A stretch of 64,000 bases of DNA from Eumeta japonica (taxonomy: Eukaryota > Arthropoda > Insecta > Lepidoptera > Psychidae): assembly GCA_005406025.1 (NCBI GenBank), contig BGZK01001446.1:1-64000 (forward strand). The letters run 5' to 3'. A program made the translations under genes and the position numbers. The notes under the pieces were generated by a model, which saw only the letters and a program-made list of their open reading frames with translations, was not told the DNA's origin and searched no databases. Below, in pieces: positions 1 through 64,000 of this stretch. Positions within the stretch are counted from its first letter, which is position 1, and each line of letters begins with the position of its first letter.

Positions 1-921
1 AAGAATATTGGTGCATTGTTAAAAAATACGGACGTTTAAAAGTGAGCGCTCTCCCTGTTTTTTATTTTGTGAGAATAAAGCACAGCCTCCTTGGAGGCGT
101 GCAATATGAAATGAAAAATAATTGATTTTGCCAGATACACTTTTTCGGTCAGTGCGAAGGTATCTGTTATTTTAATAGGATGCGTAAGTATTTTCTATAA
201 CAGTTTCAGCCTGGGACTTCGCGCAAAGCCGCTCCGTTTACCGTTTGTCACCTCACAAAAACAAGAAGCAATGAGTTGATCGATTGAACGGCTTAAGTAA
301 CGAACGGGCGGTGACAGCCCTGATCGATGGGCCGGTCCCGCCGTGGGCGCCAACCCTAGCGCCCAAATTATTTTAAAACTATGCTACCAACAGCCAGGGG
401 TTTCGGTAGGTGTGAGTAGGTTTATCGATGTCCGTTCCTGATTTGTGATTGATCGAGAATGTAATAGTTTTGTTTATGGACCGATCGTGAGCTTTTCACA
501 AACTGACAATTATTGTACGTTATTGACAATGAAATTCATTTTCAATTTTTGCCTGAGTAAGACGTTGATCTAGAAAATAATTTATTGGAACTACATTTTG
601 AGTAGGTAAGTTACGATTCAATGCATCGCTTGCGATGTTATAAAAACTAAATAAACTTTAATTCGATATGTACATTTTTAATTTTTACAGTGGGATAACT
701 TAAGCAATGATTTCAATATTTTTGTTGTTGAGTAGTAGTTCTGTTTTATCATTTTTTTTTAATGCTGATGTCATAAAACTATCACATGTCATAAAACTAT
801 TACATGGCTGAATGTTCAATGTCTTTATTATACACAGACAAAAAAAAATGTTCTTAGACCTAATACTGACGTCACTTAAAACTGAAATGAAAATCGAGAA
901 GATTCATGTATTTTTGTAACA
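1..921. other. Gene-free flank upstream of the Copia element
   Basis: No open frame of note and no recognisable repeat. A short GC-rich patch at about 300-360 stands out from the AT-rich surroundings. The last five bases before the Copia element (922-926, ATTAA) are its target-site duplication. Confidence 0.5.
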
Positions 922-926
922 ATTAA

Positions 927-1172
927 TGTTGGACTACAACAAAATATAAATCTATGTACACGTTGTGACAAGGTCTCTTTGTTCCTTCATCGGAGCACAG
1001 TACGTAAACGTAATGATTCGTCACATAGAGCCATAGACTAAGATGCGTTTAGTCAGTGTTTCAACTCCGGACGAGTTCCACGCGTAGTTAAGTGCACCTC
1101 TAATAATAGTAAATATATAACAGTGAACATAAACTTTATTTAGTTTTATTTAACAGCCCCGAATAACCTACA
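927..1172 (+). repeat. 5' LTR of Copia element
   Basis: 246 bp, TG...CA ends, pairs with 5509-5752. Relative to the 3' copy it has about 8 extra bases near 968-976 and a handful of substitutions. Confidence 0.95.
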
Positions 1173-1186
1173 GGTTATGGGCCCAG
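1173..1186 (+). other. Primer-binding site, initiator-tRNA-Met anticodon-loop type
   Basis: GGTTATGGGCCCAG directly abuts the 5' LTR. It is complementary to the anticodon stem-loop region (CTGGGCCCATAACC) of insect initiator tRNA-Met rather than to a tRNA 3' end. Drosophila copia is known to be primed by such a tRNA half. Confidence 0.85.
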
Positions 1187-1295
1187 TAAATTTTAGTTTT
1201 ATCAAGAAATTAAATTAAGTGACTTTTGTGAAAGACTAAGTTTATTAACAATATAATAAAATAAATTTATAAAAATAAAAACGAATAAAAACAAA

Positions 1296-2104
1296 ATGGA
1301 TAATTTGAATAAAAAGGAATATTAAACCATTTGACGGTGAAAATATAGTATTTGGAAAATGAGACTTCGCATTTTGTTGAGTGAACTTGATGTGATTGAT
1401 GTAATAGATAAGAGATTCCTACGGAACCAAATACTGAGTGTGCAAAAGGATAAAATCGCAAAGAGTACGATTGTGGAGTATTTATCGGATTCCTTTCTAG
1501 GATTCATTAAAAACGAATATAATTCCAAACAAATATTTGAAAACTTAGATGCAATCTACGAAAGAAAAAGTTTAGCGACTCAATTAGCTTTGAGGAAGAA
1601 ATTGTTGAGTTTAAGACTCAACAATTTCTTCCTGATAAAACTTTTTCACTACTTTGAGGATCTTTTGTCAGAATTATTGGCTGCGGGAGCAAAACTAGAA
1701 GAAACGGATAAAGTTTCTCATTTATTATTAACATTACCTAACTCTTACTATGGTGTTATCACAGCCTTTGAAACATTAGCCGAAGACAATTTGACATTGG
1801 CATTTGTGAAAACGAGATTATTAGACCAGGAAATAAAATTATTAAATGAAAGTCGAGATACAAGTCTAAAAGTATTACAAGTGGAAGTTTCTAATAATCG
1901 GCAAAATAATTGAAGAAGCCACGGAGATTGTATCAAAACTATGGAAATTTTCGAAGGCAAAAGTTCTTAGATCAAAAATTACAAAATAAAATGTCATTAT
2001 TGTGGAAGAAAAGGGCATATAAAATGACTGTTATTACTACAAAGGTAGAGAACAACAAGGAAAATATAATTCAAGAAAAGGATGATACAGACAGTACAAA
2101 TTAG
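1296..2104 (+). pseudogene. Copia gag (capsid and zinc knuckle), frameshifted
   Basis: A start codon at 1296 opens a frame that is broken after nine codons. A one-base loss near 1340 separates the KPFDGE-type N-terminus from the YSIWKMR-like block that follows. The main open piece runs 1359-1913 (184 codons) and shows the Copia gag core, with LLAAGAK-like and HLLLTLP motifs and a C-terminal RLLDQEIK block. The nucleocapsid knuckle (CX2CX4HX4C) is at 1992-2031. It is itself split by a frame change at 2025, between its His and last Cys. Codons 1593-1633 form a perfect inverted repeat inside gag (see findings). Homology to insect Copia gag is from recognition of motifs. Confidence 0.9.
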
Positions 2105-2718
2105 CGAACCTACACATTCTACAGACTTTTCAGGATTTGCATTCATGGCTGGAGGATTATCAGAAAATAATGAAATCTCAAATAAAATATCTTTTATATT
2201 AGATTCAGGTGCATCAGACCACATTATTAACAGGAGGATTTAACACATAACTTTACAGATTTGGACAAACCATTGATGATATCTATCGCAAAAACGGAGT
2301 TTCCATAACAGCTAAAAAGGGCACACTTAAGGTTAGAAGTGGTTTAAACGGAACGCTACAGGATGTTCTCTATTGTCCAGATGTACCATATAATTTACTT
2401 TCGGTAAGAAAATGCAACAAGCCGGATTCACATATTCGAACAGAATGGTAATGTACAGATAAAAAGATCATCGTGGTAAGTTCGTAATAAATGGAAATGG
2501 GTGCTTAAATAAATTGATAACTATTATTTTGAAATAGATACGCCAATGACAAATTCTGTGTCTGCATTGAGTAAGGTCACAAAATAATAGCGATTTATGG
2601 CATCAACGTTTGGGTCATATAAGTAAATCAAAATTTTACAATTAAAAGGTAACAATATGTTTAAAGACACCGAACGCTTAAATCAAATTAAACCAAAGAA
2701 GATTTATGCGAAGCTTGC
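2105..2718 (+). pseudogene. Copia protease and GAG-pre-integrase zinc domain
   Basis: The aspartic protease active-site motif DSGAS-DH is readable at 2202-2222, preceded by a stretch that continues the polyprotein. Downstream, the pre-integrase zinc finger has its two histidines at 2601 and 2616 (in WHQR..GH) and its two cysteines at 2707 and 2716 (CEAC), the usual HHCC arrangement of Copia elements. Several frame changes and stops between 2230 and 2590 prevent translation as one chain. Confidence 0.85.
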
Positions 2719-3625
2719 ATAAAGGAAAACAAGCGTGTCTACCATTTAATAAATTTAAAATAAAGAACATATTGAACGACCTTTATTCAATGTTCACACT
2801 GACGTGTGGTCCCATCACTCCTCCAACACTTGACGACAGAAACTACTTTGTTTTTATCGATGAATTTACTCACTACTGTGCAACGTATTTAATGATGCGC
2901 AAATCAGATGTTTTGCAGTATTCAAAGATTTCGTTGCTAAAAGTAATGCTCTTTAATTTAAAACTTGTAAACTTGTTTTGCGATAACGGAGGTGAATATT
3001 TGTCAAATGACATGAAAGAATACTGTGTGCAAAGAGGTATCAGTTATCACTTGACAGTTCCACAGACCCCTAGTTTAAATGGTGTCGCAGAACGAATGAT
3101 GTACTGTGACTGAAAAGGGCGCGCGCTATGCTGGTCGGTTCTAAATTAAAAAAGTTTTGGGGTGAAGCTGTATTGACTGCTACATTTTAATTAATATTTC
3201 TCCAACTAGAGCTTTTATATAAAACACCATTTGATGTGCATAATAAAAACCACAACTCAAATTTAAAAATTTTCGGTTCGTATATGCATAACAAAATATA
3301 AAATCCAAATTTGAGGATAAATCCTCAAAAGGATATTAGTTGGTTATGAACCAAACGGGTACAAAGTATGGGTGTGGAAACTCAAAAGTTTGTTAAAGTT
3401 AGAGATGTGGTTGTGGACGAGATGAATTTTTTGTCCAGCAGACCGACATTGAAGTCTGATAGGATTATCTATAAAAATTCTATAGAGATAACTCTAACGT
3501 GCACACTTCGTCGTCCAAGAATGTAAATCTGGTGATTTAAAATCAGATGTGCAAAACAAACAAATGACGCCTTTAGTCATACCTCATTAGGGCAACCGCC
3601 TAATAAATCTGTAACAGAAACAGAT
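2706..3625 (+). pseudogene. Copia integrase core, with decayed C-terminal part
   Basis: The DDE catalytic triad is recognisable: first Asp codon at 2801 (in HTDV, just before a frameshift), second Asp at 2982 (in CDNGGEY), and Glu at 3090 (in NGVAERM). The spacing of 35 residues between the last two is the D35E spacing of retroviral-type integrases. The longest open part is 2706-3113. A stop right after the Glu helix ends it, and the homologous frame resumes with a KARAM-like block near 3115. Region 3180-3625 (C-terminal integrase and linker) has multiple stops and no clear domain. Confidence 0.88.
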
Positions 3626-4740
3626 ATGCACGACAGGCCCTCCTCAATGCAAAACAATGAAACTTTCCCAAATTTAAGACGGAGTGATAGGATCAAAACA
3701 CGTCCCACTTATAATGAAAATGAAATTCACGAAGATTACTTATTATCTGCTCAGTCAATAGTTTGTCAAATGCCAACATCATATAATGAAATAGAATCAA
3801 GGGATGATAGATTATTATGGGAACAAGCTATAAAAGATGAAATTAATTCATTAATAGAAAATAAAACCTGGACCTTGATTCAAAAACCGAAAAATAAAAA
3901 CATCGTTGATTGTAAATGGGTTTTTACAATAAAAAACGATGAATATGGAAATCCACTTAAATATAAAGCACGGTTGGTAGCTCGGGGCTTTAGTCAAGCA
4001 TATGCTATAGATTATAATGAAACATTTGCACCTGTTGCGAGAATTTCCAGTTTTAGATTTTTATTGGCTTTTGCTAATCAATTCGATTTATTAATACATC
4101 ATATGGATGTGAAAAGTGCATTTTAAATGGAGACCTAAAAGAGGAAATATACATGAAAGTTCCGGAGGAATTTCATGCCAAAATAATCAAGTATGCAAAA
4201 ATAAAGCCATATATGGATTGAAACAATCTGCACGTTGTTGGTTTCAAACATTTGAAAGAACTTTGATTAACAGAGGTTTCCAAAATTCGCCAGTCGATAG
4301 GTGTCTTTATATACTCGACAATGGCGATGTTCTAAAGAATATTTATTTAATCTTATACGTCGACGATCTCGTAATTGCCACAGCCGATCTTAATGCAATG
4401 AATAATTTAAAAAAAATATTTAATGAAAACATTCCGCATGGTTGATTTAAAGGACATAAAATTATTCTTAGGAATTAAAATTGAAAGGCACGGCGATAAA
4501 CTAACCATGGACCAGAGCAGTTATATAAAACAGTTTTACAGAAATACAATATGTATGACTGTAAAAGCGTAGCCACACCACTTGAGACGAAGTTAAATTA
4601 CGACGCCTTAAATTCAAACGAAAGCATAAAGGCTCCTTGTAAGAATGTGATCGGGTGTTTAATGTACATAATGCTTTGTACACGTCCCGATTTGAGTGTA
4701 GCGGTAAACATTCTCAGTAGGTACAGTAACAAAACAATAG
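3626..4740 (+). pseudogene. Copia reverse transcriptase
   Basis: The open piece at 3626-4126 carries the RVT_2 N-terminal blocks WEQAIKDE, NKTWTL, DCKWVF, YKARLVARGF, NETFAPVAR and MDVKSAF. A one-base frameshift at about 4125 moves the continuation to 4116-4445. That piece carries the YGLKQSARCW block and the catalytic YVDD motif (4356-4367). A further frameshift after 4445 precedes the thumb region (4551-4760) with CTRPDLS. Catalytic residues are kept, so decay is by indels rather than loss of the active site. Confidence 0.92.
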
Positions 4741-5223
4741 GTGCCTTTGGAGCTATTTAAAAGGGTACTCAGATATCTCAAAGGGTCGATTAATTTGAAG
4801 TTGAATTATGTTCGTGGGAGCCATAAATACGTTTTGAGTGGCTTTGTCGATTCGGATTGGGGAGGCAATGACCTAACAAATCGTAAAAGTACAACGGGTA
4901 TTTATTTAAACTATTTGAGCGCTGTACATGCTGGCAAACAAAGAGGCAATCATCGGTGGCTGCATCGTCAACTGAAGCTGAATACATGGCATTTCGAAGC
5001 TGTAAGAGAAGCTTTATGGCTAAAATCTCTATCTAAAAGCGTGCTTTTAAATATAAATAATCCTATCCCTATTTACGAAGATAATAGTGGATGTATAAGT
5101 ATTGCAAATAACCCAACGAGTCACAAACGCTCAAAGCATATTGACATTAAATATCACTTCACTAGAGAACAGATCGAGAAAACGTTATTAATGCAATTTA
5201 TATTCCCACAGGTAATCAACTAG
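4741..5223 (+). pseudogene. Copia RNase H
   Basis: The open frame shows the Ty1/Copia RNase H landmarks: GFVDSDWGG with the first catalytic Asp codon at 4849, NRKSTTGI, AVREALWL, YEDNSG, and the end motif SKHIDIKYHF. A local frame disturbance around 4910-4990 scrambles the segment that normally holds the catalytic Glu. The polyprotein tail (ADIFTKPL-like) continues in another frame after 5223. Confidence 0.9.
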
Positions 5224-5497
5224 CCGATATTTTCACCAAACCATTAGCGGGACCAAAGTTCATTGAAATGAGAGAAAACTCGGACTCTCGGCATAATTTA
5301 ACATTATTAGTAATTGCATGGATTATTTACTGTTAGAAATGGCCTGATTAGGTTTTTCTGGTTTTCCTAATCCTAAGCAACAAATGTTGGGTCATATAAT
5401 AATTGTACCCCAGAAAGATAGAGTGTGCTTTGTTTTGTATAAACTTAATTATAAGAAATTAAGTAAACATAGAGTTTTAATTATAAAATAGATTTTA

Positions 5498-5508
5498 TTT
5501 GTGGGGCG
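5498..5508 (+). other. Polypurine tract before 3' LTR
   Basis: A G-rich run (GTGGGGCG) lies directly upstream of the 3' LTR at the position where plus-strand priming occurs in LTR retrotransposons. It contains a T and a C, so it is imperfect. Confidence 0.6.
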
Positions 5509-5752
5509 TGTTGGACTACAAAAAAATATAAATCTATTTTACACGTTGTGATTTTGTTCCTTCATCGGAGCACAGTACATAAACGTAATGATTCGTCACA
5601 TAGAGTTATAGAGTAATATGCGTTTAGTCAGTGTTTCAACTCCGTACGAGTTCCACGCGTAGTTAAGTGCACCTCTCTAATAATAGTAAATATATAACAG
5701 TGAACATAAACTTTATTTAGTTTTATTTAACAAAGCCCCCGAATAACCTACA
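5509..5752 (+). repeat. 3' LTR of Copia element
   Basis: 244 bp, same TG...CA ends as the 5' LTR. It is followed at 5753-5757 by ATTAA, matching the bases before the 5' LTR. Confidence 0.95.
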
Positions 5753-6839
5753 ATTAAAGTTGCAAAAGATATAAATAAAATAAAATAAAGAAAGCTAAAA
5801 TCTCGAAATGGTTTTGGGTTCAGTATCACTAGGTTTTTGAGCATACACAATTCTAGTTGAATTTTATTAAATTTCCTTTAAATGTACACCGAATAAGCAG
5901 TTTATGTTAAGGCATACACAAATAAACAAACAGAAGCTTTAAAAATCATCCCAATCGTATTCTGTAGATTCTATTGTTCATTCTATTGTCGTCGATCCTG
6001 TCGACCCATATTCTCGACATACTTCTTCATCGACGCCGTATGCGCGCCCCGCACCGCACTCTATGTATTTAAGTACGACACTATGGTGCGAATTTGAAAT
6101 AAGGTGAGCAATAGTTGTATTAAAAAAAATAAAATTGATTTCGTTTTGTTTCCAATTATGACCTACAGACGGTTTAAACATTGACGCAAGCATGTCGTAT
6201 AACATTTGAAATAGCGCTAAAAGAGTAATCAAGAATGATGTAGTTGTTGTACGTCTGATAGACGTGAAACTGATTAATGGTATAGCATTCTAAAAAATGT
6301 TAATCACTTACCGGGACGGCGCGGGCGGCGCTGGTCTAGTACGAGGCGATAATTAAATGTCGCTCGGCGGGCCATAAAGCGGGCGATAGACGGTATTCAT
6401 TTTTACATTAACGTTTAAAGTATTTGTTAATGTTCAAGTTGGCATGCTAAGTCTTTATTTATTTTTCAATGACCACTATTAGAAATTATAATTAGTTTGT
6501 TAATAGAAAAAAAATCGAGAGGTGTACTCGGACATCGCTTTACATTATGTTATAAAATATAAGAGGAATAGTGAAATTAATTAAAATTTTTTGAGAGTAA
6601 TTAAACAAGAAATACATAATAATATTTTAAGAAAAATGTTCATTTAACTTAATATTGGATATAATACAAATGTGAATTATAAGTTATATAAAAAAAACAC
6701 TAAATGAAGCACTAAAAAGCGCTATAACTATTTTTATAAAAAAATTGTTAAGTACGTCAAGTTGCACAATTATGTCATTATTGAAATCGATAATAGATAT
6801 CGTTTATATATGTATGAAATGACTTTATTAAAGATTTCA

Positions 6840-7055
6840 AATTAACAGCTCTATTTGTAGAATTGAACAAAAATCCAAAGACAATCGTAGAGAAATTACA
6901 TCAATGATGTTTACCATACGTCAATTTTATCGGTCCAGTAGATGTAGACTTAAGTAAATTGGCTATGACAGACTGACAGACAGATGGACATACGAGTGAT
7001 TGTATAAGAGATCCGTTTTATTTTCATTTGAAGATAAGGAACTCTAAAATTTGAC
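6840..7055 (+). repeat. Lepidopteran interspersed repeat fragment (GGTTCC/ACGGAC family)
   Basis: The segment contains a 'CGGTCCAGTAGATG' block followed by repeated ACAGAC and ends in 'AGATCCG...GGAACTCTAAAA'. This is the tail layout of a repeat family that I recognise from many moth and butterfly genomes. Family name not assigned. Confidence 0.5.
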
Positions 7056-9639
7056 AACATCTTCGACTACAAAGAGTTTGCATTTTGTAATATACGTCTT
7101 GAAGCCTATCTGCATAGGGAGAATTTAAGACGACAATGCAATAATTCATAAAAATATGAGAAACTAAAATTAATATACTACCGGAATTTCACTATTTTGA
7201 CTGGATATTGAAATCCCGAATACGTTCGACCGACAACGCATTAAAATTACAAGGTTTCGCCGGCCGTAAATACCTACGGGGCCGCGTAAACAGTCCATTA
7301 CCGGGTATGGCTTTCGGCTCAATTTGGAGTGCGCCCGCGCTGAGCCGGCGGAGTGAAAGGAAACGTTACCTGTTCGAATAATGAGGATCCATTTACAGGA
7401 CATGGAATTTGCGTCGGCGGATAGGGACCTGGCGCAGAGCGGAATAAGACGTTAAGAGCGATCGAGTCCTTTAATTTTTCGGCGATCTCGTATCAAAAGA
7501 TTTTCGGATGGTAATAATAATGGCTCTTCATTATAAAAGTTATATCAACTTTGCTCCTTGTTTTGATTTAACTTAAAAAAAACACAGATTATTTATATAA
7601 TACACAGATAAGTATTCATACAGACTTCGTCAATGTAAATCGGTGTTAGCGAAAAAGATCAAGAATATGGACGCTAGTACAATATGGTTTTGCACAAATT
7701 CTGTAAAATTGGAAAATTTCCTTCTTGTCACTGTATTTTGATTGTGAAACGCTAATTTTGAAGTATTAAAAGTCAACGTTTTTTAGACTCGCTTCAGCTG
7801 CGCATTCATTACGACACGTTAAGGGGACATTAGTTTTAACTCAACTATCGAATTTCTATTGTAATGTCGCCAAAATACATCAGGGTAAAAGCTTTGCCGT
7901 TGCATAATCTTGGCTGACGTAATTTTGACGTCATAACAATATCGACTTGATCGTTTTAAGTTAATAGAATTGGTACGTAGAGATGGTACCATTTTGTCTT
8001 ATTGGGAATAATATAGTACGATTAAGAAAATTTTTTCACTGCCGAAAAAGAAAAATTTGTCGAACGCGTTAACACGTCGCGAAAAATAGAGACCCATCTA
8101 TTTATTATTACCCAATTCTAGTAATAAAAGCGTATTAGAATTTCGGAACAGAGAATTTAAAGAAATATGTTTTTAGTGCGTGACGATATCGGTCGAATGA
8201 CGTAACCCGGATGAAGTCCAGTCAGAGACTTTAAGGGGGATCGGGAGCATCTGAGAGTGAAGATGCCTCGAGTATACCGCTTATAAATGTGCACCGGTCA
8301 GGTCGGTGGAATGGAATATCCTGCCTCGTAGGGAGGCGAGGTTCGGCCGGTGTGCGATTTAGCCATCTAATCGGGATACGTTGGTTATGCGCCATACGAT
8401 TTTATAACTTCCCGACCTTCTGAATTTTCTAATGGAACGCAAATCGAGCCATCTCTGACAAAATACATCTACGACGGCGGCTCTCACCTGGGAGCCGGGT
8501 ATTATCTATTAGAAAAGTTGCCGGCGAATTGATGTATGTGACAGGGGACGGCCAAAATACACAATCTCGCGGACTGAGTCAACACGCGGCGTCGATATAT
8601 CTTGCACGTGACGCGGCCCGCCCGGCCTTTCTTCTGGAAATCCGTCCTGAAAAGGAAAGTTTAATGGAAAAGGCGGGTGTGTGCAGCGCGCCGCGGATTG
8701 GTTACTTTAATTGAAATTTCCTGCGTCGTCGGCCGGTCTGGGGAAGTGCGGACGAGATATGCCGAAATGATCCAAACGCTGCAATCTGAATTCGTGAAGT
8801 TTACAAAGACAAAGAATGATAATAAGGTTATTAATAATAATAAGTATAGTAACCTATTTGTAGTTTTGTAATACGCGATGAGCATTTAATGTACAATAAC
8901 GATGTAATTTTTTTTCTAACTCAAATGGTTGAATTAAGTATGAACGAGTTGGATAGTTTTCGGCGTAGACGAAATAATTTCTGAAAATGCATCGCTTGGA
9001 TCATTTTTACTTAAGGACGTCCATACACACCTCTGAGGAGGCGTTCGGTAGAGGTTAAGGAATCTCTCTTTACAAAGGCCGGCCCTTCGTCGGGCTTAAG
9101 TTATTGAAACTGCTGGGCGGCCGCCGGCCTCGCGACGGGCTCTTTTCTACGAGGAATAAAGACTTTTATAAAGGACGGTATATGTGTTACAGAAAGGTAC
9201 GTTAATATACAGTACGTCATATTATAATTTTTTGGTTCGCATCCGACGTAGTGTTGTGTGGTAGGTGTACTTGAATATACGTTGGTATCTATTTTACGTT
9301 GCATCGTTCTCCCATAATCGGCTTTTCGGGGGTTAAGATAAAAAAAATAAACACTGAAACAATAATAAATTGTATACTCAATTTTATTTGACACGAAAAC
9401 GCACGTAGGAGCGTCTCAAAGGAGTCTTAAAATTCACAAACTTATATTTTGTCTCCAAATGCAGGTCATTCCATAACTGACCTCGACTTTTGTTGAGCCG
9501 GTTACAATTTCATCCCGAAAAGTCATATTATCCGGATAGTTGACCTGTACCTAAATTATTTAAGTATACTACACACGCTTCTTCGGTTAGTCTAAACAGT
9601 ACTTCTTTCATAAATCGTTCGATGGCAGGTGGAACGTTA

Positions 9640-10000
9640 TTTAACTATCTGTATATATATGTTTATCTGCCAATATTCTTTCTCAGGAATGCGCGGAGGT
9701 ATCATGGTAAAATAAATATGAATCCTTAGGTCTACGGTCTTTTATTAAAGGTCCTAAGTCAATGCAATATGAAAATAATATTTGTCGTTCATTTTGAAAT
9801 AAGCAAAAAAAGTAAAATTTATAGGATACTGTTCATTGAACTAGAATCATAAAATTTGACGATCAGCAAGGTCTCATAGCACAAGTACAGGTAAAAAATC
9901 TATAAATCATTAATCTGTAGTTATATAAAAAAAGAAAAACCATTTCTGTTTCGGATTTCCCGTATTCAATCAAATATATAAATAGATAGATGAATGCGTT
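9640..10000 (+). repeat. Lepidopteran interspersed repeat fragment
   Basis: Blocks such as CTCAGGAATGCG, TAGAATCATAAAATTTGAC and CAAGGTCTCATAGCACAAGT match my recollection of a common lepidopteran repeat whose copies begin with 'AGGGTTCCGTA'. Heavily diverged; the ends are approximate. Confidence 0.5.
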
Positions 10001-10154
10001 TCATTAATTCTACAGATACACTTAATGGTAAATATAAATTAATGTTAAAGTAAGATAATTAGGATATTAGGGTGATAGGTATGTGTGTTACTGTTGTTTT
10101 GTGTTACTGTGTACATACTTAAACGTACCTAGATACCTACTTAAACGTACGTAG

Positions 10155-11850
10155 ACCACGACAGGCAGTATATAATCGTGCCTCAACGTGGGACCAAAGA
10201 CACCCTCTGTGATCTGGAGACATATCTAAGAGAGGAGGGGGAAAAGAAGATTTCCACTCTCCTTGTATCACTGGACATAAGAGGGCCTTCGATAATGATT
10301 GATGGTTTGATGGTAAGCCATTAAAATCAGCTTGCTAAAAAGAGATGCCCGAGAAACTTGTACCACCTAGTGGACTCGTATCTTAGAGATAGCCGGATAG
10401 TAGTGAACTACGAACTGCGTAAAGGAGACGATAAAGGGTTGCGTCTAAGGATCAATAGGCGGACCGGCCTTCTGGAATGTCATCCTTGATTCATTGCTCG
10501 ATGAACTATCTGATGAAAAAGTCCACTATCAAGCGTTTGCGGACGATGTGGCTGATCTATCGAATCTCTGCAGAAAAGAGCCAACAGTCCGTTGCGCATC
10601 ATCTTGCGGGGGGGGGGAGGGGGGGAGCGTAACAAGCTCAAATTTGCGCCTCATAAAACCAAAATCATCTTGTTAACGAGGAAGCAGAAGTACAACGTCC
10701 CCATCAAGCCATGAACGAGTTGAAGGTACTAGGCCTAATCATCGATAAAAGCCTAACCTTCAAGATGCATATGGCTGCCATATGCAGTAGAGCGGCAGAC
10801 ATCTACAAGTAACTGGTGTGAGTTGCGAAGGTCATATGGAAACTCAACCCCGAAATCATCAGGACCATATATGTCGTCATCATAGAGCATATCGTGCTTT
10901 GTGTTACATTTCGTGGTCCCCGATCATGGATTTTCTGATGAAAAGGAATCGGCTTAACACGCTACAAAGAGGATTCACGCAGAAAATCTGCAAATCGTAT
11001 CGTATGATATTTCTCAACGCTGTTCTAGTAGTGTCCAGCTTGCTTCCGTTGGACCTGAGAGTACATGAATTTGCCGCTCTATACAAACACAAAAAGAGAC
11101 TCTCAAATGACTACCTCGAGCTCGGAACGAGGATGAGTTACCTTGAGCAACATCATCCCTCTACACTGCAAAGAGTGACATATGAGCCTCTAGAAGACTC
11201 GGACTAGGAAATTATACGAAAGATTGCTGACTCACACGTATAAACCGATGGCAACAAAATAGAAGGCAAGGTGGGCGCTGCGTTAACTAAGTGAAAGAAT
11301 TGTGAGGAAGTCACTGAGAAACTTCACCTTTAGTCTAGACCCTTCCTGTACGGTCTTCCAATCGGATTGTAGGTGCTGCATAAAGATATATTACTAATTG
11401 AGTTCAGAACAGAGCCAAAAGTCAGCGCGTTAAGCGATTCAAAGTTTTCTCTAGAATTGCTGATGGACAACAAAGCAGAACATCCACTAGCCAAGTCCAT
11501 CAGAGAGATCATAAGGGAGACGAGAGTGAAGAGCCGAGAGGTTTAATTATTCTGGCTGAAGGCTAGGACAGCGGTAGGACAGATATCAATCGTCAAGTAC
11601 CGAGAAAATCACAAGACGGTTCCTCTCGAACGTTGAAGAAGCATTTCGCGTCGTGAGGAGCAATAGATTGACCCACACAGAGGTGCAATTCCTGATGGGT
11701 TATGGTGGGATAGCGTCGTACCTGCACAGGTTTCGTCTCAAAGACACCCATGGTTGCGAGTGCGATGCAGAAGTTGAAGAAACAGTGTGGCCTACAGTGC
11801 GACAAGTGGCTTGGTGGCCCTTGATGAGGAACAAACGTAGCATACGAAAA
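10155..11850 (+). pseudogene. R1-clade non-LTR retrotransposon, RT and RNase H remnant
   Basis: Starts inside the RT with PQRGTKDTLCDLE, then VSLDIRG and a decayed palm. The catalytic FADDV is intact at 10536-10550. Then come the thumb (NRLNTLQRGF, VLVVSSLLPLDLRVHE at about 10940-11070), an RNase H start with YTDGNKIEGKVGAALT (about 11240-11290), and a C-terminal zinc region with YLHRFRLKD and C-x-C residues (about 11725-11765). The 5' half (ORF1, endonuclease) and the 3' end are missing. Several frameshifts are present. A 10-G plus 7-G tract interrupts the palm at 10608-10625. R1-type assignment rests on similarity to lepidopteran R1-like polyproteins. It ends where the viral helicase remnant begins. 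Confidence 0.85.
10608..10625 (+). repeat. Poly-G tract inside R1 RT
   Basis: Ten G, one A, seven G. It is the longest G run noticed in the window and lies just after the FADD active site. Confidence 0.9.
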
Positions 11851-11869
11851 GACCCCTTTAGTATGACCC

Positions 11870-12606
11870 GATAGTGGTCACTGCCCGACGCACGATGGTT
11901 GCGCTAGAGCAAAGAATTCTGGAAATGGCAAAATCTGTCACCAGACATAAAGATTTCGGTGACACCCAAGAAGATTGGACAGTGCCTGATATAACATGGG
12001 TCAATGGAGTCTCTGACTGCAATAAAACAACATGGACCGTGAAGCACTTTAAATTGGTGAAGGACGTTATCATCACCACAACTCTAGAAGTAGGAAGAAA
12101 TCTTAAAAAAAGCTTGCTAGTCCACTGAGCGCCGACACATATAGGTAAATGGCTTTGGCCGAAGAGCTGCGATCATCTGAGTGTAGACGAGGCCCTCATG
12201 AGCTATTTGGGAGCCATCGTAATGTCTACATGGCTTGCAGGTGCAAAAGAGATCCTTCTGATAGGTGATGTCAACCAATTTCATTCATCGACAGGTTGAA
12301 CCCCTTCAAGATGAAGTACCATTCGACCAAATATGGTGGCGAAGGTCACGAAGCAAATTCTATGCATTTACAGAAACCCACTGGATGTAGCATATGCCCT
12401 CAACGAGGTATATAGTGGCATATACTCACCCAAGACTAAGATCCGATCATTGCAGCTGAAAAGATACAGTGATACGAAATTCCGGAAGATCTCCCTAAAA
12501 CTCTTTATCTAACATATACACAGGTAGAGAAAGAATCCCTCATCACCCAGGGATTCGAAAAGGGAGAAGGGTCCCTGGTTCCATTCATGAAGCGCAGAAT
12601 TTAAAT
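11870..12606 (+). pseudogene. Endogenous viral element: SF1 RNA helicase of an alphavirus-like (virga/nege-type) virus
   Basis: Fossil of a replicase helicase domain; it has no expected activity. All signature motifs appear in order on one strand. A degenerate Walker A is at 12006-12032 (GVSDCNKTT, two glycines of the P-loop replaced). Walker B DEAL is at 12186-12197. The motif III LIGDVNQ is at about 12258-12278. A YRNPLDVAYAL block is near 12370-12405, followed by RSLQLKRY, then TYTQVEKESLITQGF and GEGS near 12515-12570. IHEAQ is readable in a shifted frame at about 12582-12598. At least three frame changes and in-frame stops (12126, 12297 and near 12508) break it. About 245 codons are covered. 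No methyltransferase or polymerase domain is seen on either side. It is flanked by an R1 remnant upstream (same strand) and a CR1-like element downstream (opposite strand). The exact virus family is uncertain; virga/nege-like is the best fit by motif style. Confidence 0.85.
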
Positions 12607-14850
12607 TAGAAATATCTTTATTTTGTAGGTAATGAAATTACACTTGAAATACGTCATTAATACATTCTCTTCGGCATTACCACCCATTCCAAATACTGAT
12701 TCACCTGGAAAAGAATTAGCAAAATCCTAAAGGCTTGCTCTTTTGCACTCATCAATACAAAGTACTTAGTAATTAATAATTTAGTCGACAGTTAAAAATA
12801 ATATGAAGTAACCTGATAGACGAGTAGTTCAATCTCAGGGGCTATTTTCATTAAGATATTCCGACACGGAATAATAGCTTTTGCCGTATAACTTTCTTTT
12901 AACGAAATGTTTAAACTCAGCAAATGGCAAATTTTGAATTACAGCTGGAATTTTATTATAAAAGAGCACACACAGCTTCAATGTTTTATTAACTTTACTT
13001 AGACGGGTCTTACAAGCGGCAATATCGTTCTTATGTCTAGTGCTAATGTTATGGTTGTCGCTCCTTTTTTGGAACGATTCTATGTTTTTTGACATATATC
13101 AGGTTTTGTATATATATTGTTATGCTAAAGTTAATTTTCTTAAATTTTTCTCTGAAAGATGTATGTAATTAGTTTCAAACCATAAACAGCGCGCATAGTT
13201 TACTTCTGTAGCATAAAAATCGTATTAATATCGGCTGTATGACTTCATGACAAAATTCCATACGTCATAAGACTATGAAAAAACCTGAAATAAACTAGTC
13301 CTGTGGTGCTTCCATCTGTAAGTCGCCGAATTATTTTTATTGCATATGCTGCAGATTGAAGCCTTTTCGCTAATCTCGTAATATGAGTACTCCAAGGTAA
13401 CTTAGAATCTAAAGTGAGACTAAGAAATAAGGTCGTGCCCACAGTATCCAGTACCAAGTCCTTAACCATTATAATTGTGTCCATCAATTCAGAATTAGAT
13501 AAGAAAAACTTTGCAAGTTTTGTTGTTTTTTCATTCAGCAGAAGATTATTAATGTTAAACTACTCAATGATTTTAGAGATAGTACTGTTTACTTTATCTA
13601 GAGCTGGTTGATGCCTATCAATCTTAAAAAGTAAGGAGGTATCAACAGCAAACAATACAATCCCATGATCATTCTTAACAATATGTGGTAGATCATTTAT
13701 GTATATTAGAAATATAAATGGTCCAAGAACTGAACCCTGTGGCACGCCCACATTGATTGCAGATCCTGACAAGCTCTGACCATTTATGCCAACCCTTTGA
13801 ATTGCATCACTTAAATGAAAGTCTAAAAGTCTAAGGGATCGAGCCGTAATGCCATAATTATGTAATTTCCTGATCATTGTGTCATGACGAATGCAGTCAG
13901 ACGCTTTGGATAAATCACAGAAAAAACCAATCGCGTCCTGTGAATCCTCCCAGGCATCAAAAATCTACTGAATGATCTCGACACCGGCTTTGGTTGTTGA
14001 GCGACCCTTTGTAAATTTAAATTGTTTAACGTTCATCAAATTATTGTTATAAAGTACTGAAATAGTTGATCAAAAATAAGCTTTTTAAATTTTTTTCTGA
14101 GCGTTGGTAGTATTGTTATCGGTTTAAAGTTTTGAGGGTCAGATATACTACCGGATTTAAATAATGGAATTACTTTACTGTACTTCTTTAGATATGGAAA
14201 CACACCAAAATCAACGCAAGCAATAAAAATCACTACTAGACATAGAGCAATGCAATCTATTATTGGATGAAATATTTTTACGGAAAGGTTATCAAGATCG
14301 GCAGTTTTATTAATTTTTTTACATTTAAATGCTTTAAGAACGTCATTATAATGGACATAAGTAAAAAGAAACGCCACAAACATCGACATAACGTTTCAAC
14401 AAAGATTCGGCGAGAGTGGGCGATGACTTCATAGATTGTATAGTTGAACCTGGAATACTACCAAAAAACTTTTCAAAAGCAAAAGCAACTTCCATGTCTT
14501 TGTTAATAAATTTAGTCCTTAATTTTTAATTGAAATTCCAAATGCCGGGATGTTCGTTTTCCAGTTTTACGATTTATTATGTTCCAAGCAGTCTTAACCA
14601 TGTTTGTGTTCTTTTTTATTTAATTACAGATAAACATTGATCTTGCGATTACATCCACACGCCTAAAGATCTTGGAATAATTTCTTAAGTGTTGGACAAA
14701 TATATCCGAATTATTATATGCTCTTTCCTCATAAAGGACGTACAATTTATGCCTACTAGTATAAATGCCTACTGTTACCCAATCACTAAATGATAAAGTA
14801 TTATTAACATTAAAATTTTTTGATAAAAAAAACATTTTTGCATTCAGACG
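12607..14850 (-). pseudogene. CR1/Jockey-like non-LTR retrotransposon, RT to 3' end
   Basis: Read from high to low coordinates: pre-RT region (KLYVLYEERAYNNSD, about 14740), RT start (KKINKTADLDNLSV, IPLFKSGS..DPQNFKPI, about 14300-14110), VPQGSVLGPF at about 13755-13725, the catalytic box at 13641-13652, LVYFRFFHSLMTYGIL at about 13290-13250, and a C-terminal block YYSVSEYLNE near 12850. The catalytic FADD has become FAVD, so the RT would be dead even without the frameshifts. The part below 12835 is the 3' UTR, with an AATAAA-like signal near 12612-12625. The endonuclease half is absent. I recognise this family from lepidopteran genomes, where it is usually labelled mobile element jockey. 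CR1 versus Jockey clade is not settled here. Confidence 0.85.
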
Positions 14851-15271
14851 TGGTTACAATCAACAGTGAACCATATAATTCACAAATCAGATACTTTTTT
14901 TTAATACGTTAAATTTAAACTGCTCAAGACGACCAATTTTCACAGGCACACAATTCTGATTTTACGTTTTATATTTTTAGGGGCCTGACATCCAAAAGAA
15001 TCGTCATCGTGTGGACCACCGCGAAACAGAAGTTGTACAACAGTGTGCCACACGCCGTGGTGGCGATTATGTGCCATACTGTCACTTGTGTATATTATAC
15101 GGACGACGGTGTAGACACAATCGGCAGATTCGTAAATAGGGCTTTGGCCACAAGTGACAAAAAAAAATATGACAATAATGCTAAGATGGCTCTCCGTAAA
15201 GTTTATACATTACGTATTGTAATATAACGTACTTAGGAACAACAATAGTCAAAATGGGCTAGTCTGAGACT
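14851..15271. other. Spacer between CR1-like element and satellite
   Basis: A 72-codon open frame at 15009-15227 (+) has no recognisable similarity and no supporting context. Otherwise nothing seen. Confidence 0.4.
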
Positions 15272-16078
15272 GGTGCACGATCTAACGAATGGGTTTGCCC
15301 AAGATCGGTGCGCCATCTAACGAATAGGTTCCCCAGGATCAGTACGCTATCTAACGAATAGGTTACCCGGGATCGGTGCGCGATCTAACGAATGGGTTCC
15401 CCGGGATCGGTGCGCTATCTAACGAATGGATTAACCCGGGAGTGGTGCGCGACTTAACGAATGGGTTCGCCCAAGATCGGTGCGCGATCTAACGAATGGG
15501 TTCCCCGAGATCGGTGCGCTACCTAACGAATGGATTAACCCGGGAGTGGTGCGCGACTTAACGAATGGGTTTGCCCAAGATCGGTGCGCGATCTAACGAA
15601 TGGGTTCCCCGGGATCGGTGCGCTATCTAACGAATGGATTAACCCGGAGTGGTGCGCGACTTAACGAATGGTTCGCCCAAGATCGGTGCGCGATCTAACG
15701 AATGGGTTCCCCGAGATCGGTGCGCTACCTAACGAATGGATTAACCCGGGAGTGGTGCGCGACTTAACGAATGGTTTGCCCAAGATCGGTGCGCGATCTA
15801 ACGAATGGGTTCCCGGGATCGGTGCGCTATCTAACGAATGGATTAATCCGGGAGTGGTGCGCGACTTGACGAATGGGTTGGCCCAAGATTGGTGCGCGAT
15901 CTAACGAATAGGTTCCCCGGGATCGGTGCGCTATCTAACGAATAGTTTCCCCGGGATCGGTACGCTATCTAGCGAATGGGTTAACCCGGGAGTGGTGCGC
16001 GATCTAACGAATAGGTTCCCCGGAACCGGTGCGCTATCTAACCAATGGGTTAACCCGGGACTGTTGCGTGATCTAGCC
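15272..16078 (+). repeat. Minisatellite: 34-35 bp units in a 104-bp higher-order repeat
   Basis: About 23.5 head-to-tail units, each built on GGTGCG..AT/ACTTAACGAATGG followed by a variable tail. Three tail types alternate: A (GGTTCCCCGGGATC), B (GATTAACCCGGGAGT) and C (GGTTCGCCCAAGATC). From 15375 to about 15924 the order A-B-C repeats about five times, with 34+35+35 = 104 bp per cycle. The flanking units (15272-15374 and 15925-16078) break the pattern and are more diverged. The array is far more GC-rich than its surroundings. Because the cycle is nearly a multiple of three bases, it gives open frames such as 15668-15904 with a repeated NEW/LTNG peptide, which I regard as incidental. Confidence 0.95.
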
Positions 16079-17094
16079 AGTGACAATGCGTGGCATGGAA
16101 CAACTTTCAACGAATAACCCTATTAGTATCAGTATAGTGATATTACCGTGAATTTGAAAGTGCCATGCCGATAACAAAGTAGAGCATGTGCTCGCACCGT
16201 ATAAAATATTCGTTCTTAGGTAGTTGTTGACATCGTGTTTGCGTATATAATTAATCGATCCCATACAAATTACTATAAACTTTGAGTTTTTTTTGTCTAA
16301 CTTAATGTAATATTGTTGAAATAAAATGAGATTGTCAGCATTTAATATATTGAAATATTAATGAATGTATTGCATCCCGAGAATAAATAGTGTCTTTTGA
16401 GATTGTCTATTCAAGAATGACAACTATAACTAGGAGCAAATTTAGGAATTAGTTCTATCTTTATATAAAAGAATGAATAACGAATAACGAAATGAAAACA
16501 GTCAGCGGTATTATCTATTAAGAATTTTCTAACAGTCAACTCCGTACGCATTGTAAGATTTTTTTTATCAAATTACGTAGATACATTTAGTAAGCATAAT
16601 GTCTACAAAGACGGATAAGAAAACAAACGGAGCTACCAGTAAGAGGCATGCGAAAGCTTATCGAGACCGACGCCCGCCTGATCGTTTCACGAAAAAATTG
16701 CCAAACGGAACGTTTTATAACGTTGAGAATATACTCGAAAATACTCGTTCGGGGAAAGGAAATTCACAAACAAAAAGCTCGCTCAGTTTTTGTTGATCAC
16801 AATATACGCCTAATGGGTCAGGAAACAGCTCTGTAGCCGATACGCGTTAAGGGGGGCGTACTCGGCAGGCGCTCTGAGTCGCTGCGGTTAGCCGCTTGTC
16901 CGCGCGCGCCGGCCGCCGGACGACGACGTGCTTTTTAAAATGTTTTAAACAAATGTATTAAGCAATGAACATGAGATAAAATTTTAATGGTCTTTGTGTC
17001 GGATAGAAATTCATAAGTCAGCTTTGGAAGTATGTTTTTTTAAAAGGTACTCGCCATAGTTGAGTTTGTAAACTTTTTATATCAGGAAACGGGC
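16079..17094. other. Gene-free spacer with GC-rich patch
   Basis: A 65-codon frame at 16599-16796 (+) encodes a basic, Lys/Arg-rich peptide with YNVENILEN, overlapped by a second frame continuing the same theme. It may be a frameshifted coding relic but is not recognised. A GC-rich patch lies at 16850-16935. Confidence 0.35.
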
Positions 17095-17200
17095 AGAAAT
17101 TTAAAATATATTTATTTTATAATGTGACATTTGAAATACGTCATCGTATCTTATCTATATTATCTATTACTAGTTCGGAAGGCAGTTTTTCCTCAAGAAT
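17095..17200 (-). repeat. 3' end of a non-LTR element (minus strand)
   Basis: On the minus strand it reads CTGCCTTCCGAACTAGT ... GACGTATTTCAAATGT ... AAAATAAATAT. This shares the GACGTATTTCAA...AATAAA layout with the 3' UTR at 12612-12660, so it looks like a truncated 3' tail of a related element. Confidence 0.5.
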
Positions 17201-20200
17201 CTTATCGGTAACTCTTTCTACTTGTATATAACCCAATTCTAATTGTATATAACCATAACCATTTAAGGACCTCATAGGTAAAGTATCATACAAGAGCATA
17301 ACCTAGGATTGGTTGAGAAGACCTAGTAATGCTCATGAATATTTGTCTCATAAACACCTGGACATTTCACGAAACTTTTTAAATACAACTAATTATTTAG
17401 TTATTATTTGTCATCTACAAACATAAAGGTAAATTTTGTATGTAAAGTTAAGTCAGCTATTGTCCTTCAATATTTTATGGCCGACTACCATGCAAGGATA
17501 GTTCATTCTCATTTCTGTTTACGAGGAACACTATTTTTTTGATAGCTGTAAATTTGTTTTATATATCTATATTAATATTCATTAATATACAGAGCTGTTA
17601 GATTTAAAAGTTTCTTTGTATTTACTTCAAAGAGATATTTAAGGTTCTAACCGGTATATCGCCTAAATTCTCTTCTTCCGCGGCTGAGAGATGGTATAAA
17701 TTACACTATGCTGCGCAGATCATCAGATTTTTAGAGGGTCGTGTGTAAGATCACTGTTATAGATAATAACAAACTGTCGCCTTGCTACAATTTTTACACC
17801 AAACAATGAAATGCCTGCTCGGATCGCCAGAGGGCGGGCATTAATTCATGATCACACAACTGTTGTTTGATTACTGCGGATATCTCTCAAGTAGAAAACT
17901 TTATCGATTCATTTATTTCGTCGAACTAATCTTCGAGCCGTAGCAGCGTAAAGGAGTAAAATACGAGAGGGCCCGTGGCGTTTTCGCGTCAGAGGAGAGT
18001 CGTTCCCCTTAAGCGTCGCCTTTATAGCACACTTAGTGACTCTTTTCATATTGTTATTTCCTTTCCTCGGAGCTGTTTGCGAGCGAAGGAAAAAAAAAAG
18101 AGCGAACCGTTTGCGATTTCGCCTCGAATTAACGGTTCCGTTTTTCATGCTCTTCTCGGGGAATCGTCTCGTGAAAGACATAGCGTTTGTTATGAGAGTC
18201 ATTTGCGATGCGATGAGTGGTGATGTATTGGGATAGGCGACTTCTTAGCGGTTTGCGCTCTTGCACTTAATTTTAAAATTAATGGACAATATATTTCTGA
18301 ATGTATGTCCGACTGATCGATCTGTTTTGGCTTTACTTTAATTACGTGTCTTAGACATCGACAGAAAAAAAAATAAACGACAAAAAATACCTTTTATATG
18401 TGTATATAAAAGGAATAAAGAAATACATATAAAACTTAATCGTGAAAACATATATTTGATCTGTTCGTAATAAAGAAAATATTAATGGTAAGTGGTATAA
18501 TATAATAGATCAACGAGTACGATGGTGAAAGATTTGACAAAGAATCAATAAGAAAAATATTTATAAACCAAATTGGTTTTGTATTCAATAAGGGCCTAAT
18601 TATAGGTACGTGTAATAACCGAACCTGAATGGAACGCCTAATAAAGTTCCACGATGCAAAAGGTATTTATAGGCGTATCGAGTGAATGAGTTGAGGTCAG
18701 CACCTAATGCACTTTTGAAAGGAGCATAAGCATATGTATGTCAATATAGATTAGGATCACAAGATTTGTTTTTAGTTTCGAGACACAAACGAGGTTGTGA
18801 GCCACCACGGGGTAGGTGGTCACAGATGCTCATGGACATTCAGAATTCTACAGTCCCAATTTATTGCAGGCCTTTTTTCCTTTAGCGACAAATCCATACA
18901 TAGACATCAAATAACATCCAAAAACGAAGATAAATTTGTGATTGCACAAAGTTTAAACCAAACGGGTAGACATAACATCAACCCTTAAATACCTAATTTT
19001 AATGATAAATGATATTTAATTAAAAATAAATTAGGCTAGGATGTTTATTTCATGGTCGGGATTTATAGTATTAAGATTCATCACAATATGGGCCGGTGAC
19101 TAAACTGTGGATTCTAGAAACTGAAAATTGTAAATATCTCCAAAACTCGTAAATTCTCTAAAATAAATATTTTCTATTATGGTGATACTTTCTGGTTTTT
19201 AATACAAAGTAAGATGGGGAGAGTAGGGAATATATTTGAAGGTATAAGTTACTTAAGAACGTTTGACGAATTTTCAGAAATTTATTGAACGATATTCTAC
19301 ACAATGAGGCAAGCGAAACAAATTTTTTTCAACCTTCAATCTTATGTATATGGGAATCTATACCTATATTTTCTCGTATTCGTAAAAAAATCCAGGTGAT
19401 TACTATACAATATATACCTAGCTGTATAATTTTATCAGAATCAATAAAAGGATAGCGAAGTTATAAAGCTGTGACAGACGGACGTACATAATGAAACTAA
19501 AAGGTTTTCGTTTTTCGTTTTTGGCTATGGGATCCTAAAACATTTATAAAATTCAAATATATATTTTTTAATTTAATTAATTATAGAAGCTTTAAAGCGA
19601 TTTATAATCAAGCTTCAATTAGGATAATTTGTTTTTTTTTCATGCGAATAGACATACTATAGGTGAATTACGGGTCTGATCAAGTTCTTGGACAATTTAA
19701 AGTCTAGCCCAAAATTAAATTTTAAATTCCCTAACAACGATACAAATTCCTGGAAACTTAAATGGAAAAATTAATTTTGCTGAAGTAAGCCTTTCCCAGT
19801 TTCGGTATAGTAAGGCGTCCCACTGCAAAAGTTACTTATTTCAAAGTAGAGGACGTAAGTAGTTCACGTAGTTTCAATAAAGGCGCTTATGAAAGTTTCG
19901 CGGTTGCCCGCGCGCCGACTGGTCAATCTCTTGGCAATTCACTTTAAGAAGCTAAGTAAAACGGAACGTTGTAGGGAGAGAAGAATGTAAGGCGCCGCAG
20001 GAACAAGGCGTCATTTTGAAATCGTCACATTCGGCCGTGATAGGTTTGTTTCTAGCGCCACCGCATGCGGCTATAGTTGGTTTTACAAAAACTAAAAAAA
20101 ATACGTTTGGTCAAATGCGTGTTCAAATATGAACAAAGTAGGGCACGCAGCTGTCGAGTAAATGCAATTTCTAGCTTAACTTAATTCGATTTAGATTAAA

Positions 20201-20289
20201 AAGTCATTGGTCTATTCAACCCTGGTGAAGTACTAATTAGGTATCTTCTGATCCGACATTCTGTACTACTGAGCCACCATCGCCCTTTT
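17201..20289. other. Gene-free AT-rich region
   Basis: No homology seen. A perfect 10-bp-arm hairpin lies at 18390-18413. A short fragment at about 19460-19545 (GACGGACGTACATAATGAAACTA...) resembles the end of the ~780-bp repeat found at 46540-47297. GC-rich patches at about 17940-18240 and 19890-20060 carry only short open frames. Confidence 0.4.
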
Positions 20290-20900
20290 ATGCTCTACGC
20301 TCTCTCTGTCAATGATGATACCGATATTGTTCCTTCTTTAGATTTCAGTTCAGGTTCCGTTTTTATTTCCGATTCTAGTTCCAATCTGGATTCTATTTCT
20401 TTTCAAAATGTACATATTTCACCGTGGCTCCGCCCGTGTGGACATACAACGAATCCTTTGACTATTTATATCGATTGATGACAATATAAATTATGATCCC
20501 TACCTCCCTTCCGTTCTCGATTCTATAACAGAAAAAAAAATCATATCTTACATCATAAACACACGTAATGCAGCGAATGTTTTCGTTATGGAACGAACTC
20601 ATTTACGCTCTCGAATCCGATATTTACTAGAAACTTTTTCAAGTATTTTTTTTAGTCAATGACCGATCGGCATAAGTATATAATTTGTTCGACGATCACG
20701 CAAGCAAAGTTGCTAGCAAAAGTTAGTACCTTTATAAATTATATTTTATTCTGATGTATAAAATATGTAATGTTATTGTACATTTTCAGTTCATTCAGTT
20801 CAGCCGTTAAAGCGTAATTGAGTAACAAACATCCAAACACGCAAACTTTCATTTTCATATTATTAATAGAATTAAAAAATATATATAAAAAGTCTAGTTT
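20290..20900 (+). mobile_element. Helitron-like non-autonomous repeat, copy 1
   Basis: Modules in order: a degenerate hexamer run of the GATTCC type (about 20340-20405); a GC-rich inverted motif ACCGTGGCTCCGCCCGTG (20421-20438); a block with ATAAACACACGTAATGC; GACCGATCGGCATAAG; and the tail CAGCCGTTAAAGCGTAATTG ... ATTATTAATAGAATT. The same modules occur in reverse order and orientation at 45690-46360. I recognise the tail as a very common lepidopteran repeat end. Helitron-like is inferred from the GC-rich hairpin plus CTAG-type terminus in related ends (24057-24090). No Rep/helicase gene is present. Confidence 0.6.
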
Positions 20901-21744
20901 CACATACTCTTGTCTGAGCTGTGTGCGTTGGAATCGACTTTTTGGAGCAAGCAGTAATGCTTTAAAGACGTATCATCTTTTTATTTCTACATGGAAACTC
21001 TGCAATCACTTAATCGTATTCTTTTATCATTGGCTCAGAAAATAATGGAGCTACAGGGTTGGGTTGTTGTGCATATCTTCAGCGATTATTATTTGAGACT
21101 AGCGAGCTCGTCTAATTCCGGATTGCAACTTACGCACATACGCCGATGTGGGCGTATGTAGAGCGGTACCGTTTTGTGAATAAGGCGAGGGCGTATCTAA
21201 AATCGCTGAAAAATTATATAAAACACAGTTTTCGGTTGCCGAGGTAGGCAAGAAGCGCCGGTAACAGATATTCTTCAATAATACATAAACGCTCCTGTCA
21301 CGCCCGAAATCCGTACACCGAGTTTTCTTTAAGAAGATTGATTCGCCTTTATTTATCTTAACTCGAGAAACAGGCGGGACATAAAAAAAGGCCCAGGTGT
21401 CTTCGAAATGAGGCGTTAGTAACTGCTTGGGCGCGAACGTACAATATCTTGTGTAGTGAACGGCCCTATATACTCTTTGTCGAAGAGTTATTATGGATTC
21501 ATAATATTTATTTATTAAACGTACCTTCAGAACTCATACTATTTTTTTTTTTTGCATAAAACTTTTAGTTTACAAGGATTTTTTTTTTCCATTAGTTCAA
21601 GATTTCAAGCATTTTCATGGTGACCGTTCGGTGCCCGTATGTCTGTCTGTTTCTACATTATTATTGTTACTACTTTCTATTGTCAATGAGTTCGCATTAT
21701 CATTTGACTGCTTGTCTTGGGTCAAATAAGAACCACATTTTTTA

Positions 21745-21930
21745 GCTTTTTAGGGTTCCGTACTTCTATGGGAAAGAGGAACCCTTATAGGATTACATCG
21801 TTGTCCCTCTATCCGTCTGTCTGTCACCAAGCCGTATTTTCTCAGGAACGCTTGAAGGTATCACATTGAAATTAATGTCAAATACCTACTTATGTCTGCT
21901 ATCATTTGAAGCTGTAAAAAAAACCAAACT
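21745..21930 (+). repeat. Lepidopteran AGGGTTCCGTA repeat fragment
   Basis: Starts TTTTTAGGGTTCCGTACTTC, continues GGAACCCTTATAGGATTACATCGTTGTCC and TCTGTCTGTCACC. This matches the start of a repeat family very widespread in Lepidoptera, as I recall it. Confidence 0.65.
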
Positions 21931-23260
21931 TTTAAGTCAAAGTTCTTTTAAAAATTCGGCCAAATATGAATTATATTTTAAAACACGCAAGTCAATCAAA
22001 ACCTATAAGAAAGGATATGAGAGAACATTTTTTTAAACTTTCCGTTATGAATGAACATTCATTTACAATGGAAGAGTTTAATTTCGTAGAATAATTATCC
22101 GTCTAGAGATTTTGTAATTAAATGCGTTAACCAATACGAATTGTACTTTATTAATTCTGTAATTTGATGACAATAAATAAAAGAATACAAAATATGACAA
22201 AATTATAGCAAGTAAAAGTTTTAGATTTTGCACACGCTATATCAAGCTTGAAAGAAATAAACTTTTCTAAAACAACCACTTCATCACGACGAAAATATTT
22301 GTTGGGAAGTTTGTGTAATAGGATTAACAAGTTATACAATAATTTATGAATGTGTAATTTATGGCCTTAATGTGAACCTAAAACTTGGGCATTGCGATTT
22401 GAATTATAAATTTGTCAAGCTAAAAAACTATACAAGTTCTGACAAACACTTAGTTTTGTAAGTTTGGATAAAGTATCTTCCAATGACTGGTTCCACGAAA
22501 GCCAAACCATCCATGTCTTTCTAGTGAAATTTCAGACAAATAACTTTTATTGGGGAACTTATCTACCTATTAGGGTGATTCGAAATGATGACAAAAGCTA
22601 AAGTGTCGAGAGATGGCGCTGTTCGGCGGTATTACAGCAAAATGTAAAATTTTGTCCCAAATACTAAGTTACAGACAAACAAACTCAGTTTCATGGAAAG
22701 CTATTTCTAAGTTTCGCATATAGGAGTATCATTTATTCTATTATTATTTAATTAATTAATTATGATATAATTAAAATAATACGGCAAAATTTTACTTGTA
22801 TTTCAGACCTTTTGGTCTTGTGCTATCAAACACAAATACACACATGTTCGTGATTACTACAATTGAGGATTTTTAGAAAGGAATGGCTTTATAAATAGGC
22901 CACACCCCTTTTAGGTTAAGACAAATTCCTTGAAAATATATTTCACCAGAGAACTGCATAGCCAGTCATCCGAAAATTATGTTTTTTTACCGATATGGTC
23001 AAATAATACGTAAAAATAATATTGCTTGATGATTCTTCAATTATCAAACATCGAAGAATATATTTGTGACTTTTCATATAAATTATGACAATAGTACATA
23101 TTTAGGGTTCTTGCGTTCATTATAGGAAAATTCAAAAATGGGATAATTTTACTGCAATCGAATCAAATGTCCTATTGTAAACCAATTGTCCTATGTCCAC
23201 ACGGGTGAATCCACGGAGGAAAATTAACCAAAACAAAAAAATATCTAGGATTTGACTCTT

Positions 23261-23570
23261 CTTTAGGGTTTGTGAGAATTACTGAAAACCCTCATAGTTT
23301 AACTAATAACAAAAAATAGTATGGTAATGCTGAATGAAGTCTACTGAAAACCAGTGAAGGGCTATTCGATACATATTTAGCGTTCCGTGAGAATTTCTAA
23401 GAACTCTTTAATTAAGCTGATTTTAATTAATTTTACTAAAAATGTTATTAAAAGCCAATAAAAAGAAATCCAATATATATTTAGAGTTCCGTGAGATAAC
23501 AGAGAACCCTTATAATTCAACTGAACTTAATAAAATGCAACATTTGCCGAAGAAATATACACTCTATGGT
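23261..23570 (+). repeat. Degenerate tandem repeat, ~105-115 bp unit, about 3 copies
   Basis: Three starts of the form TTTAG.GTT..GTGAGA..., at about 23262, 23378 and 23480, each followed by a GAA(C)CCT-like block and a TAATT.A.CTGA-like block. Units are strongly diverged. Confidence 0.45.
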
Positions 23571-25709
23571 GTTGTGACAGTTTTCAATTTTCAAAAATAA
23601 ATTATAATATTCAGTTGCATATATGTGTTAATAAACACAAGAGAATAATTTCTGTGTGCACTCACACGGACGTAAATACTGCCTGTTTTTCCAGAATTTT
23701 AAATTAAAATATCAAAATAACTAAATGATTTTATTCCTACGATATCAGGTAACGAAATTCACATTTTTTAATTTTTTTTTATGTTATTTGTGTACTTATC
23801 TCTATTATAGAGTCAAATTGCACGACGAAATAAATTTTTATAAAACCAACGTTTTGCGTTAACGCTTAATATTCAATTTAAAACAATAAATGTTGTGTTT
23901 AAAGTGAATTCTATTAGCACTGAATTTTTACACAACATTCATTTCAAATATACTGCATTTGATAAGTATTGCAAATCTACATTTTTTCCATATAGTGACG
24001 CAGTCGAATTTTTAATAGGATTAATAACCGAGATCAGGTGAAGAAATTAAGTCCATGTCCACGCGGGCGAAGCTGTGGTCGGAGAGCTAGACAGTAAGTC
24101 TCTTTGCATCAGCAGAATTTATAATAGTAAAAAAACAAAATCTTTTTGAGTGCAGTCTTTTGTCGGTGGATAGCCTCGCCGGACATCGGTTTGAAAGCGC
24201 CCATTCAAAACACACGCGGCTGGACTCCAAGAGGGCGCTGTGGGCGATCCCGTCTGCCGGTCTTTGATGTCGGCGTCGCCGGGGCTGGCCTCGTGCGACG
24301 CCCGAGGCGCGCATAGACACTAATTTTGCATTGGGTTTTTTTCATCTTCTCTTTTGAATTTGTTTTTTCGTGTGCCATTACATTTCTTCAGTTTTTCTCA
24401 TTTTCCCTTTTTGAGAAAAACATTATATACGTGAAAGTCCGTGATTACGTTGGAACATGTGAAAATGACGTCGAAAAGTATATGCTTAGTTCCCGGAATG
24501 AGAGCGGAACAAGCCCGTCTCTTCTCTCTCCCTCTCTACTGGGTGTTCTACAAAGTGATGAAAGGATCGCCACAGAGAATTCTCACGTTGTATTGAAAAT
24601 ATTCATGCTGAGGTCCACTAAGCATATAAGATCTGGCAAAAGATTAAGACTAATGGTAACCAGAAATATAAAAAATGTATTAAGAATGGTATGATAAATT
24701 TTCAGATACTTCTATTACGTGCTTCGCATCACGCTCGCTAATATGTACGGTGTAGTAATTGGAGCACCCTCTAAGTATTAATTTAAGCAGGAAGAGGTTC
24801 CATGACCAACCCGAATCCTTAAGTTACATAGCACTTAAAATATATTATTGTATAAAAGCAATTTTCTCAAATTCAAATTGAAATATCAATATGTTTTTGT
24901 AAATAGTACGATTTGATAAATTTCATCATAGACAATTTTTTCGACAAAAGATTTTGTTTAACACATTCGTGTATAAGAATGAGTTATATAAAATCATAGT
25001 GAGTTAAAGAACGAGTTAAAAAAATTCAAAGAACTACAAGAATAAATAAGCACAATCAAAAATATCCTCGTAGAAATGATACAACTTTGGATTTTATTTC
25101 TTTATAAGAAGGAATAAGATAGTAAGTACATGATAGGTTTTAGCGAAAATATTTTTTATAAATGTATGCCAGAGAGTATTGGCTGAGCGAGCTGAAGCGA
25201 CTTGAACTCAACAGGGCTTCCATGACACCTACGTCACACGTACAAAGACATGACAGAACACGCCCCCTATGCTCTATCGCACGGCCGTATAAATTTGAGT
25301 GGAGTCGCACGTCTAGTTTGTTTTGGTATTGTATCTGTAGCAGCTGTGGAACTTGACCGGGAAATAAATAGATAGACCTAAAGATCAATAATAGTAATAT
25401 TGTTCTAAGTGTCACGTGAAAAATACCTCTGACTTTGTAGATCATAGTCTACAATCGACAGTCGAACGTTTTGTTCGCTCCCAGACTTCTTTTATGTTTT
25501 GCACTTTTAGCATAATAAAAAATTAAACGTTTGTCACGTGATTGATCAATTTTAAAAATATATCAAAAACTTTAATTTAATACTAGAAATCGTAATCCAC
25601 ACGACAAATTCATTTTTCTATAACACCAAATGTTGATTTTCCGTATACATGTCTCTTTGAAAATATATACCCTAATTTTCAATGTAATATAATTGATTAT
25701 TATATCTAT

Positions 25710-25892
25710 CCTTAATCATTAAATCTTCCCGTTTTTATCACAGTCCCAATTTTATAAATAAAAGCGAGTTACAATTTGGTGGTATAACTAAGAACATTTA
25801 GCACCTTTTTTGCCTCTTGCTATCAAAATGTAACACGCTTTTATTTATAAAATTGGGACTATGATAAAAACGGGAAGATTTAATGATTAAGG
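25710..25892. mobile_element. Foldback/MITE-like element with 64-bp inverted arms
   Basis: The arms 25710-25773 and 25829-25892 are reverse complements with only about two mismatches (CCTTAATCATTAAATCTTCC at the left end, its complement at the right). They are separated by a 55-bp unrelated centre. No coding capacity. No convincing target duplication is visible at the ends. High arm identity implies recent formation or gene-conversion-like correction. Confidence 0.85.
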
Positions 25893-26834
25893 TGTAAAGT
25901 TTTAGTGTTAAAAATATATAGCTATGTACGATATGGAATTATTTTGTCGTAGACGAAGAAGCTTAATTAACGTTAAAGGTTACAATAAACTTGTAAAGTG
26001 TTATATTTCTTATTGGAGTTAATTTATTTTTAACTTTTTAGTACATTTTATTAACAAATAGTAAAAGCTTGTCTTTAAAAAAGGTTTTTTTTTATTTAAT
26101 TTTTTATTACTGCATACACAAGACACGAGCGTGTGTGAGTCCTTTATTCTCAATATGCCGCCATGTGACGATTTTATAATACAAAATAATTCTTATTCTC
26201 ATCTCATGATTGAACTCAGAACCGCTTTAAAGGTATTAGTGAAATTTGTTGATTTTTTTATTGGAATTTTGTTCTCCGTTTTTCTTTGAAAGTCAAGAAT
26301 AGAATGTCGAACAATAGAATTTGTTTATCAACAATTAAATGAGCATAATGAGACTTGGACTTTGGGATTTTCAAATTTTTCGCGCGTTACACTCAGACCC
26401 TCGACGAATGAAAGCTACGCGAAAAAAAGTCTAACCGCAACGAAAAATGCTGACCGCTTTATACAGCGGTCAGCGCTGTATACTACATACACTATAGTAC
26501 GCTAAGCTCAGTGTATACCTCACGATCTATGTTCTCCCTCTCTCTTTTTCTCATAAACCCATTGCTCCTTAGTGTATACTTCTTGATCTCTCTATCTCCG
26601 TACATCATTTTTTTTTTAAATTTCACTAACTGAAAAAAAATGTTTATTTAGAATTTAAAAATGTTTCTTACCATTTATTCACTTGTCATTATTAATATTT
26701 ATTTAATTCCTTTCAAACGTTTTCATTAATTTGATTGTTATTCTTCAATTCATAAAATATATTTACATATTACGAAAGGAAATTCATTTCAACCGGGTGT
26801 TCCAAAAACGCCTAATGAGTTTGTGGTTTTAGAG
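25893..26834. other. AT-rich spacer with a hairpin
   Basis: Contains a perfect 10-bp-arm hairpin GCTGACCGCT/AGCGGTCAGC at 26449-26474 and a pyrimidine-rich CTCTCT tract near 26530-26600. No genes seen. Confidence 0.4.
26449..26474. repeat. Perfect hairpin, 10-bp arms, 6-nt loop
   Basis: Arms GCTGACCGCT and AGCGGTCAGC around TTATAC. Unrelated to any gene in view. Confidence 0.9.
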
Positions 26835-27610
26835 TTCCGATTTAAAATTACAAAAACAGAAACTTTATAGAATCGTCACGTCCGTTCGACCGTCCGTCCG
26901 TCCGTATGTCACAGGCATTTTATTCATAAACTACAAGACTATATTGATGTAATTTATTATGTAGGTGCCTTGTATAAGCCGCTACTTAATTTGGTAGTTA
27001 AATAACAACAATAAATATTTCCAGGGGGGAACTCCTTACATGTATCGGAAGCTGAAATATTTTTTTTTCAGCAACGTCAACGTGTAGCATACAATTCGAC
27101 AGTTTTTTTAAAAACAATTTAAGGTTTTTAAGCAATTTTTTTAATTGCGTAAATAATTTCAGAACTAATCGCTCCGAAAGTTGCAAAAATTATCTTCTCC
27201 CTCCCTCTATTTTATAAACCGTAAGTTCGAAACTAAAATTAACAAATTAAAAAAAAAATAGCAAAGATAACGCTTAATAAATACTTTCAACAAAAATTAT
27301 TTTGAACATGATTGGATATACTATTTTAGAGTTATTACCGAAAAACTGCGCTTCTCTACAAAAGGACGTTAGCGCCATGAAAATACGCTTTTTTGCTGAC
27401 GCATTTTAGTTTACACTAGTTGAATAGTAATAGTCGACATACCAACTTGTTTTTCTAGTTACAGGCGACTTAACTGCACATAACCATTCTATGCGGGAAA
27501 CATGAAAAAATGTAACAACGTACTTTTTTCATCTGTAGTGTATTTCTATGTAATAATGGCTTCGGAATCCTATAATGCGCATGGTCCGACATGCTTTTGG
27601 TCAGTTTTTT
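26835..27610 (+). repeat. ~780-bp interspersed repeat, copy 1
   Basis: Aligns by eye over its length with the reverse complement of 46540-47297. Shared blocks include TATGTCACAGGCATTTTATT, ACGCTTTTTTGCTGA, TTTAGTTTACACTAGTT, GTAACAACGTACTTTTTTCA and TCCGACATGCT. Starts near a GAGTTCCGA block followed by CCGTCCGTCCGT and ends in CCGACATGCTTTTGGTCAGT. It is of a type common in Lepidoptera. No open frame, so non-autonomous. Confidence 0.8.
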
Positions 27611-28119
27611 ATAAGTAGTTGCAATACTTAATATCAAGTTGTAACTCGTTTTTGTTTCCGGCTAGTTCACAATATAAGAAATAGATGAAATTGTATACAA
27701 TTGTATACACTTATGTACGTCGACAGGCCTGGACTCTGTAGATGGAAAGAATCGGTAGAACAAATATAAAGTATTCACGAGCGCCAAGGGCGCGACCGAA
27801 TTCTTTTTGTAGCGTTAATTTTTAAACGCGGCCGTCCCGCGCAGGCAACTTCGACAATTAAACAACTCGGGAGAGAAGTTGCCGAGAGAAAAAAGAAGTA
27901 CTCGTTTAATGACCGCCAGCCGCGAGCTGCCCCAGAAGCACGGGGCTTTCTTGCTTAAAGATCTGAAACCTTCGGAGCGTGAAAATTCATCGAGTGGATT
28001 TGCACGGTTGGCTCAGCCGGAGCGATTTTTAAGGATCCTTCCGATCGGGGTCTCTCGTCGTAGAGTCGGCTCCCTAGCTGAATGTGCAACTTGGAAACGA
28101 TCAGGTACGAGCTTGGTGT
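27611..28119. other. Spacer with GC-rich island
   Basis: A perfect 18-bp palindrome (TGTATACAATTGTATACA) is at 27692-27709. A GC-rich island covers about 27780-28110 and has an 80-codon open frame at 27879-28121 without similarity. Confidence 0.35.
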
Positions 28120-28270
28120 AGCGGTTTCGGCTGAGTGGTCGGTATGTTGTCTCCCAATCGAAAGATACTAGGTTCTAACGTAGGGGTGAATCTAACCACT
28201 GTCAGGATTCAGTACCGATCAAATATGTAGTTTGATTCGTAGCTGAGAGAGCACGTTTAGCCGTTGGACC
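28120..28270 (+). repeat. tRNA-like SINE head fragment (weak)
   Basis: GGCTGAGTGGTCGG resembles a pol III A box and GGTTCTAACG, about 40 bases later, a decayed B box. The sequence does not fold into a full tRNA by eye. It could be a decayed SINE or tRNA relic. Confidence 0.3.
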
Positions 28271-28382
28271 TCTAAGCTCTTTTAACTCTGATGCTACATT
28301 GGATCAGTGGAGGAGTAATGGCAAAGGAAAAAAATATTCTTTTTGGTTCTGCGATACGGTTAAAATTTAATTCGATCCATCC

Positions 28383-28427
28383 AATGCCTCCTGCAGCCCG
28401 CACGCCGACGGCGCTAGGATAACTTGG
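28383..28427 (-). pseudogene. Inverted 5' piece of an RTE element
   Basis: On the minus strand it reads DQVILAPSACGLQE, an RTE RT palm segment starting at the end of the ADD active-site box. It is inverted relative to the main RTE fragment that follows. Its last 22 bp are repeated in direct orientation at 28424-28449, producing a perfect 22-bp-arm hairpin with a 20-nt loop. This fits a 5' inversion made during insertion (twin priming). Confidence 0.75.
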
Positions 28428-28574
28428 TCGTCGGCGTGCGGGCTGCAGGAGATGGTATCTAAAATGAATGATTTTGTTAAGAAAAGAGGTATGAAAGCAG
28501 ACATCAGTAAGATTAAATTGATAGTATTTAAAAGAGGCGGAAGCACGACTGAACACAATAAAGATTATGCTCTA

Positions 28575-28622
<48 letters not shown>

Positions 28623-29060
28623 TTTTATATTTCTATTTTTATTTCTATTCATATTCATATTTATATTTGTATTTATATTTATATTGTGAGGGAGTCGCAC
28701 AATTGAAAGAGTTTGTATACTTACTTGGGTAGTCTGTTTACAAATGATATTTAACATGATAGGGATATCGAAAGGAGAATGAATGCGGAAAATAAAGCGA
28801 ATGGGATTTTACTTGCTATTATGAATAGTAAAAGTGTCTCACGACATGCGCGTTTGGCTATCCAGAATGGGGTCTTGATCCGTACGCTAGTGCATTTTAG
28901 TGAAAGCTGGGTATGGCAGAAGAACATTTAAAATAGGGTCAATGCGGTGGAGATGGATTTATGCGTGGTAGGAAAAATAGACATAAGAAAAGAGATGTTA
29001 GAGAGCGATTTGGTTTAAAGGAAAATCTATCATTCATCAATCTTTTCATGCAAGCTACTC
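28424..29060 (+). pseudogene. RTE-clade non-LTR retrotransposon fragment, RT palm/thumb
   Basis: Begins in CGLQEMVSKMNDFVKKRGMK (28430-28490), continues to RGGSTTE, then is interrupted by an (AT)21 tract and degenerate TATTTA repeats (28577-28690). It resumes with KEFVYLG, AIMNSKSVS, ARLA...NGVLI and RDVRERFGLKE (about 28705-29025). The ADD box and everything upstream are missing from this orientation. I recognise the pattern as the lepidopteran RTE family. Stops and small indels throughout. Confidence 0.85.
28577..28618. repeat. (AT)21 microsatellite
   Basis: Pure AT dinucleotide run, followed to about 28685 by degenerate TATTT(A/C) repeats. It lies inside the RTE coding remnant. Confidence 0.95.
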
Positions 29061-32000
29061 GGTTTCGGGTGCTAAGAATTTGGCCCTTTTTTAATATGAC
29101 ACCCTCATATGGTCTTATTGAAATAGATGGAATCCACCATATTCACTCATAAAAATCGACCAACTATGTATTGTTTATGTCAAAGAGGTAGTTCCACTGT
29201 ATTTTGAAAATTAACAGTAATGTAATTAAACAAGTTCTCATGGATAGAATTTATATGGCTTCGATTTATTCACAAAATAACATACGAGTATACTGCATCA
29301 AATATTGCCTACATTAAAATGTAGGTAATATTTGATTATTTTTTTTGTATTGGCAAAAATGAAGTCTTCCGGTTGAGTATTTGTATTGCCACTTGGCCAC
29401 TTTTTTTGTTAACAAAAACAGCCTCCGAATTTGTTCCGGACGAAGTATAAGGCGTCCTGTAAAATTTTGTTGAGCATCAGCCTTGTTTGACATCAAAGAC
29501 TTACAAGGTTGTGTTTCTTAGAACGCTAAAACGAAATTTTTTATGAGAATAGCTGGCGTCGAAGTGATGTTGACGACAATACACTTTAAAAAGGTATTTC
29601 ATGGTTAATGTCATGTTCAATTAGGTATGTAGCAACAAAATATCAAATTTAAATATATCGTCCTAAAAATTTTCAGTTACGTTAATTAATGTTACAACTC
29701 TATCACAAATCTTACAAATAAAACATAATTTCATCAATGTGACATTTAATAAAATGAATTGTAGTGTGTATTTAATCCAATGTTTTTAAATGATCCTTAA
29801 CTTGATCAAGAAATGCTCTTACAGCGCATTCGTAGAAGAAATAAGTTGAACAGAAAATTTCTTTAATGGTCTAGGAGATTACTCGGCTGTTTAATATCCG
29901 GCGTCGATTCGTGTCGCATCTCTCTGGCTCTGCGCGAACCGAAGGCAGTTGTATTATGTCGATTAGTGCTTTTTAAGTACTATATTTACGCAAACTAGAG
30001 TTTGTTTTGAATACAAAAAAAGGTATTTCGTTTGAAAATACATTACATAAACTCATAAAGACATGGATTTTTTTTTTTCAAAGCTAAAATAATTTACAAT
30101 AAGTGTATAAGTCTGTATAAAGGGTCTTATCTTTTACTAAATATCGGATGCTTCATATTAAACGGTAAAATTGAAAAGAACAGTACCACGAAGCGTGTTA
30201 ATCTGTAATTAGATATCAATCTCTTGTTCGGGCGCCACTCGTCAACTCGCCCCCATTATTGCACGTGCGTGGGGGCAGGGGGGAGATGGTTCGTCGCATT
30301 AACGAGGGACAGAGGACAGATACCCAATGGATGAGAAGCGACGGCCGAGCCGGCTCGTAAATAAAAAATTAAAAATCGCTGCTCTCCCGTGAACCGTTGC
30401 CCATCTCTTCCGACATATTGTTCACGTTGCTATTGTCCATAAAATTAGAATTAATGTGAAATTTTTAATCTGAAAGTGTTATTGTAAACGAAACGACATC
30501 ATTGTAAAATTGGCATTACAAATATAATAGATTTATTTTATCGTTGTAAATATTAAAATATGTTGACCATTTTTATTTTTTATTATCAGATAGTTTTAAA
30601 TAGAATGATTATGTTCATACGTTTCCATGACATCAAGTTATGTAAGATATCAAATAACATGTAAATTAATTGAACTAGACAATATTTTTAGTTAGTTCTT
30701 TTAATTATTCTGAGCACGGTCGCGAACGTCGCGTAGAATCGATCACAGCGCGAGAGCAACGTGACCTGATATAAAGTTCTTCTATATTTTTATCGATCTG
30801 GATGCAAATACATTTTTATTCGACTAATACTAATTGTAAATGTATTCAGAATAAAAAAAAAATATAACCGATTGCAATTTACGTCTGCAATGCTGTGACT
30901 ATCCTTTAATACAAAGTTCAGTATCATAAAATATTTTGACGTTAATTTCAAGGTAAAACAGATATTTAAAGACAATTTATGATTTAAATGGTTCCTTAAA
31001 ATCAAGAAGGGCCAAGGTAAAAGTAATATTCTCTTCTGTGTACATTTATAAGTTATTGCCTAATAAAAATAGCAACAAGTAAATTTTATAGTTTTTTTCT
31101 GACCGTTCATATGTCACTGGCACTTCGTTCAAATACTGGCTAGTAGTGTTGATATTTAGTATATTTATAGAGATTTGTAATAGTTTAATGAAGGTACATA
31201 TAAACAAGATGATCACTATACGATTTCTTTTAGAACTTCTCAAAATTTAGTTTTATTTTTTGAATAAATTAGTTTATGGAGTTTATTAATATTATTTCTT
31301 AGGTTATATATCTATCTATTCTATATCCAGCTTTTGAAGTATTTTTATAGAAAGTAAACCCAGAAAATATGAACAAAGAATGACATTACCATCAAAATCA
31401 TCACCTCTATCTAAAATCTAACTATTTCAATACTATTATACAATAATAAAAACTATTTCAATAATTCAATTCGACCAGGACGTAGTTGTTCTCGCGTTCA
31501 CTTTCAACAATTTGTATATTAAAAGACAGAAATCAACAGCAAAAATAAAATTATTGTATTCCATGTCTGATAGGTATGACAATAAGTTTTCCTCGTTTTT
31601 GTGTGACGTTGATGCACATAACAGGCGTGGTTTTTAAATAGGTTTTAGTTTTAGTTTTAGGTGCAAGAAATTACTTACTTTCAAGCAATATACATATTAA
31701 ACCATAAGGCCAAATGATGGCCAAATGAAAGAAAAAAATCTTCTTACTACATCCCGTAAAATAAACGAGTCTGTTTTTGTGAGAATCGAAATTGATTTGC
31801 AACAGCAACTTCAATATTGGTAATGTGCGCGTTCCCGCGGTGCAGACATGTCGGCGTCGGTGGTGACGCTCCGGTATAACTTTCATCTATCAACAAGCAG
31901 GACTAATATAGACGTCTCCTCGTGATCTCATTTTGCTTTCGCTATCCGGTCGCTTGTTTATTTTCCCTTTCAATAAATCTCTAATGTAGCTGTATTCGAT

Positions 32001-34743
32001 ATCTCGTTTCGATAACTGAAATGAATAAAAAAAAATATAGCGTATAATTTATGTCTGTTGTGTTATTGTTTATAATAATTTAAAAGAGTCAGCAGAGAAG
32101 AAAATCTCATTGCAGTACAAACAGACGCAACCGCTGACAGACACACACAGTCATAGACATACGTCGACAGGCACACACGAACACGCACGTATGCCATGAT
32201 GTTGTATTTTATATAATACACCTGTTATAATGTGATATTTCAATGTGATGAATATATTACTTTAATTGTCGCTAAAATGTATAACTTACTGGAAATATCA
32301 CACAAGTTTTCTAATAAAATTACAATTGCATGTATGTCACCGATTTTTGATATGGAAGATGAATACAAGATTTACCTTTAAATAAATTTGTGATCATTAT
32401 TAAACAAATGTTTGAAAAAAAAGGATATTAGACAATTTCCGAATATTTAGAAGATAAATATCCGTGGACGCAATCGGCTCGACTTCTCATCGGATTATTT
32501 CATTCAGTAAATAATTTACTTACAGTTATTTCGTCTTTCGTCATTTATTTTGTAATTTATTTTCGTTGTGCATTATAAAATTTGAAACGAGCTACCCTTA
32601 AGTTTCTCGTTCGTTCTTCTTGAGGCAAAGCTGCCTTCCAAACGAGTGGTAAAGAGCAAATTCGCACAATATTATTGCAAGTGTCATATAATGACTAATA
32701 AAATAATTACATTTTAATTTTAATTAGAATTAAGCTAAAAGTTAATTTCGCTCTATTTTGTATGTATCCATATCAAAATGTGACACTAAGGTAAATTATT
32801 GTGACAGTCTGTGGCGGAGGTGTCGCCGTAATTTATTCTATTTTTAATAAAAAGAAACGAAATAAATGGTATTGAATTACACAAAAGCTGTCAATATTGA
32901 TCATGTTCTTTGCAAGCCTCAAAAAGTTATACGTTTTGACTAATTAAAGCGCACTAATATTAAATAGATAATGTGAATAAGTTTTAGTGATATAATTAAC
33001 TTATATGATGTAAAAGAAAATTGTATGACACAATACTATATGAAGACGGCATTTCAATGAACAAGCAAATTACCATTTAAAGTATTTCATTTATGGTTTA
33101 TTATGCAAAGGCGCTGGGACAAGTGCGTATAGGCCTAACATCCTGAGGGGTCCGCATAAATATAATTATGTATGTAGGTATTTCATCCATCAACTTTTGT
33201 TTGTCTTCAATGATATTGGTGAGACATCGCTCCGGGAATTTCGAAACTAACTGTTACAGTTTGTTCAGAAATTTGTTGAAGAAAATTTTATGTATCCGAA
33301 TGTTTCGGTGAACTTAATTTTCAAAGCGTAAGTTAAAACATGTTCTCCCTTACACTGACTTACGGAATACGGCAGTGCAAAAGCGAAGTGCGGAATCTTA
33401 ATAAAAACTACTGAAAAAATGTTTAACTTGGACTTCACTTGGTCTGGTTGTGTGAATGTATTTATGAAATTCTGATAACTATCAATAAACTTCATCAATT
33501 AATTTTTATTGTTAGTTTTAGATTTTGAACAGACTCGTGTTCAAACTCAAGTGCATATTTTTATGGAAATAATAAAACGTGGCAGCCTTTGTGTTCGTAC
33601 GTAAGTTGTCATATCACGGCGTGTAAATTGCATTTATATAATATGCGAAAATTGAACTTCGTTCATCAAAATAACAACAGATAAATATTGCATTTTACTT
33701 CAAAATGCAAGACAATCCGGACGAGATTGCAATATTTAAAATGACTTAAGATACCCAGCTTGGCCACTACAAGGTAAGGTTTAATAACTATTGCAAAATA
33801 GCGATGTTTTTAAAATTGCGCTAAAGTTGTATTACGTTACAATTTTAATGGTACAATGATATGTAGAGAATAGAATTTGAAGTACTAATAATATATTAGA
33901 TGTTAAGAGATATGTTATTTTGTTGTCGGGCGACCTTTAAATGATGGGAATACAAACTACTGTGAGATATGGAAGTTTTGGGAATGTAGGAGTATGGATT
34001 GTATTACTTATATAACAACACATTTACAATATTTGCATCACCAGTTGTTACGAGGCCATAGATTTCGTGATTGTTTTAATATTAGAATATACGTATTCTA
34101 CCCAATCATCAACTCATTATAGAATTATTTGTAACGTTGGGACGTTTAGGTACTGATAGAAGTCTACCATCATACTACTTAAATCGTAGACATTTTGTCG
34201 TAACATCACGAATTCCTACTTCACAATTTGTCTTCTCTCCGTGCAGTGTCGGAATAAAACAATAGCTTTTTTTTTATCGTGTGTTCCGAGACAATGATGG
34301 ACATTTCATCTCCTGCTTTTGAGGTATTTAAAGGTCACTAAGAATCTCTCAGAAATAGGTCTTCTTTTTTCTAGGGCAGAACGACGGTCTAGACCGATGA
34401 AATAGAAGTCCCGTGACGAACAGCAGTAATGAACGCAGGAAGTTCACCATTACGTTTATCGACCCTCCTATTCACTGTGACAAATGGGGTGAATCTTCTA
34501 CGGACAGCCATGTGTGTAGCTGATGACTGTTATGGATAGACTTAGGTTCTTCCCGCGTAGATATGGAATGTATTCTAGCCGAAGTCTTGATTGAACATAC
34601 AATACAGATAAGAATTTGTAAAAGATACAAAAAAAAAATTAATAAGCTAAAGATTTTTTTTTTTAATTTAGTAACAAAATATTATAAAACCTATAATGAA
34701 TATATAAAATAACAAATAAATAAATTAGGGATACGGAAAGACA
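29061..34743. other. Long gene-free AT-rich region
   Basis: No coding homology, transposase or RNA gene seen. A near-perfect hairpin is at 29297-29336. A moderate-GC patch at about 30220-30420 and an ACAC-rich patch at 32120-32190 are the only compositional breaks. Confidence 0.45.
29297..29336. repeat. Near-perfect hairpin, 19-bp arms, 2-nt loop
   Basis: ATCAAATATTGCCTACATT and its reverse complement with one mismatch (a G-T pair in RNA), followed by a T-rich run. Confidence 0.9.
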
Positions 34744-35210
34744 ATGTTGAACGTTTCGAAATGTCGACGACCGTGTAATATCCGGCCAGCTCCATTGGTT
34801 TTAGATAACCTAGATGTACTATCTTTGTGTGTGCTTCTTCGTATATATTATGGAGAGTGCTCTGAAGAATTATTCAAACTTATTCCGGCCGCTGAATTCC
34901 GTCACCTCTCCGCTCGCCAGAAATACAATCATCACAATCTTGATAGATGACGTTCTACCGTCGTATGCTTCATGCACTAATTTTTGCAAAGGACGGTAAA
35001 AAATTTTAGAATGATTTGCCATCAGTGCTTTTCCTAATAAACTAAAACAAAGAAGTTTTAGTTTCTAAGATTCCTTCGAAAAGAAAACTTTAATGTTGTT
35101 GATCGGGTATTAGTATTGAGTATTCCTTTTCTAAGACTGTCAGCCTTGTGATGCCCTTGGAGTCGCCTGTATAGGAGATGGCGATCACTTCCTTTTTAGC
35201 GAATCTTTAG
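34744..35210 (+). pseudogene. CR1-like non-LTR retrotransposon, 3' end of RT ORF
   Basis: The open piece 34744-34950 carries the C-terminal landmarks RIYYGECSEELFKLIPAAEF and RHLSARQKY. After a frame change come a WRSTVV-like block, FCKGR..K-W-NDLPS (about 34960-35025) and RRWRSLPF near 35165-35195. This is the tail of a lepidopteran CR1/Jockey-type RT polyprotein as I recall the family. Only the last ~150 codons are present, a typical 5'-truncated insertion, now frameshifted. Confidence 0.75.
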
Positions 35211-36627
35211 CTTGTTTCTCCCTAAAAAAGTTATAAGAAATTAGTGATGTTATAGAACAGTTTGGTTTGGAAGAGATGTGGTATCTAAAAACTTTTCAAG
35301 TGCGAGTAGGGTTGGTTCTCCCAAGATTTCGTTGCATCGGACGCTGTATTTGTGTGATGTATTTGTCCCTCAGAGACATTTTTATTCTTCTATCAGTTCG
35401 GGGTCGTTAGCGCACACTCGACTCCTTTTGACGGTTTTATTATTTTACTTTTTGTTTTATTTTGGAGACCGCACTAGGAAAAATAATTGACGCTTCAATG
35501 TTTTACCGTTTTTAAAGAAAAGTAAAAACATTGAATAAAACATTTTTCTCGCAGTGGGACCCTTTTTAATTTTTTACTTTTTGCTTTATATATTTTTTAA
35601 GGGATTAGCCATAATCACCAAAATTTGCTTCTGTCTACCTGTATGAGCGACAAATAAACGAACGAACTACATGTACTTAGAAAGATTAGAAAATTAGTAC
35701 CGTTTGAGTGTGGAACTCTACACAAGGCACACACACGTGCACTGGTTTGACCATCTGTAAAGGATGAGTGAATGACAAAAGCAATCTACAGAGCGAAGCT
35801 GTGTAATAAAAGGTAACAAAGGTTGCTCTTTTAAATGAGATTGGTAATAATATAATTAAGAAAAAAATAATACGCAAGGATGTTCTCAGACTTCGGTTCT
35901 GGATTCTTTTCACCGCTTTAAAGCATTCGAACGCCCTCATAAGATTCAGTTCGACTGACCAGACGGCAGTGGGTTGGCGGGGTCGAGAGATCTCATCAGA
36001 CTCATCAGCGTTCTATGGCCTGAATCGTCACCCGAAGCCAAAGCATCGCCGCTGTTGGTATGCAAAGAAGGTCACGTTTTTATTATTATTAGTTCCGACA
36101 TCCACGATTCCACTTCTTCATATGTATTTCGTCTAATCCAGTTCCCTTATGTATTCTAAGGACTTCAAGACTATCATTTGCTTTAAGATTTTATAATTTG
36201 AACAGCACCTATTACCTAATGGGCGGATCATATATTATTAGAAATGATTAAAAGCACATTTAGCATTTTAATTTTTCGAAGTTTACACAGTTTTGTGCAA
36301 AAAAACCCTTCGTAAGATGTTGTAAGTAAGATTCTGGCGATAGAGTAATTATATAAAATTATGTTTTTAGACACAATCATATAAAGGACCGGTACATCGA
36401 TGTTTTGAATTTACTATTAATCAAACCTTAAAACCTTTTAAGTTTTTAAATAATTTATCTAAGAAAATAGTATAATGAGTTGCTAGTGTAAATAATCATA
36501 TACATAACTGACTCATTTTGTTTTTATTTCAAAACTACTGTCTTACCTTTTGACTGGAACGTTTTAAGATTTACATTGTAAAAGCAGATCATGAGTAGCT
36601 GGAACTATTTTGTAAGTACCAGATGTA
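35211..36627. other. Gene-free spacer
   Basis: Only short open frames without similarity (e.g. 35278-35490 +, 35686-35940 -, 35974-36159 +). Nothing assignable. Confidence 0.4.
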
Positions 36628-37800
36628 TTAGGTCAGAGAAAAAGTTTCTTCGTATTTTATAAGTAAAAAGTTGAAGTAAAATCTTTCTAGGTGGGCTGTT
36701 TGTATCTGGCTAGTTTTGATACTCTTAAACAGATGATATTTATAAAAAAAACAAAATAGAAACGATATCCCGCCATTTATCTATTGTTTTTCTATTTACC
36801 AAAATTAGTAAATTTAACGTAGTAATTCGACACATTTTGAAGATATGTTACAAAAAAGGGAAACATGCAACACAAGCCGTAAAGAGAAATTATGACGCTT
36901 ATGAATCTATCGCAGTGGCGGTAAAAATAGCATAAAACTGGTTCAAGCGTTTTCAGTCCGGTAATTTTGATGTCAAAGATGAACCTCGCTCTAATCGAAC
37001 CGTTACGGATAATCTCGACGCCCTTTTAGAAAAAGTGAAGTAAGATCGGCGTATTAGTTCTTAGAATATAATGGAAAAGCTGGAAATAAAGAAAAAAACA
37101 GTTGTGACCATTTGAAAAAAGGCGAATATACAAAAAAGCTCGATATTTGGGTCCCACACGAGCTCACTGAACCAAATCTAATGAAATGTGTCTTCATTTG
37201 TGATTCTCTATCGAAATAGAATGAAATCGAACTATTTTTCAAGGAACTGATCACTGAGGATTAAAAATGGGTTACCCATGACAATAACGTGCGGAAAAAA
37301 TCATGGTCAAAATGTAAGCAAGCTCCACAGATTATAGCGATACCTGGATTATTTCGCAATAAGTTGATGCTATGTGTATGGTGGTATTGGAAGGGCATTA
37401 TTCATTATGAGCTTTTACTTGCGGGAAAAACCATCAATTCCGATTTCTACTGCTAACTGCTGATGAGACTTAAGTAAGGAGTAGAGGAAAACGGTCGGAA
37501 TTGATCAACAGAAAGGGTGTGTTTTTCACCATGATAGCGCCAGACCACATACATTTTTAGCCACTCACTCATTTGAATCCACCATATAGCCTTGATATAT
37601 CACCCATTAATTTTCATCTATTTTGGTCTCTTCAGAATTCTTTAGAAAGTGTTAGGTTAACATCAAGAGAGGACGGTCAAGACTACTCATCGCAATGATC
37701 ATAATTCCCAAAATTTCTACAGCAATGGGATTGTGTTACTTTCACAAAATGGCAACAAGTTGTTGAATAAAATGGCCATAATGAAAATTTTTGGAATGAT
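36628..37800 (+). pseudogene. Mariner transposon 1 with decayed transposase
   Basis: Begins with TTAGGTCAGAGAAAAAGTTT directly after a TA dinucleotide (36626-36627), as expected for a mariner terminal repeat. The transposase frame starts near 36842: HTH region with YDAYESIAVAVK, NWFKRFQSGNFDVKDEPRS, then IWVPHEL-like and WVTHDNNVR blocks and FHHDSARPHT. Catalytic residues: Asp 1 codon at 37259 is followed by a nonsense codon; Asp 2 at 37533 is kept; Asp 3 at 37609 is now Asn. Many other stops and frameshifts. No matching 3' terminal repeat is seen before the next element starts, so the 3' end is truncated. It resembles Bombyx-type mariner elements. Confidence 0.9.
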
Positions 37801-38830
37801 TGAGAAAAAAATTCTATGAATGGTCAAAAATGAATTTATTGTTTCTCAAAATATTCTCCCTTAGCATAAATACACTTTTTCATATGTATAAACCAATTTT
37901 GCAAAATGTATGCCATTCCTCCTTGATGCCTTCGAAAACACGTTTATCCACAGCCTCTTCTGGTGATGAAAATTGTTGGATGCGTAATTGGTTCTTTATT
38001 TTTGCGAACAAGGAAAGTCACAAGGTGTCAGCTCGGGACTGTCTGCAGGGTTGCTTATAACTTCTTCTTTTTACTGTTTCAAAAATTTATTTGTCTGCTT
38101 GGCCGTATGAGAACTGGCATTGTCGTGGTTCAAGATGATACGATATTTATGGTTATTTTTATGGAGTTAGTCATTAACTTCTGGCAAACAAACTGTCCCT
38201 ATTCATCGTAGGACATTTCTCCAAAAAACAATAGCCACGTGTCCAGTTTTATTATAAAAAAATCAATCATCCTTAGCTTCAATCATTCATTCGCTCGCTA
38301 CTTTAGTTAGTTACGGTTCATTTCCATAGACTCATACGGTCGATTGCTGCTTTGTTTTGGGGTGTTAGTAATAAATCCATAAATAAATCCATGTTTCGTC
38401 ATTTGATGTCTCACATCAAATTTGTCGCCGCTGCCTTGAATCTGGTAAGCATGGCATTGCACCAATTGATGCGATCGATTGTTTAAGCCTTAGTCAAATT
38501 TTGTGGGATCCACCGCGAGCACAGCTTCCTTATACGTAAATATTTTTTTTAGGATTGATTGTATTAGACTCATGCCTATGCCTAAGGATGTCTGAATCTT
38601 ATGGTAGATTACACGCCTGTCTGTTTCGATCATACGGCGCACAGAATTTATGTTTTCGTTGTTGGTAGCGATGGACGGGCGACCATCACGAAATTCGTCA
38701 CTGAGATTGACACGACTGCACTAGAATTTTAAAAATTAGTTATAAACAGTCGTCATACATGGTGCTTCATCGCCAAAAGCGGTTCGAAAACGAGCAAGCT
38801 CAGCAAGGCTATGCTGAGCTGTCAAATTAC
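37801..38830 (-). pseudogene. Mariner transposon 2 (different lineage), decayed transposase
   Basis: Read on the minus strand: FRTAFGDEAPC near 38790, NLSDEFRDGRPS (about 38710-38670), RRMIETDRRVIYHKIQTSLG, a D-E-T-W-I-Y block with Asp 1 codon at 38398-38400, NHDNASSHTAKQ with Asp 2 at 38122-38124, and a C-terminus with FSSPEEAVDKRVFEGIKEEW and YFEK-like residues to about 37840. The 34 residues after Asp 2, including Asp 3, are largely lost around 38050. Multiple stops. The HDNASSHT motif and SPEEAV block place it in a different mariner subfamily from its neighbour. Confidence 0.88.
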
Positions 38831-41800
38831 ACTTACAATCCTAGAACATCATACTATGAAAATTTTTACGACTTAAATCTATAAGAATGAAGACACGCAA
38901 TTTTTAAAATGACGCTACAATGTAAAAACAATTGACAATTAGATGAAACAAACTGTATTCTACGGCCAAAGAGTCCCATTTACAAATGCAATTACTTTTA
39001 AATATTGTTTATATAAGTGGCCAGTTCCAGAAAACTATAGTGCGCCCAATGTAAATTTTATAGTTAATTGTAAATACAATATGATGAAAAATTATCTTGA
39101 GTTTGTATATAAATGAAAAAACATTTTCTCCGACTTTACACTTTTAAACATAGTACGGCCTTAGTGTAATAAAAAAATTATGAAAAAATTGTGAAAAGAC
39201 AATTCCATCAATTACTTGACCATTTAATGCCAATTGTTTTTTCTTCTAATTTCGTATTTAGCAGTATTTTTTTGTACATATGTATACCGCTCTACGAAGA
39301 TGCGCGCTTCCTTTTCATTTCAGAATGTAGGAGTAAGAATTGGAGCTGTCCATTGCGCTGGGTCGGGAGCGGCTAACAACCGTCATCAGTGCGGTGACAC
39401 CCTCCGAGGGTGTTCGCTTTATCCTCTTTTCGAGGAGCAAGTGGTTAATTTTTATATAGCATTTTTGATGGGGCCAAGGAGCTTGCAGGCCGCCAGACAG
39501 TAAACGATCATCGACTCTCATGGACACTCGTCACTATAGAGATGGAGAGGAGAGTGAGCTATCAAAACTCTCACTCTCTGGACGAAACGAAACATCGTAA
39601 ACAATTACTTCACGTCTGTATTTCATGAGAGTGTAGTAGAATACACCATGGTCCTACTACTAATTTGATTATATTTAAAAATTATAAATCTAATAATTAT
39701 CATTTGGTCTCATGGCTGACTTTTTATAAGCTGTTTGATCGCTCGCCATGAAAATACGCATGCATACGCACTTTTTCGCGGAGAAGGTTTTTGTGCTATC
39801 CCATTCTTTTTAATTTGACACGAATTGGCGCTGCAGCGTACTCTTTAACGGTAGGTTTGTAATATCAATAGTAACGTGATTAGCAAGTGGCTTTGATTAT
39901 AACAAATAGAAACCGATGTTTTTAATCGTTAAATAATTTCAACAATCAAGAATAGCGAATTTAAAATGTAACCGCAGATTTTTGATATTACACAAAATTT
40001 TTGACTTCGATACCTACTTTTTTTCAATTTACGAACATTTGCAATTAAAAGTGTTTTGGTAACGGTCGGATAATTTTTTTTTGGTTTTTGGCAGGTTTTT
40101 GTTATATTCTCCCGACAAAATAATATGTTTTTTTCTTGGGAGTAGGAAGACACTTCGCAACTTCGGCACATGACCGCCCCTATCCATCCGTCAGTAGTCA
40201 TCTGGCTATAGACAATTAATGCTACCCGTGTGAAGCCAGGGCGGGTCGTTAGTGTTTCTGTATACGGATTATAACGCAGCTTGTTATGACGATAACGCCC
40301 GATATTTTCAAGGGATTTGAATGAAATTCAGCCCTTTGGTTCTTCAACGATTGCCTTGAAAAAGTTCAAAGGTAAACAAAATTGGCCATTTAGTTTAGAA
40401 GTGGTGACCATTTAAAATTTTCAAAATAATTTAGATAATTTACAAAAATAATTTCGAAACTAAAATAATTTTGATAGGTTTAGCCTAATTCCGTATATTA
40501 TAGGAAGTAATAACAGGTAGAAATCTACTTCCATTTAGGATGCTAAATGGCATATTTATAAGATTAACTTTATTTAGCACTATTGTCAAACACGAATAAA
40601 AACGTATATCATGATAAATTTAAAGCTATCATGCGGTATTGTAGTAAAAATTTAATTTGTGTTGTGTAACTTTGTAATCAAGCTAAATTTATTTTAATTA
40701 AAATATATTTGGGATATGCACTCGGTCATAACGTTTTTAAACTAGCAGCACTTTTAAAATAAATTTAATGGCTTTTATAATATTATATCCTTATATGAAA
40801 CTACAATATCGTATTGTGAATTTATAGTGATATGTTCTAATATAATAACATGTATTTTAATATTAAATTACTATAAAATCCTGTAATACCAAACAAACAG
40901 CCACTTTACGTTTGTTTTTTCCCATCATAATAATTTTGAAATAAAAAAATACCATTATTCACAGTAAATCATCAGAGTCGGAAAATTAATAAACTTTTCC
41001 GGGAAACGACGGCGCGGGAGTGCCCGAGAGCTGGGTCTGTCAGTCGGGCTCGCGCGCGCGCACGTGCCCGTTTGTCTTAAGAGTCTCCGGTTTAAATACT
41101 TTTAAATGTTTTATTACATGAATTAATATTTCAAAGACTTTACATGTTTTATTAAAGACTTTATCGTTCTTTATTACGTTTTCTCATAAATATCGTTATA
41201 AACGTGAAATATCAGCATGTGGAATCTTATTCGGTCCTATATTGTTCTTGCATTTAAAAAATATATAAATCATGTTCATACATATCTATCATATGAACGT
41301 AGTTAATTTGATATCGGATCGAAAAAATAATTTATTACAACATTTTTCAACCTTAATTTAAGTGACAAATGCTATGGCGCTATACATAAATCACATAGAT
41401 ATTGCAATAACATGATACCATCAATAATCATGTACGTAACCAGATTTATATCAGACACATTTAATAGATTTATTCCCATGTACATTCACGGATCTTCTTC
41501 ACCAATTAACCTCTCCGCTGTCCTCCGACCCCGGCCCCGTTCCACTTCGCAAATCAATAGGTCGATTCGACGAGAGGGTTATTGTAAATTTCTCCTTTCC
41601 GCAATATTCTCAACTTTCATTATTTCGCCGCCGTCGGCCGAGTCGGGACGTTCGCGGCGCCTTATCTCTCCTTTTTCCATCATTCCCGGAGACTTGCGAG
41701 GGAGTCTTTTGTGTTATGGTTAGCGAAGTTTTGATAGGAATTTAATTTAATACGTCGTCTGTTGTCGGCGCCTTTTGATACACACCGTTCTTTGTGGCGG

Positions 41801-42599
41801 GGGGCGAGGGGTGTGCGCCACGGCAATAACGGCCTTCAACGCGGGGGGGTGACTATTGCCGGTTATAACCGGTTAGCTGGTTGGCGGTTGGCACGTTGAC
41901 GGCCAGAACAATAAGGCAACACGATTCAAGACGATGAAATACGGCGATCGATATGAGATGATATTGTTCAGATTTCAAATTTAATTAAGTTAATTAAGTG
42001 TTATGTCGTGAGATCGCGTGTTGAAGTTTGATTGGGAAATCTGGATGAAAATAATAATATTTGTAAATGATCACGTCATTACGTAACAACGTGGAAGTAT
42101 TACCAAGGCTGTAACCAGCTTTTGTCGAAGCGACCACTCCGTTTGTTGGTCGGAGAAGAGAAAAGTGTTTTAGATTCACAACGGAAGAGAGAAACGTGAT
42201 ATAAGAATAACATAAGGGCATTACTGACGTTCTAACTAATGAAAATTAAAAAACACGGTCACGACCTCTGCAAATACTCGTCCTTTCGTCTCTGCTATCG
42301 GTGGTTCAACTACTGAAGACACAAGTACAAAGTGCAGAATGATTAGAATAAAAGAACGGCAACAAATTGCTGATTTTAACTTTTTTTATGACTTGTACTC
42401 GGAATTATAGATGAACCAAACATACTTGACAGTTTTGAACTCGATTCCAATAGACAAAACATAAAGTACTTACTTAATAAAGTCATAGAACCATGCTCCA
42501 TGGACTGTGCAATAGAATAACTAATTCTATCAGTAGTCTTTAGAAAGACAAACAATTTTTTGGTAGAAACTTTCTATTGTGTCAGTCTGATATTAAATA
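38831..42599. other. Gene-free region with GC-rich islands
   Basis: No coding homology. A 90-codon minus frame (40201-39929) and an 89-codon plus frame (39234-39503) are not recognised. GC-rich islands lie at about 40990-41090 and 41500-41900; the second contains a perfect palindrome with a Grainyhead-type site (41859-41874). Confidence 0.45.
41867..41874. promoter_or_regulatory. Grainyhead-type site AACCGGTT
   Basis: AACCGGTT is the consensus of Grainyhead factors. It overlaps a perfect 14-bp palindrome CCGGTTATAACCGG at 41859-41872 inside a GC-rich island. A single site can occur by chance. Confidence 0.3.
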
Positions 42600-43560
42600 A
42601 AAACTGTTGAGGTTCTAATCCTATTCGAAACACAAACGATTGTACTGCTCTTCAAAAAGACTTGGAGGTGCTATCTGCGTGGTGCTCAACAAATAAAATG
42701 GTCTTTAATATTAGCAAGTGCTTTTTAATCTTTTTTAATCACAAAAAAAAATACGAATACAAACTTTCAGATTCTATACTACAATGTAAATTTGTAGTCA
42801 AGGATCTTGGTATTCTTTTTGATGATAAGCTTACCTTGCGGCCACATTATGATTACATCATAATTACATTAATACATTACAGTTTTTTTGAGTATATATT
42901 ATAGCCCTATTAGAAGTATCTTGGAATATGGTAGTTCAATATAGTCTCCTCACCACAGTACTCATATTAAGCACATTGAAAGTGTACAAAGAAAGTGCGC
43001 TAAAATCTTGTCTTTTCGTCCGAATCTCGGCTGCTTCTTCACTGACTATTTTCAAAGATACTCCTCGTTTAAAATACAATCACTGAAAGCACGTCGTAAG
43101 CAAATAGAACTAATTTGTCTACACAAAATTGTACACTCCTCGGTAGACTCGCCCACGCTATTATCATTGCTGAATTTGAATACTCTTTATAAATTTCAAA
43201 CATTCAGGATATTTTCATTGCAAATCTACAAAAACAGTACGTCTTTTTACAATGCCATAACCAGTTTGACCCGTCTGTACAAAGAGCTAACGGCCGACGC
43301 GGGTGCGGCTGATGTCGATATATTTCATAGCAGACCTAGGTACTGCTTCCAAACGCAGTATGCACGATGTCTTCTTTTGGTAATGTGGATTGCATGGGCT
43401 TTATTACCGTTTTTCAATTTTTCTTGCAAATTTTTGTACTCACTTTTTTATTTAATTTATTGTGTTATGTATACTCTAGTTTTAAGCATGCTATATACAC
43501 ATATTTAAGGATTTCGGTCTAGGTCAACTTGTATATTTATTATATCTTTCCATACAAATT
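42600..43560 (+). pseudogene. Jockey-like non-LTR retrotransposon, 3' part of RT
   Basis: NDCTALQKDLEVLSAWCSTNKMVFNISKC (42633-42725, thumb entry after the lost FADD box), then KDLGILFDDKLTLRPHYD. An IRSILEYG-like stretch follows in another frame (about 42905-42935). A long open C-terminal piece at 43008-43508 has SLKARRKQIELICLHKIVH, LLSLLNLNTLY and NSTSFYNAITSLTRLY. At least two frameshifts. It lacks the endonuclease, the palm and the catalytic Asp pair, so it is a 5'-truncated dead copy. Clade call is by style of the SxWCxxNKMxxNxxKC and YKNSTSFYN blocks. Confidence 0.8.
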
Positions 43561-44039
43561 TATAAAGGTTGTAATTCGTTTTGTATACTTTCAGATAAAA
43601 ATAATAAAAAAATCAATATCTTTTATATCTTTTATAAGCAAATACGTAATTATATGATGTAGACAACGTCAGATAAAAATGTTAGTTTCTTTTTTCTGAA
43701 AGTCTTTAAATTCGTGGTTATAACATATCGCCACTTTCATAGTATATTTGATTAGTTTAAGCACAAAAATATATATATATACACTAATTTTCATACTTTA
43801 CATAATCCCACTTCTCCAAACAAATTGTGAAAGAAGCGTTTCATTACTTTTCAAAGTCGTATGTCGCTTCATAAAAAGTTACATACAGATTTCAACCCAC
43901 CTTAACTCAGATAAAAAGCTAATTACGCACACATATACAGACCCGTAATTATATAAAAATAAATGAATATAGCTACAAAAGAAATAAAGAGAAAATGATT
44001 ATTTTTTTATAGTTATCATTCGCTGTATAGAAATAACAT

Positions 44040-44460
44040 CATTTTTGCAATCACATGTTGTAATTGAACATCAATTTCCATCATGAACGGTGAAACGGTT
44101 CATGAGTTATACAGGAATATACAGACAGATTATTAATAGTCTATAATTTGCGTAATAACATGTTGTAACTTCACACAATTTTTTTTAAGGATAGTCAGGC
44201 CATTCTTAAGTTATATCAGAACAAATATACGGACAGTTCGACAGACAAACAGCAGTCTCTCCTTTGCGTAATCATATTTTGACTGTAATCAAATATTCAT
44301 CAAGATCGGTTAAAAAATTTTAAGTTGTAAAAAAAAAGATGCACTCAGACAGGTGAACAGGCAGACATGAATTTAACAAAATAGTAGAATTCGGGGTCAG
44401 TTAGTCATAACTTCATATCCATCACGAAATTAAAAAAAAAATGGATGCACATATAGACCC
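44040..44460 (+). repeat. Degenerate tandem repeat, ~105-120 bp unit, about 4 copies
   Basis: Starts resembling AATCACATGTTGTAA occur at about 44050, 44154 and 44269, with a weaker one near 44404. Each is followed by a CATCA/TTATA block and an ACAGAC-like tail. Units are well diverged, implying an old array built from a retroelement-like 3' tail. Confidence 0.55.
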
Positions 44461-44939
44461 TACAGATTTATATAGTAGTATAGATACAGAATACTCGTTA
44501 AAAATTATGACCATCAAATCTAAACGAAAGTATACTTCTAGTATGATAAAAATATTTTGATGAAATACATCGGCAAAGTGATGATTACGTGTTTACTAAC
44601 ATTCATCGAATACTTACTCAATGTGGTTGAATTTCTTCCTATTTTTTCTCATATAACGACAAAATACAAAGCCTAACTGTGGCTGTCTTGATATAGTAGA
44701 TAAACCGTTAAATATAAAATATGTATTCAGAGAGTTGTCATTTATTGTAGTTACAAAACAATTTATTGGTATTTCTGGGTAATGGTATTCTTTAAGAGAA
44801 GAAGATTATACCCTTCACGGTGGAAAAATGATTGCTTGGAAATCTACAATATGTAAATTTCGAAGCAATATATATTTTTTCTTTGTGTTTCAATCACGCG
44901 AAAACCACTGAGTGTATCGGCATGGGGCCATGACTATTC

Positions 44940-45168
44940 GGTACAGAATCGTCTCTAGATGGTTGTAAGCTATTAAATATACAAAAAAATGTAAAAGTAT
45001 GTTTGTATGGATGCTTATCACACGCTGACGGTAGGACGGACTGTAATTGGTACTTGACCATTCGACGCGGAACCGTTCGTAGATGGTTATAGGCTATTTA
45101 TAGTACAAAAAATGTAAAAGTGTGTTTGTTTGGACATTTAACATACGCTGACGGTTAGACGGATTGTA
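44940..45168 (+). repeat. Tandem duplication, ~116-bp unit, two copies
   Basis: Both halves share CTAGATGGTT.TA.GCTAT / GTAGATGGTT, CAAAAAATGTAAAAGT.TG and ACGCTGACGGT.AGACGG-like blocks, offset by about 116 bp. Identity is roughly 80 percent by eye. Confidence 0.7.
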
Positions 45169-45689
45169 ATGTAAACGAATTGTCAGAGTTTTAAAATAAG
45201 TGCTGGGATTCGCATTATAAGAAACTTTGAAGCGCACATAGGTAATGAGTTTAAATCTATTGAATATTTTAAAAAATGTGATTAGTAGAATTTAATTATA
45301 ATTTTTATCTGCAATAACGCAGACTTTGGCAACAGTAGGAATTTTGTCGTGCAGTGCGTCTTGAGTTCGTTTATTGATTTTTCTATATAAATACAAATTA
45401 AACCTCTGATGCAATATTTCTATATACAACTGCACGCAAAGCTTTCTTTTTTTTTTAAATTGCTGATAAAATACCATATAATGCAATGTTTTTAAATAAT
45501 AATCCGTAAGAAACTTGAATTGCAGTTATTTGTCTAAAATGACATGTTTATTAAGAATTAAAGAGAAAAATGATACTGTATTATTATGCAGTTATTACTT
45601 ACTTTATTCGTAACATGGGTCTACCTACTTATTCATAAATAAAATATTCAAATTAAAATAGACAACTTACATAATTAGATTTCTTTATT

Positions 45690-46362
45690 CGGACAAAACT
45701 GTGGTAAGATAATCTAATAATCCTATTAATATCATAAAGGTGAAAGTTTGTATGTTTGCATGTTTTTTAGACACTAAATCACACTTTAACGGCTGAACAG
45801 AATCATTTGAAACTGTATAGTAATATAGCTTATGCATTAGAATAAAATGAAGGCTTAAATTTATAAAGATGCTAACTTTTTTTGCGACGTTACTTGCGTG
45901 ATCGTAGGTCGAATTCTTCACTTATGTCGATCGGCTATTGGTAACAACAGTGTTCAAGAGAGATTCAAGTTCAATATCGGTCCGGTGTCAGAATATCAAG
46001 CAGGACTGGAATCAGCATTAAAAACGTAAGTTTCATTACAAAACTATTTGCGGCATTACGTGTGTTTTAGAAATGAGGATAGGAGATCTTTTGGTGTGAA
46101 ATTAAGAACAGGACCGAGATGGATATCGCGGTTGATATCGTCGTTGATACATATAAAAAATGAAAGAATACTTTGTATGTCCACGCGGCCGGAGCAGCGG
46201 GTGAATTATGTATATTTTAAAAAGAAACGGAATCTATATCGGGACAAGAATTGGAATCAAAAGCGGAGCTAGGACTGAAATCAAAGGTAGGGATAATATA
46301 GAGATTATGGTTGACAGAATGATGGAAGATTTTTTGTTCACGCGGGCGCAGCTGCGGGCAAG
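45690..46362 (-). mobile_element. Helitron-like non-autonomous repeat, copy 2
   Basis: Reverse-orientation partner of 20290-20900. Shared blocks are CAGCCGTTAAAG.GTGATT, CGATCGACATAAG, GATCACGCAAG, ACACACGTAATGC and a GATTCC-type hexamer run. Here the GC-rich hairpin-like motif occurs twice, flanking the hexamer run (46179-46201 and 46338-46360). The plus strand ends GGGCAAGAGTTAG, close to the CTAG-type end of Helitron-like repeats. Confidence 0.6.
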
Positions 46363-46539
46363 AGTTAGTATAATAACAATTAAAAATATATATGTTTAGT
46401 AATAATTTTTAAGAGAAAACTTTTAATAGAAGTAGCTGTTGATATAAGGATTATATGCAATAATTAATTCATCTGACGAATAATTTTAGACAATTTGCGA
46501 TGTTGCATAAAAAATACTAATATTTGTTCCTGATAACTC

Positions 46540-47297
46540 CGTAAAATACTGGCCAAGAGCATGTCGGATCATGCTTATTATAGAGTTCCGAAATCATTGT
46601 TACAAAGAAATGCACGTCAGATGAAAAAAGTACGTTGTTACACTTTTTCCGTCTCCGGCACAGAATAGTTATAAGCGCTTTAGTCGTCTATAACTAGAGA
46701 AACAAGTAGGCACGTCGAATATTACTGTTAAACTAGTGTAAACTAAAGTACATCAGCAAAAAAGCGTATCTTCATGGCACTTATGTCCTTCTGTTGGGAA
46801 GCGCAATTTTTCGGCAATAACTCACAAACAGTATGTCCAATTATGTCCAAAATATTTTTCGATAAAAGTATTTATTAAACTTTTTTTTATGTTTTTTGGA
46901 TATGCAGCTTAGAAAATAGAAGGAGGGACATAAATTCTGCAACTTACGGAACGACAATTTCTGAAATTATTAATGTAATCAGAAAAATTGCTTAGAAATC
47001 TTAAAAAGTTTTCAAAAGAATTGTAGAAATATGTGCTACTAGTTGATGTTTGCTAAAAAAAAAATTCAGCTTCTGTTGCATGTATTGTGTGCCCTAATAG
47101 AAACATTTATTTTTGTTATTTAACCATCAAATTAACTAGCGGCTTGTACAAGAAACTTACATTATAAATTTCATCAATATACGTCCAGTAGTTTTTGAAT
47201 AAAATGCCTGTGACATACGGATTGAAGGACGTACATGACGAAACTAGAAGGATTCCGTTTTTGCCATTTTGTTTCGGAAGTCTACTAAAATAAAAAA
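46540..47297 (-). repeat. ~780-bp interspersed repeat, copy 2
   Basis: Inverted partner of 26835-27610, about 19 kb away, roughly three-quarters identical by eye with several indels. Read on plus it starts CTGGCCAAGAGCATGTCGG and ends near GTTTCGGAAGTCTAC. Confidence 0.8.
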
Positions 47298-49057
47298 TGG
47301 TAACTCTGTATATAATGTCAGTATCGAATAGCAAACAAAAAAAATAAAGTTGTTCATTTACATATTTCGTAATTTAGATATGTCATCTTAATTTTGTGAT
47401 TGCCAACAGATGGCGGTAGTAATATAATATCGTTCTCATTAAAAGTGAAAAAAAATCATGCATTAAACTACAAATATAATTACTATCTGCTCACTTATAG
47501 TTTAAAAGTTATTCAGCTATTTTGTTAGAAAAGATTATAGAAATAAGCTCATCAATATTGACTTTGTATTTAGTAACAGATGGCGACAGTAGCAATGTAA
47601 TAAACAAAACACCACACGTCGATGATGTTAGTTCTATAATTGACGACAAATGACGTTAGTAATACAATAATATTTTAGTTGATACAGTATTACACATTGT
47701 TGTTTTGTGTTTTTTAAATATTTGTTCATGAAATGAGATATTAAATATAAATAACAAATCTAGATATTAATTTAAATCACTATGTTAAATTCCACATGTT
47801 CAGGTGCCATGGTTTTTTTCATAAAATGTATCATAAGCATATACGGTTTGCTGAATAGTTATTAATTATTTTTAATAATTATTATTACAATAAAAATCAT
47901 TTTCTGGAACACGCAAGCGTAGTCGCGAACTACCATGTTTGAATCATTGTTAATTGATGCAATCCTCCCATATATCTATTACAAAAACATACATCATTTA
48001 CAAATGTTGTCAAAAAGGATATTACGTATAGTTACGTGTATATTCCCTTGATTGGCTATTAAATGAGTGGGTAGTGCGGTTTATAATAAATGTGATGCCG
48101 TGATTGGTTTTTAAAAAGTAAATAATGTTGTGCTGCCCCTAATTCTAGATACAAACTGAAGCATATATTCCAATTTAAGATCTCTGTTTGGGATATATGG
48201 GGGTCGCTTTCGTGTAACTATGCACTTATTTACGTGTTTATTGACATACAGAAATAGCATAAACCATAATCCCTCCTTTCCAATATCGCCGCAGTCGGAT
48301 GAGATGTGACAATATGCATTCGTCACAAATCAGGGCGCCGTCGTGCAGGGACGTAGCGAGTGTGACACAAACGAGCGGGGCCGTCCATCACGCCCGCAAT
48401 AAACGCCTACAGCGACTCAAACGGTTTGAGGCGTCACACGTGCTGCTATGAGTTACGGCTGTATAGGGACACTTAAGAGAGAAGCAACTATGGAAAAAAA
48501 ATCTTCATAACAATACACTTATTTTTATAAAGGAAATATATCTAAAACCAGTTAATAGCCATTACTTAGACTGAATCCTTGTTACAAACTTAGTTGCTAT
48601 TAGTAGAGAGATTTTACTCAGTCAACTCAACAATGAATCACACTGGTCGACTAGACAATCGAAGTTACTTTGAAGTTTTTTGCCAGGTCCGAAAGTGATT
48701 GATGTGTTATTGTGTCTAATTTAATGGTCATTTGAGTGAATAAAAAAGTGAATGAAATTGAGCAGATAAAGCCTTTAGACTATGGATGTACTAAAAATAG
48801 CAAAAATAACATCGACCTGTTTAATGTAAATCATGACACAATACAATCTCAGACAGTCTGTGTTCTAAGTACCCCATGTTATAAACGCTTGCCTGCAACA
48901 TGTATTAACATGCAGCATGCAATCTATCGCTGAACCTCGAATCTGTTCTTCCACTATGAATGCCTATTCAAATAATTAAATATGATTCGATAGAATTGAC
49001 AGATATCGAACATCTAAGCAAGTGTTAATTATTTATTTATCTTAGTCCGCTAATCGT
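47298..49057. other. Gene-free region
   Basis: Three spaced blocks around 47404, 47574 and 47642 share CAGATGGCG.(C/T)AGTA..AAT-like sequence and may be remnants of one repeat. A GC-rich island is at about 48330-48450. No coding signal recognised. Confidence 0.4.
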
Positions 49058-50090
49058 TTAATTGTTATTTTTTACGTAAGTTTCAAGCCAGCTAGGCACA
49101 TCCTCAGAAAAATGCAGATAGTCACATCCACCAGGGCGTAAGAACTGTTATAACCAACCGACGAATGCGGATCTAACTTCTTCATGTGACAGAATATCCA
49201 TGTTATAATTTGGGTGTCTATAGCGAGCTAGTCTCCTCCATTTATTCCCTCGCTGGCCATCATTAGGCCGTACTATGATAACTCCACGTGGACAATCGTA
49301 GATCTACCGACTGGTCGACCGCAGATGCACGGGCCTCTAAAATATGAAAATGTAAAAGATTTAGAAAGCATTTCTCTTATTATCTCCAGCATTCTAGTTG
49401 ATAACAAAAATTTAATGTTATTAACTGTCTGAACTCGGTCATCTAGAGTCGGGCAACAAGATAAGCAAGGGACTTACAAACATATTGAATTGTCTCAGCA
49501 TTTGAATCCTGAACATTAAGACCTAAACAAATTATTGTATCTACTAAGCAATTGAGATCTTTGTCATTGTGTCCCAAACACAAATCGATTACTCGATTAT
49601 GGTAAAAGGCGACATATTTTTTTCAGCTCACAAAATATATTGTCTCGAGGTAGATTGATTGGGCATCAATCATTCTTGATATGTCTCTAGTAGCATGCAA
49701 TTTTTCCTCTAGCTTAAAGTTCAGGTTAAATATTAATAGATTATTTTGAAAATTAAAAAAAAATATATAACATGTTTATTCGATAACGATATCGATTAAA
49801 AGAAATTGGCCTGTAGACAACTTTCTGGCCGTGCAAAATCAGTCCTTGGTTATGGTTTTGCAAATTATGTTTTGCAAAATTGCACGCCACTATAAATCCA
49901 TCCGATGCTATTAATGATTTGAGAATTTTTTCACCAAGAGACAGTATTAGTCACACCACAAGGCAAATATATAAACTTCGAGAGTTCCGGTGGACAACGC
50001 TCCCATCCATCAGATATCCTATTTTTTCCTAAAATTTCAAGTGGTCCACTCTCCCTCAATCAGATATTTTGTTCATTCCTAAAAAGCTGA
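49058..50090 (-). pseudogene. Unidentified degraded protein-coding stretch (possible endogenous viral element or lost gene)
   Basis: Function unknown. On the minus strand four pieces follow in N-to-C order. (1) About 50085-49930: two tandem ~17-codon repeats (LGMNKISD and LGKNRISDGWERC starts) leading into KFIYLPCGVTNTVS. (2) After a frameshift, 49928-49770: an open run of about 50 codons with SLIASDGFIVACNF and LILHGQKVVYRP. (3) After a poly-T stretch, 49735-49300: helical-looking sequence with DISRMIDAQSIYLE and FYHNRVIDLCLGH, broken by about five stops. (4) After another frame change, 49300-49058: RRLARYRHPNYNMDIL, EEVRSAFVGWL, HFSEDVPSWLE and a stop at 49058-49060. No zinc finger, RT, transposase or helicase motif. 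It could be a virus structural-protein relic, an unknown transposon ORF or a dead host gene. A SINE-like tail abuts its 5' side. Confidence 0.45.
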
Positions 50091-50200
50091 CAACGCACTA
50101 GTAAGTCCTCTGGGATTGCAAGTGCCCATGGGCGGCGGTGTTGACTTACTTTCTGATGGCTCAAACGCTGGTTCTTTCATGAAATATAAAAAAAAATAAT
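50091..50200 (+). repeat. SINE-like tail, CCATGGGCGGCGG family, copy 1
   Basis: CAACGCACTAGTAAGTCC ... GCAAGTGCCCATGGGCGGCGG ... TTACTTTCTGATGG. Matches 60795-60895 and a repeat I know from many Lepidoptera. Confidence 0.65.
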
Positions 50201-51369
50201 CTTTGTTATAAAACCGAAACTCGTGTGCAATGTTTTAAGGCGATATCAATCAATTGTTAAAAGTTATATTGCGCAAGCGACCCTAAGTATTGACAGGCCA
50301 TCAATGTCATTAAAGTGTTTTATTTTCAATAGATTTTATTCCTGTACAAAATTTCGGCTCAGTTTCAGCAATGGTTAAGTAGATCGAGTTTCGCTTGTAA
50401 GATTTAGAATTAAATTATTATAAGCTATTTAAAAATACTAGTACCTGGACAACCGAGCTTTGCTCCGCATCTTATGAGGTTGGTGGGGGAAGCTTATCAT
50501 GGGAAAATTTCATTTTCACTTATAACGATAGTAATATAATAATATTGTTAATATTGAGATACATACACAACAATAATATTTAAATATATACTCAACACAA
50601 TATGCAAAATTTATTTGCTATCTGCTTTCATGATAAGAATGTCATGTAAAGCTATATGTTTTATTTATATCTTGTAGTGTCATCTGTTATTGAGATCCTT
50701 ATGTCAAGCCCCCTGGTACTTAACCACTACATCCAATCTAATAACAAGGCAATTACCTCAGAGCTCTACGATATGGCGTTACAAAACAACATTTAGAAGC
50801 TTTTTCCATAGAAAATACTTAAGTAGATAAATTTGAAAAGCAATACGCAATCAAAGTATAAATTTTTATCGAAATGTTCATTTAAAGTAATAAGATGAAT
50901 AAAAAAAAAAATAAAGATATACGTAAGTACGTACTTGAAATTAAAAAAAATATAATTTAATGCAATTAAAATGCGTTAATTATTAACAAATGGTAATTGC
51001 AACGGGAACGAATTTGACACAATTAGCCGCGCTCGACTGACGTGCACCATAGACGTAAGTGGGCCCGCTCGCGCCGCCATAAACAATGTTTTATTATACT
51101 TAGGAATTTTTGGGTGAAAAAGGAACACGTGTAGTTTACAGCGAAAAATTTTACGGTAGCTCTATGGCTTTTGAGAAATTTTACTTTCTTACCACACACG
51201 CTTCAAATCAATGAACATAAATATTGTTAAAAAATATGATAGTTGATTTTTTATTTTGTCAGTATCTTTGCTGCATAACATCTACATAACACAAACTAGT
51301 TTTCTTCCGCACTCTCCCGCGTAAGCATAGAATTAATCTCTTTTATTCTTTATATAGAACGATCTTTTT

Positions 51370-51600
51370 TCAATCATGATCTCGGTTTCGATTTTATTCT
51401 CGAATTCAACCACCGATTCTACTGTCTATGTCAATTTCAGTTTCGTTTCTAAAACTAATTTCAGTTCTGTGCTCGTTTCCGATTCCGGCCCGTTCTCGAC
51501 TCTGTTCTCGATTCCACACTTAGTTCCGATGCAGATCTTGTTTTCGATTCTGATTCTAATTCTGATTTCGATTACGATTTCGATCTTGATATGGTTGCGC
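51370..51600 (+). repeat. Degenerate GATTCC/GATTTC hexamer run
   Basis: Long series of GATTC(C/T), GTTTC and GTTCC words, as in the core of the Helitron-like repeats at 20340 and 46210. Likely a third, fragmentary copy. Confidence 0.6.
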
Positions 51601-51803
51601 CTTTGCGGTTTTACTCGTATGGAACACATTTCTTTTTCTATGTTGCGTTCTTAATTGAGTTTTTTACTCTTGTAGGTTCAATAATTACTATAATGTGTAC
51701 GTAAATATCTAATAAGGTATATTGTTTTTCTATGGCCTCGTAAATCTGGAATTTAAAAATGTCTATTAAAACACTATAGGTAAAATATGAACATACATTG
51801 TTA

Positions 51804-52241
51804 TCACTGAATGCTGATATTGGTTAGATAGATAACATTTATTTGTTTCCGCAAACAGGCACACATAACATTATAAATTAATGTAACAGTAAAAGAATAG
51901 TGAAAAGGGACATAGCCTAGTAACGCAGACGTGTGGATGTGATGCACCAATGCAAAAAGGGCACAGCTAGGCGTCAGCATCTGCTCAGAGAGCAGATCTA
52001 CGTGTCTAATCAATCTAGTGCTTTAAAGTCTGATATGAATTACACATGCCATCTTTCGCCATCGACGCAAGACATTGTGGAACTCCCCAGCTTCTGCCTG
52101 CAATGACATTGTTTTTACTTTTGAAGGATATTTGAGAACTTGGTTGCCCGATAGCGAAAACTGCCGATGAATGCTGCAGTTTGCTGTTGCTGCGCGCTTA
52201 GAGGGGGCGTAGAGATCTAGGCTTATGCTTACGTAGCACAT
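51804..52241 (-). other. Open stretch of about 146 codons with a single stop; probable transposon 3' end
   Basis: Minus frame 52241-52023 and 52013-51804 are in the same phase with one TAA between them. The predicted peptide contains VLRRWRKMACVIHIRL and PSCALFALVHHIH, which I cannot assign. The minus strand ends AAATAAATGTTATCTATC, like a retroelement tail. Could be a short non-LTR 3' fragment or chance. Confidence 0.35.
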
Positions 52242-55200
52242 TGAATTTAGAAAACAGATAGTCCGCGATCTTAAATTTAATAATGTTGAACATTAGAGGA
52301 GAAAATGCAGCTGTGTGCAGGGTTCTATATTAAGAATCGAGGGATAATTTAGAAACGGCAAAAATAACTTCTTGTAGAGACATCAGATTAGCATCTGCAA
52401 CGGGCATTTTATACGCGTTGTATCAGGTGAGTGGTTTTAGACAACAATCGTGGACCATAATTACCGGACGACTAACAAATATGAGAATAAAGCGAAAGGA
52501 AATCGATAAATAAAATACAGACAACATTATATAAGCGGAGAGACTACATTATTTAGTGTAGCTAGCTACTGATGAAAAAAATTAGAATCGATTCAATAGT
52601 TCTAGAGATTATTATCCCTAAAATACCTAAAATAAACAAGTTTAAACCCTTCAATCAGTGTAGACAATACTGGGCAAAATAAAAATGAGCGCGGACTCTA
52701 TGTATATTTCTAATGGTCATATTGCCTGAAGTGATATCTATCCAATGAGTGCGTTTGCTATTGATGTATTAAAATTTTGAATTCTATTTAGAAGTTTTTT
52801 TTTTAATTTCTTTTCTTAATTAAGTAGAAATATTTTGGACTTATGTATTTAATCCATAGCAAAAAAAAACGCGTTGTTCTCCATCCCCAACCATTTAAGA
52901 AATTTGTTATAACTGTATTTTAATTATTATTATTATTACTGTATTGTACATGGTTTTTAATTCTACAACAATGTTAACAGACACCTAAAAAAGACAAAAA
53001 CTTTTCCTATAAAACAAATGTTGATGCACAATTAGAAATGAACAAAGATACTCAGAAAGAAGCTAGTTTGAAAAATTGAAAATGGCATGACATAAATGGC
53101 ACTTCTTTTTTTACATCAGTTTGAGCTTTTCCCTTGAAAACGAGAACACTGAAATTATTTTTTCAAATACTCCTAAAAATTGTAACAAAGGCGATAATTG
53201 TGATTTGAATGCAAATAGCATACTCTGTTTAGACAGTGAAAATTCGTTGTTTTCTAATAAACTTTAGTTTGATTTTCATGGGTCGTAATTGTATAATCTG
53301 ATTATATGTTTCTTAAAAAATTTGGAAGTTTGTAAGGTTCATTGTAAACAAATGTTTATTTCGGAAAGTTATGCATGCATAGGTAAAAATAGGCCGTAGG
53401 GTGTCGCGGCCGACGCGTGCGTTATTATTTTAATAATTTAGAAACCTCAGGATTTAGTGTCATCATAAAACTAACATTGCGCGATCGTAAAAACCGCAAT
53501 GAAACCGTGAAAAAAAGCGAGCAGAAGCTGCACGACCGGTTAGCGCAGAGGTGTTGTTTGAGATTCAACTTTAAATTCATATATGTTAAGTTGTGAATAA
53601 AACGGTTAGATAAAACAATACTATTTCTATATAACATTGTATTGATATACGACGACGTTTTCGAGTCGGAAGTTATAATCTACATATACGTTTTGTTGTT
53701 TTAAGCTAAAACTTTTGTTTCAACGAAAAGTTTGTTTGGTTTTGCGACTAACAATACGATTGATTACTAAAGAATTAGAGGGAATTTTAACAACTTTAAA
53801 AAAAAAACATGCGTCGTGAGCACTGGGTCAAAAATATGTGATTTTCTTCATAGCGATAAAAACAAATATGGGCATATAAAGTTTAGACACTTGACGACAT
53901 TTTTCAAATACTTTTTTTTGTTAATTAAAACTGCAGTCATTTGTTTAGATTTTAGAATTCAGTTATAGCGGAAAAACATTTTCATAAAATGACAATCTCT
54001 CATCTCAATGTTTGTTCTAACGAGTCGACAGTGAGCGGTTTGGCTGATCCAGCAATCTAGCACAATAAAGCGAGATGCGCGCGCCTATCGTTTATGTAAT
54101 ATTAGAGCTGTTAGATTATGAAGCAAAGTCGGTCGTTCGGAAATCATGAAAATATTTGCATAAATCCAAAAATTTTCATAAATTTGTGTTACCCGGTGAT
54201 TGTTTACAGTTGTTAGAATTTCTAAATAAACTGAAATGTAAGCATCCTCAATTTAATTGTTTAATTGTCTTTTAAAATTTTGGAGATATTTCTCCTTTCA
54301 CATTAATTTTGAAAGTCATTAAAATTGGTTTTTATTATTAAATTTTAGAGGTAACTGTAAGTATACCGAGTTATGTAGTCACGTCGCCCAAATACAATTG
54401 TACGAAACATAAAAAGAAAAGTAAGTACAAACGTGACCGTGACACAGTTTTCTCGGGAAACTCATGCCCAGTTGCAGCAATAATCTACGTCGGGTCTCTG
54501 GTTGGACAGAGACAAAAAAGCACGGAAACTTAATAATTCTCAAGATATTAATCCTCTTTATAAAATAGCAAACTAACGAGTTGTTGCCGGCCAACTGCTA
54601 AGACAGTCAAAATTCAAACGTGCCTTGTTAAAAAAACACGAAAAGCTGACCACCTTACATTAACTGCGCCAAACAATTTAGAACGACATTTAACCTACTT
54701 TATATAACCACCACTTTAACTTTCTTTTCGTTTAATTTTTTCATTTCATTTTCTTACTTCTTTGCTAACAACTTATATGAAAAAGAGAATGGCAGGCCAT
54801 TTGTAATGTGATGTTAATGTCTCAGAATGGTTTCCATACCTCACATATATTTTACGTTTTCATACTCAAAGAAAGAAAAAAGAAAAAGTTACATTGCTAA
54901 TTTTTCGAGAGATAAACTGTAATCAGGGTATTGCCATGAACTTCACGGTGAAGGAGACACCTAAATAATATACACTGAGTAATAAACCCTGCGTCTAAAG
55001 CATTACCTTCGGGGCACTCGAGCCTCCTCCGCTAAATTGATATTGTAACGGCGATTTCAGTACCGCCGCGTAAGCCCGCTCCTCAGATTTCTTCCACAAT
55101 CGCCTCGGAGAACTGACTCTTGCGGTGTGTAGGCAAAATGATGGGTGTTTGATGTTCAGACTTGTTTATTGTAGCACGAGCTTCACTAGTAGCGACCGGA

Positions 55201-55242
55201 ATAAAACTGCAACATATGCACCAATTCCGTTGCAATTTATAG

Positions 55243-55278
55243 ACGGCGCATCCGCATAGGCGGATGCGTATGCGCCGT
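55243..55278. repeat. Palindrome 1: CG-rich hairpin
   Basis: CGCATCCGC (55247-55255) pairs perfectly with GCGGATGCG (55260-55268) around a 4-base loop. An outer ACGGCGCAT/ATGCGCCGT pair surrounds it. Confidence 0.9.
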
Positions 55279-55280
55279 AT

Positions 55281-55330
55281 GTATACAGCTCATATACATA
55301 GACATGTGTATAGATATATGAGCTGCATAC
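55281..55330. repeat. Palindrome 2: AT-rich hairpin, 16-bp arms
   Basis: GTATACAGCTCATATA (55281-55296) and TATATGAGCTGCATAC (55315-55330) pair with one mismatch. It sits 2 bp after palindrome 1, so the two form a double stem-loop. Confidence 0.9.
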
Positions 55331-58300
55331 ATTACATTCAAGGGGTGTGATCATGCACTTCATGTATTTCACGTATGAGCGCTACATGCGCTCGATGTAA
55401 CGATACATCGATTCGCGGCCGTACCGTCTAGGCCGTCGCAGCTCTCGGCCTCTCATTGGTACCCCGTCAAGGCACAATTTAATATGCAACTCATATGTGC
55501 ATCACAATAATTTCGCGTTTATAATTAAATACAAGAAAACACAATAAATATAACAAAAGATTTCAAAAACACAATGAATATCACAAATAAACAAAAACAT
55601 TATGTATAAGCAATTATTAATAAATAATCTCTACCAGGGTAATAAAAAGACAACTATTTAATTAAAACATACTCAAAAATACACTTGAACACAAAATAAG
55701 TCTTAACTTAGGTCCGTTTACAAAACAAAATAATACCTACACATTTATTTACACATTATCACTAAGAGTACGACTATCCATATCAGAGATCTTTACTCGA
55801 ATAAACCTATGCCGTTAAATTAACATAACAAAAATGGCAAAACCAAGGAAGTGCGAGTACCTAAGCAAGTAGATCATGTTCACGATTAATAATATTTTAA
55901 CTGCAAAATACTCAACATCAACAATAGTAGTGAAATAGATTGGAGAAAGGAAGGGAATGTTAACAAACTTGTTTGTGTGAAACAACTAAGATGCAAAAGA
56001 AAAAAATTACGAGGGGTACTTTCAACTATTCATTTGTACGAAATTGTATGGCTGTACACTATGTTGAGATTATTTTGATTTTTGTTAGTTAATAAGACAT
56101 ATCCACATATCACAGTACCCTATTGCTCGCGAGATTGGAGTAGGCAAAATAATAGTCATCCTTTGCGGACGCTACATTTTTGCTTACATTATTGTTTTAG
56201 ACTCCGTTTTGTTTTTTGCAGAAAAACTAAATATACAATGTAAGAATGTTTCGAACGCCACAATTGATACCTCCGAATGCGGCAATGAGAAAACGCTATT
56301 TCGGAATACTTTACATTTAATGTATGATCCGATTTATAATGTAAATATAACAATAATATACAAAATGAAATATTCTCATTGTTTATTTCCAATTTAAAAT
56401 AGACTTATTAACTTTTGCAATAAGATATATTAAAATAACGATAATTTCATATATACGAAAATCAAAGTAACATAATCGAGCATAAGTTAGAGAGTAGGAA
56501 TCGTGCTTTTTTAGATCTGCGTTGTTTGCCATTGGCCTAGCTTTTGAATTACCGTAGGTATGTACCTTAGGTAAATACGTGAAACAATAAACCTTTAAAA
56601 ATAACAACAAAAGATGACAGTATTAATCAATATTAGCAACTGTATTACTTTGGATCAAATTAACTTTTACAATTATCGAATTAAACTCGTCATACAGATA
56701 ATTTTTGGAGGAAGACTTCGGTAACACTTGTTTACTTTCGTTCATTTTAATGAGCAATAGAATTATAATATCACTAAACTTTTATATGGTTTATAGTTTC
56801 ATTTTGTACATTAACATCTCTCAATGCGAGTAGCGAACGTTTTAAGAGATCTCAATGCGACACTCGCCCAAGTGACCGATTTCGATATCGAGCACAGCGC
56901 TGAAGACGCAGCCCTTACTGCGGTCAGTGAAGGACAAGTAAATAAAGTAAACAATGAAAACAATGAAAATAAGTAATGAGTGTCGCGCGCGCCTCGGAGG
57001 TGCCCTCCATAAATGAACTTCTACAATGTCGTCCGTGAGCCGTATGCGCCGACGAAATTTATGCTCCCCCCCACACATAAAGTCGAGCTTAAAAGAATAG
57101 ATTTGCAAGATAAGCTGGGTTTTACGGCCCCTTCGCCTGCACTAGGAAATGGGTTTGTAATCGCGTTGATATCGGAAGTCAAAGTATTCGGCGCTGAGAA
57201 CGGGGAAAAAGCTCTTCGTGATCGTTTGGCGTCTATTTGTTGAACTTTCGCCTCTGTGTTTGCCTGCGACAGCTTAATATTCCCAAGAGGCATTTACAGG
57301 CGGAAAAATCATAATTTAGACAATCGTAATAAACTTTAATGAAAAAAAAACACCGTTGTCTGGTATAAAATCTAAACCTTTTCATTTAAGTTTTATATTG
57401 TCGTGATGCAAAATTTAAACCTATTAGTTTAAGTTTTAGATCACACAAATTTAATTTTTATCGTCGCTTATATGTATTTCATTTCGTTGAATAGCAGTTG
57501 AAGATGTTGCCGTCTTGCTAGAACCGCGGTCAAAGCCGGAGGTTGCATCGCAGCTGGATGGCCGATTTTGAACGATTCTGATTCCTATATATATGTATGT
57601 GTATATGTGCGAAATATTGTTGCCGGTTTAATTTCAAAAACATCATTGTCCATTTTTCTTTGTCGTTCTTTACATTGTGTGTTTGTCCGTTAGACGTCTC
57701 CTTGAGTCAGAAGTACATTTTGAATTAATTGTCTATTTCCTATTGGATTTACGTTATTTCGCTTTGATTTCGCGAACGTTCACTTCCTGAAGGAGCTTTA
57801 ATTTATGTGACAAGTATAAAATATAGTAGAATATCATTATTGTACCACTTAGCATTTAAAGTATTTTATAGCTGTAAATATTATTATAATTTTGTAAAAT
57901 TTCTTACTACGACGATTATCTCATGGAAAATGTATGAAATAAAATTAATAAAATAACGAAACAATAAAGAGTAAAAAATTGTTAGCAATATTAAAATTAT
58001 GTAATAAATAAATTTTGTAATTACCAGACGCGAAAAAATATAGGCATTTAAGCGAGCTTTCAATTACACAAGCTCGTCGCGGTTTCATAATCATAATTTT
58101 TTCTCGATCAGCCCGTGTACGTGTATCAATTTTCTAAGCTAACGAGCCGCGCGGGACCGTAATCCCAGCGCTTTTAGGAGCTTTGACGTAAAACATAATT
58201 TTTTTATGGGATATTTTTAGGGTTCCGCAGAGTGAACTATATAATTCTTTCATTTAACGAAGGCCATACTGGAGTTTTTGCAATCCACTTCGAAAGTAAT

Positions 58301-60779
58301 GCTTTGACTATTCGGTCATCATCGCTTTTATAAACTCACTTGAATGCAAGAAGTACACAATCTTATGAGCAAATACTTGACCAGCATTGCGGCCGCAGCT
58401 TGTCGGCAATGGTTATTGTCACTTCAAACGTTTTCTTTCCAACAGAGAAACAAATTTCGTATAAACTGCTTGCTGGAGAAAAAGTAGAATTGAGGAAAAA
58501 CAAGAACCTGTAAAAGAATACGAAATTCTCAACATGCGTTAACTTATGAAATGTGGTCTAATAATGCCTTCTTATAAGACAATATTAGTTATAATAGTCT
58601 ATGTTAAGTATAACTACGTAAAAAGGAGTATGAGGAATATAACGATAATATATGAAGCTACGAAAACCCGCTAGTTCAGTGAATAGAATTTCCAGAATAC
58701 AAGTATTGAGTAATTAACAACGATGTGTGAAGTTTTGGGTAAGGGTACAAAATGTTGCTTCCTCTCTTGTAATGAAACATCCTTTGGTTAGACTCAACGG
58801 CGACCGTGATGACAAACGGCATGACGTTCCCCATGCCGTCATGTTCCCTCTCCTACGCCGCTCGGCAGTCCATTGTTTGTTCATGGCACATACTCTACAT
58901 ACTTTGTTGCTTGTCCATATTTCTTATAATTATGTTGGGTATAGATCATTATAAGGAGAATAATAAGAAAAACGTATTTATTATGTCACCCAAATTCAAT
59001 GTTTTCATTTATTCTACTTCATGTCTATTTGGTTTTATTTGATTATAAATACTTAGAATAGTAATTGATTTCGATTTATCACAACTGTTTTTAACACGCT
59101 TTTATAAGCTTGGATTGTAACCATGTATATAATGGAATCTTTGAGCTTAATTTTCACCGGTTTCTATTTCATAGCAGACTCGTGGCCAGCGTTAGAATGT
59201 TCCGTGCAGTCGAAAACCAACCATAAAAAGCTGATTTCTTGACACTTCCCGAAGGTATTCAGCTATTAAATTAAGCCACAGAGATTTGTTGTTGTCGACT
59301 TCGAATACAGCAGAAAGTGCACGAACTCTTTTTGCGTATGTTTCCTATAAAGTACTATGGAACGCTCGAAAAAGCTTTCGATAGTATTCGATGGCAAACT
59401 AAGCTCTCTAAAGTTCCATCTTAAAATTGTTGGAAACAATGAACTATCAGTAGACTTAAGGCGCGACCGTCGACTCTTACGTCTAATGTGACGATTAAAG
59501 ATCTCCGCATCACTGAAGCGGTTACACTGACAGCTATTGATTAAATGAGTTATGGGCCTATCACTACAGTTTCACACTATCGCAGATCGTCGAAACCTTA
59601 AACGGACCATCCGATTTTCAGAAGGCAACCCCGCCGTTCCCGCCCCCCTGAAACGGTTAACGAGCGCAACCCCGCCGCCGAGCCTCAGATACGGCGCGTA
59701 AAATACGCGTAAAAATTAACCGTCGCCAATGACATCGGCGCGTCGAACGCCGCTGTAATGTTAAACTGTTAGAAGGCTTTCGAGATATAACAGATTGTGG
59801 TCAAAGTGTGGTCGGAGCGCGCCAGAGCCCCGGGAGGTACTCTCATCCGATTCGCGTCGGTTTGCTAAAATGCGACGCGTTCGTTAGTTAGTTCCTTGGA
59901 GTGAAACCACGCCACGCGTGTAATGTTTTAATCAGCTTACTGCTAAGATGAACCCTTCTACTATTGAAGGTTTTAGAATTGGAAAAAAAAGTAATATTTA
60001 CAGTGAAAAACTTAAAAAAGAAATTATTTTACTAAAAAAGGGTATCAAAAACTGCAAAAAATATTATTCAAAATATAATTTGCGTCTCCGTTGCTCGTGA
60101 TGGCTCTTTTCACATTCAATGTGCTACGTTAGAATTGAAATGAATAAAATTATAGCCGGCGACGGCTTGGAGGCAAGTACGACACGGCTAATGTAAATTA
60201 CGAAGTTAATATTACAGAATTGTGCATGGTTTTAAGGAAAATATACATAATAAAGTTGTGCTGCACAATATAGTTTTAAAATAAGACTGGCTTATAAAAG
60301 TAATTATAGATACTATTGGAACTCTGAATATTGGAGGAAATTTAAAAATAAGAATATTTCTATATTATTTAATTATTGATCGAAATGAAAGTGACATTGT
60401 ATTATCATGGAAATTGCCTCAATTTTAATAAACTAATGGATTCGATTCTGTTGTAAATTCACAATAATATACATTTAAATTGCCTAAGAAATCTCTATGG
60501 AACAGAGAAAAAAAGGTTTTAATTTTGATAAAACTTAAAATTGCATTTCACTGTAAATCAAAGACACTGAGGTGATTGGGGTAAATTTAAGTTTACGTCA
60601 CAGCAAGTCACGTTACATGTAAGTATACGTGTGCGTGGTGCATTGCACTGAAGAGATTTGTGTAATAAATTCGTTATGGTAATAAGTAATAATTAATAAA
60701 CAGGACGACGTCTCGTATTAAAATTTTTGACATTTTAGAAAATTCAGTATCCAAGTCGCCCGTATCAGGGTTCGAACGA
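55331..60779. other. Gene-free region with GC-rich islands
   Basis: No homologous coding sequence recognised. GC-rich islands: about 55400-55460, 56830-57290 (with a 76-codon open frame at 57013-57243, unassigned), 58130-58190 and 59600-59930. An A-rich tract covers 55500-55830. A fragment AGGGTTCCGCAGAG at 58219 is another repeat end. Confidence 0.4.
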
Positions 60780-60895
60780 ACCCTTTCTAAAAGCCCGGGC
60801 AACGCATTAGTGACTCTACGAGGTGCAGGTGTGCATGGGCGGCGATGATTTCTTACTTTTAAGTGGTTTGAATGTTCATTTGTTTTTTAAAAATC
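60780..60895 (+). repeat. SINE-like tail, CCATGGGCGGCGG family, copy 2
   Basis: CCCGGGCAACGCATTAGTGAC ... GCAGGTGTGCATGGGCGGCG ... TTCTTACTTTTAAGTGG. Homologous to 50091-50200. Confidence 0.65.
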
Positions 60896-60947
60896 TTATA
60901 ACAACGCCGATTCAAAGGTAACGAACTGAGCACTCGACTGCCATCGT

Positions 60948-61330
60948 TTTTAACCGACTTCATAATTAAAAAAGAGGACGTTCTCAATTCGACTGTATTT
61001 TTTGACGTGACAACGTCTTAAATTAGGTTGCGGTTGGGAGTCACTTATGAAAAATGTAACGCTCGGTAACGTAACGATGAGTCACCGAACGAGAGAGAGG
61101 CCCGCCGAATGCCTTGCGTCTCTCTCCCACTCAACTATGATCGGTCTGCCGCGCGCGCAGCACTAGAGAATTAGTGCATAGCTTGCAAATGTATTGCAAG
61201 TTATTGTATGTATATTTGTATATAAATACGTATGTATGTGTAAAGGTAAAAATAAAATTTTGTTAATATGAAATTCAGTGCGAGATTCTTTGTATAAATT
61301 AATGTTTTAAATATAATTCTTTGTATAAAT
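60948..61330 (+). repeat. Lepidopteran ACCGACTTC repeat fragment joined to AACGCTCGGTAACG block
   Basis: TTAACCGACTTCATAATT, GAGGACGTTCTCAATTCG, TTTTGACGTGACAACGTC and ATGTAACGCTCGGTAACGTA are blocks I recall from common lepidopteran repeats. Ends with two near-identical ~38-bp pieces (ATTCTTTGTATAAATxAATG) at about 61278-61340. Confidence 0.6.
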
Positions 61331-61489
61331 AAATGTTTTAAATTGTTACTATTATTTCATCCTTCTTCCTACTATACGAATGAATATTCACATTAAAATG
61401 ATTTTACCATTCAAAGTCGTTGTCACGTAAAACTTTCGCCCGTATACCGACTTTACAGGCAACCAAATTTTTTTTATGTTTGTTACCTC

Positions 61490-62270
61490 AGAACTTTCGA
61501 CAGAGTGGACTGATTTTGATAATTCTTTTTTTATTTAAAACTGTTACTTTCTATGTGATCTCATTTTAATTTGGTCCAGTTCTGAAAATGGCATCCATTA
61601 GAAAATAATATAAATATATAAATTTGCATTGAGTATGTACGCAACAAATGGACGAATAAATAAATATCACGCCAATCGATTTCGATTATGCTTTTTTTAT
61701 TGGAAAGGGTGTACTTCAAGGGTAGTTTGATGAGAGTTTGGTTAGGTTCTGATTATGGGATCCATGACAAAGTAACGGTACTCTTCAATTCTTAGAAGCA
61801 AATTAACACTACTCGGCCGAATCTTTAATAGGCTATCCGGATAGTTCAATCATCTACCATAACGTCGTCATGGTCAAGTAATTGTCGTAGTCGAATATGA
61901 TGATCAATGGGATTCTTTAACAGCTTACAGTAAGGGTGCGATCTATGAGCAGCATGTTTAGTAGGTCCACCCATATTCAGACAAATTAGTTAGCGTACTT
62001 TAGATTCAGTAAAAATCAAAAAATAAATAAAAATTTTAACAAAAAAAAACTGACTTCAATACAAAAACTATTCCGAAACAAATTAATATGCACTAAAAAG
62101 TAAAAAAATAATTGCGTATTCTTCTGCAACTTAATAATCAACTTACTAGTTCTACTCATCAATATGTAGGTACGATCTATGTGTTTACCACGCAAGAAGG
62201 TAGGTAGGTACCTACCCACTTCAAATTTAACTGACAATTATTGTTGTTTTTGAAGTCGGTGTCTATTGCT
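61490..62270 (+). repeat. Lepidopteran ACCGACTTC-family repeat, long fragment
   Basis: Contains TTTTTATTGGAAAGGGTGTAC, TTTGGTTAGGTTCTGAT, GGGATCCATGAC, CAACTTCG-like and ACTGACTTCAATACAAAAAC blocks, and ends near TTTGAAGTCGGTGTC (62250-62264), the inverted form of the family's start word. Assignment from memory of the family. Confidence 0.6.
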
Positions 62271-62279
62271 AAGTATATT

Positions 62280-63655
62280 GTATTGTTTCCTTGGCTGACA
62301 CTTTGTCCGCCCAGTATTGTGATCGGTCGATGCTTTCAATATTATTGTTATGCTTTTAAGGAAAGCGAATTCTTTCTATATTAGCATGCCATTTTTTTTA
62401 AGAATTACACTTCTCTTGTGTATACATATAAATAAAACTATTAAAAATGATTTACAAAGTTTGTTTTACGAAGGTAGATCAAATTGATTACATTAATGTT
62501 ATTTATGTTTATACAATATAATGATGACCTAAAATATATATTAAATTAATGTAATAAATAAATTTAGTACTTATTACTACGTCTAGTCAAACAATTCAAT
62601 AAAAAAATTATAGCGTTTTGATTAGATGTTTAGAGGCAGTTGTATTATCAAGTAATCACATGTTCGCGTATTAGGTTGTAGGTCTTGGGCGACCGAGATT
62701 TTCTTGGCGTCTTTCGAGTTTGTCGTTGAAAAACGAGAACTTTCTACCTGAAAAAGTTTTTCATTTCCAACAGTGAATATTTAGATATATAATAACATAT
62801 ATAGATTTTCTGTACTTTGTCATGTAATGACATTTGTTGTTGAGGACCAATAACATAGCAACAATGTAATTATTTTAAAACTTTACTAAAAGGCGCCAAA
62901 TAAAGTTTAGATTTTTTGAAATAGTTTTCCTTGAAATAACATCTATATAGATAAACTTAAAAAGGAGATATTGTGCGAAAGTGATTATTTAGTAATAACT
63001 AATACGTAAACAAAATTTACATGGAGATGATTAGGGTTGTTTTGATATAGACTTGTATAAATTCATATATATATTTAAAAATGCTCATTTAAAGTAATAA
63101 CATTAAGTCGATTCTCAACGAAAACAAATAGTTCATCAAATGTCTTCACGAGAAACACCGTCATGGGAAAGAATTTAATAGCATACATATTGTTACATTA
63201 ATTATGTACACAGGGGAACATTATTATGCACTAATAACATAGAGATAAGTCATTGCGTTCCGAATTACAAATCCAATTCGCGTTCACTATGTGCACGCGC
63301 AGGGCGCGGCGGCCGGGCGGGCGGACGGCCGCTCCCGCCCAATTTGTTCATGCGAGCGCACCTTTGATCTCGGGAAGAATAAATTACTCAAGACGCCAAA
63401 CAGAATTCGCCGGGACCGGCGGCAGTCGCGAGCAGCCATTACACCTCCGCTTTATGTTTCCACCGAGTAATTGCTTTTTTCTTTCCACGACAAAGTGTTT
63501 CGTTTCGTCGACGTATCAGCTTTTCAATTTCGCTATAACGAACGTTATTTTTATACTGTGTCCTCGGAACGAAGGGGGAGCATAAAGGAATAAGGGTTTT
63601 CTGATATTACGTTTCTTATAAGAAAAGTGTTTTTCATTTACTCGTTTTTTTATTT

Positions 63656-63694
<39 letters not shown>

Positions 63695-64000
63695 GCACAC
63701 ACTCACGCACACACACGCATACGCGCATATCTTTGTAATATTTATATAAATAGTACGATGTGTCGACTCGATGGTGAATTTTCGGATCCAGTTTGTAGCT
63801 GGATGATCTATATCTAGCTGTTAGTATTATGACGGTAATATTAGATTATACATTATATTATGTACATTATAAAAAGTGAAGACCCGATTATCGAAACCGA
63901 CGCGGGTCAAACTGACTGTCCTTAAAAAATAAAAAATTGAGTAAGTTATTTTTATTGTATTCGTTTTTTAAAATAGTTTCCATTGAGATCAATACATCGC
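62280..64000. other. Gene-free region with a GC-rich island
   Basis: AT-rich except the island 63250-63560. That island carries a 110-codon open frame (63253-63585, +) of CpG-rich composition and no similarity, which I take as incidental. A microsatellite follows (63659-63712). Confidence 0.4.
63659..63720. repeat. Compound (AT)n(AC)n microsatellite
   Basis: About twelve AT units followed by about twenty AC units with occasional G or T interruptions. Confidence 0.95.

Follow-up and report, generated by a model that had tools for sequence, protein, structure and literature searches.

Helicase-bearing TRAS LINEs have been described from Lepidoptera by Lazareva et al. 2015 (PMC4686597), Morozov et al. 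2017 (PMC5563155), and Geisler 2018 (PMC5803895). A single capture of the helicase from a virga-like virus was argued in earlier work (PMC5563155), which also names a zf-RVT domain for the region of LINE ORF2 behind RNase H. The roles proposed for the captured helicase include unwinding in reverse transcription, silencing suppression, RNA quality control, and antiviral use (PMC5563155, PMC6338049). For a LINE helicase of Plutella, one plant movement-complementation assay was positive, a result called preliminary by its authors (PMC4686597).

In this work, we analysed positions 1 to 64,000 of contig BGZK01001446.1 (assembly GCA_005406025.1) of Eumeta japonica, a stretch of 64,000 nucleotides referred to below as the window. 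It almost certainly contains a dead non-LTR retrotransposon, provisionally classed as TRAS-like (R1 group), whose ORF2 carries a C-terminal SF1 helicase derived from a virga-like virus. The first-pass annotation had regarded the helicase as a free-standing fossil virus, which proved wrong, as the helicase is the C-terminus of a LINE ORF2 with RT and RNase H directly upstream. Its proposal that a retroelement had made the copy stands. The features of the copy are collected in Table 1.

Table 1. Parts of the helicase-bearing LINE copy in the window
Feature	Positions	Strand	Basis or remark
Decayed LINE ORF2, RT (from mid-RT) and RNase H	10158..11576	+	several frames, probably 5'-truncated
ORF2 region behind RNase H, zinc-finger-like	11578..11790	+	piece 11578-11871
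Deletion junction, spacer missing	11787..11790	+	comparison with copy L033
Decayed linker before the helicase, and SF1 helicase as far as motif V (IHEAQ)	11789..12597	+	tblastn E 9e-43
Nested insertion, decayed LINE	12598..14980	-	RT on minus strand
Helicase C-terminal remainder (motif VI side) and start of ORF2 tail	14981..15199	+	tblastn, DNA comparison

The ordered motifs of an alphavirus-like SF1 helicase, which the first-pass annotation had read on the plus strand, are all readable where it placed them. A decayed Walker A occupies 12000-12035 and is followed on the same strand by DEAL at 12186, LIGDVNQ at 12258, and YRNPLDVAYAL at about 12369; the frame changes for EKES..TQGF..GEGS (piece 12473-12601), and a third frame holds IHEAQ near 12577-12591. 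The stops and frame changes of the remnant were confirmed as real, in agreement with the earlier view of a dead copy, and the window copy encodes nothing functional. The extent first given for the helicase, 11870..12606, includes the motifs but is too short at both ends. The homology begins about 11789, not at 11870, and continues past 12606 in a remainder located 2.4 kb downstream; in tblastn with the reference ORF, the match breaks off at 12580 after residue 681 and resumes at 14961 with residue 682.

When the stop-free helicase pieces were searched apart, the first four gave their scores with lepidopteran-type LINE proteins. The LINE and viral scores were 97.8 and 35.0 bits for piece 11862-12125, 53.9 and 32.7 for 12129-12296, 79.7 and 41.6 for 12315-12509, 46.2 and 35.8 for 12473-12601, and 82.0 and 43.1 for the downstream piece 14919-15224. 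Shuffled sequences reached at best 25.8-26.9 bits for the four pieces in 11862-12601 (200 residue shuffles each, same protein set) and at most 28.1 bits for the fifth. The helicase match is therefore not due to chance, because the pieces score 46-98 bits and the shuffles 25.8-28.1. Curated models detect the window helicase weakly. Nine window pieces were submitted to Pfam, where piece 12129-12296 matched AAA_19 (E 0.0026) and Viral_helicase1 (E 0.024), both below the cut-off, and the other helicase pieces gave no helicase match. NCBIfam yielded no helicase for the window pieces, with weak or chance matches at most, and a PDB search with piece 12129-12296 found no helicase. In the same kind of search, an intact relative did find tobamovirus helicase structures, namely 3wrx and 3vkw (7e-23).

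Within the element, a non-LTR RT is present upstream of the helicase. With the E. japonica LINE copy L009 as a tblastn query, window positions 10163-11576 were matched at E 8e-66, and six pieces of this part are collinear on residues 539-1049 of the proteins P0037 and P0038; RVT_1 of Pfam reached E 0.0019 on piece 10449-10673, below the cut-off. The zinc-finger-like region that follows scores 95.5 bits to the protein P0054, corresponds to residues 1105-1175 of P0038, and is matched by other loci at 67-85% on the DNA level. A 22-bp unit occurs twice at 10112-10155, where the truncated LINE has its 5' edge. A Copia-type LTR element is located elsewhere in the window at 1341-4123, where Retrotran_gag_2 matches 1341-1910 (E 6e-22) and RVT_2 matches 3536-4123 (E 2e-28).

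A long spacer between the LINE domains and the helicase is absent in the window copy and measures 1.17 kb in the related copy L033. Window positions 11570-11790 match 24-244 of L033, and 11787-12581 match 1414-2249. Because these segments, 1.17 kb apart in L033, touch in the window with a four-base overlap, the window copy has lost the spacer; residues 1176-1655 of P0038 have no window match. Further downstream, the nested LINE contains RVT_1 at 13560-13961 on the minus strand (Pfam, E 6e-13), and inspection of its edges by eye revealed no clear target-site duplication. Matches to this nested LINE also occur in the flanks of copies L023, L032, L046, and L047. Of 29 related loci, 24 match the helicase remainder behind it at 70-82% DNA identity, and in these the two helicase parts lie at most 130 bp apart, representing the undisturbed state; no match to the second part was found in the other five (L026, L027, L033, L037, L050). 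Directly behind the element, 15272-16075 is a minisatellite of 34 bp with about 23 copies and a higher-order period of 103 bp. It was considered as part of the 3' end of the element and dropped, as L022 and L028 carry no tandem array and the 29 loci gave no match.

That these parts belong to one element is evident from their collinearity with P0037 and P0038, each of which is an intact ORF2 protein of about 2000 aa with endonuclease, RT, RNase H, spacer, and viral helicase; Pfam finds Exo_endo_phos_2, RVT_1, RNase_H, and Viral_helicase1 together in each of P0037, P0038, and P0041. Twelve of the 13 stop-free pieces between 10145 and 15224 fall in order on P0037 (residues 539-1987) and the same twelve on P0038 (residues 572-1986), all with E below 0.01 and with only the spacer unmatched. 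Piece 12269-12412 is the sole one without an in-order match on these proteins. By this collinearity, the virus-like SF1 helicase is the C-terminal domain of ORF2. In copy L009 of E. japonica itself, RT, RNase H, and Viral_helicase1 (E 2.9e-32) follow one another along one strand in separate open frames, and the window matches it in order in tblastn; E. japonica proteins with 99% and 88% identity to the L009 query were also found.

The alternative closest to the first-pass annotation is that a fragment of a virga/nege-like replicase was reverse-transcribed and inserted alone, by chance beside a LINE. The virga-like helicase motifs and the position of LINE helicases adjoining virga-like replicases in the tree described below are compatible with such an event, and virga/nege-like endogenization has been reported in insects (Kondo et al. 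2017). We nevertheless consider it very improbable, since all five pieces score higher with LINE than with viral proteins, the homology to LINE copies extends, with its order kept, across both linker and LINE part, the collinearity with a single ORF2 contradicts it, and the genome holds at least 39 relatives. An endogenous viral element would have a viral replicase as its closest relative and no transposon coding sequence attached; here, the closest relatives are LINE helicases and a LINE ORF2 is attached. A translated search had been expected to return RNA-virus replicases as the best matches, with host or transposon helicases named as the outcome speaking against a viral fossil, and transposon-encoded helicases came out best, in part that very outcome. 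The copy is read as a helicase-bearing LINE. What looks like an isolated viral helicase in an insect genome may belong to a transposon, so screens for endogenous viruses need flank checks.

The designation virga/nege-like fares better in terms of ancestry. A tree was built from 99 helicases, 39 of them in no labelled group and several viral rows on long branches, with a midpoint root used for drawing only. In this tree, a branch with support 100/99 has all 47 labelled LINE helicases on the same side, and the group nearest to them (support 98/70) consists of five unlabelled proteins and two that carry viral replicase domains, P0078 and P0082, the latter from Bemisia tabaci virga-like virus 1. 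These two replicases, the nearest viral helicases in the tree to those of LINEs, show 36-40% identity to the LINE helicase of P0009 and, unlike LINE proteins, carry RdRp (P0078 also FtsJ) without RT. The rows of the telomeric copy L009 and the interspersed copy L036 are not grouped together, the position of L036 being weakly placed. Judged from these sequence comparisons, virga-like holds as remote ancestry, the nearest relatives of the window helicase being LINE helicases, and the tree most likely fits a single old capture from a virga-like RNA virus in the ancestor of these LINEs.

The searched genome comprises 702 Mb in 5067 contigs and contains at least 98 Viral_helicase1 matches (profile search; best 150 of 159 candidates scored). 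With the window helicase as a DNA query, 43 rows were obtained, corresponding to the window and at least 39 other copies after split rows were merged (best 40 of 164 candidates scored), with 70-81% identity to the window in rows over 300 bases. Flanks were compared for 29 of the 39. Coverage across these copies declines by degrees in the 5' direction, and their 3' parts are shared, which is the truncation pattern of LINEs. Within 1.5 kb upstream, LINE ORF2 is recognisable in 7 of the 29, ORF2 or the LINE-specific spacer in 22, and neither in 7; among six copies probed at 1.5-3.5 kb upstream (L022-L026, L028), none showed a LINE part. The LINE part of the window, used in its turn, was found at no fewer than 39 other loci (best 40 of 64 candidates scored). 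Eight of the 39 sit 0.2-1.8 kb upstream, on the same strand, of a helicase from the DNA copy search, and one more lies upstream of a helicase from the profile search. From the remaining 30, ten high-ranking loci reaching the end of the LINE part were picked by hand and 2 kb downstream of each was read: five have helicase sequence there (two of these by 48-62 bases only), one has zinc-finger/spacer sequence only, and four show nothing recognisable within that distance. Read in aggregate, these mixed counts fit truncation, decay, or insertion of LINE copies.

The copies with neither LINE nor spacer in the flank, together with several predicted moth proteins that have the helicase and no annotated RT domain, could point to a pseudogene of a host gene domesticated from such a LINE. 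This origin is barely credible for the window copy, which has LINE ORF2 attached, and the copy number, the 5' truncation, and the scatter over contigs fit transposition. A Jockey-type LINE with the helicase in ORF1, a type known from Hemiptera and Orthoptera (PMC5563155), deserves as little credence, being contradicted by the order RT, RNase H, helicase, which marks a C-terminal ORF2 domain, and by relatives of the lepidopteran type.

Two separate lineages of helicase-bearing LINEs are present in this genome, an old one scattered over it and a young one in telomeric repeats. In the old interspersed lineage, whose members are mostly decayed, copy L036 (C454:911-1643) has an open helicase frame of about 300 codons. 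The young lineage is best seen on contig C2601 (48,291 bases), where elements stand head to tail at a spacing of 8.8-9.8 kb, with poly(A)-(CCTAA)n arrays at 622-666, 10401-10445, 20044-20088, 29684-29728, 39436-39495, and 48274-48288. This contig carries copies L009-L013 and L067, and placement in telomeric repeats was also found for L014, L015, L016, L018, and L020. Of the first 12 young-lineage stretches examined, 10 contain arrays of at least three (CCTAA)n units, some of three units only; they lie on 5 of the 7 contigs concerned (C2601, C997, C1705, C2099, C1403; not C1432 or C2771). None was found at the 30 interspersed loci, that is, the window copy and 29 others.

According to an opinion paper of 2019 (PMC6338049), which refers to Kondo 2017 and Geisler 2018, TRAS elements with a helicase cannot be found close to (TTAGG)n repeats. 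The young copies between poly(A)-(CCTAA)n repeats contradict this statement and may be new; the repeat context is observed directly and the position at chromosome ends is putative. The terms telomer, TTAGG, and TRAS were not found in the text of Geisler 2018 covered by a term search (PMC5803895), and the main texts of PMC4686597 and PMC5563155 have telomer nowhere but in the title of a cited reference and lack TTAGG altogether. Among the titles and abstract openings of the open-access papers surveyed, no report of telomeric helicase-bearing copies was found. Chances are about even that the young lineage is specific for telomeric repeats and builds head-to-tail arrays in (CCTAA)n, in which case its helicase may serve telomere-targeted reverse transcription. 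This placement makes the role of the captured helicase for the LINE more testable.

The window copy differs from the 29 other copies by K2P 0.23-0.30, with an end branch of 0.13. The mutation rate of moths is near 3e-9 per site per generation, and the age of the copy would then be some 40 million generations, as an order of magnitude only, based on this background rate. In the young lineage, the helicase is open over 323 residues in four distinct copies. The dN/dS values, computed only for pairs with L009, L018, or L036 rows, are 0.25-0.69 for young-lineage pairs whose dS reaches 0.02 or more; nearly identical copies of this lineage (dS 0.005 or less) give 0.29-0.59 or undefined values (dS 0), with too few changes to count. 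Because of the open frames and the ratios of 0.25-0.69, some constraint on the young-lineage helicase is likely, as far as substitution patterns can indicate. Eight old-copy pairs with L036 give 0.25-0.93, part of the change having arisen after death, and ratios between the two lineages were discarded as unusable, synonymous sites being saturated. No unbroken ORF2 was found among the copies examined; L009 and L016 have RT and helicase in different open frames.

Taken together, an ancestral lepidopteran LINE would have acquired its helicase, most likely in a single event, from a virga-like RNA virus. Ordinary target-primed reverse transcription probably brought the window copy to its site, and the way its relatives are truncated suggests that it was 5'-truncated. 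An internal deletion removed the spacer before the helicase, a second LINE split the copy, and the remains decayed; these events are listed without implied order. The architecture is observed and the function inferred: in working elements, the helicase would most likely assist the retrotransposition machinery as an accessory domain, either unwinding RNA or RNA/DNA duplexes in reverse transcription or blocking small-RNA silencing.

With Bombyx mori TRAS1 and TRAS3, the elements described here share the LINE ORF2 type, and the young E. japonica lineage, on 5 of 7 contigs, resembles them in its position in (CCTAA)n with a poly(A) junction. Bombyx TRAS3 has no helicase (PMC4686597), and the window copy, unlike TRAS1 and TRAS3, is not located in a telomeric repeat. 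The published SF1H TRAS LINEs likewise have a C-terminal virus-like SF1 helicase in ORF2 behind endonuclease, RT, and a spacer (>300 aa in theirs), a lepidopteran host, and virga-like viruses as the nearest viral relatives. The window copy's relatives also show an RNase H domain, and the window copy itself, unlike the published elements, is a dead one without the spacer, interrupted by another LINE. The earlier remark that the locus may be undescribed applies at most to this copy, the phenomenon being in print (PMC4686597, PMC5563155, PMC5803895); Psychidae was not found in the main text of PMC4686597 or PMC5563155. Helicase-bearing LINEs of moths and butterflies are thus already known, and what is new is this copy in the family Psychidae, which adds a bagworm to the moths that carry them.
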